NCBI RefSeq assembly: GCF_009455635.1
Contig: NZ_QPER01000001.1
Location: 3,720,001 to 3,784,000, forward strand
Length of the DNA stretch: 64,000 nt
Direction: 5' to 3'
Origin: Paraburkholderia agricolaris
GTDB lineage: Bacteria > Pseudomonadota > Gammaproteobacteria > Burkholderiales > Burkholderiaceae
In this document: in pieces, positions 1-64,000 of the stretch
How positions within the stretch are numbered: position 1 is the first letter of the stretch
Layout of the letters: each line of letters starts with the position of its first letter
Notes under the pieces: model-generated
Told to the model about the DNA's origin: nothing
The model's input: the letters and a program-made list of their open reading frames with translations, nothing else
Database searches by the model: none
Program-made: the position numbers and the translations under genes

Positions 1-746
1 TGCAACTGCCGCTGCAATTCGGCGACACGCTGCACGTCGTAGATATCGCCGGCCGAAATCGGGTTCACATTGTCGACGATCTGTTCCGGATAGCGCCGCG
101 TGCCGGATACGTCGAGCTTGCCCATTGTGAAGGTCGGGCCGCTGTCGAACGTCACCGACAATTTCGCTTCGTGCGTGCGCGGGTCGATCCGCGCTTCGGA
201 GTGGTAAATCTTCGCACCCAGGTAGCGGCGCGCCTGCAAGGCCTTGAGCGAGGCGTTTTTTGCGTCGTCCCAGTCGCTTTGCGAAAACGGATCGCCTTCG
301 TGTAGTGAAAACGCGAAGCGCGTGGCGTTTTCCTGCGCCGGGTCTTCGGTCAGCACCGGCCCGCGAAACGACAGCGCAATCGACGTAATGAGGGTTTGCG
401 GGCCGGGATCGACGCTCACGGTCACGCGCTTCTGGTCGTCGACGGTTCGCACGTCGGTCCGGACGACCGGCGTGAAATAACCCTGCGTGGCGGCCAGATC
501 GCGCACCTGCTGGGGCGTGGCGGTAATCAGAAATTCGAACTGGTCGTCGCTGATGTCGGGACGCTTGGCGAAGCGCGCCACGTCCAGGTGCGCTTCGAGC
601 AGCTTGCGCAACGAGCGCGGCGTGGCTTCGATATCGACCTTGTAGCTGGCGGCCGGGCGCCGCGCCGCATGCGCGTCGAGCGCGACCAGCATGAGGATGA
701 CGATGCCGAACGCCAGCCACGCGCGCAGCCCGCGCCGATTGGGCAT
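1..746 (-). CDS. tamA: TamA-like outer-membrane assembly protein, 5' part only
   Basis: About 248 N-terminal residues are present and the gene runs off the left edge. The ATG at 746 starts a signal peptide (Arg-rich start, hydrophobic core, then DAHAA). POTRA-type sequence follows, with segments such as LDVARFAKRPD, FDSGPTFTMGKLDVSGTRRY and DNVNPISAGD. In TamA/BamA-family proteins POTRA domains precede a C-terminal beta barrel, which would lie outside the window. TamA works with TamB in outer-membrane assembly. No good ribosome site precedes 746 and the frame stays open upstream, so a TTG start further 5' is possible. BamA is less likely because only a short POTRA region seems to lead on, but the barrel cannot be seen. 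Confidence 0.75.
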   Translation of the reverse strand, partial: MPNRRGLRAWLAFGIVILMLVALDAHAARRPAASYKVDIEATPRSLRKLLEAHLDVARFAKRPDISDDQFEFLITATPQQVRDLAATQGYFTPVVRTDVRTVDDQKRVTVSVDPGPQTLITSIALSFRGPVLTEDPAQENATRFAFSLHEGDPFSQSDWDDAKNASLKALQARRYLGAKIYHSEARIDPRTHEAKLSVTFDSGPTFTMGKLDVSGTRRYPEQIVDNVNPISAGDIYDVQRVAELQRQL

Positions 747-1229
747 CGGATGCCCGGGTTCGCCGCCGGTTTTGCCGCGCCGCAGACGCGGCTCTTCGAT
801 CGCACACCCCGTCAAACGGGACCTCCGGCCGTGGTTGATGAATTCTGTCGCTTGGGCGCGCCGCGGCGGCCGAAGCTCGCTATTTGACCACATCGGCGCA
901 GCCGCGCCATCTCTAAAAGGCTGTTTGCAGCATGTGGTGCGGCGCGCCTTTCGCGCCGACACACCGTGCTCCAGGCGACATCGGTTGCCGATGCGCACCC
1001 ACACGCGCAGGCCGGATTTCCGCGCCGCCCTGCCCGCCATGCGCCCGCCTTTGACGCGTCGCAGCAGCATGGGTTCCGGGCGATTTTGCAGGCCGGCCGC
1101 CGCCTTCGCCACCGTTTTTCGACCGCGCGCGGCGCATGCGGTAAAATTGTGGAATAGCAGCGATGCCGTGCGGGTTTCCGCCTGTTCCCGCCTGGCAGCC
1201 GCCATTCCCCCAATCACGGACGTCTAGCC
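747..1229. other. intergenic stretch with no recognised gene
   Basis: This 480-base gap lies between the divergent tamA and DUF3460 genes. Open frames on both strands give Arg/Ala/Pro-rich translations that match no family and look like GC-driven shadows. The likely content is promoters for the two flanking genes. Confidence 0.5.
1118..1147 (+). promoter_or_regulatory. candidate sigma-70 promoter for DUF3460-scpA
   Basis: TTCGAC at 1118-1123 and TAAAAT at 1142-1147 are separated by 18 bases, about 80 bases before the DUF3460 start. The -10 is good and the -35 weak. Confidence 0.35.
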
Positions 1230-1415
1230 ATGTATCAATCGGACATCACCCAGTTCCTGAACCAGCTCAAGCAACAAAAACCGAATCTGGAAGCTGAGCA
1301 GCGCCGTGGCCGGTCGCTGCTGTGGGACAAACAGCCGATCGACCTCGATGAACGCGCCGAGCAGAAAGCCTCGCGCGTAGAGCAGACGCCTTACTCGTAC
1401 TATCAAAACTTCTAA
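1230..1415 (+). CDS. DUF3460 family small protein
   Basis: This 61-residue protein is acidic to neutral, has no signal peptide or membrane segment, and ends in an aromatic tail (PYSYYQNF). It matches the small DUF3460 family of beta-proteobacteria as I remember it, whose function is unknown. It lies 4 bases before scpA, so the two are probably cotranscribed. The ATG at 1230 follows shortly after the candidate promoter. No catalytic motif is visible. Confidence 0.8.
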   Translation: MYQSDITQFLNQLKQQKPNLEAEQRRGRSLLWDKQPIDLDERAEQKASRVEQTPYSYYQNF

Positions 1416-1419
1416 GCGC

Positions 1420-2292
1420 GTGAGTCACGCCGACGAGGCAAAGGGCGTCGATTCGGCGCCCGACGCCGCGCTTGCCGCGCCCGCCACCGATTCGACGCCG
1501 GACACAGTTGACGGCATCGCTTTTGCACGCCTGTACGGCGAGCCGCTCTTCAAGCTGCCGACGGATCTGTACATTCCGCCGGATGCGCTCGAGGTGTTCC
1601 TCGAAACGTTCGAAGGCCCGCTGGATCTGTTGCTGTACCTGATCCGCAAGCAGAACTTCAACGTGCTCGATATCCCGATGGCGGACGTCACGGTCCAATA
1701 CCTCGGCTACGTCGATCAGTTGCGCCAGACCAATCTCGAACTCGCCTCCGAGTATCTGCTGATGGCCGCGATGCTGATCGAGATCAAGTCACGCATGCTG
1801 TTGCCGGTGAAAAAGGCCGATAGCGGCGACGAAGCAGAGGATCCGCGTGCGGAACTGGTGCGCCGCCTGCTTGAATACGAGCAGATGAAACTCGCCGCCC
1901 AGCGCATCGACCATCTGCCGCAGCTTGGCCGCGATTTCCTGCGCGCCGAGGTGTACATCGAACAAAGCATCACGCCGCGCTTTCCGGACGTGGATAGCGA
2001 AGACCTGCGCGCCGCGTGGGCCGACGTGATCAAGCGCGCCAAGCTCGTTCAGCATCACAAGATTTCGCGCGAGGAATTGTCGGTGCGCGAGCATATGAGC
2101 ACGATCCTGCGGCGCCTGCAGAACGCGCGCTTCATGGAGTTCTCCGATCTGTTCGACACGAGTAAAGGCGTGCCGGTGGTCGTGGTGAATTTCATCGCCA
2201 TGCTCGAATTGTGCCGCGAGTCGCTCATCGAGATTACTCAGGCCGAGCCGTTTGCACCGATCTATGTGCGCCTCGCCTATCTGCCGGCCTGA
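1420..2292 (+). CDS. scpA: segregation and condensation protein A
   Basis: ScpA is the kleisin subunit that bridges the SMC ATPase heads with ScpB in the bacterial condensin complex. The 290-residue product has a variable acidic N-terminus of about 60 residues, then the family signature FEGPLDLLLYLIRKQ, a helical region (ASEYLLMAAMLIEIKSRMLLP) and a C-terminal winged-helix part ending in PIYVRLAYLPA. The start is GTG at 1420, four bases after the DUF3460 stop; no ATG fits in the N-terminal region. scpB is not in the window. Confidence 0.93.
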   Translation: MSHADEAKGVDSAPDAALAAPATDSTPDTVDGIAFARLYGEPLFKLPTDLYIPPDALEVFLETFEGPLDLLLYLIRKQNFNVLDIPMADVTVQYLGYVDQLRQTNLELASEYLLMAAMLIEIKSRMLLPVKKADSGDEAEDPRAELVRRLLEYEQMKLAAQRIDHLPQLGRDFLRAEVYIEQSITPRFPDVDSEDLRAAWADVIKRAKLVQHHKISREELSVREHMSTILRRLQNARFMEFSDLFDTSKGVPVVVVNFIAMLELCRESLIEITQAEPFAPIYVRLAYLPA

Positions 2293-2440
2293 AGCCGCGC
2301 AATGGGGTTTGCGCGGGGGTTTACGTGCGCCATTGCTGCCGCAAACGCCTCGTTTCGGTGCGTCTCCGGAACAAATCCACTACAATCCGGCGCTCCGAAC
2401 CTGTCATTACCAGTGAGGCTGCGGGTCACGCAAAACCTGA

Positions 2441-3325
<885 letters not shown>

Positions 3326-3375
3326 AGCCATCTTAGTCTGCGCAAACGCGCATAAGAAGCCACAAGGGATTGGTC

Positions 3376-3762
3376 ATGCAACGCAACATGCTGAAGTCGA
3401 AAATCCATCGCGTCGCGGTCACGCACTGCGAACTGCACTACGAAGGTTCGTGCGCGATCGACGAAGACTTGCTGGAAGCCGCAAACATCGTCGAAAACGA
3501 GCGGATCGACATCTGGAACATCAACAACGGCGAGCGGTTCTCGACGTACGCGATCAAGGGCGAACGGGGCAGCGGCATGATTTCGCTGAACGGTTCGGCC
3601 GCGCGGCGCGCGCAACTGGGCGATCTGGTGATCATCGCCGCGTTCGCGGTGGTCGACGAAGCGGAACTGAAGGCAGGCTGGAAACCGGATCTGGTGTTCG
3701 TCGACGACAACAACAAGATCAAAGGCAGCCGCGATCACGTGCCGACCCAGAACTGGACCTGA
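3376..3762 (+). CDS. panD: aspartate 1-decarboxylase proenzyme
   Basis: PanD makes beta-alanine from aspartate and is a pyruvoyl enzyme that cleaves itself. Starting at the ATG at 3376 gives 128 residues and puts Gly24-Ser25 (motif HYEGSCAID) exactly where the family self-cleaves, which fixes the start over the TTG six bases upstream. [10 protein letters not shown] and [13 protein letters not shown] follow as in E. coli. The substrate-recognition region looks complete. Confidence 0.97.
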
Positions 3763-3846
3763 GCCGAACCTGAACTGAACCCGAGCCGGCCTTGCGCCGC
3801 GCGGTTTCATCTGGCGGGCGGCCACGCCGCCGCCTGCCGATTCATA

Positions 3847-4485
3847 TCAAGCCTGTTTATTGGCGCCGTTGGTCCATTGGATGATCGGCTGCCACTGCTC
3901 CAGATCCTTGTCCACACGGCTTTTCGCGACATCCCACAAGGTCAGGCCGTGAGCCGCCAGCTGCACGTAATTCTGCGTGTCACGCAGATAGCCCAGCACC
4001 GGCAGCTTCAATCCCTCGACAAAGCGATGCAACTGCTCCGCTGAGCGCGTGCGCGAGTCGACGCGCATCCCCACCACGCCGATCTCGATCGCACCTTTCC
4101 TGACCGCCTTCTCCTTTGCCAGCCGCTCGAGAAAGTCTTGCGTGGCGAGAATATCGAACATTGACGGCTGCAGCGGCACGATCACCTTGTCGGCCAGATC
4201 CAGCGCGATACTCAGGCGATTGCCGTGCAACCCGGCCGGCGTGTCGATAACCGCATGTTCGAGACCTCTGGGCGGTTTGGCGGGGTTTTCAGGGTCGACC
4301 TCCCAGGTCTCGATGGGCGGCAGTGCGGGAGGCCGCAGCGACAACCACGCGTGCGCGGACTGCTGTTTATCCAGGTCCGCCAGCGCGACCCATTCCCCTT
4401 GCGCCGCGAAATAGCCCGCCAGATTGGTGGACAGCGTGCTTTTGCCCACACCGCCCTTCGGATTCGCCACCACGATCACCGTCAT
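3847..4485 (-). CDS. orphan ParA/MinD-type ATPase
   Basis: The 212-residue protein starts at the ATG at 4485, preceded by a GGGAG ribosome site. It opens with a deviant Walker A motif (ANPKGGVGKST, residues 7-17), has AVIDTPAG as Walker B, and has the Lys/Asp pattern of the ParA family. Such ATPases position DNA, proteins or flagella through dimerisation on DNA or membrane. No parB gene or parS-like site is next to it, so a partition role is not supported. The frame extends upstream of 4485 but that part is unlike the family. It converges on panD. Confidence 0.85.
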   Translation of the reverse strand: MTVIVVANPKGGVGKSTLSTNLAGYFAAQGEWVALADLDKQQSAHAWLSLRPPALPPIETWEVDPENPAKPPRGLEHAVIDTPAGLHGNRLSIALDLADKVIVPLQPSMFDILATQDFLERLAKEKAVRKGAIEIGVVGMRVDSRTRSAEQLHRFVEGLKLPVLGYLRDTQNYVQLAAHGLTLWDVAKSRVDKDLEQWQPIIQWTNGANKQA

Positions 4486-4696
4486 GAATTCTCCCGGAAA
4501 GATGGCTGGGCGCCGCCAGCCGGTTTGCCGCAGTTTGCTCTGACTTGGGGGCCGGTGTGTTCTGATCGATGCCGATTTCAGGTCCACCTGCCGATCTAGC
4601 CGTTGATAATATCGACAAATGCAGCGGGGCCGAAGCCCCCAAACGGCTATTGACCTTCCTACGTCACTGTTTTTTCTATCGAGGACCCCAGATCTC

Positions 4697-5116
4697 ATGA
4701 GCAAACTCCGTCCGGAATACACCGTCGAGCGCCTGCACGAACGTCAGAAGGGCAAGCTTCCCGGCTTGCTGGGTGTGCAGGTTCAGACGCTGGAGCAAGG
4801 CAGTCTGACTGCGGAACTGACCGTGCGCGACGAATTGCTGGCGCCGAACGGCTTTTTGCACGCCGCCACCGTGATCGGCCTCGCCGATACCGCCTGCGGC
4901 TATGCCTGTCTCGCGCATCTGCCCGAGACGGCGCGCAATTTCACGACCGTCGAGCTGAAAAGCAATTTTCTCGGCACGGCGACGGAAGGCACGATCCGCG
5001 CGGTCGCCAAGGCCGTGCATCTAGGCCGCAGCACACAGGTGTGGGACGCCACCGTCACCGATCCGAACGGCAAGGCGATCGCGCTGTTTCGCTGCACGCA
5101 GATCGTGTTGTACTGA
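4697..5116 (+). CDS. PaaI-like hotdog-fold thioesterase
   Basis: The 139-residue protein has the hotdog thioesterase pattern: LAPNGFLHAATVIGLADTACGYAC (Asn-Gly, His and Asp in the central helix) and FTTVELKSNFLG, ending in a strand with ALFRCTQIV. The family hydrolyses acyl-CoA esters; the substrate cannot be read from sequence. Start is the ATG at 4697. The fold core is complete. It is divergent from the ParA gene and followed by the AT-rich patch. Confidence 0.85.
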   Translation: MSKLRPEYTVERLHERQKGKLPGLLGVQVQTLEQGSLTAELTVRDELLAPNGFLHAATVIGLADTACGYACLAHLPETARNFTTVELKSNFLGTATEGTIRAVAKAVHLGRSTQVWDATVTDPNGKAIALFRCTQIVLY

Positions 5117-5262
5117 CGGATGCTGACTGACGCGGAGCGCGCGGCGCAGGGCTGGGAATGCCCGAAGCGCCCGGCGTCCGTGCGATAAAAAAGCACGCGG
5201 TCTTACGGCCTACCCGTATCAGGCAGGTAACGGTTTTTGAGCTAATTAACGCTGCGACCTGC

Positions 5263-5296
5263 GACCCGAGTCCCAAAGGGGATTGCGGGTCTTTTT
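5263..5296 (+). terminator. Rho-independent terminator-like hairpin
   Basis: GACCCG (5263-5268) pairs with CGGGTC (5286-5291), with inner CCC/GGG pairing, and is followed by five T. It lies about 150 bases after the thioesterase stop, so it ends either that transcript or a small RNA between them. Confidence 0.55.
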
Positions 5297-5478
5297 CCTG
5301 CCGGAGATATTTCCGGGAGGTGGCGGGCGCAAGATTTCTCGAATACAAGGCGAACCGGCCGAGACTCAAAGAATTTTGGCGGAAATACAGAGCTACGGCC
5401 AAGTGCCACATGCGCAAAGCGTCAATGTTCGGGAAATCGCCCCACAATCGCTGGCTTGCGGCGCAAGCAAATCCGAGC

Positions 5479-5506
5479 TATTTGCTTCCTCAAAACGAAG
5501 CAAATA
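5479..5506. promoter_or_regulatory. inverted repeat, candidate MmpA operator 1
   Basis: TATTTGCTTC (5479-5488) and GAAGCAAATA (5497-5506) form perfect 10-base arms spaced by 8. The same GAAGCAAA core recurs in the repeat next to the mmpA start, and single GAAGCA half-sites lie between (5530, 5562). Confidence 0.5.
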
Positions 5507-5625
5507 CATGATAATTGATGCTGCATAGTGAAGCACATCGGCATTTATGCATCCCTATGATGAAGCATATTAGCCTGTTCTGAGTCACTATAGCGACGCG
5601 CCATAAGCTTATTAGCTTCGATCTG

Positions 5626-5654
5626 GTGAAGCAAAAATTTGCTATTTGCTTCAC
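5626..5654. promoter_or_regulatory. inverted repeat, candidate MmpA operator 2
   Basis: GTGAAGCAAA (5626-5635) and TTTGCTTCAC (5645-5654) are perfect 10-base arms spaced by 9, ending 47 bases before the mmpA ATG. A further GCTTC at 5615-5619 pairs with the left arm. This placement suits autoregulation by the HTH protein encoded downstream; that is inference. Confidence 0.55.
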
Positions 5655-5701
5655 TATAGGATATTATTTTTTGTATTTTTGATAGCCTATAGGCCAGCAA
5701 A

Positions 5702-6163
5702 ATGGATTCCAGAATGAGGCAGCTCCGGCTTGAGCAGGTCCAGGCGTCGGTCGCAACGTACTCGGATTTGACCAACCGTCGCCCCCCGCCGCGTGGATGG
5801 CTAAAGGCCATCCGAGAGTCCTTGGGGCTCACCGAGCGACAGCAAGCCGATAGATTAGGCATTACCGGTTCGACCCTGCACAAGTCGGAGTTGGCGGAAG
5901 CAGAGGAGCGAATCACGCTCGGACAACTGCGCAAGTTGGCTGACGGGCTGGACTGCGAGCTGGTCTATGCTCTGGTGCCCAGAAAGCCGCTGACTCAAGT
6001 GGTCGAAGACCGGGCGCACTCAATCGCCCTGCAGGAAGTGAGTGGAGTTGCGCACACTATGAGTCTGGAAGACCAACGTCCGGCAACTGACCGACTTCGC
6101 AAACAGGTTGAGCAGAGAGCGGCTGAACTACTCCGCGGCCGCTGGTCCGACCTATGGCGATAG
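5702..6163 (+). CDS. mobile mystery protein A (HTH antitoxin-like)
   Basis: The 153-residue protein has an XRE-type helix-turn-helix at about residues 33-80 (GWLKAIRESLGLTERQQADRLG, with GSTLHKSE as the recognition helix). It matches the 'mobile mystery protein A' family named from its presence on mobile elements. It overlaps the Fic gene by 10 bases, the layout of a toxin-antitoxin pair. In the C-terminal third, TMSLED (residues 119-124) resembles the [S/T]xxxE[G/N] inhibitory motif of Fic antitoxins, with Asp in the last place; that similarity is only suggestive. The likely role is repressor and perhaps neutraliser of the downstream protein. Confidence 0.8.
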   Translation: MDSRMRQLRLEQVQASVATYSDLTNRRPPPRGWLKAIRESLGLTERQQADRLGITGSTLHKSELAEAEERITLGQLRKLADGLDCELVYALVPRKPLTQVVEDRAHSIALQEVSGVAHTMSLEDQRPATDRLRKQVEQRAAELLRGRWSDLWR

Positions 6164-6750
6164 CCTCAGACGAACAGGACGGCCAGACACCGCTCGACCC
6201 TAACGAGCTTGCGGGGCTGATACCGACACACCTGACCACCAAGAGCGACCTGAATGACTGGGAGCAGGAGAATATCCTGCAAGCCGCGCAATGGGCTCGC
6301 CGTCAACGCAAGGTCGATGTCCTCAGTGAAAAGTTCTGTCGCAACCTTCACAAGAAAATGTTCGACCAGACCTGGTCGTGGGCAGGCACGTTCCGCAAGT
6401 CCGACAAGAACATCGGATGTGACTGGACGCAGGTCAGCGTCAAACTGAGAAACCTTTTCGATAACACGCGGTGGTGGGGCGACAACGGCTCATTCCCTCC
6501 GGATGAGATTGCCGCACGATTTCACCGCGAGCTGGTATGGATTCATCCCTTTCCAAACGGCAACGGTCGACACTCACGAATGATGGCTGATGCGCTCTTG
6601 CGCAGCATGAAACAAGAGCCATTTTCGTGGGGCGGCGACGGAACACTGGTAAAAGCGGATAACGCCCGGTCGGATTATTTAACCGCCTTGCGCGCGGCGG
6701 ATAAAGGTGACTACAGTTTGCTCCTGGTCTTCGTGCGAAGTACTGCTTAG
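6154..6750 (+). CDS. mobile mystery protein B (Fic-domain toxin candidate)
   Basis: The 198-residue protein contains an intact Fic core, HPFPNGNGRHSR at residues 131-142, with the catalytic His, the phosphate-binding GNGR and both Arg. Fic enzymes mostly transfer AMP onto target proteins. The N-terminal TTKSDLNDWEQENILQAAQW segment is typical of the mobile mystery B family. The ATG overlaps mmpA by 10 bases, which implies coupled translation. It looks complete and active. Target and actual toxicity are unknown. Confidence 0.85.
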   Translation: MAIASDEQDGQTPLDPNELAGLIPTHLTTKSDLNDWEQENILQAAQWARRQRKVDVLSEKFCRNLHKKMFDQTWSWAGTFRKSDKNIGCDWTQVSVKLRNLFDNTRWWGDNGSFPPDEIAARFHRELVWIHPFPNGNGRHSRMMADALLRSMKQEPFSWGGDGTLVKADNARSDYLTALRAADKGDYSLLLVFVRSTA

Positions 6751-6839
6751 CCGTCGCACGGACAAGAAGGACGTCAAGCCATTTGTGACAGGCCACAGAG
6801 CTTGCTTACGCCACCCACCAGCGCCACCGTGCAAAAGAT

Positions 6840-7256
6840 TCAGGCGGCCACGGCGCGCGGCGCCTTCGCACCGCTCAACGCGAGCGCACCGTCGCCGAGC
6901 AGCGACTGCACCACCAGGGTCACCGCCCAGAAAGCCGGATATTCCCAGCCACCATGCGGCGACGCGAATCCCCAGCCGTTATGCAAGTGCTGCGACATCG
7001 CGCCGAGCATGAACGGCAACAGCACGAGCGCGACCCAGCGGACCTGCACGCCGAGCAGCAGCGCGATACCGCCGATCAGTTCGACGAACGCCGTCACATA
7101 ACCGAGCCAGCCCGGCAAGCCCAGCGAAACAAAAAACTGCGCCGTTCCCGGCAACGTAAAGACAAAAATCTTCTGCAAGCTATGCGCGAGATACAGGACG
7201 CCCAAGGCCAGACGAAGGAGCAAAGCGGCCAGATCGGCGGAGCGGTTCGAGTTCAT
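6840..7256 (-). CDS. DoxX family membrane protein
   Basis: The 138-residue protein has about four hydrophobic segments (LALGVLYLAHS, YVTAFVELIGGIALLLG, WVALVLLPFMLGAM, FWAVTLVVQSLLG) and the family's early LRLALGVLYLAHSLQKI. DoxX relatives are integral membrane proteins, some linked to quinone or thiol redox chemistry. Here the substrate is unknown. It stands alone between the Fic pair and cobQ. The start at 7256 has an upstream hydrophilic MNSNRSAD. Confidence 0.85.
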   Translation of the reverse strand: MNSNRSADLAALLLRLALGVLYLAHSLQKIFVFTLPGTAQFFVSLGLPGWLGYVTAFVELIGGIALLLGVQVRWVALVLLPFMLGAMSQHLHNGWGFASPHGGWEYPAFWAVTLVVQSLLGDGALALSGAKAPRAVAA

Positions 7257-7360
7257 GACGAGTCCTTTACGAGAGACGGCCCGCGGCGGGCGTCGACGTC
7301 AAGACTGTATTCGAACCAAATGGGGCGAAAAACCGCCTCCCAGACTTTGATTATTTCCCA

Positions 7361-7380
7361 ATGGGATTTAATCATCCCAT
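7361..7380. promoter_or_regulatory. short inverted repeat upstream of doxX
   Basis: ATGGGAT (7361-7367) and ATCCCAT (7374-7380) are perfect 7-base arms in an AT-rich spot about 105 bases upstream of the doxX start. It could be an operator or end cobQ transcription; there is no T run. Confidence 0.25.
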
Positions 7381-7394
7381 CCGCATGCGCGTCG

Positions 7395-8918
7395 TCACCC
7401 AATCGCCGCAAAAAGCTTCGACAAATCGAGATGCTCGGCAAGCGTGTCGGCGAGGCGGTCCAGCGAAGCCTCGCGCAACGCCGGGTAGTCGATTTTCTCG
7501 GCGTCGCTCAAGCCCGCCCACGCGAGCAGTGCGGCGCATGCGGCCGGCGTGTCGAACAGGCCGTGCACATAGGTAGCGAGGATTTGACCATCTGCCGAAA
7601 TCGCGCCGTCGGGATGAGCGTGTTGCGCGGCACCCAATTGCAGCGCGGGAGAATTCAGCGCCGGACCTTGCGTCTCGCCCATGTGAATCTCGTAGCCGGC
7701 GACCTCGGGTGAACCGGGTAAAGCAAGACGTCCTGTCACGTTCTTAAGCGTTTTCTCGCGCGTCAGCACGGTCGAGTAATCGAGCCAGCCGAGCCCCGCG
7801 CTCGTCCCGGGCGCGCCCTCTACGCCATGCGGATCGGCCACTTCGCGTCCAAGCATCTGCATACCGCCGCAAATTCCGATGACGCGGCCGCCGTAGCGCA
7901 AATGCCGCTGCAGCACCGCGTCCCAGCCTTGCGCACGCAGAAAAGCCAGATCGCCCGGCACATTCTTCGAGCCCGGCAAGATGATCAGATCGGCAGGCGG
8001 AGGCGGCGTGCCGCTTCGCACATAGTGGAAATCAACCTGCGGATGTGCGCGCAGCGCGTCGAAATCGGTGTGGTTGCTGATGTGCGGCAGCACCGGCACA
8101 ACCACCCGCAACGTCCGGCCCGTATCGCTGTTTTGCGCCGCGCGCAGTTCGGGTGGCAGCATGTCTTCGGCATCGAGCGTCAGACCGTGCAGGTAGGGCA
8201 CCACGCCGAGCACCGGTTTGCCGGTTTTCGCCTCGAGCCAGTCGAGCCCGGGTTTAAGCAAACTAATGTCGCCGCGAAAGCGGTTGATGATGAAGCCACG
8301 CACACGCGCCTGCTCGCTTTCCGACAGACACGCGAGCGTACCGGTCAAATGCGCGAATACGCCGCCCCGGTCGATATCGGCCACCAGCACAACCGGACAA
8401 TCGACCGCTTCGGCAAAACCCATATTGGCGATATCGCGATCGCGCAGATTGATCTCGGCGGGACTCCCCGCTCCTTCGACAAAGATCGTGTCGTACGACG
8501 CTTGCAGACGCGCATACGACTCCAGCACGGCCTCGAAGGCGACCGGCTTGTAGTCGTGATAGGCGCGCGCATCGAGATTCATGCGCGCCTTGCCGTGGAT
8601 GATCACTTGCGCGCCACGGTCGCTGGTCGGCTTGAGCAGCACGGGGTTCAGATCGGTGTGCGCGGCAATGCCCGCGGCCACCGCCTGCAAGGCCTGCGCA
8701 CGGCCGATCTCGCCGCCGTCGACCGTCACCGCGCTATTGAGCGCCATGTTCTGCGGCTTGAAGGGCGCGACCCGCACGCCGGCGCGGCGCGCCAGCCGGC
8801 ACAACCCCGCGACGAGCGTGCTCTTGCCCGCATCGGAGGTGGTGCCCTGAATCATCAGCGTGCCGCGCGGCACGGGTACGGGGTCATGCGGGGTCATGCG
8901 GGTCGAAATGGCGGTCAC
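7395..8918 (-). CDS. cobQ: cobyric acid synthase
   Basis: CobQ (CbiP) amidates four side chains of adenosylcobyrinic a,c-diamide with glutamine and ATP. The 507-residue protein begins with a dethiobiotin-synthetase-like ATPase ([18 protein letters not shown]) and ends with a class I glutaminase whose nucleophile Cys lies in [15 protein letters not shown] near the end holds a catalytic-type His. The start at 8918 could instead be the internal ATG at residue 8. It is divergent from cobU with 99 bases between them. Confidence 0.95.
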
Positions 8919-8984
8919 GGAAGCTCAGGTCCAGCGATGAATAGCAGTGAATGCAGGCAACGAACGCGGCATTATCCCATCGTG

Positions 8985-9011
8985 CCGGCGCGCACTGCAC
9001 GCCGGTACAAT
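8985..9011 (+). promoter_or_regulatory. inverted repeat and -10-like site next to cobU
   Basis: CCGGCG (8985-8990) and CGCCGG (9000-9005) form an inverted repeat directly followed by TACAAT (9006-9011), seven bases before the cobU ATG. If TACAAT is a real -10, the cobU message would be nearly leaderless. Confidence 0.25.
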
Positions 9012-9017
9012 CACGCG

Positions 9018-9572
9018 ATGATTTCCCGCGACCTCACCTTCGTTCTCGGCGGCGCCCGTTCGGGCAAGAGCGTGCACGCCGAACAACTGGCGACCGACAG
9101 CACCCTGCCCGTCACGTACATCGCCACCGCGCGCGTGGTCGACGACGCCGAATTCAGCGCGCGCATCACGCATCATCGCGAGCGTCGTCCGGCGCATTGG
9201 GCTTTGCACGAAGCGGGCATCGATCTCGCTGGCGCCGTGTCACAAATCGATGCGCCCGGCCACTGTATTCTGATCGACTGCCTGACGCTGTGGCTCGCCA
9301 ACCTGCTGTGCCCACCCGACGGCAACGGCGTGCCGGTCGATCAATATCAAGCGCACTTTGCTGCACTGGAAGCGGCGCTCATCAACGCTAAAGGGAAGAT
9401 CATCGTGGTCAGCAATGAAATCGGGCTGGGCGTGGTGCCGCTCGGCGCGGCAACGCGCCTCTATGTCGACGAACTCGGGCGGCTCAATCAGCGCATCGCC
9501 GCGTTGAGCACCCACGTCACGATGATGGTCGCGGGCTTGCCGCTCAGCTTGAAAACCGCGGGCAGCGCGTGA
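9018..9572 (+). CDS. cobU: adenosylcobinamide kinase / guanylyltransferase
   Basis: CobU phosphorylates adenosylcobinamide and transfers GMP to give adenosylcobinamide-GDP. The 184-residue protein has the P-loop GGARSGKS near its start, the DCLTLWLANLL segment and SNEIGLGVVP, all family hallmarks. The start is the ATG at 9018 (MISRDLTFVLGG); the frame is open far upstream but that part is antisense to cobQ. It overlaps cbiB by four bases (ATGA). Confidence 0.96.
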   Translation: MISRDLTFVLGGARSGKSVHAEQLATDSTLPVTYIATARVVDDAEFSARITHHRERRPAHWALHEAGIDLAGAVSQIDAPGHCILIDCLTLWLANLLCPPDGNGVPVDQYQAHFAALEAALINAKGKIIVVSNEIGLGVVPLGAATRLYVDELGRLNQRIAALSTHVTMMVAGLPLSLKTAGSA

Positions 9573-10507
9573 TGCTGTCGCTTCCTCTGCTCGTTGCGCT
9601 GGCAACGGCGGGCGTCGCCGTCGACCGTTGGCTCGGCGAGCCGCGCACCGCGCATCCGCTGGTCGGCTTCGGCAAATGGGCGATGCGCCTCGAAAAGCGC
9701 TACAACACCGGCCGGCGCCTGCGCCTCAAAGGCTTGCTCGCGTGGTCGCTGGCGGTCATGCCGCCGGTGTTGATCGCCTGGATGCTGGTCTCCGTGCTGC
9801 CGTTTTTTGCGGCCTGCGCGGTCCATGTGGTGTTGCTGTGGTTCGCGCTCGGCGCACGCAGTCTGCACGATCACATCGCGCCGATCGCCCAAGCCCTGAC
9901 GCAACGCGATCTGGCACAGGCGCGGTTGCTGACCGCGCGCATCGTCTCGCGCGACACAACTCATGCCGACGAAGCGGCACTCGCGCGCGCCGCCGTCGAA
10001 TCGGCACTTGAGAACGGCAACGACGCAATCTTCGGCGCGCTGTTCTGGTTCGCAATCGCAGGCGGCCCGGGCGCTTTGGGGTTTCGTCTCGCCAATACGC
10101 TCGACGCCATGTGGGGCTACCGCACGTCGCGCTATTTGCGCTTCGGCTGGGCCGCGGCGCGCATCGACGACGTGCTCAACTGGATTCCCGCGCGCCTCAC
10201 CGCGGCAAGCTACGCGTTGCTCGGCGACACACGCACCGCGTTGCATTGCTGGCGCGAGCAGGCGCCGCGCTGGGACAGTCCGAATGCCGGGCCGGTCATG
10301 GCGTCCGGCGCGGGCAGCCTGAACGTATTGATCGGCGGACCCGCGGTCTATCACGGCGCACTTGAACACAGACCCACGCTGGGTTTCGGCCACCCCGCCA
10401 AGGCCAGCCATGTCACCGCCGCGTTGATGCTGGTTGAACGCACGGTCATTCTCTGGCTGGCGGTGCTGATCGTGCTGGCTTTGCTGAGTGTGCCCTTTCA
10501 TGCCTGA
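9569..10507 (+). CDS. cbiB: adenosylcobinamide-phosphate synthase
   Basis: CbiB attaches aminopropanol phosphate to adenosylcobyric acid. The 312-residue membrane protein shows DRWLGEPRTAHPLVGFGKW at the start, several hydrophobic segments, and ARAAVESALENGNDAIFGALFW plus ANTLDAMWGYR, the family core. It is translationally coupled to cobU by an ATGA overlap and overlaps the next gene by 8 bases, so cobU-cbiB-cobD-btuF form one operon. Confidence 0.95.
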   Translation: MMLSLPLLVALATAGVAVDRWLGEPRTAHPLVGFGKWAMRLEKRYNTGRRLRLKGLLAWSLAVMPPVLIAWMLVSVLPFFAACAVHVVLLWFALGARSLHDHIAPIAQALTQRDLAQARLLTARIVSRDTTHADEAALARAAVESALENGNDAIFGALFWFAIAGGPGALGFRLANTLDAMWGYRTSRYLRFGWAAARIDDVLNWIPARLTAASYALLGDTRTALHCWREQAPRWDSPNAGPVMASGAGSLNVLIGGPAVYHGALEHRPTLGFGHPAKASHVTAALMLVERTVILWLAVLIVLALLSVPFHA

Positions 10508-11537
10508 TCGAATGGCTGCTTATAAAAGCGATACCGGCACCCCGCTCAATGCCGTGGTCCACGGCGGCAATCTGCATGAAGCGGCACAGCGTTACGGCAT
10601 TCCTTACGCGCAATGGCTCGACCTGTCGACGGGTATCAATCCGCACGGCTATCCGGTGCCTCCGGTTCCCGCCGACGCCTGGCGCCGCCTGCCCGACGAA
10701 GGCGACGGCTTTGCCGCGTGTGCCGCGCGTTACTACGGCGCGCCCGATGCCGCGCATGTGCTGCCCGTGGCAGGAAGCCAGGCGGCGATTCGCGCGCTGC
10801 CCTCGTTACTGCCATGTGCCCGGGTTGGCATTGCGCCGCTCACTTACAGCGAATACGCACCCGCCTTCGAGCGAGCCGGACACCAGATCGTGCCGCTGGA
10901 TGTATCCTGGGACACCTTGCCCGAGCCGCTCACCCATGTGGTGGTCGTGAATCCAAACAATCCGACGGCTGAACATCTGAGCGCCGGCAAGCTGCTGCAC
11001 TGGCATGCACAACTCCGCACGCGCGGCGGCACGTTGCTAATCGACGAGGCCTTCGCCGATACGATGCCTTCGGCGTCGCTCGCAGCAAGCACCCATCATG
11101 ATGGGCTGATCGTGTTACGTTCGCCGGGAAAATTCTTCGGGCTCGCCGGTGTGCGCGCGGGTTTCGTCCTCGGCGCACCAGCTTTGCTCGACGCATTGCG
11201 CCACAGGCTCGGGGCGTGGACCGTTAGCGGTCCAGCTCGGCACGCTGTCAAAGCCGCGTTTGAAGACCCGGCGTGGCAGCAACAGATGCGCACACGGCTA
11301 GATACCGAAAGCGCCCGTCTGGTGAGTCTGTTGCATGCACAGGGTTTCGCTACACGGAGCACGCCCCTTTTCGCGTGGACCGATGACGCGCACGCCGCGG
11401 CACTGCATGAAGCATTAGCGCAACGTGGCGTGTGGTCACGCCTCTTCACGGCGAAGGGCAGCGTGCGCTTCGGGTTGCCCGCAAGCGAAGCCGAATGGAT
11501 GCGTTTCGAAGAAAGTTTGCGCGAGGCGGTTCGATGA
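10500..11537 (+). CDS. cobD: threonine-phosphate decarboxylase
   Basis: This PLP enzyme makes (R)-1-amino-2-propanol phosphate, the substrate of CbiB encoded just upstream. The 345-residue aminotransferase-fold protein shows VVHGGNLHEAA, LDLSTGINPHG, VNPNNPTAEH, LIDEAFAD and the PLP-lysine segment SPGKFFGLAGVRAG. The start at 10500 overlaps the cbiB stop. Naming differs between systems (cobD in Salmonella, cobC in Pseudomonas); the family is clear. Confidence 0.93.
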   Translation: MPDRMAAYKSDTGTPLNAVVHGGNLHEAAQRYGIPYAQWLDLSTGINPHGYPVPPVPADAWRRLPDEGDGFAACAARYYGAPDAAHVLPVAGSQAAIRALPSLLPCARVGIAPLTYSEYAPAFERAGHQIVPLDVSWDTLPEPLTHVVVVNPNNPTAEHLSAGKLLHWHAQLRTRGGTLLIDEAFADTMPSASLAASTHHDGLIVLRSPGKFFGLAGVRAGFVLGAPALLDALRHRLGAWTVSGPARHAVKAAFEDPAWQQQMRTRLDTESARLVSLLHAQGFATRSTPLFAWTDDAHAAALHEALAQRGVWSRLFTAKGSVRFGLPASEAEWMRFEESLREAVR

Positions 11538-12445
11538 TTCCATGCCTGCGTTTCTCCATCGCCACGGCGCTTGTCGCGATCGCCCTGCACGCGCACGCCG
11601 CCATCACCGTTACCGACGACACCGGCGCAACGGTCACCCTGTCCGCGCCCGCGCAGCGCGTCATCAGTCTCGCGCCGCATGTCACCGAGTTACTGTATGC
11701 CGCCGGCGGTGGTTCAAAACTGGTCGGCGCAGTGTCCTATAGCGACTATCCGCCTGAGGCGAAGCAGTTGCCGCGCGTCGGCGATAACAAGGCGCTCGAC
11801 CTCGAACGGATCATCGCGTTGAAGCCCGATCTGATTGTCGTATGGCGGCATGGCAACGCGCAGCGCCAGCTCGATCGCCTGCGTGAAATGCATGTGCCGT
11901 TGTTCTTCAGCGAGCCGCATCATCTCGACGACGTTGCCGTGTCGCTGATCAAGCTCGGGCAATTGCTCGGCACGTCGCCGGCCGCCAATGCAGCCGCAGC
12001 GGCATACCGTCAGGACATCGCGCGCTTGCGCACGCAATATGCCGGCCGCCCGCGTGTCAGCGTGTTCTACCAGGTTTGGGATCAACCGTTGATGACGCTC
12101 AACGGCGAACACATGATCAGCGACGTGATCGCGTTATGCGGCGGCAACAATGTGTTTGCGAAACTCGAGCCGCTGGTGCCGACCGTTTCGACTGAAGCGG
12201 TGCTCGCGGCGAATCCAGAAGCGATCTTCACTGCTGCGCCCGGCGCGACCAGGCCGGATGCCCCCTTGCCGCAGCTCGACACATGGCGTGCATGGCCGAA
12301 TCTGAAGGCAGTGGCAAACAACAATCTGTTCGCGATCGACGGCGATCTGATCAACCGGCCGGCGCCGCGTATCGCGCAAGGGGCGAAGCAGATGTGCGAA
12401 GACCTCGAACTGGCGCGCTCGCGGAGGAAGAGCGGCGCGCAGTGA
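11534..12445 (+). CDS. btuF: BtuF-like periplasmic B12-binding protein
   Basis: The 303-residue protein has a signal peptide ending around HAHA and a class III substrate-binding fold: RVISLAPHVTELLYAAG, then DLERIIALKPDLIVVW, and a late NLFAIDGDLINRPAPRI. BtuF delivers cobalamin to the BtuCD importer, whose genes lie 5 kb away on the other strand. It overlaps cobD by ATGA and ends the operon. A siderophore-binding role is possible by family, but the context favours B12. Confidence 0.88.
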   Translation: MIPCLRFSIATALVAIALHAHAAITVTDDTGATVTLSAPAQRVISLAPHVTELLYAAGGGSKLVGAVSYSDYPPEAKQLPRVGDNKALDLERIIALKPDLIVVWRHGNAQRQLDRLREMHVPLFFSEPHHLDDVAVSLIKLGQLLGTSPAANAAAAAYRQDIARLRTQYAGRPRVSVFYQVWDQPLMTLNGEHMISDVIALCGGNNVFAKLEPLVPTVSTEAVLAANPEAIFTAAPGATRPDAPLPQLDTWRAWPNLKAVANNNLFAIDGDLINRPAPRIAQGAKQMCEDLELARSRRKSGAQ

Positions 12446-12481
12446 TGTCGCGGAGAAAGTCGTGTCGCGAGATGTACCCGG

Positions 12482-13897
12482 TTAGTACGAGACCGCGTCA
12501 GTCCGCTTGAACGGCCAGCGCTCGAATTCGGAAAGCCGCAATCGATAGCGCGCGACATTGCCGAGATAGAGTTGATCGAGATCAGACTGGATCGCGTCGA
12601 CGAACAGAGAGATATCCGCCGCGTCCATCCGGCCCTGTGCGAGCGTTTCGATCTCGCCACGCGTGCCGGCAAGGCCGCCGCGAATCACCTCCTGCACTAC
12701 CTCGATCAACGCATTGCGATACTTGAGCCGGAACGCGTCCGGCTCACCGATCGATTGTCGAATCGCGAGATAACGTTGACAGGAGCGCTCGTACGCCCAG
12801 ATAAAAACATCGCGCAACAGCTCGACACGATTGCCTTCGTACACGCCGAGCGTGCCGTCCACGTAGGCCTTTTCGGGAACGTCGATGAACGACAGCGGAC
12901 ACAGATTCTTCCGGACGAGCGGGATATTCGCAGTCAGACGCGAGACCCGTTTGTTGACATCTTCGAACGGCTGCAGATACGGCAGGTGCACCATGCCGAA
13001 GAAAGCCTGCTCGAAGGGGTCTTCGATCTGGGCGGCCTTGTCTAACACTGCCTCGAAACACTCCGCGATCTGCTGAGGCACCGCAAGCGGAAAAAATACC
13101 GTGCCGCTGATCTCCACTTCGCGCGCGCGCAAACGGCCGCTCGCGAACGGGTCGGACATCAGGTTGTCCGAGAGAATCGCATGCAGGTTCAGGACGGTGA
13201 ATCGATTGAAGCCCACTTCGTCCGCGCTCTCGACGATCATTTCGATCGCGGCCTTATGATTCAGGATCATCTGCGTTTCCTGAGCGCCCTTGCCTTCCGC
13301 GATGTGCCCTTGCTCGATTAACCGTACGGTATCGAGCCGCGTATAGGTATTGCCCTCCAGCCGCGACGAAGCCCATGACAAATCGATCAGAAGCCTGCTC
13401 ATGATGCCGCGCGCGTATGTACCCGCCGGACGCACGTCCGCCGATGTGCGCCCCCATTCGTGCAGGCGTGCACGCTGCGCTTGCGACAAATACGCGTCCT
13501 GGTTTGGACGATAGCGTTCGAGAAACGCGCGGTTATAACCAACCGGCCGGCGTTCGTGCAGCGGCCTGTTCACTTCTGCGCGCACCTCGAGACCCGCACT
13601 CGACACGGGTATGTAAGCCTCGCCGGCAGTGCTTGTGCCGCTGACGATCGGAGCCGGGAACACTGCCGCGCTGGGGGCGGAAACCTGCTTATAGGCGACG
13701 GCGCGGCCGGCGCCTTCCGAAACGATCCGGCCAGCTTCGAGCAATGCGTCGAGACGACGTTGCAGCGTGCGACGCGGCATGGGATGGCGGCGCACGGCAA
13801 GCGCGGTGGCAAGCGCACGAATACTCTGGCCCTCAGCGCTTGCGGCGATGAGTTGCTCGATCAGATCCAGTTCCTGTTTGATGCCATTGCTGTTCAT
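12482..13897 (-). CDS. Fic-fold protein with degenerate active site and HTH
   Basis: Read from the ATG at 13897 (SD AGGG about 10 bases upstream), the product has 471 residues. The first ~90 look like a winged-helix DNA-binding domain (ALAVRRHPMPRRTLQRRLDAL). The middle has Fic-family segments (SSRLEGNTYTRLDT, NLHAILSD). At the active site the motif is QPFEDVNKR (residues 309-317): Gln replaces the catalytic His, Val and Lys replace the two Gly, and Asn315 and Arg317 remain. Standard AMP transfer is therefore unlikely, and a regulatory or ligand-sensing role fits better. The frame reaches an ATG-like start at 13969, but that lies inside the operator repeats. It interrupts the cobalamin genes. 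Confidence 0.82.
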   Translation of the reverse strand: MNSNGIKQELDLIEQLIAASAEGQSIRALATALAVRRHPMPRRTLQRRLDALLEAGRIVSEGAGRAVAYKQVSAPSAAVFPAPIVSGTSTAGEAYIPVSSAGLEVRAEVNRPLHERRPVGYNRAFLERYRPNQDAYLSQAQRARLHEWGRTSADVRPAGTYARGIMSRLLIDLSWASSRLEGNTYTRLDTVRLIEQGHIAEGKGAQETQMILNHKAAIEMIVESADEVGFNRFTVLNLHAILSDNLMSDPFASGRLRAREVEISGTVFFPLAVPQQIAECFEAVLDKAAQIEDPFEQAFFGMVHLPYLQPFEDVNKRVSRLTANIPLVRKNLCPLSFIDVPEKAYVDGTLGVYEGNRVELLRDVFIWAYERSCQRYLAIRQSIGEPDAFRLKYRNALIEVVQEVIRGGLAGTRGEIETLAQGRMDAADISLFVDAIQSDLDQLYLGNVARYRLRLSEFERWPFKRTDAVSY

Positions 13898-13933
13898 GCG
13901 CGCCACCCTTGAGCCTATGTGACGCGATAAGTC

Positions 13934-14009
13934 ATAATCGCGCCACTTTTTCTTGTAATTGTGGCACAAATCGAGATAATCGCGCCACTTTTAATTCACA
14001 AAGTGGCGC
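13934..14009. promoter_or_regulatory. operator-like repeat array upstream of the Fic-like gene
   Basis: The 17-mer ATAATCGCGCCACTTTT occurs at 13934-13950 and again at 13976-13992, 42 bases apart. The second copy forms an inverted repeat with AAAGTGGCGC at 14000-14009 (10-base arms, 8-base spacer). A looser GTGGCAC lies at 13961-13967. The array is 37 to 112 bases upstream of the gene's start and suits binding of its own HTH domain. Confidence 0.55.
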
Positions 14010-14100
14010 AATTTAGGCTTTCCGCGACAAATTTCCCCTAAAAATGTCACGATTAAAGTGGAGGCTGTCGCAATTCAGGAGCAAGAGCGAACGCCCGCTT

Positions 14101-14691
14101 TCAGGCATTCCACCGCACCAACGACCACTGTTGCGCACCCTCGTCCCTGCGCAGCCAGACAATCCCTGTCATCTCCAGCGACCAGCGCAGACAGCGCTCC
14201 AGCGGCACGTCCAGCGCCAGCGAAGCGATCGCCCGCATAACGCCGGCATGCGTGACCACGTAGGCCGGCGACAGCTCGCGTGTCTGCGCGAACGCGTCGA
14301 ACCACGCCCGCACTCGCGCGACGAATTGCGCAACGCTCTCGCCGCCATGCGCACGCGCATGTTCGAAGTTGGCCGCCCAGTCGTCGAGCAACGCACGATC
14401 GATCGCGTCCCAGCGACGCTGCTCCCAATCGCCGAAGTTCATTTCCTGCAGACGATCATCATGGCTGAGCGCACAACCGAAATCGTTCGCCATGGCGGCG
14501 GCGAGCGCCGAGCAACGCATCAGCGGACTCGATATGAACACCCGTGGCGCCGGCACTTGCAGCGTGGCGAGTTTCAACGCAAGCGCGGTTGACGAAACTT
14601 CCACATCTTCGGCAAGCGCGATGTCGCTTTGGCCGTAGCAAACACCCGCGTCGAGCGCGACGGCGGGATGACGGATCAGGACGATATCCAT
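14101..14691 (-). CDS. cobC: alpha-ribazole phosphatase
   Basis: This histidine-phosphatase-fold enzyme removes the phosphate from alpha-ribazole-5'-phosphate (or from adenosylcobalamin phosphate) in lower-ligand assembly. The 196-residue protein has the phospho-histidine motif as IRHP near residue 6, SSPLMRCSALA, EMNFGDWEQR and VTHAGVMRAI. Its start overlaps cobS by 16 bases and it is the last gene of the btuC-cobC unit. The common RHG is RHP here, as in other cobC proteins. Confidence 0.92.
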   Translation of the reverse strand: MDIVLIRHPAVALDAGVCYGQSDIALAEDVEVSSTALALKLATLQVPAPRVFISSPLMRCSALAAAMANDFGCALSHDDRLQEMNFGDWEQRRWDAIDRALLDDWAANFEHARAHGGESVAQFVARVRAWFDAFAQTRELSPAYVVTHAGVMRAIASLALDVPLERCLRWSLEMTGIVWLRRDEGAQQWSLVRWNA

Positions 14692-15452
14692 GCAAGCCCC
14701 AGCAGATAGATGCTCAGCTCAAGAATCTGTTGTGCGAAGCCCAGACAGTCGCCGGTATAGCCGCCGATCCGCCTGACGAAATAACGCCCCATGACAAACC
14801 GCAGCCCCGCGAGCACGACGATTGCCGCGCCGGCAAAACGCCAATCCGGCAGACCGGGCCCGTTCGGCCAGAGCAACAACGGCAAACCGAATACCGCTGC
14901 GCAGAGCAACGCGGACCCGCTCAAACGTTGTGCGACCGGTTTGGCTTTGCCTTCGGCGCGCACGTAGTCGAGCGTGGCCAGATAGCTGATGGCAAACACA
15001 CGGCTCGCCGCATGCGCGGCAATCATCAGACTCGCGGCGCGTACCGGCGGCAGTGCGGTGAGCGTTTGCCATTTCAGTGCTAGCGCGATCACGAGCGCGA
15101 TGGCGCCGAAAGCACCGATGCGCGAATCATGCATGATGCGCAACACGTCCTCGCGCGTATAGGCGCCCCCGAACGCATCGGCGCAATCAGCGAGTCCGTC
15201 CTCATGAAACGCGCCGGTGACGAGAAGCGACGCAGCCATCGACAGCAGCACCGCCACGCCTGCGGGAAAGACCTGCAAGGCCGCGAGATAAACCAGCGCG
15301 CTCAATCCGCCGATCAACAAACCGACCAGCGGAAAATAACGCGCCGCCGCATTCAGATAATGTGGCTCATAGCCAACCCAGCGCGGCACCGGCACGCGCG
15401 TGAAATAGCCGAGCGCCGTGAAGAAATAGCGCAGTTCCGCAAGCGGGTTCAT
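14676..15452 (-). CDS. cobS: adenosylcobinamide-GDP ribazoletransferase
   Basis: CobS condenses adenosylcobinamide-GDP with alpha-ribazole to complete the nucleotide loop. The 258-residue protein has several membrane segments, FFTALGYFTRVPVP at the start and the acidic FHEDGLADCADAFGG motif near residue 80. It sits between cobT and cobC; 63 bases separate it from cobT. Confidence 0.95.
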   Translation of the reverse strand: MNPLAELRYFFTALGYFTRVPVPRWVGYEPHYLNAAARYFPLVGLLIGGLSALVYLAALQVFPAGVAVLLSMAASLLVTGAFHEDGLADCADAFGGAYTREDVLRIMHDSRIGAFGAIALVIALALKWQTLTALPPVRAASLMIAAHAASRVFAISYLATLDYVRAEGKAKPVAQRLSGSALLCAAVFGLPLLLWPNGPGLPDWRFAGAAIVVLAGLRFVMGRYFVRRIGGYTGDCLGFAQQILELSIYLLGLAWISS

Positions 15453-15515
15453 GAGCGAACCGGACGCGCGCTTCTATACGAAGGCGCTTCGTACGGTGGC
15501 GCTTTATGCAATGTG

Positions 15516-16577
15516 TCAAGCATCGCGATTCGCAACCCCGGCCGATTCGAAGCTCGCCATTTCGTTGACGAACGCCACCGCCGCCCGCAGCAGCGGCACC
15601 GCGAGCACCGCCCCCGTGCCTTCGCCGAGACGCATATCGAGCGAAAGCAATGGCAACGCGCCGAAATGATCGAGCATGCGCCGGTGCCCCGCCTCGTTCG
15701 ACGCATGCGCGAACACACAATACTCGCGTACCTTCGGTGCGAACGCATCGGCTGCCAGCAATGCCGACGTCGCAATGAAACCGTCGACGAGGATTGTCAT
15801 ACGCGCCTGCGCGGCGGCGAGGTATGCGCCTGTCATCATGGCGATTTCGAAGCCGCCGAAGGTGGCGAGCACGTCGAGCGGATCGTTGGAAACGGCATGA
15901 TGCGCGAGTGCCGAAGCCAGTACGTTGCGTTTTTTCGCCAGCCCGGCATTGTCCAGACCCGTGCCGCGTCCAACGCATTCGTCGATCGGCACGCCGCATA
16001 GGCGGCTCATCAGACAAGCGGCCGACGACGTATTCGCAATGCCCATCTCGCCGAAGCCGATCACATTGGTGCCGAGCGCCAGATGATGCCGCACCCGCGC
16101 CGCGCCCGCCTGCATCGCGGCCAGCGCCTGTTCGCGCGTCATCGCGGGTTCATGCGCGAAGTTGCGCGTGCCGGGCGCGACCGGGATATCGATAAGACCG
16201 TCAGTGGACGGCAGCGGCGTAGCAATACCTGAGTTGACCACTTCGAGCTCGACGCCGCAAACGCGGCTCAAGGCATTGATCGCCGCGCCACCGGCCAGAA
16301 AGTTGGCGACCATTTGCGCGGTCACTGCTTGCGGATAAGGACTCACGCCCTCCTGCGCAATGCCGTGGTCGCCGGCGAACACGATCATCGCCGGGCGTTC
16401 GACCGTGGGATGCGTCGTACGCTGGATCAGCCCCAACTGGCGTGCGAGTGTCTCGAGCCGTCCAAGACTGCCGGGCGGCTTGGTCTTGGTATCGATAATG
16501 TGTTGCAGTTCGGCACGCAGCGTTTGATCGAGCGGTTCGACATCGGTCAATCCCGGCACAGCTGATAAAAAAGTCAT
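15516..16577 (-). CDS. cobT: nicotinate-nucleotide:DMB phosphoribosyltransferase
   Basis: CobT moves ribose phosphate from nicotinate mononucleotide to dimethylbenzimidazole, giving alpha-ribazole phosphate, which CobC and CobS then use. The 353-residue length fits. Visible are TKPPGSLGRLE near residue 35, VFAGDHGI, GEMGIANTSSAA and the GRGTGLD region. The product includes the C-terminal DMRLGEGTGA segment with the catalytic-type Glu. Confidence 0.96.
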   Translation of the reverse strand: MTFLSAVPGLTDVEPLDQTLRAELQHIIDTKTKPPGSLGRLETLARQLGLIQRTTHPTVERPAMIVFAGDHGIAQEGVSPYPQAVTAQMVANFLAGGAAINALSRVCGVELEVVNSGIATPLPSTDGLIDIPVAPGTRNFAHEPAMTREQALAAMQAGAARVRHHLALGTNVIGFGEMGIANTSSAACLMSRLCGVPIDECVGRGTGLDNAGLAKKRNVLASALAHHAVSNDPLDVLATFGGFEIAMMTGAYLAAAQARMTILVDGFIATSALLAADAFAPKVREYCVFAHASNEAGHRRMLDHFGALPLLSLDMRLGEGTGAVLAVPLLRAAVAFVNEMASFESAGVANRDA

Positions 16578-16616
16578 AGACGTTTCAAACAGAAAGAGTG
16601 TGTTTTTATAAAGCGC

Positions 16617-17456
16617 TTAGCCTGCTGATATGTCATCAGCCGCAAGCGATTCGTGACCTGAGCGCGGCGCGGGAATCAGCGCCTCATGCTCGCCGTCGCG
16701 AATCAGAATCAAGGGATAGCCGAACGCCCGGCTCGTCAGCGTGGGCGTCAGCACGTCGTGAACCGGTCCGGCATACGCGCCGCCATTGCCGTCGAGCAGC
16801 AGCGCATGTGTCGCGAAGCGCCGCGCGAGATTCAAGTCATGACACGAAAACATCACTGTACGCCGAGGCTTGCGCGTCCAGGCGGTCAGCGCTTCCAGAC
16901 AATCGATCTGGTGGTGCAGATCCAGATGCGAGAGCGGTTCGTCGAGCAGCAACAACGGTGCCTCCTGGCACAACACGGCTGCCAGCGCGACGCGTTGCCG
17001 TTCGCCACCCGAGAGGGAGAGCACGTCGCGCGCAGCAAATGCGGCGAGGCCCAACCCATCGAGCGCGGCATGCGCGGCAGCACGATCGGCCTCGCTTTCC
17101 CACCCCCAGCCCGTCAGATGCGGAAAGCGGTTCAGCATCACGATGTCGAGCACGCTCGCGCTGAAAGCATCCGCTGCGCTTTGCGGCATCAGCGCGCGAC
17201 GCTGCGCGAGCGGCAACGGCTGCCAGTCGGCGAGACGCACGCCGTCGAGTTTGACATGGCCCGCCGACGGCTGCGCCAGACCGGCGAGCGTGGAGAGCAA
17301 GCTTGTCTTGCCCGCACCGTTCGGCCCGGCAATGCACCAGATCTCGCCGGCGTAGAACGTGTGCGTGAACGCGTCGAGCAAGGTGCGCATGCCCGCGCGC
17401 AAGGTCAGGCGTTGCGCGCTGAGCGCCACATCGGGGAGGTCGTGCGGATTCATCAT
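16617..17456 (-). CDS. btuD: B12 ABC transporter ATPase
   Basis: The ATPase has Walker A GPNGAGKTSLL, signature LSGGERQRVALA, Walker B LLLLDEPLSHLD and the H-loop SCHD. The ATG at 17456 overlaps the btuC stop (ATGATGA) and gives 279 residues; an upstream TTG at 17480 is possible but less likely. With BtuC and BtuF it would import cobalamin across the inner membrane. The family also serves siderophores, so the substrate rests on its place between btuC and cobT behind a cobalamin riboswitch. Confidence 0.88.
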   Translation of the reverse strand: MMNPHDLPDVALSAQRLTLRAGMRTLLDAFTHTFYAGEIWCIAGPNGAGKTSLLSTLAGLAQPSAGHVKLDGVRLADWQPLPLAQRRALMPQSAADAFSASVLDIVMLNRFPHLTGWGWESEADRAAAHAALDGLGLAAFAARDVLSLSGGERQRVALAAVLCQEAPLLLLDEPLSHLDLHHQIDCLEALTAWTRKPRRTVMFSCHDLNLARRFATHALLLDGNGGAYAGPVHDVLTPTLTSRAFGYPLILIRDGEHEALIPAPRSGHESLAADDISAG

Positions 17457-18508
17457 CGGCGCCTGCGCAGCAGCATCCAAAGAAACACCGGCACACCGAC
17501 GATCGATGTGATCACGCCGACCGGCAATTGCGCCGGCGCAATCACGGTACGCGCGATCAGATCCGCTCCCATCACCGCGACACCGCCACCGAGCGCCGCG
17601 GCCGGCAACAGCATGCGCTGGTCGTTGCCGAACGCGAGCCGCAACATATGCGGTACGACAAGGCCGACAAAACCGATGGTGCCCGCCGTCGTCACTGCGG
17701 CGGCAGCCGCGAGCGACGCCACCAGATAGACACGCAAGCGCAGCGGCATCACGGCGACGCCGAGTGTCTGCGCAGCGGCGTCACCCCGCAGCAGTACATT
17801 CAGCCGCGGCGCCGCGGGGACGATCGCCACCAGCACGACGGCCAGCGCAACAAGCGCCACCCACGGCATCGCGCCGCCGTTCAGATCGCCGGTCAGCCAG
17901 AACAACATACCGCGCAGCCGATTATCCGGCGCGAGGTTGAGCAGCAAGGTAAGGACGGCGCCCCAACCCGCCGCGATCACCGCGCCGGTCAGCAGCAAAC
18001 GCGGCGACGTATCCTGCGGCTCGCCCCGCCACAACTCACGGCGTGCAAGCCCGAGCACCAGCAGGATCGACACGAGCGCGCCGGCGAACGCGCTGGCGTC
18101 GACGATCCACCACGCGCAGCCGGCGATCATCGCGACCAGCGCGAATGTGGCCGCCCCGCCCGACACACCCAATACATAGGGCTCGGCCAAGGGGTTGCGC
18201 AACAGCACTTGCAGCAGCGCACCGGCCAGCGCCAGCAGCGCGCCGCACGCGAAGCCGGCCAACGCGCGCGGCAAACGCAGCGTGCGCACGATCTCGCCGG
18301 CAAGATCGGCGGACTCGACATGCGTCACATGCGACGGCAGCAGCGCCGCCAACACGCGCGCGGGTGCAAGCGACACACTGCCGAGCGCGAGCGACGCCAT
18401 CAGCACAGCCAGCGCAATTCCCGCGAGCGCGAACCAGATCGCGGCCGCGCGCTTCGCGTTCATCACGCGCATCGTGTTTGTGGGCATCGGACTCGAGCCG
18501 CGGTTCAT
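17453..18508 (-). CDS. btuC: B12 ABC transporter permease
   Basis: The 351-residue FecCD-family permease has about ten membrane segments, the RLPRALAGFACGALLALAGA helix, QVLLRNPLAEPYVLGVSGGA, and the coupling region GTIGFVGLVVPHMLRLAFG. It starts 27 bases after the end of the btuB remnant, so it still shares that riboswitch-controlled transcript. The start is uncertain: M1, M8, M13 or M16 could serve. Confidence 0.9.
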   Translation of the reverse strand: MNRGSSPMPTNTMRVMNAKRAAAIWFALAGIALAVLMASLALGSVSLAPARVLAALLPSHVTHVESADLAGEIVRTLRLPRALAGFACGALLALAGALLQVLLRNPLAEPYVLGVSGGAATFALVAMIAGCAWWIVDASAFAGALVSILLVLGLARRELWRGEPQDTSPRLLLTGAVIAAGWGAVLTLLLNLAPDNRLRGMLFWLTGDLNGGAMPWVALVALAVVLVAIVPAAPRLNVLLRGDAAAQTLGVAVMPLRLRVYLVASLAAAAAVTTAGTIGFVGLVVPHMLRLAFGNDQRMLLPAAALGGGVAVMGADLIARTVIAPAQLPVGVITSIVGVPVFLWMLLRRRR

Positions 18509-18535
18509 CGAGGCGTTCTCATGCCAGTACCTTCT

Positions 18536-19065
18536 TCACTGCTGCCACCCAACCGTGAGATACGCACCGCGCCGCAGCGAGGTATACGAGTAGGCTGTTT
18601 CATAGTCCTTGTTCAACAGGTTCCGGATCCGCGCGGCGACGTAGCAGACCTTCGTGATGTTGGCGTAGCGCGTCTGCATCTCTCCGTCTTGCGCGCATGA
18701 CAGATCCACGCTCCTTCGATCCGCTGCAGGTTCACACAACTACCGCTCCCCGGCAGGTGAATGCCGGACAAGACTTGCGGGTAGTCGATCGGATTCGAAT
18801 AGCTTGCAGTCGCCTTCCAACGCCGGGTGACGTCGAAGCCGTAGCCGAGATAGTAACTGCTCACGCAGCCAAAACCGGAATACTGGCCGCGCCATGGACT
18901 AGGCCGAATCTGGCCGGCCTGAAAGGGCACACGGCACGCTTTGCCGTAGCTGCCGTTGCCGTGGCGCTCGTATTCCTCGCTCGTATTCCTTTTACGGTTG
19001 AGCTTGTGACGCAGCGAAATCAGGCCGTTTTCGTTCGGCTTAGCGTTGGGTGATGGGGCCATTTT
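18536..19065 (-). pseudogene. btuB: decayed btuB (B12 TonB-dependent receptor)
   Basis: Only pieces of the beta barrel remain, in different frames. YYLGYGFDVTRRWKATASYS, about 220-280 bases downstream of the riboswitch, resembles a barrel strand pair. The last 34 residues (ARIRNLLNKDYETAYSYTSL, then RRGAYLTVGWQQ) match the C-terminus of TonB-dependent receptors. The signal peptide, TonB box and plug domain are missing, and no single frame joins the pieces. A functional receptor cannot be made. The position directly after a cobalamin riboswitch identifies it as btuB. Confidence 0.72.
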
Positions 19066-19094
19066 TCCGCGTTTGAGCGGGGACGTCCCTCGCC

Positions 19095-19295
19095 TTCCGT
19101 CCGATCTCCGGACTGGCAACACGTCGATCCCGCCTTCCCACGCGTGGCGCGCAGTGGCACACTCGCGTGTTCAGCTTCAAACACACGATCAGGATCGACC
19201 GGCATGGCGAACGCAATCGCTTGCCGTTGCCGGAGTCTGCGCAGGTTCGCGCGTGCACGCGAGGCGCACGCCGGGCTTCCCGTTTAGCCGCGTGC
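19095..19295 (-). promoter_or_regulatory. cobalamin riboswitch
   Basis: Read on the minus strand, the conserved blocks come in order: GGGAAGCCCGG (from 19282), GCGCAGACTCCGGCAACGG, a variable arm, GTGTGCCACTG, GGGAAGGCGGGAT and the B12 box CCAGTCCGGAGATCGGAC (19116-19099). This is the adenosylcobalamin aptamer. No U-run terminator follows directly, so control may be at translation. It precedes the btuB remnant and would now act on btuC-btuD-cobT-cobS-cobC. Confidence 0.85.
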
Positions 19296-19547
19296 ACTGC
19301 GAAAAAAACGCGCGCGGGCGCCAAAGTGCGGCCAGTTTAGGAGCGGCCTCCGGGTCCGTCAAGAATGGTCAATCCATGCGCAATCTGTTCCGTTATGTGC
19401 AGGTTATTGTCCGATGCGTGGGCTGCTTTTCATCATATGGTCGATAAATGCCTGCATAAAGCGATGTTGTTACGTCTCGAAACGAGACAATTGTCGGAAC
19501 CTGCGACATTCCGCGCTAAAATGCAATGTCTTTAGAGGACGCAGCAG

Positions 19548-19904
19548 ATGCTCACCGAACTCGAAACACTTTCACAGAATATCGGCAAGCTGATCGCGAT
19601 CAGCCAACGCCACAACGAAGCGCGGCTCGCGCTCGAGAATCAGCTCGCCCAAACGCGTGCCGAAGCAGAGGCCACGCGCACTGAACTCGCGTTAATGCGC
19701 GAGGAGCGCGATGCACTGCAGGCGGAACGCGACGCGCTGTCGGCAAAGATCGACGACGCACAGGTACGCCTGAATGCGATCCTCGAAAAGCTGCCGCGCG
19801 CCCGCGCGCATAGCGAGCCGGATAATCAGCTCGATCTGCTCGATACCGCGCCGCAAGAGCTTGAAGCGGAGAGCGACGTCACCCGCCACGGAGAAAATGC
19901 ATGA
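19548..19904 (+). CDS. ZapB-like coiled-coil protein
   Basis: The 118-residue protein is nearly all coiled coil at residues 1-85, with heptad-like Leu spacing and repeated EERDALQAERDALSAK, then an acidic tail. It overlaps zapA by four bases (ATGA). Small coiled-coil proteins encoded before zapA are often called ZapB-like or TIGR02449-type and are linked to the division ring. The function here is inferred from that pairing. Confidence 0.75.
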   Translation: MLTELETLSQNIGKLIAISQRHNEARLALENQLAQTRAEAEATRTELALMREERDALQAERDALSAKIDDAQVRLNAILEKLPRARAHSEPDNQLDLLDTAPQELEAESDVTRHGENA

Positions 19905-20215
19905 CCACCAAGCAGATCGAAGTATCGATTCTCGGCGTGCCCTATCGCCTCGCCTGCTCGCCTGAAACTGAAGGCGCGCTGCTTGAAGCGGTCGCACGCG
20001 TCGACGCCGAGATGTCGAAGATCCGCAATAACAGCAACGTGCGCGGCACCGATCGCATTGCCGTCATGGCTGCGCTGTCGCTGGCATCGGAACTGCTTAG
20101 GCTGCAATCGAGCGTGCGACACGGAGAAGCATTTCCCGCAGAAGAAATCCGGCGTACAATGCATCAAATGAACGAACAACTGGGTACTGTGATTCAGCAG
20201 TACAGCATGCAGTAA
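19901..20215 (+). CDS. zapA: cell division protein ZapA
   Basis: ZapA crosslinks FtsZ filaments at the division ring. The 104-residue protein starts with KQIEVSILGVPYRLACSPE, the N-terminal ZapA domain, followed by RVDAEMSKIRN and the long C-terminal helix (DRIAVMAALSLASELLRL). The 6S RNA gene begins right after its stop, the arrangement known from E. coli. Confidence 0.93.
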   Translation: MTTKQIEVSILGVPYRLACSPETEGALLEAVARVDAEMSKIRNNSNVRGTDRIAVMAALSLASELLRLQSSVRHGEAFPAEEIRRTMHQMNEQLGTVIQQYSMQ

Positions 20216-20405
20216 GTGCCTAGCAGTATCGAACAATTTCAAGTAGCCGGTCCTGAGATCGGCTGCGAATTCAAGCACAATGCATGAGCCAAGACTCACG
20301 CAAGTGATTGAGTTCAATCGGTTTGACTTCCCTGCCTGGTTCGCCAAGGTCATATATTCCTTGAACCAATGCCATGTGCACGGTTGTGGAAATTTGTAGC
20401 ACGGG
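20216..20405 (+). ncRNA. ssrS: 6S RNA
   Basis: The location directly after zapA is the classic place for 6S RNA. A closing stem can be drawn from ACAATTTC (20233-20240) with GAAATTTGT (20389-20397), extended by GTGC/GCAC at the ends. GCCGGTCCTGAGATCGG (from 20246) matches the 5' side of the central bubble, and GGTTC...CCAAGG with CCTTGAACC (20359-20367) forms the terminal hairpin as in E. coli. 6S RNA binds sigma-70 RNA polymerase. The ends are estimated. Confidence 0.75.
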
Positions 20406-20512
20406 TGTGCGCGTCACTCTGTCTGATGTACCCGAAGTGCTGCTAACTGCGACCAATTCTGAACCCCCGGTTCAGGATGCCGGCCTAGCGGCTAAGGCGG
20501 GGACCTTATTCA

Positions 20513-20546
20513 AAACGGCATCGGACTTCGGTTCGGTGCCGTTTTT
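20513..20546 (+). terminator. Rho-independent terminator with UUCG loop
   Basis: AACGGCATCGGAC and GTTCGGTGCCGTT pair over 13 positions (two G-U) around a TTCG loop, followed by a T run. It lies between the 6S RNA and the EVE gene and ends the zapA-6S transcript. Confidence 0.8.
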
Positions 20547-20602
20547 CTTTGGGTCTCGCTTTTTCTTCTGTATTCTCAAACCTTTAACGCTCACTTCGAT
20601 TC

Positions 20603-21061
20603 ATGCGCTACTGGCTAATGAAGTCCGAACCGGACGAAGCAAGCATCGACCATCTCGCAGAGGCCCCGCAGCACACGTTGCCGTGGACCGGCGTGCGCAA
20701 CTATCAGGCGCGCAACTTCATGCGCGACATGATGCAGGTCGGCGACGGTGTGCTGTTCTATCACTCGAGCTGCCCTGAGCCGGGCATCGCCGGGATCGCG
20801 GAGGTATCGTCCACCGCGTATCCGGACCCAACCCAGTTCGACAAAAAGAGCCCCTACTACGACCCGAAGTCGTCGCAGGAAACACCGCGCTGGCTGCTCG
20901 TCGATGTAGTGTTCAAGAAAAAGATTCCATTGATTCCGCTTGCCGCACTGCGCGAGCATGAGGAATTGAAGGACATGCGTGTGCTCGCCAGAGGCAACCG
21001 TCTGTCGATCACGCCGGTGACCGAGGCCGAATGGCGCTTCATCACCAAGCGTCTTGTTTGA
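20603..21061 (+). CDS. EVE domain protein
   Basis: The 152-residue protein is a single EVE domain: MRYWLMKSEPDE at the start, WTGVRNYQARNFMRDM, GDGVLFYHSSC and GIAGIAEV. EVE domains are PUA/YTH-like folds thought to bind modified bases; many bacterial ones are lone proteins of this size. The position after zapA-6S RNA is recurrent in this group. Binding target and role are unknown. Confidence 0.9.
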   Translation: MRYWLMKSEPDEASIDHLAEAPQHTLPWTGVRNYQARNFMRDMMQVGDGVLFYHSSCPEPGIAGIAEVSSTAYPDPTQFDKKSPYYDPKSSQETPRWLLVDVVFKKKIPLIPLAALREHEELKDMRVLARGNRLSITPVTEAEWRFITKRLV

Positions 21062-21267
21062 CGTTGCATACTCACCTCGCGTCCGTGGTCGCTTGAGCCC
21101 TGCGCAAATCCTGTGCATATCCACGCACGCTCGAAAGCAAGTGTGAGCAAACGTCAAATTAGGGAACCAAGCTCAGGTTACAGGCGCCTAACGGACTCGC
21201 AAACGTTGTGCCAACGCACAGCGTTCGCTCAATTCGTGCACAACCTGTTCAAGCAAGGAGTCCAAAA

Positions 21268-21999
21268 ATGACGAAAAACACCGCACGTGCACTCGCTCTC
21301 GCTCTCGTTTGCGCCGCCCCTGTCGCGCTTGCGCTGACGCCGGCCATGGCCCGCGCGCAGAGTGTGACGCAGTATCAGCCCGCAGGTGTGCTGTCGCTGA
21401 ATGCACAGGCAAGCGCGGAAGTACCGCAAGACGTCGTAGATATCACGTTGTTCTACGAGCAGGAAGCGAACGACCCGTCCGCGCTCACCGCCACACTGAA
21501 TCAGCGTGCCGATGCGGCGCTGCAAAAGGCCAAAGGCGTGAGCGGTGTAACCGCGCGTACCGGTTCCTTCTCGATCTATCCGTCCACCGATCGTGACGGC
21601 CGTATTTCCGCATGGCGCGGCCGTACCGAAGTGGTGCTCGAATCGCACGACTTCGCTTCGGCGTCGAAACTCGCGGGCCAGATGGCATCGATCATGCAAG
21701 TGGGCAACGTGCAGTTCTCGCTGTCGCCTGAAGCCCAGCGCGCCGCCGAGCAGAAGCTCACCGGTGAAGCCATCAAGTCGTTCCGCGAGCAAGCCACTTC
21801 GTCGGCACAGGCATTCGGTTACAGCGGCTATTCGATTCGTGAAGTCAACGTCGGGCATAACGGCGTTATGCCGCGTCCCATGATGATGATGAGCGCACGC
21901 GCCATGAGCGCCGATGCGAAGGCATCCGCGCCGGTACCGATCGAAGGCGGCACGTCGACGGTGACGGTCAATGTGTCGGGCTCGGTGCAGATGAAGTAA
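21268..21999 (+). CDS. SIMPL-domain (DUF541) periplasmic protein
   Basis: The 243-residue protein has a signal peptide (cleavage near ARA-QS) and a SIMPL domain: LSLNAQASAEVPQDVVDITLFYEQEA, later KSFREQATSSAQAFGY. The family forms periplasmic oligomers of uncertain role, some linked to stress. The ATG at 21268 follows AAGGAG, which decides it against an upstream start. A perfect bidirectional terminator follows. Confidence 0.85.
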   Translation: MTKNTARALALALVCAAPVALALTPAMARAQSVTQYQPAGVLSLNAQASAEVPQDVVDITLFYEQEANDPSALTATLNQRADAALQKAKGVSGVTARTGSFSIYPSTDRDGRISAWRGRTEVVLESHDFASASKLAGQMASIMQVGNVQFSLSPEAQRAAEQKLTGEAIKSFREQATSSAQAFGYSGYSIREVNVGHNGVMPRPMMMMSARAMSADAKASAPVPIEGGTSTVTVNVSGSVQMK

Positions 22000-22041
22000 C
22001 GCGATTGACGCCTGACGTACCGCAACGTACGGCAGTAAAGC

Positions 22042-22070
22042 AAAAAGCCACGGCATGCCGTGGCTTTTTT
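22042..22070. terminator. bidirectional terminator between SIMPL gene and lgt
   Basis: A perfect palindrome, AAAAAGCCACGGC and its complement ending in TTTTTT, lies between two convergent genes and can end transcription from both sides. Confidence 0.85.
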
Positions 22071-22116
22071 CATTGACCGACCACTACGATAAAACGTAGC
22101 GATCAGTTCACCGCAC

Positions 22117-23022
22117 TCAATTCGCGCCGACCGCCGGCGCCGATTGACGCCGTGCACGGCGATAGGACCACACCAGCATGCCAATGCCCACGAGGATCAT
22201 CGGCAGCGAGAGCCATTGGCCCATCGAAAGGCCCATGGCGAGCAAGCCAAGGAAGTCATCCGGCTCACGCGCGAACTCTACCGTGAAGCGCGCGAGACCA
22301 TAGCCGATCAGGAAGACCGCGGAAATCGCGCCCATCGGCTTCGGTTTGCGCGAGAAGAAGATCAGTACGAAAAACAGCACCACGCCTTCGAGCGCGATCT
22401 CATACAGCTCCGACGGGTGGCGCGGCAGCATGTGATATTGCGCGAACACTTCGTTCAGATGCCATTGCGCGGCCAGTTGCGGATGCGTGGTGAGCCACGT
22501 GGCGTCGTCCGGTGCGGCGCCCGGAAACAGCATCGCCCACGGCGCCGAAGGATCGGTCACGCGGCCCCACAATTCGCCGTTGATAAAGTTGCCGAGGCGC
22601 CCTGCCGCGAGCCCGGTGGGTACCATCGGCGCGACGAAATCGGTGACCTGCAGCCACGAACGTTTGCGTTGATACGCGAACAGCACCATGGCCAGCGTCA
22701 CGCCGAGAAAGCCGCCGTGAAACGACATGCCGCCTTCCCACACCTTGAAGATGTCGAGCGGATGCGCGAAGTAAAAGCTCGCCTTATAGAACAGCACGTA
22801 GCCGAGCCGGCCGCCGAAAATCGTCCCGAGCACGCCGTAAAACAGCATGTCGTCGATATCCTTGGCGGTCCAGCCTTGCGCGGCGACGTACGGCAAACGC
22901 AGCCGCAACCGGCCAACGACGATCGCTGCGATAAACGCAACGAGGTACATCAGTCCATACCAGCGCACAGCGAGCGGCCCCAGATGAATGGCAACGGGGT
23001 CGAAATTCGGGTGAATAAGCAT
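22117..23022 (-). CDS. lgt: prolipoprotein diacylglyceryl transferase
   Basis: Lgt transfers diacylglycerol from phosphatidylglycerol to the lipobox Cys of prolipoproteins in the inner membrane. The 301-residue protein has about seven membrane segments, [12 protein letters not shown] near the start and the signature [17 protein letters not shown], with the essential Arg and the HPSELYE segment. It would act on the two DUF3443 lipoproteins encoded in this window. Confidence 0.95.
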
Positions 23023-23154
23023 CGTGTTGTTATGGGCAGTTCGGGTTCAGAAGCGGATTTCTAATCGGTTTTCAAGTGGCTGCAAGCGTTTGCACACCGT
23101 GCGGCGCATACGTTGGACGGTTCGGTTTGCAATGCGTTCGCGGCTGCTTCAGGC

Positions 23155-24150
23155 CTAAGCACGGGGCGCCGCGAACTGCGCCTCGACGGTGGCCGCATGG
23201 GCTCGCACGATCTCGATGAAGCCCGCCAATACCGGACTCACCTCCGCCGTGCGCCAGACCAGGCCCGTCTCGATCGCCGGCACCGATTCCGCGAGCGGCC
23301 GGTACACGACGCCCGTGCGGCGCAGGTTACGCAAGGATTGCGGCACCAATGCGACGCCCATTCCGGCTGACACAAGGCTCACGATCGTCTGCATCTGGAT
23401 CGCCTCCTGGCCAACCCGCGGTGCAAGACCCGCCACGCCGTAGCAATCCATAATGATGTCATAAAAGCCTGGCGCCAAACGTCTTGGGAAGATCACCAGC
23501 GGCTCGTCGGCGACATCGCGCAGGCTGATCGGCGTGTCCAGCCATTCGGCGCACGGGTCGGCATGCGGGTAGGCGTCGGACTCCGCGGCAGCGCTCACGC
23601 GCGTCGCCGTTTCCGTCGACATTGCGATCACCAGCGGTTCGCGGGCGATCGGCAGCCACGAGAGCTGGGTGGCATGACGCGGCGGCAGCGGCGCGATCAC
23701 GAGGCCCGCGTCGATGCGCCCGGCCACCAGTTCGTCGACCTGCACGTCGCTGGTGGCTTCGGTCAATTCGAGGCGCACCCGTGGATGGCGGGCGCCGAAA
23801 TCGCGCAGCAGCAACGGCAGCAGCCCATAGTCGGCCGTGGAGACGAAGGCCAGCGACAGCACCCCCGCCTCGCCTCGCGCAAGGCTTTGCGCCAGCGGCC
23901 GCAGCCCCTCGGCGCCGGCCAGCAGGCGCTGAACTTCAGGCAACAGGTCGGCGCCCACCGGGGTGAGTTCGACCGAGCGCTTGGTGCGCGCGAACAACTC
24001 GACACCCAGCGTCTCCTCCAGCGCCCGAATCGCCTGCGACAACGGCGGCTGCGTCATGGAAAGGCGTACGGCCGCTCGCCCGAAGTGTTTTTCTTCGGCG
24101 ACGGTCACGAAATAGCGCAACTGGCGCAGGTCAGGTATCGCGGGCAGCAT
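23155..24150 (-). CDS. LysR-type transcriptional regulator
   Basis: The 331-residue protein has the LysR winged helix at residues 8-66 (LRQLRYFVTVAEEKHFGRAA, then LSMTQPPLSQAIRALEE) and an effector domain. It is divergent from ilvD across 218 bases, so it may control ilvD or itself. Homologues with this N-terminus are often aromatic-compound or amino-acid regulators, but the effector cannot be read. The shared gap contains AT-rich sequence (AATTAATACATTTTACGACC) with LysR-box character next to its own start. Confidence 0.85.
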   Translation of the reverse strand: MLPAIPDLRQLRYFVTVAEEKHFGRAAVRLSMTQPPLSQAIRALEETLGVELFARTKRSVELTPVGADLLPEVQRLLAGAEGLRPLAQSLARGEAGVLSLAFVSTADYGLLPLLLRDFGARHPRVRLELTEATSDVQVDELVAGRIDAGLVIAPLPPRHATQLSWLPIAREPLVIAMSTETATRVSAAAESDAYPHADPCAEWLDTPISLRDVADEPLVIFPRRLAPGFYDIIMDCYGVAGLAPRVGQEAIQMQTIVSLVSAGMGVALVPQSLRNLRRTGVVYRPLAESVPAIETGLVWRTAEVSPVLAGFIEIVRAHAATVEAQFAAPRA

Positions 24151-24368
24151 AATTAATACATTTTACGACCTAATGAAGCCCGAATAATATACTGGACACG
24201 CGCTTTGCAAAACTGCATCCTTGCGCGACGCGTCGGCACTAAACTGAACTGACGCGCCGACCAGAAACCCGGCGGCAGCACCCAGGCAGCGTAGGCTCAA
24301 CCCCTGCGGCACCCGCCCGAGCCCCGAACACGCAGCACAGATCAAAACAAAACAGACTGGAGTTCCCC

Positions 24369-26042
24369 ATGGCATACAACCGTCGTTCGAAGAACATCAC
24401 GCAAGGCGTGGCGCGCTCCCCGAACCGCTCGATGTACTACGCACTCGGCTATCAGAAGGACGACTTCGACAAGCCGATGATCGGCATCGCCAATGGCCAC
24501 TCGACCATCACGCCATGCAACGCCGGCCTGCAGCGTCTGGCCGACGCGGCAGTCGCCGCAGTCAAGGGTGCCGACGCGAATCCACAGATCTTCGGCACGC
24601 CGACGATCTCGGACGGCATGTCGATGGGCACCGAAGGCATGAAGTACTCGCTGGTGTCGCGCGAAGTGATTGCCGACTGCATCGAGACGTGCGTGCAGGG
24701 GCAATGGATGGACGGCGTGGTCGTGATCGGCGGCTGCGACAAGAACATGCCCGGCGGCATGATCGGCATGTTGCGCACCAACGTGCCGAGCATCTACGTG
24801 TATGGCGGCACGATCCGTCCGGGCAACTGGAAGGGCACCGACCTGACCATCGTGTCGTCGTTCGAAGCGGTGGGCGAATTCACCGCCGGCCGGATGTCGC
24901 AGGAAGATTTTGAAGGGATCGAGAAGAACGCGTGCCCGTCCACGGGTTCGTGCGGCGGCATGTACACCGCCAACACGATGAGCTCGTCGTTCGAAGCGCT
25001 GGGCATGTCGCTGCTGTATTCGTCGACGATGGCCAACCCCGACCAGGAAAAGGTCGACTCGGCAGCCGAATCGGCGCGCGTGCTGGTCGAAGCGGTCAGG
25101 AAGGACCTGAAGCCGCGCGACATCGTCACGAAGAAGTCGATCGAAAACGCCGTGGCCGTGCTGATGGCAACGGGCGGCTCGACCAACGCGGTACTGCACT
25201 TCCTCGCCATCGCGCATGCGGCCGAAGTGGAATGGACCATCGAAGACTTCGAGCGCATGCGCAAGAAAGTGCCGGTGATCTGCAACCTGAAGCCGTCGGG
25301 CCAGTTCGTCGCGACGGATCTGCATAAGGCGGGCGGCATTCCGCAAGTCATGAAGATTCTGCTCGACGCAGGTCTGCTGCACGGCGATTGCCTCACGATC
25401 ACCGGCAGGACGATCGCCGAAGAACTGAAGGACGTGCCGGGCAAGCCGCGTGCCGATCAGCAGGTGATCCTCCCGATCGACCAGGCGCTGTACAAGGAAG
25501 GCCACCTCGCCATCCTCAAGGGCAATCTGGCCGTTGACGGCGCAGTCGCCAAGATCACCGGCCTGAAGAACCCTGTCATTACCGGCCCAGCCCGCGTATT
25601 CGACGACGAGCAAAGCGCACTGGAAGCCATTCTGGCCGACAAAATCGTCGCCGGCGACGTGGTCGTCCTGCGCTACCTAGGGCCGAAGGGCGGCCCCGGC
25701 ATGCCGGAAATGCTCGCACCGACCTCGGCGATCATCGGCAAGGGGCTCGGCGAAAGCGTCGGCCTGATTACCGACGGCCGCTTCTCAGGCGGCACGTGGG
25801 GCATGGTGGTCGGTCACGTTGCGCCGGAAGCCTTCGTGGGCGGCACGATCGCGTTCGTGCAGGAAGGCGACTCGATCACGATCGACGCGCACAAGCTGCT
25901 GCTGCAACTGAACATCGACGATGCCGAACTGGAACGCCGCCGCGCCGTCTGGCAACAGCCGAAGCCACGTTACACGCGGGGCGTGATGGCGAAGTACTCC
26001 GCGCTGGCGCTGCCGGCCAACAAGGGGGCGGTGACGGGCTAA
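24369..26042 (+). CDS. ilvD: dihydroxy-acid dehydratase
   Basis: IlvD dehydrates dihydroxy acids in isoleucine and valine synthesis. The 557-residue protein keeps the Fe-S cysteines in GGCDKNMPG and [31 protein letters not shown], and [14 protein letters not shown] near the C-terminus. The ATG at 24369 follows a ribosome site (CTGGAG). The long upstream gap leaves room for regulation by the divergent LysR protein. Confidence 0.97.
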
Positions 26043-26149
26043 GCGCGCGTCGGGCACGCGTGGATTCGCCTCGGTTGGCCGGGCGAATCGGGAGCCTCCT
26101 CGCCTCTGCCTAAGCGGTCTGAGTTGCGAAATAAGTTACGAAAAAGCGC

Positions 26150-26190
26150 AAAGGGGCGCACGGAAAACCGTGCGCCCCTTTCCTTTTATA
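26150..26190 (+). terminator. Rho-independent terminator after ilvD
   Basis: AAAGGGGCGCACGG and its perfect complement enclose an AAAA loop (26164-26167), followed by a T-rich stretch. Confidence 0.85.
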
Positions 26191-26234
26191 ATGCCTGCAC
26201 CACAAGTCGGGCACCTGCACCGACGGAGACCAGA

Positions 26235-26576
26235 ATGAAATCAATGTCGTTTGCGGCGCTTGCAGCAGCCGGCGTGCTGGGCGCTATGTTAAGCGTCGGC
26301 ATTCCTGCGGCGCATGCGGAGGCCTCCGCCGGTCTCGCGCTTGCCCAGCAGCAGAATTGCATGAGTTGCCACTCGGTGTCGCGTCCGGTTATGGGACCGG
26401 CGCTGCATGACGTCGCCGCGAAGTATGCCGGCCGCGAAGATGCCGCCACCTATCTGAAGCGCAAGATTCTGGATGGCAGCACGGGAGTGTGGGGCCCGGT
26501 GCCCATGCCCGCCAACACGCAACTCACGCCCGATCAGGCGGCTACGCTGGCGAGCTGGGTGATGACGCTTAAATGA
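26235..26576 (+). CDS. periplasmic cytochrome c (class I, c551/c552 type)
   Basis: The 113-residue protein has a signal peptide ending near AHA-EA, one heme site CMSCH (residues 42-46) and a likely axial Met91 in PVPMPAN. The size fits small electron carriers of the c8/c551 family. It starts at the ATG at 26235 with GGAGAC upstream. No redox partner gene is adjacent, so the electron donor and acceptor are unknown. Confidence 0.92.
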   Translation: MKSMSFAALAAAGVLGAMLSVGIPAAHAEASAGLALAQQQNCMSCHSVSRPVMGPALHDVAAKYAGREDAATYLKRKILDGSTGVWGPVPMPANTQLTPDQAATLASWVMTLK

Positions 26577-26684
26577 TTGACGCCTGATTGACGCCTGATT
26601 GACGGCCTGAAGGCGCAAATGATCGCGGCCCGGTGAGCGCAGCGAGCGCGCCCGGATAAAGGAGCGCCTCGCCCTCTGCCATGT

Positions 26685-27314
26685 TCAGGCGCTGCCCGAG
26701 CGCCGCGCGAGTTCCTGATCGACTGCTTCCTTGACCCAGCCGGTCATTTCGGTTTCCAGAGCCAGCGCTACTTCGCGCGTGATCTGGTTGACCAGCCATG
26801 TCGTGTGATCCTGCAGAGCATCGCGGCAGCGTGCTTCGACAATGCTACGCCCCTCGCCCGCCAGAAAACTCGTGAACCGTCCGCGCAGACGTTCGGCGAT
26901 GACATCCGCATCGAGATTCGGTTGCGGCTGCGCGGGTGCCTCGTGAGCGATATCCGGCGGCACGATCGCACCCGCCTCGATCGGCGCGTGCGGCTCGGCC
27001 CGATCGAATACACCCGCTGACGGCGCAACGGCGGCCTCATGCTCATCGTCGTGTCCGTGCTGGCGATCGGCGGCGTGAGCGTGGTGCGTCCTCGAGCGTT
27101 TTCTCGGATGAGCGTGTTCTGCTGGATACGCGTGTTCCGACGCAAGCGCCGGTTCAGGCTCGGGCGCCGGTTCCCGCGTGGCCGCAGGATCAGGCACCGG
27201 CTGCCTCGCCGGGGCCGCTGCGCCGCCGGGCGCATAACGCGCCTCGGCAGGCCTGCCCTGCACGAGAATCTCGTGCAGAACCGGGATAGAACTATCGTCG
27301 TTAGGATCGGACAC
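26685..27314 (-). CDS. DUF2486 family protein
   Basis: Starting at a GTG at 27314 with CGGAGAG upstream gives 209 residues. The N-terminus SDPNDDSSIPVLHEILVQG is the family hallmark. A long low-complexity middle rich in Pro, Ala and His follows, then a helical C-terminus (LRGRFTSFLAGEGRSIVEA, LARRSGSA). It resembles a protein with a disordered linker between two short ordered ends. It lies upstream of pilot genes for no known pathway; holC follows upstream on the same strand 94 bases away. The function is unknown. Confidence 0.75.
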   Translation of the reverse strand: MSDPNDDSSIPVLHEILVQGRPAEARYAPGGAAAPARQPVPDPAATREPAPEPEPALASEHAYPAEHAHPRKRSRTHHAHAADRQHGHDDEHEAAVAPSAGVFDRAEPHAPIEAGAIVPPDIAHEAPAQPQPNLDADVIAERLRGRFTSFLAGEGRSIVEARCRDALQDHTTWLVNQITREVALALETEMTGWVKEAVDQELARRSGSA

Positions 27315-27407
27315 GCGCGCTCTCCGTGTTTGAGTCCAAGCTGCAGCATGCCGCGCACGCGTCGGAGCCACACGACGGAACACCATACGACCCGCGCGGA
27401 ACGAGGC

Positions 27408-27824
27408 CTAGCTGCCTTGCTTGTAGTTGTTCAAAGCATAGCCGCGATCGCGATAGAAACGATAGCGTTCGCGGCCCGCTGCGAGCTCGTTGTGTGCGTT
27501 ACCGACCACTTCCAGCAATCTTTCAAAGCGCGCGAATTGCGCCGGCACCGCGGCGCCGAGATTGAGCAGCACCTGATGGTGCGGCACATTATCGAGGTTC
27601 GATGTCAGCACAATGGGTGTTTGCGCGGCGAGCGGCGTGCCCGCCACGCAGTGCGGCACGAAATCGAGAGGCGAGAAGGTCCACAACTGCTCGTCGAAGG
27701 CCCGCAGGCGCTCCGGCTCGGCCAGCACGATGGTAGGCTGGCCCGCCTGATACGCCTTGCGGATCAGGCGGCACGCATACAGCAGCGAATCGCCGACGTT
27801 CGAGTGAAAATCGATTCTCGTCAT
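27408..27824 (-). CDS. holC: DNA polymerase III subunit chi
   Basis: HolC is the chi subunit of the clamp loader that contacts single-strand-binding protein. The 138-residue protein shows the family pattern: TRIDFHSNV, LIRKAYQAGQPTIVLAE, LWTFSPLDFVPHC, PIVLTSN and RYRFYRDRGYALNNY. It follows pepA by 52 bases, the same arrangement as in many proteobacteria. Confidence 0.93.
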   Translation of the reverse strand: MTRIDFHSNVGDSLLYACRLIRKAYQAGQPTIVLAEPERLRAFDEQLWTFSPLDFVPHCVAGTPLAAQTPIVLTSNLDNVPHHQVLLNLGAAVPAQFARFERLLEVVGNAHNELAAGRERYRFYRDRGYALNNYKQGS

Positions 27825-27876
27825 CGGCGGCTCCGCTTGGCGTCTGCAACGACGCCCGCAACTTTACTGCAATGCG

Positions 27877-29403
27877 TCATTGTGCGCCGCGACCGTCGGC
27901 GGCCCTATCGATCAGGAACTGCGCGAGCAACGGCACCGGACGACCAGTCGCTCCCTTCGCCGCGCCGCTCTTCCATGCGGTGCCGGCGATGTCCAGGTGC
28001 GCCCACGGGTACGTTTCAGTGAAACGCGACAGGAAGCACGCTGCCGTCACGCTGCCCGCCGGACGGCCGCCGATGTTCGCGAGGTCCGCGAAGTTCGACT
28101 TGAGCTGATCCTGATACTCGTCGTCGAGCGGCATGCGCCAGGCCGGGTCGGACGCTTCACGCGATGCGTCGAGCAGCTCACCCGCCAGCGCGTCGTCTTT
28201 CGAGAACAGGCCGCTGTTGTGGTGACCCAACGCGATGATGCAGGCACCCGTGAGCGTGGCGATGTCGATCACCGCCGCCGGCTTGAAGCGCTCGGCGTAG
28301 GTCAGCGCGTCGCACAGGATCAGCCGGCCTTCGGCGTCCGTGTTCAGCACTTCGATCGTCAGGCCCTTCATGCTGGTAACGATGTCGCCCGGCTTGGTGG
28401 CGGTGGCCGACGGCATGTTTTCGACCGCCGGGATAATCCCGACCACGTTGATTTTCAGGCCCATTTCGGCGACGGCGCGCAACGTGCCCAGCACCGAACC
28501 GGCGCCGCACATGTCGTACTTCATCTCGTCCATGCCTTCGCCCGGTTTGAGCGAAATGCCGCCGGTGTCGAACGTGACGCCCTTGCCGACCAGCACAACC
28601 GGCGCGGCTTTCGCGGCGCCGCCGTGGTACTGCAGCACGATGAACTGGGCGGGTTCGACCGAGCCGGCCGTGACCGACAGGAACGAGCCCATCTTGAGCG
28701 CTTCACACTGCTTCTCGCCGAGCACTTCGACCTTCAGTTTCCAGTCTTTGGCGAGTTTTTTCGCCGTGCTGGCGAGGTAGGTCGGCGTGCAGACGTTGCT
28801 CGGCAGATTGCCGAGGTCGCGCGTCAGATCCATGCCGTTGGCGAGTGCAGCGCCTTGCTTGGCCGCGAGCTTGGCGGCCTTCTCGTCGCCGGTGTTGACG
28901 CTGAACACGATGCGCTTCAGGGCGCGCGCGGCGTTGTCCGGCTTGCTCTTCATCTGCGTGAACTTGTAGGTCAGCTCGCGCAGTGCGAGGATCGCGGCGC
29001 GTACGCCCCAATCGGCCGAGCGCTCGAGGATCGGCAGTTGAGCGAGCGTAAAGGTGACCTGGACGATCTTGGTGCCCAGCAGTGCGCGCCAGGCGGCCCG
29101 CACGGCTTCGCCGTAGGCTTTCTGACTGAAAGCATCCTGTTTGCCAAGCCCGACGAGCAGCACGCGCGAAGCGCCGATGCCCGAAACTTCGTGCAGGAAC
29201 AGGGTAGTGCCGGCTTTGCCGTCCATGTCGCCGGCTTTGATGATGCGGGTCAGGAGGCCCTTAGTGGCCGCATCGATCTCCAGTGCAGCGCCCGAGAGCG
29301 TTTGCGACTCGAACACGCCGATTACGATGCAATCGGATTTCCCGGTCAGGAAACCGTTTGACGAGCCTTTGGTCCAATCACAGGCTTTTATGCTAAAGTC
29401 CAT
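27877..29403 (-). CDS. pepA: leucyl aminopeptidase
   Basis: PepA is a hexameric two-zinc aminopeptidase that also binds DNA in E. coli. From the ATG at 29403 the product has 508 residues. The C-terminal catalytic domain has [24 protein letters not shown] and [14 protein letters not shown], with the metal ligands and catalytic Lys and Arg. The frame runs further upstream but that part is unlike the family. It is divergent from lptF, the usual arrangement. Confidence 0.95.
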
Positions 29404-29540
29404 CGCGCTTGTCCTCGGATAAAATCTGAGCTTAGGATGAAAGCCGCAATTATCCGCTATTTTTCCCGCGGCGGCTGCACCGGAGGCGTGACGGGAACCA
29501 ACCCGTGCGTCACTGAGAGCGCCCCCTCCCATCATCAATA

Positions 29541-30638
29541 ATGATCTTCGAACGCTCCCTCCAGCGCGAACTCGCGTATACGGCTGGTGCCGTGTTCATG
29601 GTTCTCCTCACGCTCGTGCTGACGACGATGATGATCCGCATCGTCGGCCTCGCGGCCTCGGGCGAGATCGATCCGCGCGACGTGCTGGTCCTGATCGGCC
29701 TGACCGTGATCGGCTACCTGGCCATCATGCTCGTCGCGACCCTGTTCGTGTCGATCCTGTTCGTCCTGACCCGCTGGTACAAAGACTCCGAGATGGTGGT
29801 CTGGCTCGCCTCGGGTGTCAGTCTGACCCGTTTCATCAAGCCAATCGGCATTTTTGCCACGCCGATCATCATTCTCATCATGTTCTTCGTGTTCGTCGGC
29901 TGGCCGTGGTCGAACCAGCAGAGCAAGCTGCTGCGCGCGCGCTTCCAGCAGCGCGACGAAGTCTCGCTGCTGGCGCCGGGCCAGTTCCGCGAATCGGCTG
30001 CCAGCCACCGGGTGTTTTTCATCGAAAAGATGTCGCCCGACCAGGCACGCGTCGAGAACGTATTTGTGACGAGCACGGAAAACGGCAAGGTCAACGTGGT
30101 CGTGTCGAAAACCGGCCACACTGAAACGCACAAGAACGGCGACCGCTTCGTCGTGCTGGAAAATGGCCGCCGCTATGACGGCGAACCGGGCCACCCCGAT
30201 TTCCGCATCATGGAGTTCGAGCGCTATGGCGTGAAGATCCAGAGCCAGCCGGTCGTCAATACGCCGACCACGACCGGTTTGCCCACGCTCACACTGCTGC
30301 GCAACCCGACCAACGAAAACCTCGCCGAGTTCGCCTGGCGCGCGGGCCTGCCGCTGATCGCAATCAACCTGATGCTGCTGGCGATTCCGCTCGCGCATCA
30401 GAACCCGCGGCGCAGCCGCACCATCAACCTGGTGATGGCGGTCCTGATCTATTTGACGTATTCGAATCTGCTCAACGTGGTCCAGGCGTGGATCGAGCAA
30501 GGCAGGATGTCGTTCGCGGTTGGACTGGTGGCGTTGCACATCATCGTGGCGGCGATTGTCGTGTTCATCTTCTGGCTGCGCGTGCGCAACCGGCCGCTAT
30601 TCACGCGGGCGATGTTCCGCCGTTCGCAGGGGGCCTGA
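29541..30638 (+). CDS. lptF: LPS export permease LptF
   Basis: LptF and LptG are the membrane halves of the LptB2FG transporter that pulls LPS from the inner membrane. The 365-residue protein has three N-terminal and three C-terminal membrane segments around a periplasmic jellyroll domain; it starts [18 protein letters not shown] and has [23 protein letters not shown] near the end. lptG starts four bases after its stop. Confidence 0.95.
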
Positions 30639-30641
30639 CCG

Positions 30642-31790
30642 ATGCGCATTTATGAAAAGTACTTCGCGCGTCAGGTCTACCTCACGTTCATCTTTATTCT
30701 GTTCGCGTTCTCGGGTCTGTTTTTCTTCTTCGACCTGATCAACGAGCTGAACTCCGTCGGCCACGGCAACTACAAGCTCCAGTACGCGGTGCTGCGCGTC
30801 GCGCTGCAAACGCCGTCGCGTTTCTACGAAATCATTCCGGTTGCCGCGTTGATCAGCGCGATCTATGTGTTCGCGCAAATGGCGGCGAACTCCGAGTACA
30901 CGATTTTCCGCGTGTCCGGCCTCGCCACCAATCAAGCGCTGCGCTCGCTCATGAAAATCGGCATTCCGCTGGTATTCCTGACCTATCTGATCGGCGAAGT
31001 GGTCGGTCCGTACACGGATCAGCTGTCGGAACGCGTGCGGCTCGAGGCGCTGGGGTCGTCGGTATCGAGCAACTTCGAGTCGGGCGTGTGGGTGAAAGAC
31101 ACCCTCACCGCGCGCGCGGATGGCGAGCAGGTGACGCGCTTCGTGAATGTCGGCGAATTGAAGCCGGACGCGACGATCAGCAATGTGCGGATTTACGAGT
31201 TCGATTCGCAGTTCCGTTTGTCCAATGTGCGGACTGCGAAGAGCGGCACCTACCAGCCACCGGGTCATTGGCAACTGACTGACGTGACGGACACGCAACT
31301 GATCGACGTGCCCCCTCCTACTGGCACGCCGGCCGATGCGTTGAATCCGGTGTATCGCGCGAAGCAGACGACCTTGCCTGAGTATTCGCTGCGTTCGGAG
31401 TTGACACCGCAGATTCTGTCGGTGCTGCTTGTGTCGCCGGACCGGATGTCGATGTTCAACCTGTTCCGCTACATCCAGCATTTGACCGAGAATCATCAGG
31501 ACACGCAGCGTTATGAAATTGCGCTGTGGCGCAAGCTGTTGTATCCGTTTGCGGTGTTCGTCATGCTGGTGCTGTCGTTGCCGTTTGCGTATCTGCATAC
31601 GCGCGCCGGCGTGGTCGGTGTGAAGGTTTTCGGCGGGATTATGCTGGGGATGAGTTTCCAGTTGTTCAACACGCTGTTCTCGCACATCGGCACGTTGAAT
31701 ACGTGGCCTGCGCCTTTGACTGCGGCTACGCCTGGGCTTGTTTATCTGGTGCTGGGTCTGGTCGGATTGAAGTGGGTTGATCGCCATTAG
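30642..31790 (+). CDS. lptG: LPS export permease LptG
   Basis: The 382-residue partner of LptF starts RIYEKYFARQVYLTFIFILFAF and has PSRFYEIIPVAALISAIYVFAQMA. The C-terminal membrane part (KLLYPFAVFVMLVLSLPFAY) is complete. The gene is coupled to lptF. LptB and LptC are not in the window. Confidence 0.95.
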   Translation: MRIYEKYFARQVYLTFIFILFAFSGLFFFFDLINELNSVGHGNYKLQYAVLRVALQTPSRFYEIIPVAALISAIYVFAQMAANSEYTIFRVSGLATNQALRSLMKIGIPLVFLTYLIGEVVGPYTDQLSERVRLEALGSSVSSNFESGVWVKDTLTARADGEQVTRFVNVGELKPDATISNVRIYEFDSQFRLSNVRTAKSGTYQPPGHWQLTDVTDTQLIDVPPPTGTPADALNPVYRAKQTTLPEYSLRSELTPQILSVLLVSPDRMSMFNLFRYIQHLTENHQDTQRYEIALWRKLLYPFAVFVMLVLSLPFAYLHTRAGVVGVKVFGGIMLGMSFQLFNTLFSHIGTLNTWPAPLTAATPGLVYLVLGLVGLKWVDRH

Positions 31791-31801
31791 GGGCCTGGGT
31801 T

Positions 31802-32182
31802 ATGGCTACGCATGGGATGGTATTGTTCGCGCATGGCGCGAGGGATGTACGCTGGCGCGAGCCGTTTGAGAGGCTTGCCGGGAAGGTTCGTGCTGCGCGC
31901 GGTTCTGATGCTGAAGCTGGGCCGGTTTTGCTGGCTTTTCTTGAGTTGATGGAGCCGGATTTACCGACTGCGGTGGGGTCTCTTGTCGCCGACGGGTGTT
32001 CTGTGGTGACCGTTGTGCCGGTGTTTTTTGGCCAGGGCGGGCATGTTCGCAGGGATCTGCCGGAGGTGATCGAGCGGTGTCGCGGGATGTATCCTTCTGT
32101 CAGGATTGTGTGCGCTGGCGCGGTTGGGGAGGATGAGGCTGTGTTGGGGGCGGTTGCTGAGTATTGCCTTCGGCAGGGGTGA
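31802..32182 (+). CDS. cbiX: CbiX-type sirohydrochlorin chelatase
   Basis: The 126-residue single-domain chelatase inserts cobalt or iron into sirohydrochlorin. It has the metal-site His in FAHGARD, ELMEPDLP, and VVPVFFGQGGHVRRDLPE. The short form matches CbiX-S. It starts 11 bases after lptG and may be transcribed with it. It converges on cobA, whose product leads to sirohydrochlorin, so the two genes flank the large palindrome and serve consecutive steps. Confidence 0.88.
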   Translation: MATHGMVLFAHGARDVRWREPFERLAGKVRAARGSDAEAGPVLLAFLELMEPDLPTAVGSLVADGCSVVTVVPVFFGQGGHVRRDLPEVIERCRGMYPSVRIVCAGAVGEDEAVLGAVAEYCLRQG

Positions 32183-32837
32183 GTTTTTTGCCTGTTCGGC
32201 GGGTTTGTTGATCTGGTTTTTTGGCGTTGCCTTGTAGTGGTTTGTTGGCGGTGCGCCTTTGGCCTTTCCTTGTTGTGTTAGTGGTCTATTAGCGTTGCCC
32301 CTGTGCGGGGCGGCACTTACTTTCTTTGCCGCCGCAAAGAAAGATAAGCAAAGAAAGCGGCTTCACACCGCAAGCTCATAAGCGGGTTCCCCGCGCAGCC
32401 ACGGTAGTGGTGCATCTGGAATCCGTGCTCCCGCACACTCCGCGCCGTTGACAAAGGGCTCATCAGCTCCCACTCCGCACTACGTGCGTCGCGGACGGGT
32501 CTGCCAGGGAAACCTGGCTGATGCTTTGCATGACTGATGGTTTTTTGAATGGGACGTCGGCGCGCGCAGCGCCGCCGGAGGTATGACTGCCTTGTCACTG
32601 AGGCGGAGTGTGCGAGAACACAGATTCCAGATGCACCACTACCGTGGCTGCGCGGGAGACCCGCTTAAGAATTAGCGGTTTGAGCCGCTTTCTTTTGCCT
32701 ACTTTTCTTTGCGGCAGGCAAAGAAAAGTAGGTGCCGCCCCGCACAGGGGCAACGCTAATAGACCACTAACAATTCAAGGAAAGGCCAAAGGACCAGACC
32801 AACAACAAACCCGCCGAACAGGCAAAAACCGAAACCA
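32183..32837. repeat. large imperfect inverted repeat filling the cbiX-cobA gap
   Basis: The whole gap between the stop codons of cbiX and cobA is one palindromic element. The left arm (about 32185-32468) and right arm (about 32602-32836) match in inverse over some 235 bases with small differences and a ~45-base insertion in the left arm. Shared blocks include TTTGCCTGTTCGGCGGGTTT, CCTTTGGCCTTTCCTTG, TTAGTGGTCTATTAGCGTTG, CCCCTGTGCGGGGCGGCAC, CACGGTAGTGGTGCATCTGG and CGCACACTCCGC. The centre (32469-32601) is unique. Its GCGGCAAAGAAAG motifs also make local hairpins. I recall similar intergenic blocks in other Burkholderia genomes, but that needs a search. No coding frame is convincing. Confidence 0.85.
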
Positions 32838-33593
32838 TCAAGCAGCAACCAAAACCCCACCCGCGGAGCGGCCCACCCCCATCTGCCGGGCAGCAAAAGC
32901 CTCCCCAATCATCAAAAGACTCGGCTGCGAAGCATCAAGCCACTGCTGGGCATCGCCACAAGCGAGCCCTGAAAGCGTAAGAGTGAGCGTCCGCTCACGA
33001 GGCGTACTACAAGCCTCGACAATCGCCACAGGCGTCGCCCCATCGCGCCCAGCATCGATCAGCTGTTGAGCGATCTCAGGCCCGCTATCCCGCCCCATGT
33101 AAAACACCAGCGAATCAGCATTCACCTGCTCACGGATCGCCTCAGTATCGGCCGCCCGGCTATGCGTAGCCAACGCCACGCTACGCGACACACCGCGAAG
33201 CGTCAAAGACCGCTTCAGCGCAGCCGCACTAGCCAGCGCAGCGGTAATCCCCGGCACCACCTCATACTCGATACCCGCAGCCTCAAGCGCCCGCATTTCC
33301 TCATCGGCACGCCCGAACAACATCGGATCGCCACCCTTCAGACGCACCACCACATCGTGCTCAAGCGCAGCATCCACGATCTGCTTGTTGATGAACTGCT
33401 GCGCCGTCGAAAGCTGCCCACAGCGCTTGCCCACCGCAATCCGCCGCGCGTGAGCCGGTGCATAGTCGAGCATCGCGTGCTCAACCAGCGCGTCGTGCAA
33501 CACGACGTCCGCCATGCCGAGCAGCCGCGCGCCCCGCACCGTGATGAGATCCGCGGCCCCTGGCCCTGCACCGATCAGATACACCTTACCCAT
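32838..33593 (-). CDS. cobA: uroporphyrinogen-III C-methyltransferase
   Basis: This SAM-dependent enzyme methylates uroporphyrinogen III twice to precorrin-2, the precursor of siroheme and, with cobalt, of cobalamin. From the ATG at 33593 the product has 251 residues: VYLIGAGPGAADLITVRGAR at the start, GKRCGQ, VVRLKGGDPMLFGR and VVPGITAALASAAA. The frame continues upstream without family similarity. Its place at the end of the cys unit suggests siroheme for CysI as its main job. It lacks the dehydrogenase/chelatase half of CysG. Confidence 0.93.
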   Translation of the reverse strand: MGKVYLIGAGPGAADLITVRGARLLGMADVVLHDALVEHAMLDYAPAHARRIAVGKRCGQLSTAQQFINKQIVDAALEHDVVVRLKGGDPMLFGRADEEMRALEAAGIEYEVVPGITAALASAAALKRSLTLRGVSRSVALATHSRAADTEAIREQVNADSLVFYMGRDSGPEIAQQLIDAGRDGATPVAIVEACSTPRERTLTLTLSGLACGDAQQWLDASQPSLLMIGEAFAARQMGVGRSAGGVLVAA

Positions 33594-33666
33594 TTGCCTC
33601 AATCCCTTTCGTCCGGTTCGTGCAAAACCCAGCGCGCGACGTCGTGTCAATCGTCCAGCCGGCAAC

Positions 33667-34986
33667 TCAGGCCGAAAAGGCCCGAATCATCCCAGCCGCG
33701 ACCGTGTGATGCGTCGCCTCGTCGATCAGCACGAATGCGCCCGTGCCCTGATGCGAATCGTACACGTCGCACACCAGCGGCTTTTGCAAGGTCAGCGCCA
33801 CACGGCCAATGTCGTTCATCGTCAGGTCCTTGCGATCGGTCGCCTGCGACAGCGTATGCACGTCGAGCACTTCCTTGATCGCCCCAATCCGCGCGAACAC
33901 CGTGTTGGTGGTCTGCTTCAGCAAATATTTGCGTTGCGTCGACAGCGGCGTGTCGTCGAACCAGCACAGGTCGGCTTCCAGCTTCTTCGCAGGCTCCGGC
34001 GCCGCTTCGCGCAGCACGAAGGTGTCGCCGCGCGACACGTCGACGTCTTCCGCCAGACGGATCGTCACGGTTTGGCCGGCAAACGCGCGGTCCACCGCGG
34101 CCGTGCCGCCCGTTACCGGCGCGATGATCTCTGCAACCGTCGCTTCGCGATTCGCCGGCAGCACGACGATCGTGTCGCCAACCGTCACCTCGCCCGCTTC
34201 GACACGGCCCATATAGCCGCGGAAGTCGTCGGCCTGGCTGCCGTCCTGGCGCGCCACCCATTGCACCGGGAAGCGCAGCGCCTGACCCGTCGGAACATCG
34301 ACCGGCAATGCCTCGAGCAGATCGAGCAACGGCTCGCCTGCATACCACGGCATGCTTTCGCTAGCCGTTACGATGTTGTCGCCCTTCAGCGCCGACACCG
34401 GCACGAAGCGCACGTCGCTCAGACCCAGTTGACGCGCGAGTTCGACGTACGCATCGCGAATCTCGTTGAAACGCGTTTCGCTGTAGTCGACGAGGTCCAT
34501 CTTGTTGATCGCAACAATCGCGTGCTGCAGGCCGAGCAGCTTCACGATCGCGCTATGACGCTTGGTTTGCGGCAGCAGTTGCGCGACGCCGTCGACGAAC
34601 GTCACACGCGTTGCGTCGACCAGGATGATCGCCGCATGCGCGGTCGATGCGCCCGTCACCATGTTGCGCGTGTACTGCTCGTGGCCCGGTGTGTCGGCGA
34701 TGATGAACTTGCGCTTGGCCGTTGCAAAGTAACGGTATGCAACGTCGATCGTGATGCCCTGCTCGCGTTCGGCTTCGAGGCCGTCCGTCAGCAGCGACAA
34801 ATCGATTTCGTCGCCAACGGTACGCTTATTCTTTGCCCGCGACAGTGCCGAGAGCTGGTCGCTCAATACCGCCTTGCTGTCGTACAACAGGCGGCCGATC
34901 AACGTGCTCTTGCCGTCGTCGACGCTGCCCGCGGTAATAAAACGCAGCACGCCGAGGTCTTCTGGTTGATGAATGTTCATTTGCAT
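33667..34986 (-). CDS. cysN: sulfate adenylyltransferase subunit 1
   Basis: CysN is the GTPase that drives sulfate activation to APS by CysD. The 439-residue translation-factor-like protein has the P-loop GSVDDGKSTLIGRLL near residue 20, DTPGHEQYTRNM, and NKMDLVDYSE. No APS kinase (CysC) domain follows, so it is not a CysNC fusion. It starts 12 bases after cysD. Confidence 0.96.
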   Translation of the reverse strand: MQMNIHQPEDLGVLRFITAGSVDDGKSTLIGRLLYDSKAVLSDQLSALSRAKNKRTVGDEIDLSLLTDGLEAEREQGITIDVAYRYFATAKRKFIIADTPGHEQYTRNMVTGASTAHAAIILVDATRVTFVDGVAQLLPQTKRHSAIVKLLGLQHAIVAINKMDLVDYSETRFNEIRDAYVELARQLGLSDVRFVPVSALKGDNIVTASESMPWYAGEPLLDLLEALPVDVPTGQALRFPVQWVARQDGSQADDFRGYMGRVEAGEVTVGDTIVVLPANREATVAEIIAPVTGGTAAVDRAFAGQTVTIRLAEDVDVSRGDTFVLREAAPEPAKKLEADLCWFDDTPLSTQRKYLLKQTTNTVFARIGAIKEVLDVHTLSQATDRKDLTMNDIGRVALTLQKPLVCDVYDSHQGTGAFVLIDEATHHTVAAGMIRAFSA

Positions 34987-34998
34987 TGCCCCGTGTGC

Positions 34999-35961
34999 TT
35001 AGAAATAACCTTGTTTCTTACGCTGTTCCATCGCGGCTTCGGAGACCTGATCGTCCATCCGCGTCGCGCCGCGTTCCGTGATTTCCGTCACGGCCGTTTC
35101 GGCGATGATCTTCTCGAGATCGTCGGCATCGCTTTCCACCGGGCACGTGCAGCTGATATCGCCCACAGTACGGAAACGCACCAGCGCGGTTTCGCTGGTT
35201 TCACCCTCACGCATCGGCGTGAGCGGCGTGACCGGCACGAGCAGGCCGTTACGGCGCACGATCTCACGTTGATGCGCGTAATAGATCGACGGCAGCTCGA
35301 GCTGTTCGCGGGCGATGTATTGCCACACGTCGAGTTCGGTCCAGTTCGAGATCGGGAACACGCGCAGATGTTCGCCGTTGTGCAGACGCGCGTTATACAG
35401 GCTCCACAGTTCCGGGCGCTGCGCCTTCGGATCCCATTGGCCGAATTCGTCGCGGAACGAGAAGATCCGTTCTTTTGCACGGGCCTTTTCTTCGTCGCGG
35501 CGCGCGCCGCCGATCAGCGCCGTGTATTCATGTTCAGCGATCGTTTCGAGCAGCGTCACGGCTTGCGCGGCGTTGCGCGAATCCAGTTCGCGGCGCAAAC
35601 GCACCGTACCGCGCTTGATCGAATCTTCGACGTGACCCACCACCAGTTCAGCGCCGATCTCTTTCGCGCGGCGATCGCGGAAGTCGATCACTTCGTCGTA
35701 GTTGTGGCCGGTGTCGATATGCACGAGCGGGAACGGCAACACGGTCTTGCGATTCGCGCCAATGCCAAACGCCTTCAGCGCGAGGTGCAGCACCACCACC
35801 GAATCCTTGCCGCCCGAAAACAGCAACGCGGGCTTGCGGCATTCGGCGACCAGTTCGCGCAGGATATGAATCGACTCGGCCTCAAGCCAGTCGAGGTGAT
35901 CCATCCGGGTTGCCGTGTTGGTAAGCGGTGCATTCACAGTGGAATCGAGCGTGGTGCTCAT
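34999..35961 (-). CDS. cysD: sulfate adenylyltransferase subunit 2
   Basis: CysD makes APS from ATP and sulfate. Its PP-loop SGGKDS lies in LLFSGGKDSVVVLHLALKAF. From the ATG at 35961, preceded by AAGGA, the product has 320 residues; an upstream frame to 36003 exists but lacks a better site. FPISNWTELDVWQYI and RRDEEKARAKERIFS are family segments. Order cysH-cysD-cysN matches a sulfate-assimilation operon. Confidence 0.95.
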   Translation of the reverse strand: MSTTLDSTVNAPLTNTATRMDHLDWLEAESIHILRELVAECRKPALLFSGGKDSVVVLHLALKAFGIGANRKTVLPFPLVHIDTGHNYDEVIDFRDRRAKEIGAELVVGHVEDSIKRGTVRLRRELDSRNAAQAVTLLETIAEHEYTALIGGARRDEEKARAKERIFSFRDEFGQWDPKAQRPELWSLYNARLHNGEHLRVFPISNWTELDVWQYIAREQLELPSIYYAHQREIVRRNGLLVPVTPLTPMREGETSETALVRFRTVGDISCTCPVESDADDLEKIIAETAVTEITERGATRMDDQVSEAAMEQRKKQGYF

Positions 35962-36076
35962 GTTGGGGTCCTTCGTAGATTCGTCCGGGCTGGCAATTGC
36001 CAACCCGGGCAGAAGTATTCAAATCGGTATGTGCGGCGCTCAAACCAAAAACCAAGGTCTGAGCCGCCTGAATGCT

Positions 36077-36823
36077 TTATGCCGAGGCGTTCTCGCTGCT
36101 GCGGACCGGGATCGGCGTAATCGTCGTGATATGCAGGCCACATTCCTTCGTATCGCGCGACTCCCACCACCAGCGCCCTGCCCGGCTGTCTTCACCGGGA
36201 CGAATCGCACGGGTACAAGGCTCGCAGCCGATGCTCGGGTAGCCGCGCGCATGCAGCGGATTGACCGGCACATCCAACGCTTTCAGATAATCCCATACTT
36301 CAGCTTCGGTCCAGTCCGTCAGCGGATTGAACTTGGCGATATTGCGCGCCGCATCAAGTTCTTCCTCGTGCAGTTCGGCACGCGTCACCGACTGCTCGCG
36401 GCGCTGGCCCGTCACCCATGCGCTGACGTCCGACAACGCGCGGTTCAACGGTTCGACCTTGCGGATCTCACAGCAGCGCTTGCGCAGATCGACGCTTTCA
36501 TAGAACGCGTTCAGACCATGCGAGCCGACATATTCTTCCACCGCGGCAGCTTGCGGATGAAACTGCTCGATATCGTAACCGTAGCGCTCTTTCACGCGAT
36601 CGATCATGCCGAGCGTTTCCGCATGCAGGCGGCCCGTGTTCAACGAGAAGATGCCGATCTTCACGCCACGCGACAGAATCGCGTGCGTGAGCAGCATGTC
36701 TTCCGCGGCAAGGCTGCTGGCAAGCTTCACGTTCGCGTGACGCGCGGCGATCGAATCGAGCAGCGTATCGAGACGCTCGACCTTCGCAGCGAGTTCCGGC
36801 GTGAGCGATTGTGCGGAGCTCAT
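36077..36823 (-). CDS. cysH: adenylyl-sulfate reductase (Fe-S type)
   Basis: CysH reduces activated sulfate to sulfite. The 248-residue protein carries Cys117-Cys118 and Cys200/Cys203 (RKRCCEIRK, GCEPCTR), the [4Fe-4S] ligands that mark the APS-using form over the PAPS-using E. coli enzyme, plus the active ECGLH near residue 228. The missing APS kinase gene here agrees with direct APS use. It overlaps the DUF934 gene by four bases. Confidence 0.93.
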   Translation of the reverse strand: MSSAQSLTPELAAKVERLDTLLDSIAARHANVKLASSLAAEDMLLTHAILSRGVKIGIFSLNTGRLHAETLGMIDRVKERYGYDIEQFHPQAAAVEEYVGSHGLNAFYESVDLRKRCCEIRKVEPLNRALSDVSAWVTGQRREQSVTRAELHEEELDAARNIAKFNPLTDWTEAEVWDYLKALDVPVNPLHARGYPSIGCEPCTRAIRPGEDSRAGRWWWESRDTKECGLHITTITPIPVRSSENASA

Positions 36824-37359
36824 GCCGAAGCCTTTGCCAGTTCGCCCGCTTCACGGCGGCGGAACAGCGGCGACGAGTTTACCGCGCCTTGATAGTTGAA
36901 GCTGAATTCGTCAAAAGCTTTCAGCGCGTCGTCGAAGTCTTTATCGGCGCGCAACGCGTAGGCGTCGAAGCCGCAGCGGAACATGAACGCCAGCTGATCG
37001 CGCAGCACGTCGCCGATCGCGCGCAGTTCGCCCTTGTAGCCATAACGCTCGCGCAGCAGGCGGCCAATGCTATAGCCGCGGCCGTCGCGGAACACCGGGA
37101 AGTCCACGCCGATCAGCGCGATCGTGTCGAAATCGCCGACGATATCCGCCGGCTCGCTATCCGGTGCGAGCCACACGCCGATTTCAGCGGTGCTGCGCGA
37201 AGCGATCAGCGCCGCGCGCTCAGCTTGCCACAGTGCGAGCGGCACCAGTACCTTGCCGGCCGGCAACGCATCGACCGCCGGCAGCGTGCCGTCTTCAGCG
37301 GCGCGCACCACCGTCCAGTCATCGTTGACGATTGCGCGGTTCTTGATAATAGAAGCCAT
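36820..37359 (-). CDS. DUF934 family protein of the cys cluster
   Basis: The 179-residue protein has no signal peptide or membrane segment. Family hallmarks are the central FRDGRGYSIGRLLRERYGYKG and the GDVLRDQLAFMFRCGFDAY segment. DUF934 genes occur next to cysI/cysH in many beta- and gamma-proteobacteria and are often called sulfite-reductase associated. The likely role is assembly or electron supply for CysI, by position only. It overlaps cysH by ATGA and follows cysI by 22 bases. Confidence 0.85.
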   Translation of the reverse strand: MASIIKNRAIVNDDWTVVRAAEDGTLPAVDALPAGKVLVPLALWQAERAALIASRSTAEIGVWLAPDSEPADIVGDFDTIALIGVDFPVFRDGRGYSIGRLLRERYGYKGELRAIGDVLRDQLAFMFRCGFDAYALRADKDFDDALKAFDEFSFNYQGAVNSSPLFRRREAGELAKASA

Positions 37360-37381
37360 CTGTTCAGTATCCTTGTCGCGG

Positions 37382-39061
37382 TTACGCGTGAGCCGGTTGA
37401 CGCGAGGCGTACACACGTTCCTTGAACGGAGCCATGCCGATGCGGTTGTACGTTTCGATAAAGCGTTCGCCCTCAAAGCGATTTTCCACGAACGTATCGA
37501 TCACCTTGCTCATCACGTCCGGCATTTCTTCCGCCGAGAACGACGGGCCGATCACGCGGCCGAGATGCGCGCCCGTGGCGCCCGTACCCTGCTCGCCGCC
37601 GAGCGTCACCTGATACCACTCCGAGCCGTCCTTATCGACGCCCAGAATGCCGATGTTGCCGACGTGGTGGTGACCACACGCATTGATACAACCCGAAATG
37701 TTCAGCGACACGTCGCCGAGGTCGTACACGTAATCGAGATCGTTGAAACGCTCCTGGATCGCCAGCGCGATCGGAATCGACTTCGCATTCGCGAGCGAGC
37801 AGAAATCGCCACCCGGGCACGCGATGATGTCAGTCAGCAAACCGATATTCGGCGTCGCGAAACCTTGCGCCTTGGCTTTTTCCCACAGCGCGAACAAGTC
37901 GCGCTTCTTCACGTTCGCGAGAATCAGGTTCTGTTCGTGCGACACGCGGATTTCGCCGAGCGAGTATTCGTCGGCCCAATCCGCAACCGCTTCCATCTGC
38001 GCGTCGGTGGCGTCGCCCGGGGCGATCGTGGTCGGCTTCAGCGACAACGTGACAGAAGCATAACCCTCCACCTTGTGCGGACGCACATTACGCTCGACCC
38101 AACGCGCAAATGCACGGCTTTCCAGCAAATGCTTTTCGAACGATGCATCCGTGTCGGCCAGCTTTTCATACACCGGCGGCTGGAAGTATTGCGACACGCG
38201 ATCGACTTCCGTTTGCGTGAGCGTCGACGGACCGTCTTTCAGGTGCTGCCATTCTTCTTCGACTTGCGCCGAGAATTTCTCCGGGCTCAGCGCCTTCACG
38301 AGAATCTTGATGCGCGCCTTGTACATGTTGTCGCGGCGGCCATAGCGGTTGTACACACGCAATACGGCTTCGCAGTAGGTCAGCAGATGTTGCCACGGCA
38401 GATCGCGACGGATGATCGCGCCGATGATCGGCGTACGGCCCATGCCGCCGCCGGCCAGAATGTCGGCCACCAGCTCGCCCTGCTCGTTCTTCCTCAGATA
38501 CACGCCCATGTCGTGGATCTGCACGGCGGCCCGGTCTTCCTTCGAACCCGACACGGCAATCTTGAACTTGCGCGGCAGCCACGCGAATTCCGGGTGGAAC
38601 GTCGACCATTGGCGCAGGATTTCTGCCCAGGGGCGCGGATCGACCACTTCGTCTGGCGCCACACCCGCGAACTGGTCGGCCGTGATGTTACGGATACAGT
38701 TGCCCGAGGTCTGGATACCGTGCATCTGCACAGCCGCGAGCTTGCGCAGGATTTCCGGCGTTTCTTCGAGCTGGATCCAGTTGTACTGGATGTTCGAGCG
38801 CGTCGAGAAGTGGCCGTAGCCGCGGTCGTGCACGCGCGCGATCTCGGCCAGTACGCGCATCTGGTCGCTGCGCAGGTTGCCGTAGGGAATCGCGATGCGG
38901 TGCATGTACGCGTGACGCTGCATGTACAAACCGTTCTGCAGGCGCAGCGGACGGAACTCCTCTTCGCTCAATTCGCCCGACAGACGGCGGCGAACCTGAT
39001 CGGCGTATTGCGCGACCCGTTCATCGACGATGGTCTGGTCGTACTGATCGTATTGGTACAT
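37382..39061 (-). CDS. cysI: sulfite reductase hemoprotein (CysI-type)
   Basis: CysI reduces sulfite to sulfide with siroheme and a [4Fe-4S] cluster. The 559-residue protein has the nitrite/sulfite reductase ferredoxin-like domains in two halves, STRSNIQYNWI and TSGNCIRNITAD early, and the cluster Cys in CPGGDFCSLA and NISGCINACGHH. No flavoprotein gene (cysJ) is adjacent, so ferredoxin or another donor is likely. It is the first gene of the cys unit and divergent from cysB. Confidence 0.93.
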   Translation of the reverse strand: MYQYDQYDQTIVDERVAQYADQVRRRLSGELSEEEFRPLRLQNGLYMQRHAYMHRIAIPYGNLRSDQMRVLAEIARVHDRGYGHFSTRSNIQYNWIQLEETPEILRKLAAVQMHGIQTSGNCIRNITADQFAGVAPDEVVDPRPWAEILRQWSTFHPEFAWLPRKFKIAVSGSKEDRAAVQIHDMGVYLRKNEQGELVADILAGGGMGRTPIIGAIIRRDLPWQHLLTYCEAVLRVYNRYGRRDNMYKARIKILVKALSPEKFSAQVEEEWQHLKDGPSTLTQTEVDRVSQYFQPPVYEKLADTDASFEKHLLESRAFARWVERNVRPHKVEGYASVTLSLKPTTIAPGDATDAQMEAVADWADEYSLGEIRVSHEQNLILANVKKRDLFALWEKAKAQGFATPNIGLLTDIIACPGGDFCSLANAKSIPIALAIQERFNDLDYVYDLGDVSLNISGCINACGHHHVGNIGILGVDKDGSEWYQVTLGGEQGTGATGAHLGRVIGPSFSAEEMPDVMSKVIDTFVENRFEGERFIETYNRIGMAPFKERVYASRQPAHA

Positions 39062-39295
39062 TCGGGGACCCCAATTTTTGCAGTGATACGCAGCAGTCCG
39101 GGGGCCGGCCGCCCGGTTCCGTCGCGCCCTGGATACCTCTGTTTGTCACCACCCGCCGATGAACGTTTAGACCCATCGCTCATTTGCTTATGACAAATAC
39201 AGATATCCATATTGAAAAAGATGGACAGATCGTAATAAACTCGCCTTATATTTCAAACGACTAAAAAATTCTTTTGATATGCGGAGAGGTTATAT
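39062..39295. promoter_or_regulatory. divergent control region of cysI and cysB
   Basis: The part from about 39185 to 39290 is AT-rich (TATGACAAATACAGATATCC, ATTTCAAACGACTAAAAAAT). CysB-type regulators bind AT-rich sites in such shared promoters; no exact consensus could be fixed by eye. GGAGAGG precedes cysB as its ribosome site. Confidence 0.5.
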
Positions 39296-40237
39296 ATGAA
39301 CCTGCATCAATTCCGCTTCGTCCGCGAGGCTGTGCGGCAGAATTTCAACCTGACCGAAGCGGCCAAAGCCCTGTTTACAAGCCAGCCGGGCGTCTCCAAG
39401 GCGATCATCGAGCTGGAAGACGAGCTGGGCGTCGAAATCTTCACGCGGCACGGCAAGCGCGTGCGCTCGCTGACCGAGCCGGGGCGCATCATTCTGCAGT
39501 CGGTAGAGCGGATTTTGCAGGAAGTCGAGAGTCTGAAGCGGGTCGGTAAAGATTACGCGGCGCAGGATCAGGGCAATCTGGTGATCGCCGCCACCCACAC
39601 TCAGGCGCGCTATTCACTTCCGGCCGCCATCGCCGAATTCAAGAAGCGCTTCCCGAAAGTCCACCTTTCAATTCTGCAAGGCAGCCCGACACAGGTCGCC
39701 GAGATGGTGATCCACGACCAGGCCGATCTGGCCATCGCCACCGAAGCAATCGCCAACTATAAGGAACTGGTCTCGCTGCCGTGCTTCCAGTGGCACCACG
39801 TCGCCGTGATGCAGCCGGACCATCCGCTGCTCGACCGCAAACTTTTGTCGTTGGATGATCTGACCCAATATCCGCTGATCACCTACGACAACGCGTTCGC
39901 CGGCCGCACCAAGATCAACGAGGCGTTCCGCCTGCGCGGCTTGCATCCGGACATCGTGCTGGAGGCAATCGACGCCGACGTGATCAAGACCTATGTGGAA
40001 TTGGGGCTGGGTGTCGGCATCATGGCGGATATCGCGTTCAACGCCGAGCGCGACCGCCATCTGCGCGCGATGCCGGTGGGCCACCTGTTCGGCAGCAATG
40101 TGACGCGCGTCGCGCTGAAACAGGGCGCGTATCTGCGCAGCTATGTGTATACGCTCGTCGAACTGCTCTCGCCGAGCATGAACCGCAAGCTGATCGAACA
40201 GGCGCTCAAAGGCGAACACGAAACCTACGAACTTTGA
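39296..40237 (+). CDS. cysB: CysB-type LysR regulator
   Basis: CysB controls sulfur-starvation genes with N-acetylserine as effector in enterics. The 313-residue protein starts MNLHQFRFVREAVRQNFNLT, has the HTH in AAKALFTSQPGVSKAIIELE and the effector-domain segments TTHTQARYSLP-like ATHTQARYSLP and GSPTQVAEMV, characteristic of CysB/Cbl. It is divergent from cysI, its likely target. Which of CysB or the related SsuR it equals cannot be told. Confidence 0.92.
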   Translation: MNLHQFRFVREAVRQNFNLTEAAKALFTSQPGVSKAIIELEDELGVEIFTRHGKRVRSLTEPGRIILQSVERILQEVESLKRVGKDYAAQDQGNLVIAATHTQARYSLPAAIAEFKKRFPKVHLSILQGSPTQVAEMVIHDQADLAIATEAIANYKELVSLPCFQWHHVAVMQPDHPLLDRKLLSLDDLTQYPLITYDNAFAGRTKINEAFRLRGLHPDIVLEAIDADVIKTYVELGLGVGIMADIAFNAERDRHLRAMPVGHLFGSNVTRVALKQGAYLRSYVYTLVELLSPSMNRKLIEQALKGEHETYEL

Positions 40238-40269
40238 ACTGACCACGCTTCCCGCTACGGAGACCCTTG

Positions 40270-41430
40270 ATGACGTCGCATAAAAACAAACTTCGCGGCC
40301 TGGCCGCTCTCGGCGCGCTCTTGCTCGCTACCGCAGCACAGGCCGACATCAAGGTCGGCATCGACCTGTCGAGCACCGGCCCCGCCGCCGTGATCGGCAT
40401 TACGAGCAAGAACGCGATGCTGATGTGGCCGGCCACGATCGCCGGCCAGAAAGCCGACTACATCTTTCTCGATGACGCGTCCGACCCGGGCAACGCGGTC
40501 CGCAACATCCGCAAGCTGATCAATGAAGACCACGTCGACGTGATCGTCGGTCCGAATATCACGCCGGCCGCGATGGCAGCGCTCGATCCGGTTGCCGAAA
40601 GCCAGACGCCGATGATTACGCTGATCGGCTCGGCGAGCGTGGTCGAACCGCAGGAAGGCAAAAAGGTGTGGGCCTACAAGATGGCGCAGACCGATAGCGC
40701 GATGGCCGACGTGATGACGCGTTACATGTCGAACCACAACGTGAAGACGGTAGGCTTCATCGGTTTCGCCGACGGCTACGGCGAAAGCTGGCTCAACGAA
40801 TTCAGCAAGTTCGCGGCCCTGCGGCATATCCAACTGGTAGCGACAGAGCGCTACAACCGCACGGACGCCAGCGTCACCGGCCAGATCCTCAAGCTGATGG
40901 CCGCCAAACCGGACGCGATCCTGATCGCCGGGGCCGGCACGCCGACCGTGCTGCCGCAACGCACGCTGATCGAGCGCGGCTACAAAGGCCCGATCTATCA
41001 GACGCACGGCATCGCCACGCCTGAGTTCATCAAGCTGGGCGGCAAGGACGTGGAAGGCACGCTGTTCCCGACCCAGCCGGTCGTGGTGGCGCGCACGCTG
41101 CCGGCCGACCATCCGGCGAAGAAGGCCGCGCTCGCGTTCACCAACGAATATGAAGCGAAGTACGGCCCGGGCAGCGTCACGCAGTTCGCGGGCGATGCGG
41201 CAGGCGTGTATCCGCGCCTGCAGGATGCGGTCGCACGGGCGTTGAAGACAGCGCAGCCGGGCACACCGGCTTTCCGCGTCGCCTTGCGCGACGAACTGGA
41301 GCACGCGCATGAACTGGTCGTCCCGAACGGGGTGGTCAATACGAGCCCGAAAGATCACGTCGGTCTGGATCAGCGCGCGAGCGTAATGGGCATCATCAAG
41401 AACGGCAAATTCGTGTACTTGAGCCAGTAA
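40270..41430 (+). CDS. ABC transporter substrate-binding protein (amino-acid type)
   Basis: The 386-residue protein has a signal peptide (ends TAAQA-D) and a Leu/Ile/Val-binding type I fold: IKVGIDLSSTGPAAVIGI, DDASDPGNAVRNIRKLI, VDVIVGPNITPA and GFIGFADGYGESW. It follows cysB by 32 bases, but no permease or ATPase genes are adjacent, so it must use partners elsewhere. The ligand is unknown; proximity to cysB hints at a sulfur compound, as inference only. The start is the ATG at 40270. Confidence 0.85.
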   Translation: MTSHKNKLRGLAALGALLLATAAQADIKVGIDLSSTGPAAVIGITSKNAMLMWPATIAGQKADYIFLDDASDPGNAVRNIRKLINEDHVDVIVGPNITPAAMAALDPVAESQTPMITLIGSASVVEPQEGKKVWAYKMAQTDSAMADVMTRYMSNHNVKTVGFIGFADGYGESWLNEFSKFAALRHIQLVATERYNRTDASVTGQILKLMAAKPDAILIAGAGTPTVLPQRTLIERGYKGPIYQTHGIATPEFIKLGGKDVEGTLFPTQPVVVARTLPADHPAKKAALAFTNEYEAKYGPGSVTQFAGDAAGVYPRLQDAVARALKTAQPGTPAFRVALRDELEHAHELVVPNGVVNTSPKDHVGLDQRASVMGIIKNGKFVYLSQ

Positions 41431-41714
41431 GCAACGCATGCGCGCGGCCTTTTCCATTGCTGCCGGGCCGTGCGCGGCGCTTGCGCCTCCCTTCGCCCGT
41501 CCGGGCGAGTGACATTCGAGTCAATGCGCGTGCCGTTTGATCGAGCACACCGATCGAGCGGCGCACACCTTGCAAGCAGCGTGTACCATGCTGACGGCCA
41601 GCTTGCAGTGAGCGCAGGCACCGGCTAATTTCGCTGATTCCGGGCGAGCGCGCGGTGCCTTGTAACCACAAGGCCGCCGCTGCTCGCCAGCCCGTGAAGT
41701 CCGTCAGACCGCGC

Positions 41715-42914
41715 ATGCTAAAAACCAGAAAACGCATCATCATCGCCGCCGTTATAGCCGTCGTGTTCCTGGCTATCGCGATCGGTCACGCCATTAGGAA
41801 GCGCAGCGGCGCCGACGCCGCCAGCGTCGAAGCGCCCTCTTCCGTCGTCGAATTCGCACCTGACGACCTCACCACCGTGAGCCGCCGCACGCTCTCCGAA
41901 ACGCTGCCGTTGACCGGGTCGCTACGCGCCGTCACGCAAGCCGCGGTGAAATCGAAGGTGGCCGGCTCGGCGCTCAACGTGATGGTGCGCGAAGGCGATC
42001 CGGTCAAGACCGGCCAGATTCTCGCGAAGATCGACGCCCGCGACTACGTCGCCCGCGCCGAGCAGACGCGCGGCCAGATGGCGGCGATGGCCGGCCAGCT
42101 CGACATTGCCAGACAGACGCTCGACAACAACCGCGTGCTGGTCGAAAAAGGCTTCATTTCGAAAAATGCCTTCGACACCGCGCAAAGCCAGTATCAGATC
42201 GCCCGCGCGAATCTCGACGCGGCGAAGGCCGCGCTGGCGTCGTCGAATCTGTCGTTGGACGACACCGTCGTGCGCTCGCCGCTCGACGGACAGATCGCCT
42301 CGCGCACGGTTGAACCGGGCGAGAAGGTTGCCGTCGATACCAAGCTCTTCGACGTGGTCGATCTGCGCACGCTCGAACTGGAAGCACCCGTGCCGGTCGG
42401 CGAGATCGGCCGCGTGCGGATCGGCCAGCCGATCCAGATCGCCTTCGACGGCATCGACACGCCCATCCAGGGTTCGATCACGCGCATCAATCCGGCGGCC
42501 CAAGCCGGTTCGCGTTCGATCATGGTGTATGTGCAAGTCGCCAATCCGTCGGGCACGCTGCGGGTCGGCATGTTCGGCACCGGCACGATCTCGGTCGGCA
42601 GCCGGCAGAATGCGCTGGTTGTCCCGGCCACCGCCATCCGCACGGACGGCACGCGCCACACGGTCTATGCGCTCGTCAACGGCAAGCTGGTCGAGCAAAC
42701 GGTGGAGACTGGCGTAACCGGCGATGCCGACGGCAGCGCCTGGATCGAGATCGTCGGCGGCCCATTGACGCCTGGCCAGCAGATCGTGCAGAACAATCTC
42801 GGCTCATTGCGGATCGGCAGCACCGTGCACGTGGTGCAACCCGCCCAGCCCGCCCAGTCAGGGCAAACCTCCCCGCCGGCGGCCGGCGTGCCGGGCGCAA
42901 GCAGCGCACGCTGA
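41715..42914 (+). CDS. RND efflux periplasmic adaptor
   Basis: The adaptor links an inner-membrane RND pump to an outer-membrane channel. From the ATG at 41715 it has 399 residues: an N-terminal membrane anchor (RIIIAAVIAVVFLAIAIG), barrel-sandwich segments VKSKVAGSALNVMVREGDPV and VVRSPLDGQIASRTVEPGEK, a helical hairpin, and a C-terminal Pro-rich tail. The start is uncertain (41655 or 41694 also possible); no strong ribosome site is seen. It lies 15 bases before the pump gene. Confidence 0.88.
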   Translation: MLKTRKRIIIAAVIAVVFLAIAIGHAIRKRSGADAASVEAPSSVVEFAPDDLTTVSRRTLSETLPLTGSLRAVTQAAVKSKVAGSALNVMVREGDPVKTGQILAKIDARDYVARAEQTRGQMAAMAGQLDIARQTLDNNRVLVEKGFISKNAFDTAQSQYQIARANLDAAKAALASSNLSLDDTVVRSPLDGQIASRTVEPGEKVAVDTKLFDVVDLRTLELEAPVPVGEIGRVRIGQPIQIAFDGIDTPIQGSITRINPAAQAGSRSIMVYVQVANPSGTLRVGMFGTGTISVGSRQNALVVPATAIRTDGTRHTVYALVNGKLVEQTVETGVTGDADGSAWIEIVGGPLTPGQQIVQNNLGSLRIGSTVHVVQPAQPAQSGQTSPPAAGVPGASSAR

Positions 42915-42929
42915 CCGGAGTCCTTGCCC

Positions 42930-45900
42930 ATGTGGTTCACCCGCATCAGCATCGGCAACCCGGTGCTCGCCACGATGATGATGATGGCGCTGCTCGTCAT
43001 CGGGCTGTTTTCTTATCAGCGGCTCAAGGTCGATCAGTTCCCGGACATCGCATTTCCGGTCGTGGTCGTGCAGACCGCGTATCCGGGGGCCTCGCCGGAA
43101 TCGGTCGAGTCGGACGTCACGCGCAAGATCGAAGAAGCGGTCAACACGATCAGCGGCATCGACGAAATCACCTCGCGTTCATACGACGCGCAGTCGATCG
43201 TGATCGTGCAATTCGATCTTTCCGTGGACGCAGTGCAAGCCGCCCAGGACGTGCGCGACAAGATCGCGCTGATTCGCCCCGATCTGCGCGACGGCGTGAA
43301 AGATCCGCGCGTGCTGCGCTACGACCCGTCGGATATGCCGATCATCACCGTGGCGATCTCGAACGCGCCAGGCGCGTCGCTGTCCACGCGCGATCTCACC
43401 ACGGTCGCCGATCAGATCGTGCGCAAGCGGCTCGAAACCGTGCGCGGCGTCGGCTCGGTGTCGCTGGTGGGCGGCGTAAAGCGGCAAGTGCAGATCGACG
43501 TGAATCCGCAGAAGCTGCAGGCGCTGTCGATCGGCGTCGATCAGGTGATCCGTGCCGTGCAGAACGAGAACCAGGAGATTCCGGCCGGTCCGCTCACATC
43601 GAGCACGATCGAACAGACCGTACAGGTCAAAGGCCGCTTCGAGAAACCGGACGATTTCAAACGCATCATCGTCGCGCGGCGCGGCGCGCAGTCGGCGATT
43701 CCGACCGCCACCTCCGCCACTCAGCCCGTCACGCTCGATCAGGTCGCCGATGTCGTGGACGGTCAGCAGGAACCAGACAGCATGGCCTTGCTGAATGGGC
43801 AGCGCGCGCTGTTCCTGTCGATCATCAAGGCGCAAGGCGAAAACACCGTGGACGTCGCGCACGGCGTGCGTGACGCCGTCGCCCTGCTGCAACCGCAACT
43901 GCCGCCGGGCGTCAAACTCGATATCACCGACGATTCGTCGATCAACATCGAGGAAAGCGTCAACGAAGTGAAGGGCACCCTCCTCGAAGGCGCGCTGCTG
44001 ACGGTGCTGATCGTGTTCCTGTTCCTCGGCTCGTGGCGCAGTACGGTGATCACCGGCCTCACCCTGCCGATCGCGCTGATCGGCACCTTCGCAGTGATGT
44101 ACGCGTGCGGTTTCACGATCAACGTGATTACGCTGATGGCGTTATCTTTATGTGTCGGTTTGCTGATCGACGATGCGATCGTGGTGCGCGAAAACATCGT
44201 GCGGCACGTACAGCTCGGCGCGGACCACCGCACCGCCGCGCTCGACGGCACCAAGGAAATCGCGCTCGCCGTGCTGGCGACCACCTTTTCGATCGTCGCC
44301 GTATTTCTGCCAGTGGGCTTCATGGGCGGCATCATCGGCCGCTTCTTCCATCAGTTCGGCATCACGGTAGCCGCCGCCGTGCTGATCTCGATGTTCGTGT
44401 CGTTCACGCTCGATCCGATGCTGTCCTCCATCTGGCCGGACCCCGATCTGCACGACGCCGACACGGGCCGCAAGGGCCACCGCTATGGGCGCATCATCGG
44501 ACGTTCGCTGCATCTGTTCGACAAGCAGATCGACCGGCTCACCACGTTCTACCAGCGTCTGCTCGGCTGGTCGCTGAAGCACCGCGCGATCACGCTGGTC
44601 GTGGCCGCGGCCACGTTCTTCGGCAGCCTGTTTCTGGTGCCGTTCGTCGGCACCGAGTTCGTGCCGAATGCGGACTTCTCCGAAACGCAGATCGGTTTGA
44701 ACACACCGGTGGGCACCTCGCTTGAGGCCACTTCGGAAAAAGTGAAACAGGTGCAGGCAATTCTCGCCACCTACCCCGAAGTGCGCTTCAGTTACGCCAC
44801 AGTCAACTCAGGCAATACGCAAGGTAAGAACACCGCGCTGATCACCGTGCGCCTGAAGGACCGCCGCGACCGCACGCGCGGCATGGCCGAACTGAACGAC
44901 GCATTTCGCGCGCGGCTTGCCTCGGTGGCGGGCGTGTCGATCACCGAAATCGGCATGCCCGACGGTGCCGGCAGCACGAAAGCAATCCAGTTGAGCTTGC
45001 AGGGCGACAACATCGACGAACTGCGCCGGCTTTCGGATGCGGCTCAGGCGCGGATTGCAAAGATCCCAGGGCTCGTCGATCTCGATTCGAGTCTCAAGGC
45101 GGATAAGCCGATTGTCGCGATCAACGTGAAACGCGAACTGGCATCCGACCTCGGCGTGGGCGTGGCCGATATCGGCACCGCGTTGCGGCCGCTGCTTTCC
45201 GGCGACGCGATCAGCACGTGGCGCGCGCCCGACGACCAGGACTACGACGTCAGCGTGCGCTTGCCGCGTGCGCAGCGCGAGGACGTGGACGATCTGGCGA
45301 GGCTGATGATCGCCACCAGCCGCACGGACTCGAACGGCGCGCCCGTGCTGGTGCCGCTGCGGCAGATCGCGGATATCGTCAAGACGACCGGCCCCGACGT
45401 GTTGAACCGGCGCGACCTGCAGCGCGAGGTGATGCTGTCGGCGAACGTGAATGGCCGCTCGCCTGGCGAAGTGGCTTCGGACGTCGCGAAGACACTCGAC
45501 GCGATGCATTTGCCGGCGGGCTATCACTATCGATTCGAAGGCTCGACCAAGAGCATGAACGAGTCGTTCGTCTACGCGGTGGAGGCGTTAGCGCTCGCGG
45601 TGATCTTTATCTACATGATTCTCGCATCGCAATTCGCCAGCTTCGCGCAGCCGCTCGCCATCATGGCGTCGCTACCGCTCACCCTGATCGGCGTGCTGAT
45701 CGCGCTGCTGCTGTTCGGTAGTACGCTGAACATGTTCTCGATCATCGGCTTCGTGATGCTGATGGGTCTCGTGACAAAGAACGCAATTTTGCTGATCGAC
45801 TTCGCGAACCAGGCGCGGCGCGGCACCCTGCTCGACGCATCCGGCAAGGGCCGCATGATGGAACGGCGAGAAGCGCTGCTCGAAGCGGCACGTGTGCGTC

Positions 45901-46142
45901 TGCGGCCGATTCTGATGACCACGCTGGCGATGATCTTCGGCATGCTGCCGCTGGCGGCGGCGCTCGGCGAAGGCGGGGAGCAACGCGGGCCACTCGGACA
46001 GACGGTGATCGGCGGCGTGATTACGTCGTCGATTCTGACGCTGGTGGTCGTGCCGGTGGTCTACACGGTGCTCGAGGACTGGGCGGACTGGCTGCGACGC
46101 AAGTTCAAACGCAAGGCGTACACCGTGAAGGATCGCGTGTAA
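42930..46142 (+). CDS. RND multidrug efflux transporter (HAE1-like)
   Basis: The 1070-residue pump has the 12-helix RND layout: WFTRISIGNPVLATMMMMAL at the start, FPDIAFPVVVVQTAYPGASP, the paired Asp of the proton relay in CVGLLIDDAIVVRENI, and GLVTKNAILLIDFANQ in the second half. The family exports drugs or other amphiphiles using the proton gradient. No outer-membrane channel gene is adjacent; the TolC-family gene at 54856 is one candidate. Substrate is unknown. Confidence 0.93.
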   Translation: MWFTRISIGNPVLATMMMMALLVIGLFSYQRLKVDQFPDIAFPVVVVQTAYPGASPESVESDVTRKIEEAVNTISGIDEITSRSYDAQSIVIVQFDLSVDAVQAAQDVRDKIALIRPDLRDGVKDPRVLRYDPSDMPIITVAISNAPGASLSTRDLTTVADQIVRKRLETVRGVGSVSLVGGVKRQVQIDVNPQKLQALSIGVDQVIRAVQNENQEIPAGPLTSSTIEQTVQVKGRFEKPDDFKRIIVARRGAQSAIPTATSATQPVTLDQVADVVDGQQEPDSMALLNGQRALFLSIIKAQGENTVDVAHGVRDAVALLQPQLPPGVKLDITDDSSINIEESVNEVKGTLLEGALLTVLIVFLFLGSWRSTVITGLTLPIALIGTFAVMYACGFTINVITLMALSLCVGLLIDDAIVVRENIVRHVQLGADHRTAALDGTKEIALAVLATTFSIVAVFLPVGFMGGIIGRFFHQFGITVAAAVLISMFVSFTLDPMLSSIWPDPDLHDADTGRKGHRYGRIIGRSLHLFDKQIDRLTTFYQRLLGWSLKHRAITLVVAAATFFGSLFLVPFVGTEFVPNADFSETQIGLNTPVGTSLEATSEKVKQVQAILATYPEVRFSYATVNSGNTQGKNTALITVRLKDRRDRTRGMAELNDAFRARLASVAGVSITEIGMPDGAGSTKAIQLSLQGDNIDELRRLSDAAQARIAKIPGLVDLDSSLKADKPIVAINVKRELASDLGVGVADIGTALRPLLSGDAISTWRAPDDQDYDVSVRLPRAQREDVDDLARLMIATSRTDSNGAPVLVPLRQIADIVKTTGPDVLNRRDLQREVMLSANVNGRSPGEVASDVAKTLDAMHLPAGYHYRFEGSTKSMNESFVYAVEALALAVIFIYMILASQFASFAQPLAIMASLPLTLIGVLIALLLFGSTLNMFSIIGFVMLMGLVTKNAILLIDFANQARRGTLLDASGKGRMMERREALLEAARVRLRPILMTTLAMIFGMLPLAAALGEGGEQRGPLGQTVIGGVITSSILTLVVVPVVYTVLEDWADWLRRKFKRKAYTVKDRV

Positions 46143-46230
46143 CGGCTAAGTCCGCGCAATGTAGCAATTTCGCGTGCAGTGCGCGAAGTTGCTACAGTAG
46201 AAGCCTTTCCCCGACCAGCCGTCCCCCATC

Positions 46231-46491
46231 ATGCGCACCACCCGAGCCATCCACGCCGTCGAGCGGCTGAAAACCCGCAGCGGCAATCCGCAGTTCGCCG
46301 CGATCAGCCTGTCCGGCGGCCTGTTTTATCTGGTCGACAAATCGAGCGGCACGGACAAGAAGGTTTCCGATCCGCTCACGCTCGACGATTTCGTCAAATT
46401 CGTCGACGGTTTTGGACCGCCCAAGCCGCGTAAGGCAAGCAAGCTCGATATCGCCTTTGAAGAGCAGATCAGGAAGAGCAAGGGCGGTTGA
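46231..46491 (+). CDS. small conserved hypothetical protein
   Basis: The 86-residue protein is basic, with no signal peptide or membrane segment. It contains SGGLFYLVDKSSGTDKKVSD, then an aspartate-rich turn and a Lys-rich C-terminus. I do not recognise a named family. The frame starts with a good ATG 88 bases after the RND gene and its codon use is like its neighbours. It converges with the oxidoreductase gene across 7 bases. Confidence 0.65.
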   Translation: MRTTRAIHAVERLKTRSGNPQFAAISLSGGLFYLVDKSSGTDKKVSDPLTLDDFVKFVDGFGPPKPRKASKLDIAFEEQIRKSKGG

Positions 46492-46498
46492 GGATTTC

Positions 46499-47659
46499 TC
46501 AGCCGCTCGCGATCTCGCGCCACTGACCGTCCGCCGCGCTGCTTGCCAACACCGCGTCGATGAAGCGCAGGCCCGCCACCCCGTCATCCACCGTGGTCAG
46601 CAGCAGGCTTTCGGCGGGTAACGGTTGACCCGCGTTCAACGCTTCGATCTGTAGGGCCGCATCTTTGTACAACTGCGCGAACGCTTCCAGATAACCCTCA
46701 GGATGCCCCGCCGGCACGCGTGTCGCGTGCGCGGCGAGTACGCTTTTCACCCGCCCGCGCGTCAGACGCTCAGCCGCGCCGCCCAGCGGCGTGAACCACA
46801 ATTCGTTCGGATTCTCCTGATCGAAGGCAAGATTTGCTTTCGTCCCATACACCCGCAGACGCAGCGCATTCTCCGCGCCGCTTGCCACCTGGCTCGCCCA
46901 CAGCATGCCGAGCGCGCCGTTCGGATAGCGCAACATCGCCTGCACGTGGTCGTCGATACGGCGGCCCGGCACAAACGTATGCAACTCTGCCGATAACGAC
47001 GACGGCGTCATGCCCGTCATGAAGGCGGCAAGGTGATACGCATGCGTGCCGATGTCGCCCAGACAGCCGGCAGGACCCGCTAACGAGGGATCCGTACGCC
47101 AGCCAGCCTGCTTGTTCGTGCCGCCTGTTTCGATCGGCTCGGCCAGCCAGTCCTGTGCATATTCGACTTGCACCACGCGTATTTCACCGAGTTCGCCGTT
47201 CTCGATGAGCTCACGGCCATGGCGTACGAGCGGGTAACCGGAATACGTATGCGTTAGCGCGAACAGCCTGTTCTTCTCGCGAGCGAGCTTTGCCAGTGCC
47301 TCGCCCTCCGCTAACGAGATGGCCAGCGGCTTGTCGCAGATCACATGGATGCCCGCCTCGAGAAAAGCCGTCGCTACTGGCGCATGCAGATGATTCGGCG
47401 TGACGATTGCGACCGCGTCGATACCGTCCCCACGGGCGGCTTCGGCGCGCGCCATCTCGCGCCAGTCCGCGTAGCTGCGCGCGATACCGGCCTCGGCCGC
47501 GCTCGCTTGCGCACGCTGCGGATCGGAGGACAACGCACCTGCCAGCAGTTCGAAGCGATCGTCGAGCCGCGCCGCGATCCGATGCACTGCGCCGATAAAC
47601 GCGCCCTGGCCGCCACCGACCATGCCGAGCCGGAGTTTTCTGTGTTTTCCTTGCGACAC
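46499..47659 (-). CDS. Gfo/Idh/MocA family oxidoreductase
   Basis: From a GTG at 47659, with AAAGGAG six bases upstream, the product has 386 residues. The N-terminal Rossmann fold shows [36 protein letters not shown] and ICDKPLAIS give the family's EKP-like catalytic Lys. It contains [15 protein letters not shown]. Such enzymes oxidise sugars or inositols with NAD(P). It is last in the sugar operon and pairs with the TIM-barrel protein upstream. The substrate is not readable. Confidence 0.9.
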
Positions 47660-47707
47660 CCTCGCTCCTTTTCGATCTGCTTTAGCCACTCCAGTATTAG
47701 AGCGCAG

Positions 47708-48757
47708 TCAAATTCCAAGCACGCGTTTTAACTGTGCGGCATCTACACCGCTGCCGGCGAAATCGTCGAACGCGTGCTCGGCCACACGAATGATGTGACG
47801 GCGTATGAACTCTGCGCCTTCACGCGCGCCATCCTGCGGATGCTTCAACGCGCACTCCCATTCCAGCACCGCCCAACCCGGAAAATCGTATTGCGCCATC
47901 TTCGAGAAGATCGCACCGAAATCGATCTGCCCGTCGCCAAGCGACCGGAAGCGCCCCGCGCGCTCAACCCAGCCGCTATAGCCGCCGTACACGCCCTGCT
48001 TGCCGCTCGGACGAAATTCCGCATCCTTCACATGGAACGCCTTGATGCGCTCGTGATAGATGTCGATGAACGCGAGGTAGTCCAGTTGCTGCAAGACGAA
48101 ATGGCTCGGGTCGTAAAGGATGTTCGCGCGCGGGTGCTGTTTCACCGCATCCAGAAAGCGCTCGAAGCTCACGCCGTCGTACAGGTCCTCGCCTGGATGC
48201 AATTCGTAGCACACATCCACACCCACTTCGTCGAACGCATCGAGAATCGGTGCCCAGCGGCGCGCGAGTTCGTCGAAAGCGGCCTCGATCAAACCTGCCG
48301 GACGCTGTGGCCATGGATACAGATACGGCCACGCCAGTGCGCCGGAAAACGAAACATGCGTATCGAGACTCAAGCGCTGCGAAGCCTTCGCTGCGAGCTT
48401 CATCTGCTCGATGGCCCACTGCGTGCGCGCAGCAGGATTGCCGCGCACGTGCTGCGCGGCAAAGCCGTCGAACAATGCGTCGTAGGCCGGATGCACCGCA
48501 ACGAGTTGCCCTTGCAGATGCGTCGACAGTTCGGTAATCGTCACGCCCGCGTCTTCCGCGATCTCGCGCAGCTCATCGCAATAGGTCTGGCTCGCCGCCG
48601 CCTGCTCGAGATCGATCAGGCGCGTATCGCATGGCACCTGAATCCCCTTGAAGCCGAGACTCGCCGCCCAACCCGCCAGGTGCGCGAGGTTATCGAACGG
48701 CACCTCGTCGCCCATGAACTGGGCGAGGAAAATCGCCGGCCCTTTGATGGTTTTCAT
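47708..48757 (-). CDS. sugar phosphate isomerase/epimerase (TIM barrel)
   Basis: The 349-residue AP-endonuclease-2/xylose-isomerase-like barrel has metal-site segments YELHPGED, YDPSHFVLQQLDY, FHVKDAEF and LEWECALKHP (Glu, Asp/His, His, Glu ligands). Relatives include IolE, IolI and sugar epimerases. Together with the downstream Gfo/Idh/MocA enzyme it would convert an imported sugar or polyol by oxidation and isomerisation. The substrate remains open. Confidence 0.88.
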   Translation of the reverse strand: MKTIKGPAIFLAQFMGDEVPFDNLAHLAGWAASLGFKGIQVPCDTRLIDLEQAAASQTYCDELREIAEDAGVTITELSTHLQGQLVAVHPAYDALFDGFAAQHVRGNPAARTQWAIEQMKLAAKASQRLSLDTHVSFSGALAWPYLYPWPQRPAGLIEAAFDELARRWAPILDAFDEVGVDVCYELHPGEDLYDGVSFERFLDAVKQHPRANILYDPSHFVLQQLDYLAFIDIYHERIKAFHVKDAEFRPSGKQGVYGGYSGWVERAGRFRSLGDGQIDFGAIFSKMAQYDFPGWAVLEWECALKHPQDGAREGAEFIRRHIIRVAEHAFDDFAGSGVDAAQLKRVLGI

Positions 48758-48836
48758 CGTACGGTTCCTCGAACTATGGCGCGCCTGTCACGCCACTACG
48801 ACAGAGACACGGCAAGCACGCACGGGACGCCCGCAA

Positions 48837-49799
48837 TCAGAACGGCGAGTCAGGAAAGTAGAACTGCTGCGCGTTTTCCTTCGTGATAAGCACCGACGGA
48901 ATGATCGTGGTCGGCGGCAGTTTGTCGCCCTTCAGACGCGCTTCGGCGGTAAGCTTGATTGCGTCGTAGATGAATTTCGGCGAGTACGACACGTCGGCCT
49001 TGATCATCGGCGCACCGTCCATCACGTTCTTCACCATACCCTTCGATCCCGCCCCGCCGAATACGATCTTGATGTCGGTGCGCTTGGCCTGTTCGATCGC
49101 CTTGAGCACGCCGACAGCCATGTCGTCGTCAGCTGCCCAGACCGCGTCGATATGCTTGAAGCGCGTGAGATAGTCTTGCATCACCTTGAATGCGTCATCG
49201 CGATTCCAGTTCGCGTACTTGGCGTCGAGGATTTTCATCTGCGGATAGTTCTTGATCACGTTCGTGAACGCGGTCCAGCGTTCATTGTCGAGCGTGGTCG
49301 GAATGCCGCGCAACGCGACGATGTCGCCCTTGCCGTCGAGTGCTTTCGCCAGATACTCGGCGGGAATCTTGCCGAACGCGGTGTTGTCGCCCGCAACGTA
49401 CGCATCCTGCGCACTCGTATCCGTCAGACCGCGATCCACCACCGTCACATACACGCCTTTCTTCTTCACCTGCGCGACCGGTTGCGTGAGCGAGGCCGAC
49501 TCAAACGGGAAAATCACCAGCGCGTTGATCTTGTTTACCGTCACCAGATCCTGCAACTGGTTTGCCTGTTCCGGCGAGCCGGCCGCGGTTTTCACGATCA
49601 CCTTCAGATCAGGATGCGCTTTTTCCAGATCGGTTTTCGCCTTGTTCGCCCACCAGACGATGCCACCCGTAAAGCCGTGGTCGGCCGTTGGAATCGCGAC
49701 GCCCAGCGTGACCTTCTCGTCGGCACGCGCGACGCCTGCCGTGCCCAGTATCCCCAACGCCAGCATGCCGGCGCCGACCGCTCGAATGACCTGCTTCAT
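48837..49799 (-). CDS. sugar ABC transporter substrate-binding protein
   Basis: The 320-residue protein has a signal peptide ending ARA-DE and a type I pentose/hexose-binding fold: [45 protein letters not shown] and [18 protein letters not shown]. It resembles the binding proteins of the RbsB group. The ligand is not identified. It lies between the permease gene and the TIM-barrel gene. Confidence 0.88.
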
Positions 49800-49881
49800 G
49801 GTTGTGTCTCCGTTGTGAGGCGTTCATGCGCCCCGATTCTCGAACTTGCCGTTGTATCCGTTGAAGCTCAACGCCTACCAC

Positions 49882-50895
49882 TTACCGCCGTCCGCGCTGC
49901 ACGAACGCGACGAAGATAATCACGACACCCTGCACCGCCGCGTTCAGATACACGCTGATGATGCTGGTCAGATTCAGAATGTTGGCGATCACTGAAAGCA
50001 GGATCGCACCGATCACCGTGCCGATCACACGCCCTTCGCCGCCTTTCAGCGCCGTGCCGCCCACCACCACCGATGCGATCGCTTCCAGTTCCCAAAGCAG
50101 GCCGGTGGTTGGCGTGGCGGAACCGAGCCGCGGTACGTACAGCACCGTCGCCACACCAACGCAGATGCCGAGCAATACGTACGTGACGATCTTCACGGTA
50201 TCGACGCGAATCGCCGCATAGCGCGCAACCTGTTCGTTCGAACCAATTGCCTGCACGTGGCGGCCGAACGCAGTGCGATTGAGGATCAACGCGCCGCCCG
50301 CCGCGACAACCAGGAACACCCAGATCGGCACCGGTACGCCAAACAGACTTGCGTAATAAACCGGGCCGTACAAGTCGGATAACGAGTTGTCCAAAGTCAG
50401 CGCGCCGCCATCCGCGAGCCACGTCAGCACCGCGCGAAAAATGCCCAGCGTGCCCAACGTGACGATGAACGGCTCGATGCGTCCTTTGGTGATCAACAGC
50501 CCGTGCGCGCAGCCGAACAAACCGCCGAGCACCAGCGCGAACACGATGCCGAGCGTCAGGATCAGCAAGGGCGCAAGCGTATGACCGCCGACACCGGCGG
50601 CAAGTCCGTTCATCAGCCAGATCATGCTGCCCGCGATCAGCGCCGCCATCGACCCGACCGACAGATCGATGCCGCCCGAGATAATCACAAAGGTCATGCC
50701 GACCGCGATGATGCCGATGAACGACGTGCGCGTGAGCACGTTCATCATGTTGTCGAGCGTCGCGAAATCGCGGTTGAGCAGCGTGCCGACAATGCACAGC
50801 GCGATCAGCCCAACCAGCGGCCCGAGCGCGTACAGACGGTGCGCGAAGCGCAGCGCGCGGCCGGATTGGACGGCTTCAGTGGGTGCCGGTCGCAT
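49882..50895 (-). CDS. sugar ABC transporter permease (RbsC-like)
   Basis: The 337-residue permease has about ten membrane segments. It contains [38 protein letters not shown] and [20 protein letters not shown], the RbsC-family signatures. Its start overlaps the ATPase stop by 20 bases, giving coupled translation. Confidence 0.92.
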
Positions 50896-52363
50896 GGGCG
50901 ATCAACTCCTCTTCGGTCAGATGCTCGAGCGTGAGCGTAGTTTGCAGGCGCCCCGCGCGCATCACGGCAACGCGATGGCACAGGCCAATCAGTTCGATCA
51001 GTTCGGATGAAATAACGACCACCGCGCGGCCCTGCGCGGCAAGCCGGTGAATCAGAAAATAGATGTCGCGTTTCGCACCGACATCGACGCCGCGCGTCGG
51101 TTCGTCCAGCACGATCACGTTCGGATCGGGCTGCAGGAATTTGGCGAGCGCGAGCTTCTGCTGATTGCCGCCGGAGAGCATGCGCGCGCGGCTCGACAGA
51201 TCGCCGGTGCGAATGCCGAAGTCGCTCACCGCCTTCGTCAACGCGGCGCGCCCCGCTTTCATGTCGAGCAACGGGTGCGCGTAGCGTTCGAGCGTCATGA
51301 GCGTGACGTTGTCCTGCAAGCTCAGATTCACATGCAGGCCTTTGCCTTTGCGGTCTTCACTCAGATAAGTAAGACCGTGGCGCATCGCGTCGCGAGGGTT
51401 TTTCAGATCGGCGCGGCGGCCGGCGATCTCGATGCGACCCGCCGTGCGTTTGCGCAGGCCGAGGATCGCTTCGAACGCTTCGGTGCGGCCCGCGCCCACG
51501 AGGCCGGCAAATCCCAGCACCTCGCCGGCGCGCACGTCGAAGCTCAGATCCTCGACCCAGTCCGGCACCGCGAGGCCGCTCACTTTCAACGCGACCGGCG
51601 CGTCCGCGGGCACGGCGATCTTGTCGGGGAACATATCGGACACGTCGCGCCCGACCATCAGGTTCGCCATCTGCTGTCGCGCGAGTCCCGCGGTTTCACT
51701 GCGCGCGACAAAGCGGCCATCGCGCATCACGATCACTTCGTCGGTAATACGCTCGACTTCATCAAGCTTGTGCGAGATGTAGATGAGGGTCACGCCGTCG
51801 GCTTTGAGCTTGGCCATCAGTGTGAAAAGGCGCTCGGTTTCCGCAGGCGTGAGCGTGGCGGTCGGTTCATCCATGATCAGCAAACGCGCGCGACGCGACA
51901 GCGCCTTGGCGATCTCCACCATCTGCTTTTCCGCGACGATCAACTCGCGCACCTGCGTATCCGGCGCTTTTTCGAGGCCGACCTGCGCGAGATATCGCGC
52001 GGCATCGGCGCGCATGGCAGCATCGTCGACGAACCAGCCGCGCTTTTTTTCATGGCCGAGATACATGTTCTGCGCGATCGTCAGATGCTCGGCAAGATTG
52101 AACTCCTGGTGAATCAGCACGATGCCTTGCGCTTCCGCGTCGCGGGAACCGGCGAACTGCTGCGCGTGGCCGTCAACCAGCAAGGTGCCCGAGCTTGCCG
52201 TTTCGTAGCCGGCAAGTATCTTCATCAGCGTCGATTTGCCCGCGCCGTTCTCGCCGAGCAACCCATAGATGCGTCCCGGCGTCAGTTCAAAGCTCACGCC
52301 ATGCAGCACACGCACCGGGCCGAAGTCTTTGCGGATATCGTCGAAGCGAACGGCGAGACTCAT
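50876..52363 (-). CDS. sugar ABC transporter ATPase (two ABC domains)
   Basis: The 495-residue protein fuses two ATPase domains, as in RbsA and XylG. The first has [16 protein letters not shown] and [11 protein letters not shown]; the second has [20 protein letters not shown] (degenerate Walker A, usual in this family) and [15 protein letters not shown] with [16 protein letters not shown]. It lies 3 bases after the lacI-family gene, so regulator and transporter form one transcript. Confidence 0.94.
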
Positions 52364-52366
52364 GGC

Positions 52367-53464
52367 TTATGCGCTCCTGCGGATCACGAGCCGATGCGGC
52401 AGCAGCACGCCCGGCACATTCGCCAACGGATTCGCGAGCCGTTGCAGCAGGAGGCGTGCGGCGGTTTCGCCGAGTTCGCGCATCGGCTGGGCGATGGTGG
52501 TCAGTGGCGGATCGATTTGCGCCGCAAGCGAAATATCGTCGAAACCGACCACCGCGACGTCGTCCGGGACGCGCTTGCCGACATTGCGCAAACCGTGAAT
52601 CACGCCGATCGCCAGCGTGTCGGAAACGGCAAAGATCGCGCTCGGCGCGTGAGGCTGCTCCATCAGCATGGCCGCAGCCGATGCACCCGCCTCGTAGTCG
52701 AGACTGTTCAGATTCATGCGCCAACTGTCATCCGGCGTGATGCCCGCTTCGGTCAACGCATCCAGATAGCCCTGCTGACGCTGCCGGGCGTACAGATAGT
52801 CGACATCCGAATTGATCAGCCCAATGCGCCGATGGCCGCGCGCGAGCAGATGCCGTACCGCATCGCCCGCCGCCCGGTAGTTGTCGATGCCGACGTACGG
52901 CACGCCCATCGCCGGATCGAACTCGCAGCACGCGACCCAGGGCAGCGCGCTGGATGCCTCGCCGAGCGCCTGCTGGATGGTGGCGGGATCGAGGCAGATC
53001 GCACCGTCGGCACGACGGCGGCGCAGCAGGTCGAAGTAGCTGCGCTCGCGGCCCGGATCGGCACCGGTGTCGCACAGCAGCACGAAGTAGCCGTGCTGGC
53101 GCGCAACGCTGTCGATGCCGCGCACGATCTCCGCGTAGAACGGGTTGCCGACGTCGGGCACCATGGTCAGCAGCAGACGGCTTTCCGCGGTGCGCAGGTT
53201 GCGCGCGAGTTCGTTGACGCGATAGCCGCTGGCGTCGACCGCCGCCAGGACCTTGTCGCGCGTGGCGGGCCGAACGTTGTCGTGACCGTTCAGCACGCGT
53301 GACACCGTCGCCACCGAGACGCCCGCCTGCTCCGCCACCTGCGAAATCGACAGCCCCTCAGCCGGACCCAGCGGCTGAGCCACGGGCCGTGGGCGCCTGG
53401 CCGACGACGTCGACGCCTTCGCGGGAGCCGCTTTGGACACCGATTTCGACACCGATCTGGACAC
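52367..53464 (-). CDS. LacI-family repressor of the sugar operon
   Basis: The 365-residue regulator has the LacI HTH at about residues 38-60 (LSISQVAEQAGVSVATVSRV, then LNGHDNVRPATRDKV) and a periplasmic-binding-protein-like effector domain (VGIDNYRAAGDAV, IFAVSDTLAIGVIHGLR, VAVVGFDDISLAAQIDPPLT). Start is GTG at 53464 or a TTG at 53479, which would fall inside the operator. It is the first gene of the sugar operon, so repression would be autoregulatory. Confidence 0.9.
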   Translation of the reverse strand: MSRSVSKSVSKAAPAKASTSSARRPRPVAQPLGPAEGLSISQVAEQAGVSVATVSRVLNGHDNVRPATRDKVLAAVDASGYRVNELARNLRTAESRLLLTMVPDVGNPFYAEIVRGIDSVARQHGYFVLLCDTGADPGRERSYFDLLRRRRADGAICLDPATIQQALGEASSALPWVACCEFDPAMGVPYVGIDNYRAAGDAVRHLLARGHRRIGLINSDVDYLYARQRQQGYLDALTEAGITPDDSWRMNLNSLDYEAGASAAAMLMEQPHAPSAIFAVSDTLAIGVIHGLRNVGKRVPDDVAVVGFDDISLAAQIDPPLTTIAQPMRELGETAARLLLQRLANPLANVPGVLLPHRLVIRRSA

Positions 53465-53477
53465 GTGAACTCGCCAC

Positions 53478-53499
53478 AAAATGTAATCGATTACATTTT
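53478..53499. promoter_or_regulatory. LacI-type palindromic operator
   Basis: A perfect 22-base palindrome, AAAATGTAATC and its complement around a central CG, sits directly upstream of the lacI-family start. The TGTAATCGATTACA core with central CG is typical of LacI-family sites. Its location suggests control of the whole operon. Confidence 0.75.
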
Positions 53500-53805
53500 T
53501 GGACGATCAAGACCGGAATCGCAAGGACGGATCACTAGGGATTAACACGGAGGACCCTGGGAGGAGAAGCGGAGGACAACGGAGCACAAACGCAACGGCG
53601 AGCGCCGCTCCAGGGTGCGGCCCAGCGGCGCACTGCCCGCGACGGCGTGGGTTTGCGCCGCCATTTGGTACAATCCCGCAGTTACCCTGCCGTGGCCCGC
53701 TGTGCCCTGAGTTGCACCCGGAGTTTTACCCCGGAGTTGTGCTGCAAGGCCGCCGGTCAGTGGCAAAAAATCGCAAACTCGCCAAACCACACTGCCGAAT
53801 CCACC
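53500..53805. other. intergenic region between lacI-type gene and pcm
   Basis: No gene is seen in these 306 bases. TTTGGTACAATCCCGC (TACAAT at 53669-53674) is a possible -10 for pcm, with no clear -35. The rest holds promoter sequence for the divergent units. Confidence 0.45.
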
Positions 53806-54459
53806 ATGAACATCGAGCAAGCGCGTTTCAACATGATCGAACAGCAGATCCGCCCCTGGGAAGTGCTCGACCAGGACGTGCTGAATCTGCTCTCGATCGT
53901 CAAGCGTGAAAACTTCGTCCCCACCGTCTACCGCGATCTGGCCTTCGTCGACTTCGAAGTGCCGCTGCCGGCCGGCCAACATATGCTGGCGCCGCGCGTC
54001 GAAGCACGCGTGTTGCAGGAACTGGCGGTGAAGAAACACGAAAGCGTGCTCGAAATCGGCGCCGGCTCGGGTTACATGGCCGCCCTGCTCGCGCACCGCG
54101 CGCAGCACGTGCTGACGGTCGACATCGAACCGGAACTGGCGGAACTGGCAAAGAACAACCTGATCGCCAACGGCGTGCTGAACGCCGAAGTCGCCACCGG
54201 CGACGCCTCGCGCGGCTGGGCGAGCGCGGCGCCCTACGACGTGATCTGCGTATCGGGCGGCCTGCCGGTGCTGCCGCAGGAAATCCTCGAACATCTGAAG
54301 GTGGGCGGCCGGCTGGCGGCGTTTGTCGGCACCGCGCCGGTCATGAAGGCACAGATCATCACGCGTATCGACGAGAAGCAGTACCGTATTGCCGACGTGT
54401 TCGAGACTTACGTCGAGCCGCTGATCAACGCCGTGCAGCCGCCGCGCTTCAAGTTCTAA
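53806..54459 (+). CDS. pcm: protein-L-isoaspartate O-methyltransferase
   Basis: Pcm repairs isoaspartate in aged proteins using SAM. The 217-residue protein has the SAM motif LEIGAGSGYMAALLA at about residues 80-95 and NFVPTVYRDLAFVD earlier. It is in the group often annotated as PIMT-like in beta-proteobacteria, next to a rhodanese gene and tolC; the substrate of these is less sure than in E. coli. Start is the ATG at 53806. Confidence 0.85.
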   Translation: MNIEQARFNMIEQQIRPWEVLDQDVLNLLSIVKRENFVPTVYRDLAFVDFEVPLPAGQHMLAPRVEARVLQELAVKKHESVLEIGAGSGYMAALLAHRAQHVLTVDIEPELAELAKNNLIANGVLNAEVATGDASRGWASAAPYDVICVSGGLPVLPQEILEHLKVGGRLAAFVGTAPVMKAQIITRIDEKQYRIADVFETYVEPLINAVQPPRFKF

Positions 54460-54518
54460 TTCACTCGTTTATCCGTACGGCCGGCGCGTCGCCGTCCTTT
54501 GAACTGGATGTCTTGCTG

Positions 54519-54842
54519 ATGCAAAATCTGACCGCTCCCGCGCTCGCCGAATGGCTCGCCGATCAATCGCGCCCCGCGCCCGTGCTGCTCGACGTGCGCG
54601 AACCGTGGGAAATCCAGACGGCGTCGATCGCCGGCGCCGTGTCGATCCCGATGCGTGAAATCCCCGCGCGCAGCGAAGAACTCGACGACGACGCGCAAAT
54701 CGTCTGCGTGTGTCACCACGGCGCGCGCAGCGCCCAGGTCGCGATGTTCCTCGAATCACGCGGTCATACCAACGTATTCAATCTGCAGGGCGGGATCGAC
54801 GCGTGGTCGCGTCAGGTCGACCCGTCCGTTCCCACCTATTGA
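54519..54842 (+). CDS. rhodanese-like sulfurtransferase (single domain)
   Basis: The 107-residue protein is one rhodanese domain with LLDVREPWEIQTASIAGAVS and the active-site Cys65 in CHHGARS (residues 65-71). Such GlpE-like proteins move sulfur from thiosulfate or persulfides to an acceptor. Start is the ATG at 54519; the TTG six bases upstream is unlikely. It lies 13 bases before the tolC-family gene. Confidence 0.9.
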   Translation: MQNLTAPALAEWLADQSRPAPVLLDVREPWEIQTASIAGAVSIPMREIPARSEELDDDAQIVCVCHHGARSAQVAMFLESRGHTNVFNLQGGIDAWSRQVDPSVPTY

Positions 54843-54855
54843 TCGCACGGTTGAA

Positions 54856-56403
54856 ATGATGCGCCTGCGGGTGCCGGTCCTCGTGGCCTCTTTGACGCTT
54901 CATTGCGCAGCACTCGCATTTTTTCCGCTCACGGCGCACGCCGTCGGCCTCTCCCAGCTTTACGACGAAGCACTTTCGAACGACGCACAGCTGCAAAGCG
55001 CGCGCGCGGCGCTCGTCGCCCATAGCGAAGACTTGCCCCTCGCCCGCGCCAAACTGCTGCCGCAAGTCTCCGCGTCACTCACCGCGAACCGCCAAAGCAC
55101 CGATTTTGGCGGCGGCTTTCCTGCTTCCTATGGCAATAGCAACGGTTACGTGATTTCACTCACGCAGCCGCTGATTCACGTCGATAGCTGGTACGGCTAT
55201 GCACAGGGCAAGCTCGCGGTGGACTCGGCGCAAGCGTCGTTTGCGCAGGCCCGCCAGGATTTGATCGTGCGGCTCGGTCAGGCTTACTTCGACGCGCTCG
55301 CGTCCCAGGACAGCCTCGCGATCGTGCGCTCGCAAAAAGCGTCGATCGCGCAGCAGCTCGAATCGGCCAGGCGTTCATTCGAAGTCGGCAACACGACGAT
55401 CACCGACGTCAACGAAGCGCAGGCCAAATACGATCAGGCGATCTCCCAGGAAATTGCCGCGCAGAACGATCTTGCGGTGAAGCTGGCCGCATTGCAGCAG
55501 ATTGTCGGGCATGCGGTCGAGCGTGTGGATGGACTCGTCTCCGGCGCACCGCTGCCGCCTCCCATGCCCGCCGACATCAACCTGTGGGTCGATGCGGCCA
55601 CCGACGGGAATTACCAGGTCGTGCTGAAGCAGATCGCGCTGGATAGCGCACAGCGCGAGACGTCGAAGGCCAAGGCCGGACATCTGCCGACCGTCGACCT
55701 GGTAGCGAGCCGTTCGCGCAGCAGTCTCGGCGCGGCCGGCGCGGGTAACTTTGGCGGCAATTTTGGTGGCGGCTTCGGCAGCGGCGCGAATACGCCCGCG
55801 CCTGGCACGCCAGCGCTCGCCGCGGAACTGGGTAACCTGGGGTCGTCGTACACGAACAGCACGATCGGCGTGCAGGTCACGATCCCGATCTTTGCGGGCG
55901 GCGCGACGCAAAGCCGCGTTCGTCAGACGCTCGCGCTCGAAGACCAGGCCTCCGCCGATCTCGATACGGCCCGGCGCAATGCCGCGCTATCGGCACGGCA
56001 AGCTTTTCTCGGCGTGGTGAGCGGGCTTGCGCAAGTGCGCGCGCTGCAGACCGCCGAGCGATCGGCGAATACCTCGCTCGAATCGAACCTGCTCGGCTAT
56101 CAGGTCGGTGTGCGGATCAATATCGACGTGCTCAATGCGCAGGATCAATTGTTCTCGGCGCGTCGTGATCTGGCGAAGGCGCGTTACGACACGCTGATCA
56201 ATAGCCTGAAGCTGAAGGCTTCCACCGCCAATCTCACCGATCAGGACGTGTTGCAGTTGAGCGCACTGCTGTCGCCGGTCGACGATGGCTCGCTGACCGC
56301 GTTGCCACAGGTGCCGACGGTACCGCATCCAGGCGTTGCGGCTAAGGGTGCTGCCGGGAAGCTCGGGCGGCGCGCGATGCCGAACGCGGCGACGGCCCAG
56401 TAA
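54856..56403 (+). CDS. TolC-family outer-membrane channel
   Basis: The 515-residue protein has a signal peptide (ends near AHA-VG) and the TolC duplication: LSQLYDEALSNDAQLQSARA and the second-half LDTARRNAALSARQAFLGV. Low-complexity GGNFGGGFGSGA lies between. TolC channels complete RND or type I export systems. It has no adjacent pump; the RND pair at 41715-46142 is a possible partner. Start is ATGATG at 54856. Confidence 0.9.
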   Translation: MMRLRVPVLVASLTLHCAALAFFPLTAHAVGLSQLYDEALSNDAQLQSARAALVAHSEDLPLARAKLLPQVSASLTANRQSTDFGGGFPASYGNSNGYVISLTQPLIHVDSWYGYAQGKLAVDSAQASFAQARQDLIVRLGQAYFDALASQDSLAIVRSQKASIAQQLESARRSFEVGNTTITDVNEAQAKYDQAISQEIAAQNDLAVKLAALQQIVGHAVERVDGLVSGAPLPPPMPADINLWVDAATDGNYQVVLKQIALDSAQRETSKAKAGHLPTVDLVASRSRSSLGAAGAGNFGGNFGGGFGSGANTPAPGTPALAAELGNLGSSYTNSTIGVQVTIPIFAGGATQSRVRQTLALEDQASADLDTARRNAALSARQAFLGVVSGLAQVRALQTAERSANTSLESNLLGYQVGVRINIDVLNAQDQLFSARRDLAKARYDTLINSLKLKASTANLTDQDVLQLSALLSPVDDGSLTALPQVPTVPHPGVAAKGAAGKLGRRAMPNAATAQ

Positions 56404-56500
56404 CGCAAGACCGTTTTCCGCATCGCCCACACCTTCCTTTCGTTGTGCGCTTTCTCGGCGCCACCGCAGAAATTTCGTACGGTTTGCTGATCATTGCACA

Positions 56501-56538
56501 GGCACCATGCTCCGACTATTTTGTGGAGCAGTGCAATG
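56501..56538 (+). promoter_or_regulatory. leader hairpin covering the SD of the first DUF2844 gene
   Basis: TGCTCC (56508-56513) pairs with GGAGCA (56525-56530), which contains the GGAG ribosome site seven bases before the ATG at 56536. The same hairpin and upstream GGCACCATGCTCCGAC recur before the second copy. A TTGCAC-N17-TATTTT promoter pattern (56494-56522) overlaps it, so it may be DNA-level instead. Confidence 0.5.
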
Positions 56539-57012
56539 AGACTTCTGAAGATCGCAATGCTGGCCGCAATGCTGTTGCCGCTCACATCGCATGCAACGCT
56601 GGGCGGCGCACCGAGCGCCAGCTCGTCCTCTCCGACCATGCTGCGCGCTACGCCTCAGTCTGCCGCGAGTTCCAGCACGGGCTCAGCAAACGCCACCGCC
56701 GCCGCGCCCTATACGGTGCGCGAGTCGCGCGACGCCAACGGTGTCACGATCCGCGAGTATGTACTGCCCAGTAACGTCGTGTTCGCCGTCACGTGGGAAG
56801 GGCCGATACGTCCGGACATGACGGCGTTGCTCGGCAGCTATTTCCCCAACTACGTCAGCGCCGGCGAGAGCCGCGCGCGCGGCACCGGTCCTCTGATCGA
56901 AGGCAACGGCGATTTCCGCATCGAATCGGCTGGCCGGCTGGGGCATTTCTTCGGCATGGCGTATCTGCCGCGCCTGATGCCAGCCCATGTGCTCGCGAAA
57001 GATCTGCAGTGA
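56536..57012 (+). CDS. DUF2844 secreted protein, copy 1
   Basis: The 158-residue protein has a signal peptide cut after SHA, a Ser/Ala/Pro-rich spacer to about residue 60, then a conserved beta-rich part: PYTVRESRDANGVTIREYVL, NVVFAVTWEGPIRPD, and GRAR/ESRARGTGPLIEGNGDF. It is likely periplasmic or exported. No catalytic motif is visible. It is 32 bases before the DUF3443 gene and paired with it again 1.5 kb downstream, which suggests a functional link: inhibitor, chaperone or substrate of that protein. Confidence 0.8.
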   Translation: MRLLKIAMLAAMLLPLTSHATLGGAPSASSSSPTMLRATPQSAASSSTGSANATAAAPYTVRESRDANGVTIREYVLPSNVVFAVTWEGPIRPDMTALLGSYFPNYVSAGESRARGTGPLIEGNGDFRIESAGRLGHFFGMAYLPRLMPAHVLAKDLQ

Positions 57013-57044
57013 ACCAACGCGCCGATTTCACGGAAAACACAAAC

Positions 57045-58346
57045 ATGAAAATATTTAGCAAAGCGCTCTGGGTCGTCGCCGCGATTTCCAGTGTGGCGCT
57101 TGCCGCATGCAGCGGCGGAGGCAGTGAAAGCAGCAATCAAGGTGGCAATTCCATCGGCTGGAACGCGACCCCCGACTGGATAAACAAGCCGGGAGGTTCC
57201 GGCAGTTCCGGCGATCCGGCCACGCCATCCGGCGACAAGAACAATACGGTAGCGATTCGCGTCGACAACTCGATGGGCACCATCAACATGCTTTCCGCGA
57301 CGATCACCGTATGCGTGCCCGGCACGCAAGGCGCCAGCCAGTGCACGACGATCGACCGCATGCTGGTCGATACCGGCTCGGTGGGCGTACGCATTATGGC
57401 CAGCGCAATGCCCACGCTCAGCTCCCGGTTGCTCACCCAGGTCGGCGCTGTCGACGACGCGAGCGGCACGGCCCCGATCGCCGAATGCATGCCGTTCGGT
57501 TCGGGCACGACCTGGGGCTCGGTGAAACGCGCCGACGTCACGATCGGCAGCCGTACGGCAAGCAATATCCCCATCCAGTTGATTGGCGACGGCGCATACA
57601 CCATCCCGTCGGACTGCGTGGCACACGGCGGCCCGGATCTCAGCACTGTCGAACGACTTGGCGCCAACGGGATTCTCGGCATCGGGTACGGAACACGTGA
57701 TTCGAAAGACGCGCTGACCACCGCGCTGCCGGGAAATTATTACTATTGCACCGGCACCAACGCCTGTTTCAACACGCGCATGCTGGTGACCAAAGAGGTG
57801 ATGAACCCCGTCGCCGCTTTCCCGAGCGACAACAACGGCACGATCATCCGCCTGCCCAAGCTGCCTGTGGGAGGCCAGACGAGTGTCATCGGTGAACTCA
57901 CATTCGGTATCGGCACGCAGTCAAACAATGCGTTGCCGTCCAACGTGAATGTTCTGGCATTGGATGAGTACGGCGAATTTACGACTCAATACCAAGGCCA
58001 GGTGCTCAGCTGGAGCGCACTCGACAGTGGCACCAACGCCTTCGCATTCCAGGACGATGCAATCCCCACTACGTCGGGTTGGTACACGCCGTCAACCGCA
58101 CTGAACCTGGCAGCCACGATGGAAGCCACCAACGGCAAGGGGACGCCCGTCAATGCGCCATTTACGATCGACAACGCCGCCCGCGTGTGGGCAAACGGAA
58201 ATGCCGCTTACGACAACGTCGGCTGGTATCAGTCCAGCTCGAAGATGTTCCTGTGGGGCCTGCCCTTCTTCTACGGACGCAGTGTCTACACGACGGTGGG
58301 CAACGGCACGATAGGTAAGCAGAGCGGACCGTTTGTCGCCTTTTAA
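57045..58346 (+). CDS. DUF3443 lipoprotein, pepsin-like, copy 1
   Basis: The 433-residue protein has a lipobox LAAC (Cys22), so it is probably a lipoprotein, and a Gly/Ser-rich linker. Two motifs match the catalytic pattern of pepsin-type proteases: LVDTGSVGV (Asp109) and SALDSGTNAF (Asp327), 218 residues apart. Between them, GANGILGIGYGT resembles pepsin's DGILGLAYP, and the end [15 protein letters not shown] resembles ILGDVFIRQYYTVF. The family has no assigned function that I know. The protease reading is my inference; retroviral-type dimers are excluded by the two motifs in one chain. Confidence 0.8.
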   Translation: MKIFSKALWVVAAISSVALAACSGGGSESSNQGGNSIGWNATPDWINKPGGSGSSGDPATPSGDKNNTVAIRVDNSMGTINMLSATITVCVPGTQGASQCTTIDRMLVDTGSVGVRIMASAMPTLSSRLLTQVGAVDDASGTAPIAECMPFGSGTTWGSVKRADVTIGSRTASNIPIQLIGDGAYTIPSDCVAHGGPDLSTVERLGANGILGIGYGTRDSKDALTTALPGNYYYCTGTNACFNTRMLVTKEVMNPVAAFPSDNNGTIIRLPKLPVGGQTSVIGELTFGIGTQSNNALPSNVNVLALDEYGEFTTQYQGQVLSWSALDSGTNAFAFQDDAIPTTSGWYTPSTALNLAATMEATNGKGTPVNAPFTIDNAARVWANGNAAYDNVGWYQSSSKMFLWGLPFFYGRSVYTTVGNGTIGKQSGPFVAF

Positions 58347-58480
58347 CCGCCGCTGCGTGAAATGGGAGGCGATATCGCAAGGCGTCGTCTCCCTGCCTCG
58401 GCGGGAGGCTAACGAGTTGCGAAGTCGGCGTTTCCTACTCCACGTTAGGAATTGTCCGGCACTCTCATTGCTGGCCCGCA

Positions 58481-58519
58481 GGCACCATGCTCCGACCTGT
58501 TTTTTGGAGCAATTTAATG
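58481..58519 (+). promoter_or_regulatory. leader hairpin covering the SD of the second DUF2844 gene
   Basis: TGCTCC (58488-58493) pairs with GGAGCA (58506-58511), again seven bases of spacing from GGAG to the ATG at 58517. The 16 bases 58481-58496 are identical to those before copy 1. No well-spaced promoter overlaps here, which favours an RNA role. Confidence 0.5.
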
Positions 58520-58969
58520 AAATTTGTAAAGATCGTGCTGGCCGCAGCGGCCATGTTGCCGCTCGCGTCGTATGCGGCGTTGGGTGGAGCACCGGGTGCG
58601 GGGTCGGCCCCTAAGTCCTTGCTCCAGTCCGCCGCGCCTACCTACTCTTCCGCAACCACTGCGGCTTATACCGTGCGCGAATCGCATGACACCGACGGCG
58701 TCAGGATTCGCGAATACGTGCTGCCTACCAATGTCGTGTTTGCTGTCACCTGGCAAGGGCCTGTGCGCCCCGATATGGTCGCGCTCCTCGGCAGCTACTT
58801 TCCGAACGCAGTCTCCGCAGGTTCGGGACGCGCGCGCGGCACCGGTCCGTTGATCGAACGCAACGGCGACTTTCAGATCGAGTCCGCGGGCCGGGCGGGA
58901 AACTTCTTCGGCAAGGCAGTTTTGCCGCGCCTCGTCCCTGCGAATGTCCGTGCTGACGATCTGCAGTAA
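58517..58969 (+). CDS. DUF2844 secreted protein, copy 2
   Basis: This 150-residue paralogue of the gene at 56536 has a signal peptide ending SYA-AL, a shorter spacer, and the same core: YTVRESHDTDGVRIREYVLP, NVVFAVTWQGPVRPDMVALL and GRARGTGPLIERNGDFQIES. The end (VLPRLVPANVRADDLQ) aligns with copy 1. The strong match in the core and weak match in the spacer point to an old tandem duplication. Its function is unknown. Confidence 0.8.
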   Translation: MKFVKIVLAAAAMLPLASYAALGGAPGAGSAPKSLLQSAAPTYSSATTAAYTVRESHDTDGVRIREYVLPTNVVFAVTWQGPVRPDMVALLGSYFPNAVSAGSGRARGTGPLIERNGDFQIESAGRAGNFFGKAVLPRLVPANVRADDLQ

Positions 58970-59002
58970 CACGACGCATCGATCTCACGGAACACAGGAA
59001 AC

Positions 59003-60559
59003 ATGAAGACTCTCAATAAGAAACTTTGCTTCGCGTTGCTAACGGCCAGCCTGGCTCTTTCGGCCTGCGGTGGTGGTGGTGGCGACGACGGCGACTCGAA
59101 CGCGACCAAAAACAACGACAAACCGGCAACACCGACGCCGAGCCCAACGCCGTCGCCTACGCCTAGCCCGAGTCCCGCGCCGGCGCCGGCTCCGACACCG
59201 ACACCGACACCGACTCCAACTCCGACTCCGACTCCGACTCCAACCCCGACTCCAACCCCGACACCAACTCCGACTCCAACCCCGACTCCGACTCCAACCC
59301 CGACCCCGACTCCGACTCCGACTCCAACTCCAACTCCAACTCCAACTCCAACTCCAACTCCAACTCCGACTCCGACTCCAACTCCGACTCCGACTCCGAC
59401 TCCGACTCCAACGCCAACCACCGACGTGAACACCGCGCCTATCGTCATTGATCGCACAATGCCCGGTGCCTCGGTCAACATGCCATACGTGAGCGTCGCC
59501 ATATGCATCCCTGGCGTGCAAGATGCCAACCAATGCGTAACCATCGATCACATGCTGCTCGACACTGGATCGGCGGGCGTACGCGTAATGGCCAGTGCAC
59601 TGGGGTCAGCACTCGCCGGCCGATTGCCGGCGCAGACAGGGGCCTCCAACGATCCGACCGGAGGTTCCCCAATCGCCCAATGCGCAACGTTCGGGGCCGG
59701 CTACACGTGGGGTTCAATCAAACGTGCCGACGTAACGATCGGTGGCAAGACGGCAGGCAATCTCCCAATCCAGGTGATCGGCGACGCTGCGTATCCCAAT
59801 GTCCCGTCAGATTGCGCTTCGCGTGGCATCAGCAACATCGGCAGCACGGTAGCCGCACTCGGCGCCAACGGCGTGGTCGGCATCAGCCCTTCGCGGACCG
59901 ACTATCCATCTGCGGCACAATCCGCTCTGTCGGCCACCTACTACTATTGTCCGTCCACGGGATCATGCACCGGCGCGCGGGTGCCGCTCGACACGCAGGT
60001 CATGAATCCGGTCGCCAACTTCACGTCGGACAACAACGGCACGATCGTGCGCCTGCCCGCATTGCCAGCAGGTGGCCAGGCAACGGCGACAGGTGAATTG
60101 GTTTTCGGCATTGGTACCCGGCAAAACAACGCGCTCCCGCCGACTACAACCGTTCTAAAGGTGGATAACAGCGGTGCCTTCACCACTGTCTATCAGGGGC
60201 GCACACTCACTAGCTATGTCGATAGCGGAACCCCGATACTCTGGTTCCCGGATACGGCGACGCCAGTAAGATGGGACGACTTTTACGTGCCGCCGACTAC
60301 GCTCAACCTATCCGCCACGTGGTATTCCGCCGACTATTCGACCGTCAGGAAAACCGGTACGGTTCTAACGGTGCCGTTCTCGATCGCCAACTCGTCAAAC
60401 CTGCTGGCGAGCCAGTACGCTGCCTATGGCAACCTCGGCAGATTCTGGTCCGAATGGACCTTCCTCTGGGGTTTGCCGTTCTTCTACGGCCGGGATATGT
60501 ACACCGCGCTCAGTAACGCCAAAGTCGGTACGCAAACCGGACCGTTTATTGCGTTCTGA
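59003..60559 (+). CDS. DUF3443 lipoprotein, pepsin-like, copy 2 with TP-repeat linker
   Basis: The 518-residue paralogue has a lipobox LSAC (Cys22), a Thr-Pro repeat linker at about residues 42-138, then the same domain as copy 1: [11 protein letters not shown] (Asp187), [20 protein letters not shown] (Asp407) and [15 protein letters not shown]. Both Asp motifs are kept, 220 residues apart. The rigid linker would hold the domain away from the membrane. It is the last gene before a strong terminator. Confidence 0.82.
59185..59417 (+). repeat. hexanucleotide tandem repeat encoding Thr-Pro
   Basis: About 39 units of CCGACT or CCAACT (and a few CCGACA) run in tandem. Each unit adds one Pro-Thr pair, so changes in copy number keep the reading frame and alter only linker length. 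It is not a CRISPR array, as there are no spacers. Confidence 0.9.
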
Positions 60560-60590
60560 CCTTCCGCGACAAAATACACGTGACACATGA

Positions 60591-60619
60591 GGCCGGCGCC
60601 GCAAGGCGCCGGCCTTTTT
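60591..60619 (+). terminator. Rho-independent terminator after the DUF3443 locus
   Basis: GGCCGGCGCC and GGCGCCGGCC (10-base perfect arms) enclose a GCAA loop and are followed by TTTTT. Confidence 0.9.
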
Positions 60620-61156
60620 CACGTCACAACGGCCAACCATTGCAACACTGCTTCTTGCCCCCGCTCACCACGGAACCTGTGAATCTGAAGCTCAAAGATC
60701 GGTGCCATCTCGCCAACAAACGCGGCGCGCTCCTGAACCAACGGGTGACGGCACGGGTATCCGTAACGCGGATATCGGATGGCTCGACGCTGGCGCGCTC
60801 ATGCATGCCATGTCTCCTAGTGTGCTGGTCTTCCAATGCAGACAGACCACGGCGCATGCACAAAGGCGCGGCGGCCATGCACCGCCGACGCCCGCTGTCC
60901 GACAGGCACGCTTCGTTGCGGCGCGACACGCACCCGAACGAGGCGCACACCCCGCTTGTGCACCAGTTTCGCGCCAGATTACGCATAACTGACGTCGTGC
61001 ATCTCCCGCGCCGCAGCGCGCATTCCGCCGACTTCCAGTCGAAATGACCGCATGGCATGTGCCTTGCAGTACACAAGCGGCAAGTCATGCGGGATAAGCC
61101 CTGCTGTCTGAAATCGACGCCCATAAACATTCACCATCCATGGCAAGGGGAAATAC
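60620..61156. other. long intergenic region upstream of urtA
   Basis: No convincing gene is seen in these 537 bases. Open frames on both strands are basic and match nothing. The region carries the sigma-54 promoter and a weak NtrC-like half-site (TGCACCA at 60959-60965), which fits nitrogen control of urtA. Confidence 0.5.
61053..61068 (+). promoter_or_regulatory. sigma-54 promoter for urtA
   Basis: TGGCATGTGCCTTGCA matches the -24/-12 consensus, with GG and GC separated by ten bases. It lies about 90 bases before the urtA ATG. Sigma-54 with NtrC control is common for urea uptake genes. Confidence 0.85.
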
Positions 61157-62455
61157 ATGAAACGTCGCAGTCTGTTGAAGTTCGGCTCCATGTCGGGCGC
61201 ACTGGCGCTTGCTGGTCAGGTTCCGTTTGCTCACGCGCAATCGGGCAGCGGTCCGATCAAGGTAGGCGTTCTACATTCCTTGTCGGGCACGATGGCAATC
61301 TCGGAGACCTCGCTCAAAGACACCGCGCTGATGACCATTGCGGACATCAACAAGAACGGCGGCGTCATGGGCCGCCAACTGCAACCGGTGGTCGTGGACC
61401 CGGCGTCGAACTGGCCGCTATTCGCCGAAAAAGCGCGTCAACTGATCACCCAGGAAAAGTGCGCTGTCGTATTCGGCTGCTGGACCTCGGTGTCGCGCAA
61501 GTCGGTACTGCCAGTGTTCGAAGAACTGAACGGTCTGCTGTTCTACCCCGTGCAGTACGAAGGCGAAGAAATGTCGCGCAACGTGTTCTACACGGGCGCC
61601 GCGCCGAATCAGCAGGCGATCCCGGCAACCGAATACCTGATGAGCGCGGAAGGTGGTGGCGCCAAGCGCTTCTTCCTGCTCGGCACCGATTACGTATACC
61701 CCCGCACGACCAACAAGATCCTGCGTGCGTTCCTCAAGTCGAAAGGCGTGCAGGAAGCCGATATCCAGGAGGTCTACACGCCGTTCGGCCACAGCGACTA
61801 TCAGACCATCGTCGCGAACATCAAGACCTTCTCGCAAGGCGGCAAGACCGCGGTGATCTCGACCGTCAACGGCGACTCGAACGTGCCGTTCTACAAGGAA
61901 CTGGGCAACCAGGGGTTGAAGGCGACGGATGTGCCGGTGGTCGCGTTCTCGGTCGGCGAAGAAGAACTCCGCGGCATCGATACCAAACCGCTGGTCGGCA
62001 ACCTCGCAGCGTGGAACTACTTCATGTCGCTGCGCAACCCCACCAACGAAAAGTTCAAGAAGCAATGGGCGCAGTGGGTCAAGGACAACAACCTGCCGGG
62101 CGGCACCAAGCGTGTGACCAATGACCCGATGGAAGCGACCTTCGTCGGCATCCATATGTGGAAGCAGGCCGTCGAAAAAGCGAAGAGCACGGACGTGGAC
62201 AAGGTGCGCGTGGCAATGGTCGGCCAGACGTTCGCGGCACCGTCGGGCTTCACGCTCGAAATGGACGGCAATCATCATCTGCACAAGCCGGTCATGATCG
62301 GCGAAGTGCGTGCCGACGGCCAGTTCAACGTGGTGTGGCGCACCAAGACCGCGATTCGCGCACAACCGTGGAGTCCGTTCATTGCCGGCAATTCGAGCAA
62401 GCCGGACGTAGTCAGCTCGATTCCGGCGTTTCTGAAGCGCTCGCGCGTTGCCTGA
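61157..62455 (+). CDS. urtA: urea ABC transporter substrate-binding protein
   Basis: UrtA is the periplasmic urea-binding protein of the UrtABCDE importer. The 432-residue protein starts with a signal sequence containing RR (KRRSLLKFG), possibly Tat, and a type I binding fold: IKVGVLHSLSGTMAISE, VVVDPASNWPLFAEKA, CAVVFGCWTSVSRKSVLPVF and FYPVQYEGEE, which are UrtA-specific compared with amino-acid binders. urtB follows. Confidence 0.94.
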   Translation: MKRRSLLKFGSMSGALALAGQVPFAHAQSGSGPIKVGVLHSLSGTMAISETSLKDTALMTIADINKNGGVMGRQLQPVVVDPASNWPLFAEKARQLITQEKCAVVFGCWTSVSRKSVLPVFEELNGLLFYPVQYEGEEMSRNVFYTGAAPNQQAIPATEYLMSAEGGGAKRFFLLGTDYVYPRTTNKILRAFLKSKGVQEADIQEVYTPFGHSDYQTIVANIKTFSQGGKTAVISTVNGDSNVPFYKELGNQGLKATDVPVVAFSVGEEELRGIDTKPLVGNLAAWNYFMSLRNPTNEKFKKQWAQWVKDNNLPGGTKRVTNDPMEATFVGIHMWKQAVEKAKSTDVDKVRVAMVGQTFAAPSGFTLEMDGNHHLHKPVMIGEVRADGQFNVVWRTKTAIRAQPWSPFIAGNSSKPDVVSSIPAFLKRSRVA

Positions 62456-62567
62456 TTCTGAATCTGACAGGATGACGCAGTAAGTAGCAGCAAGTAATAC
62501 GACGGCGCGGCGGCGGCTCTTCAGCACGATGCCGCGCCGCCCTGCCGGTTTTTCTTCAAAGGCCATC

Positions 62568-64000
62568 ATGGCGTTTTCATTCCTGACTGTTGCACGACGC
62601 AGCGCACGACATACCATCGGCAGCCTGGCGCTTGTGCTCCTCGCCAGCGCGCCGCTTGCCGCTTTCGCGCTGAGCCCGGCCGACGTCGCGCCACTCGCTG
62701 GCGACGACTTCGATGCGAAATCCGCGGCCATCGACAAACTGATTGCGAACCACGACAAAGAATCGCTCGCTGTCCTCAAAGCGCTCTCCGAGGACAGCGC
62801 ACTCGCCACCGATTCCGGCGAGGTGCTGCTGCAAGACGGCGACACGGCGCGCGATGCCGTCACCGGCAAAACAGTCGCCGCGGGCGACGCGCAACCCGTC
62901 ACCCTGAACAACCTGCTGCGCTCGAAAGTAGCCGGCGCGCTCTCGGGATTGCAACTCGATTCGCCCGACGCCGCCACACGCGGTGCCGCCATTACGGCAT
63001 TGCTGCAAAACCCCGACCCGGCGATCAAGCCGCTCGTCGATGCGGCGCGCGCGAAGGAAACCGACCCGGCGCTCAAGAAACGCCTGGACACACTGTGGGC
63101 CATGACCGCGTTGCACGACGCAGACCCGGTCAAACGTCTCGAAGCCGTGCAACTGGTCGCCGCGCGGCACGATCTGGACATGAATGAACTACTGCGTCCG
63201 CTCGTCGCGAAGAAGCCGGATGGCAGCTTCAACGAAGCGGATAGCCGCGTGCGCGCCGCCGCGCAAAGCGGTATCGACGAACTCGATTCGATCCAGCGGC
63301 GCAGCCAGATCGCCGGCACGCTGTTCGCCGGCCTGTCGCTCGGCAGCGTGCTGCTGCTCGCCGCATTGGGTCTCGCGATCACGTACGGGTTGATCGGCGT
63401 GATCAACATGGCGCACGGCGAATTCCTGATGATCGGCGCATACGCCACCTATGTCGTGCAGAACCTGTTCCAGCGCTTTGCGCCCGGCGCATTCGACTGG
63501 TATCCGCTGCTTGCCGTGCCGGCTTCATTTGCCGCAGCCGGGCTGGTCGGCATCGTGCTCGAACGGCTGGTGTTGAAGCATCTGTACGGCCGTCCGCTCG
63601 AAACCCTGCTGACCACATTCGGCGTGAGCCTGATCCTGATTCAGGCAACGCGAATGCTGTTCGGCGCACAGAACGTCCAGGTGATCAACCCTGCGTGGAT
63701 GAGCGGCGGCGTGACCGTGCTGCCCAATCTGATCCTGCCGTATAACCGGCTGGCGATTCTGGCGTTTTCACTGATCGTCGTCGGGATTGCGTGGGCCGTC
63801 CTGACTAAGACCCGGCTGGGTCTGTTCGTGCGGGCCGTCACGCAGAACCGGCGGATGGCGGCATGCGTCGGCGTAAAAACCGCCCGCGTCGATTCGTATG
63901 CGTTCGCATTCGGTGCGGGCATTGCAGGTCTGGGTGGCTGTGCGCTGTCGCAGATCGGCAACGTGGGGCCGGACCTCGGCCAGAGCTACATCATCGATTC
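62568..64000 (+). CDS. urtB: urea ABC transporter permease UrtB, 5' part
   Basis: About 477 residues are present and the gene runs off the right edge. A signal-like start and ~240 residues of a helical Ala-rich domain (KLIANHDKESLAVLKALSED, TRGAAITALLQNPDPAIKP) precede the membrane part, which has ITYGLIGVINMAHGEFLMIG and TFGVSLILIQATRMLFG of the LivH/UrtB permease family. The long N-terminal extension is typical of UrtB. Start is the ATG at 62568. Confidence 0.92.
   Translation, partial: MAFSFLTVARRSARHTIGSLALVLLASAPLAAFALSPADVAPLAGDDFDAKSAAIDKLIANHDKESLAVLKALSEDSALATDSGEVLLQDGDTARDAVTGKTVAAGDAQPVTLNNLLRSKVAGALSGLQLDSPDAATRGAAITALLQNPDPAIKPLVDAARAKETDPALKKRLDTLWAMTALHDADPVKRLEAVQLVAARHDLDMNELLRPLVAKKPDGSFNEADSRVRAAAQSGIDELDSIQRRSQIAGTLFAGLSLGSVLLLAALGLAITYGLIGVINMAHGEFLMIGAYATYVVQNLFQRFAPGAFDWYPLLAVPASFAAAGLVGIVLERLVLKHLYGRPLETLLTTFGVSLILIQATRMLFGAQNVQVINPAWMSGGVTVLPNLILPYNRLAILAFSLIVVGIAWAVLTKTRLGLFVRAVTQNRRMAACVGVKTARVDSYAFAFGAGIAGLGGCALSQIGNVGPDLGQSYIID

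What the first reader, a model, noticed from the sequence alone, without database searches (positions are those of the whole stretch)
57045..58346. DUF3443 copy 1 looks like a bacterial pepsin-type aspartic protease lipoprotein
One chain holds both LVDTGS (Asp109) and LDSGT (Asp327), with a GILGIGY segment between and a C-terminal LPFFYGRSVYTTV that mirrors pepsin's LGDVF-RQYYTVF. The order and spacing match the two lobes of family A1. Pepsin-like enzymes are rare in bacteria and I know of no function assigned to DUF3443.
Basis: partly seen in the sequence, partly recalled or inferred. Interest (0 to 1): 0.75.

Follow-up and report, generated by a model that had tools for sequence, protein, structure and literature searches.

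The report
Pepsin-like lipoprotein with adjacent partner
An unexplained family of bacterial lipoproteins is predicted to fold like the stomach enzyme pepsin, with both catalytic aspartates conserved and a second unexplained gene almost always beside it, so it is probably an exported protease whose activity still has to be tested.

Summary

Added here: DUF3443 is paired with another unknown family, DUF2844. All six copies in this Paraburkholderia genome are adjacent pairs, and the same 10 of 398 phylum genomes carry both. In four of five genomes of the window's family, one pair lies beside cheZ. Activity, substrate and inter-Asp distance were not measured. Best reading: a membrane-anchored pepsin-type endopeptidase with a dedicated DUF2844 partner.

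The parts
57045..58346 (+). DUF3443 copy 1, the predicted pepsin-like lipoprotein (433 aa)
   Evidence: model; fold
57045..57110 (+). Lipoprotein signal peptide, residues 1-22, lipobox LAAC, lipidated C22, Ser at +2
   Evidence: sequence; the aligned column is Cys in 206 of 241 and a gap in 35; +2 is Gly 194, Ser 3, gap 44; lipidation and the +2 sorting rule are recalled knowledge, not tested
57111..57233 (+). Low-confidence linker, residues 23-63
   Evidence: pLDDT < 50 for 6-63; dN/dS 0.43-0.72 in 5 of 6 ortholog comparisons, 0.13 in the sixth
57363..57380 (+). N-lobe catalytic loop LVDTGS; D109 codon 57369-57371
   Evidence: D109 in 240 of 240 sequences with the column; aligns with the catalytic DTGS of PF00026 proteins
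57486..57545 (+). Flap-like hairpin, residues 148-167, with F151 at the pepsin Tyr75 position
   Evidence: hhalign pairs F151 with a near-invariant Tyr of alignment A4, which pairs with a Tyr of BACE2; strands E144-151 and E154-167
57669..57680 (+). N-lobe psi motif G209-I-L-G212
   Evidence: aligns with GILGLAY of A4
58020..58034 (+). C-lobe catalytic loop LDSGT; D327 codon 58023-58025
   Evidence: D327 in 241 of 241; aligns with VDSGTN of A4
58251..58292 (+). C-lobe psi-like motif [14 protein letters not shown], residues 403-416
   Evidence: aligns with LGLPLMNNYFTVF of A4; G405 in 240 of 240 with the column
56536..57012 (+). DUF2844 copy 1, partner gene with a Sec-type signal peptide by eye, 158 aa, ends 32 bases before the DUF3443 start
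   Evidence: PF11005 E 3.2e-34; pairing
58517..58969 (+). DUF2844 copy 2
   Evidence: PF11005 E 1.7e-32 (scanned from 58508)
59003..60559 (+). DUF3443 copy 2 (518 aa) with a long Thr-Pro linker
   Evidence: PF11925 E 1e-117; hexamer array 59186-59409, 37.3 copies
56502..56534 (+). Predicted hairpin covering the GGAGCA ribosome-binding region of DUF2844 copy 1
   Evidence: z -2.03; 9 of 200 shuffles fold as well
58488..58511 (+). Equivalent hairpin before DUF2844 copy 2
   Evidence: z -1.29; 24 of 200 shuffles fold as well

Best explanation
DUF3443 copy 1 is an exported, membrane-anchored, single-chain aspartic endopeptidase of the pepsin type. Step 1 (inferred from the lipobox and the +2 residue): it is exported by Sec, lipidated at C22 and sent to the outer membrane, with residues 23-63 as a tether. 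Step 2 (predicted with high confidence): residues 64-433 form two lobes, each contributing a psi-loop Asp (D109, D327) to one active-site cleft, and the hairpin 148-167 is the flap. Step 3 (inferred): the two Asp activate water and cut peptide bonds of periplasmic or surface proteins, with Phe151 and Arg116 at the positions of pepsin's Tyr75 and Trp39. Step 4 (adjacency shown, role inferred): the DUF2844 protein made from the gene next door is its dedicated folding helper, inhibitor or substrate-presenting partner; the 41-residue linker of DUF3443 looks unstructured, so nothing in the chain itself resembles a folded prosegment.
Against: No PDB aspartic protease is found by sequence, and PF00026 does not match P0001 or copy 2 up to E 10. 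hhalign probability is only 39% with alignment A3, and 8% (score 31.8, 200 columns) with the 13-sequence alignment A1, for which no shuffles were run. Foldseek TM-scores are modest (0.41-0.59) with rmsd 6-10. The flap Tyr and Trp39 are replaced, which could weaken or alter catalysis. No activity report was found, and the inter-Asp distance was not measured. DUF2844's role rests on gene order and co-occurrence alone.
Confidence: 0.75

Rival explanations
1. DUF3443 keeps the pepsin fold but works as a binding protein or inhibitor (as plant xylanase inhibitors of the TAXi type do; recalled), not as an enzyme.
For: The flap Tyr and Trp39 positions of pepsin hold Phe (240 of 241) and Arg (240 of 240 with the column); pepsin-fold non-enzymes are known (recalled).
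Against: D109, T110, S112, D327 and G329 are invariant wherever the column is present, and position 328 is Ser in 240 and Thr in 1 of 241, which is unexpected if catalysis were lost. Rawlings and Bateman list Phe at the flap Tyr position in two of their seven bacterial A1 homologues (Marinomonas, Sinorhizobium).
Confidence: 0.17
2. DUF3443 and DUF2844 form a structural envelope complex in which the cleft holds the partner and no peptide is cut.
For: Adjacency of the two genes in many genera, in either gene order; lipoprotein plus signal-peptide-bearing partner; one paralogous pair beside cheZ in four genomes.
Against: It does not explain conservation of the DTG/DSG chemistry, the flap and the psi motif together.
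Confidence: 0.06
3. The pepsin resemblance is superficial and the protein is an unrelated beta-rich lipoprotein.
For: No HMMER match to a PDB aspartic protease or to PF00026.
Confidence: 0.02

Closest known systems
Peptidase family A1 / Pfam PF00026 (pepsin, BACE, plasmepsins)
   Same: Two lobes, DTG plus DSG catalytic loops, a flap-like hairpin, N-lobe hydrophobic-hydrophobic-Gly motif, similar C-terminal strand.
   Different: No PF00026 match, 11-18% identity in the listed structural alignments, Phe at the flap Tyr, Arg at the Trp39 position (numbering recalled), lipoprotein anchor.
The seven bacterial pepsin homologues of 2009 and shewasins A and D (PMC2761423: abstract and part 1 of Results; PMC4814920: abstract and opening)
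   Same: Bilobed bacterial pepsin-type proteins with both Asp.
   Different: Those have no predicted signal peptide, and shewasin D accumulates in the cytoplasm. Six of the seven have Ala at 218, where DUF3443 has Ser or Thr in 240 of 241. DUF3443 has a lipoprotein signal and is paired with DUF2844.
PecA and related PE_PGRS aspartic proteases of mycobacteria (PMC6819658: abstract and four passages)
   Same: Surface-associated bacterial aspartic protease with DTG/DSG motifs.
   Different: Type VII secretion and PE_PGRS architecture; in a Pfam scan of the 13 DUF3443 members of alignment A1 the PE-PGRS_C model was not among the 11 families listed.
Retropepsin-like RLO proteases of Pseudomonas aeruginosa (PMC12239564: search listing only)
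   Same: Secreted bacterial aspartic proteases.
   Different: Described as retropepsin-like, whereas DUF3443 holds both Asp motifs in one chain.

Membership tests
Peptidase family A1 (PF00026) | Two pepsin-like lobes in one chain | tested here: met
   On a predicted model only:
Peptidase family A1 (PF00026) | One catalytic Asp in D-T/S-G-S/T in each lobe | tested here: met
Peptidase family A1 (PF00026) | Hydrophobic-hydrophobic-Gly psi motif in each lobe | tested here: inconclusive
   N-lobe: Gly212 in 241 of 241, positions 210 and 211 hydrophobic apart from one Pro. C-lobe: G405 in 240 of 240 with the column, W404 in 227 of 241, but the residue before it is often Asp
Peptidase family A1 (PF00026) | Flap Tyr75 | tested here: not met
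   Phe in 240 of 241, Tyr in 1; two listed bacterial A1 members also have Phe
Peptidase family A1 (PF00026) | Match to the PF00026 profile | tested here: not met
   No match for P0001 or copy 2 up to E 10, nor among the families listed for the 13-member scan
Peptidase family A1 (PF00026) | Remote sequence homology to PF00026 members | tested here: inconclusive
   hhalign 40.0, probability 39%, 0 of 150 shuffles, 39.7 without P0327; P0327 crosses both profiles; alignment A1 gives only 31.8, probability 8%
Peptidase family A1 (PF00026) | Acid protease activity inhibited by pepstatin | not testable with these tools
   needs a bench assay
DUF3443 (PF11925) | Profile match above curated cut-off | tested here: met
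   372.8 bits against 25
Bacterial outer-membrane lipoprotein | Lipobox Cys, no Asp at +2 | tested here: met
   LAAC-S by sequence; no signal-peptide predictor was run and localisation was not tested

The most novel reading that the evidence does not exclude
DUF2844-DUF3443 is a previously unrecognised two-gene exported proteolysis module: a membrane-tethered pepsin with a trans-acting partner (chaperone, inhibitor or substrate adaptor). It has been multiplied to as many as six pairs per genome so that different paralogs process different surface proteins, with one pair kept beside the chemotaxis/flagellar genes.
Probability: 0.35. Interest if true: 0.8.

Novelty: new variant of a known kind. 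Interest (0 to 1): 0.64.

Why it matters
Two families of unknown function would gain one testable function. The bacterial pepsin homologues described in 2009 lacked signal peptides; an exported, lipid-anchored family with at least 3231 relatives at E <= 0.001 in one capped search would change where and how widely such enzymes are thought to act. It would also give a new outgroup for the origin of two-lobed aspartic proteases, and the partner gene offers a direct genetic handle.

Tried and rejected
Sequence searches of the PDB with P0001, alignment A1 and alignment A2 found no aspartic protease. NCBIfam gave nothing for DUF3443 copy 1 or either DUF2844, and four matches far below cut-off for copy 2.

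Viral structure library: nothing at E <= 0.001; the weak top match is a retroviral gag proteinase fragment, E 4.3e-3. Rfam: two matches, both far below gathering scores. Plasmids: five records with a DUF3443 match, from Burkholderia (3), Paraburkholderia (1) and Caballeronia (1), all typed non-mobilizable, so nothing there points to a mobile element.

Not done: inter-Asp distance (no coordinates available), prediction of a complex with DUF2844, structure of copy 2, a systematic survey of neighbouring genes.

Full report
Observation. It matches DUF3443 (PF11925) at E 2.1e-111; copy 2 at 59003-60559 matches at 1e-117; the ORFs just upstream of both match DUF2844 (PF11005). The genome looks like Paraburkholderia: the closest named locus is P. 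fungorum LMG 16225, 96% identical in the best segment. It holds six DUF3443 genes. 'DUF3443' occurs in no paper of the library. The 11 papers found for 'DUF2844', 'PF11925' or 'PF11005' all hit only the string PF11005, in papers that by their titles concern malaria parasites.

Sequence link. HMMER gives no pepsin match for P0001, copy 2 or the family alignments. To go further I took bacterial PF00026 proteins: 7 of 398 genomes of the phylum sample carry a match at E <= 0.001, 6 over the cut-off; none of the seven is among the 11 with a DUF3443 match, and the window's genome has none. Four of these proteins and 27 of the 120 listed relatives of one of them went into alignment A4 (31 sequences); L070 and L071 were left out. 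hhalign of the DUF3443 alignment A3 against A4 scored 40.0 over 285 columns, pairing D109 and D327 with the two catalytic Asp, F151 with the flap Tyr, GILGIG with GILGLAY and [12 protein letters not shown] with GLPLMNNYFTVF. None of 150 column shuffles reached it (maximum 24.8); the reversed profile scored 18.2; leaving out P0327 gives 39.7. The reported probability is only 39%, and a smaller 13-sequence alignment (A1) scored 31.8 with probability 8%, aligned as far as the second Asp. A4 itself matches BACE and pepsin in the PDB, with the DTGS and flap register explicit for BACE2. One PF00026 protein, P0327, also passes the DUF3443 cut-off (25.3 against 25 bits; one of four scanned, the only one of 120 with that precomputed domain), and the Asp_protease_2 and gag-asp models each touch one of 13 DUF3443 members at E 0.02-0.03.

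Conservation. In 46 diverse sequences D109, T110, S112, R116, D327 and G329 are invariant. In the 241 fetched sequences D109 is present in 240 of 240 with the column (one truncated), D327 in 241 of 241, R116 in 240 of 240, F151 in 240 (one Tyr), and the residue at pepsin 218 is Ser 140, Thr 100, Ala 1. These are mostly Paraburkholderia, being the best 120 of each of two searches, so the 46-sequence set is the more diverse test. Six Cys (90, 100, 148, 191, 235, 241) are nearly invariant, fitting an exported disulphide protein. Orthologs show dN/dS 0.11-0.21 in the domain.

Anchor. C22 follows LAA and is followed by Ser; where the columns are present, homologues have Cys, then Gly or Ser. By the recalled +2 rule this means outer-membrane sorting. 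Rawlings and Bateman (PMC2761423, abstract and part 1 of Results read) state that their bacterial pepsin homologues lack signal peptides; shewasin D (PMC4814920, abstract and opening) is mainly cytoplasmic. PecA of mycobacteria (PMC6819658, abstract and four passages) is the surface-located bacterial precedent I found.

Partner. The genome has six DUF2844 genes, each next to a DUF3443 gene. In the phylum sample DUF3443 over cut-off is in 10 of 398 genomes, DUF2844 over cut-off in 10 of 398, the same ten. All 17 over-cut-off DUF3443 genes listed have DUF2844 directly upstream; in G061 the DUF3443 domain lies some 1 kb into a long frame. In the order sample 14 of 150 have DUF3443 over cut-off and 13 of 150 have DUF2844, all within the 14. 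Of 20 over-cut-off DUF3443 genes there, 19 lie next to a DUF2844 match by their coordinates, 18 with it upstream and one (G430) downstream; the match in G415 reads through one TAG. The exception, G470, has a downstream neighbour with a sub-cut-off DUF2844 match (19.5 bits, cut-off 22.4). Adjacency that survives a change of gene order argues for a working pair. The two DUF3443 matches below cut-off, G137 and G508, come without a DUF2844 match. What DUF2844 does is not known; its fold search was weak.

Chemotaxis neighbourhood. Of the five genomes of the window's family with DUF3443 in the phylum sample, four (the window's, G322, G324, G249) have one pair next to cheZ. On the other side flhB follows directly in the window's genome and G322, and after two more ORFs in G324; in G249 I identified no flhB. 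The fifth, G292, shows nothing resembling it around its only pair; a type IV pilin-like ORF lies nearby (by eye). This is not a systematic count.

Mechanism and verdict. I read DUF3443 as a membrane-tethered pepsin-type endopeptidase with DUF2844 as its dedicated partner. Fold, motif conservation and pairing are shown by computation; lipidation, cleavage, substrate and partner role are inferred. It is not filed as a PF00026 member, because the profile match and the flap Tyr were tested and not met; it is a distinct A1-like family. No paper connecting DUF3443, or a Burkholderia lipoprotein, with pepsin-like proteases appeared in what was listed (20 of 141 listed); most subscription papers are outside that library.

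Noticed in passing
window 56499-56534 and 58479-58511; L001-L011: An identical 18-base stretch CAGGCACCATGCTCCGAC precedes both DUF2844 genes, and with the following GGAGCA it can form a hairpin hiding the ribosome-binding site. Similar leaders are in the orthologous tandem loci; folding z-scores range from -1.3 to -4.2 in six leaders, weakest in the window itself. Could be a translational switch.
   Followed up: partly
window 59186-59409: Copy 2 carries a CCGACT hexamer array of 37.3 copies encoding a Thr-Pro linker; array length and unit differ in two orthologs looked at (39.8 copies in L001, 12- to 24-base units in L011), so the tether length varies between strains.
   Followed up: partly
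L053 4159-16512(-) and L027 (genome G137, contig C33): A 4118-aa frame beginning with a lipoprotein-like signal; the 1080-aa stretch scanned has Big_9/cadherin-like domains, a DTG...DSG aspartic protease-like region (Asp_protease_2, 30.1 bits) and PD40 repeats. It touches the DUF3443 profile at E 3.9e-4, below cut-off, and may link the families.
   Followed up: partly
L039, L048, L049, L052: A paralogous DUF2844-DUF3443 pair lies beside cheZ in four genomes, with flhB on the other side in three.
   Followed up: partly
L021 / L043 (genome G061): DUF3443 here sits at the end of an 819-aa open frame with extra upstream sequence before the protease domain.
   Followed up: no
L047 8086-8640(-): In genome G292 an ORF that by eye looks like a type IV pilin lies about 1 kb beyond the DUF3443 gene.
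   Followed up: no
L006 9402-9898: The second DUF2844 gene of this ortholog locus looks split between two reading frames.
   Followed up: no
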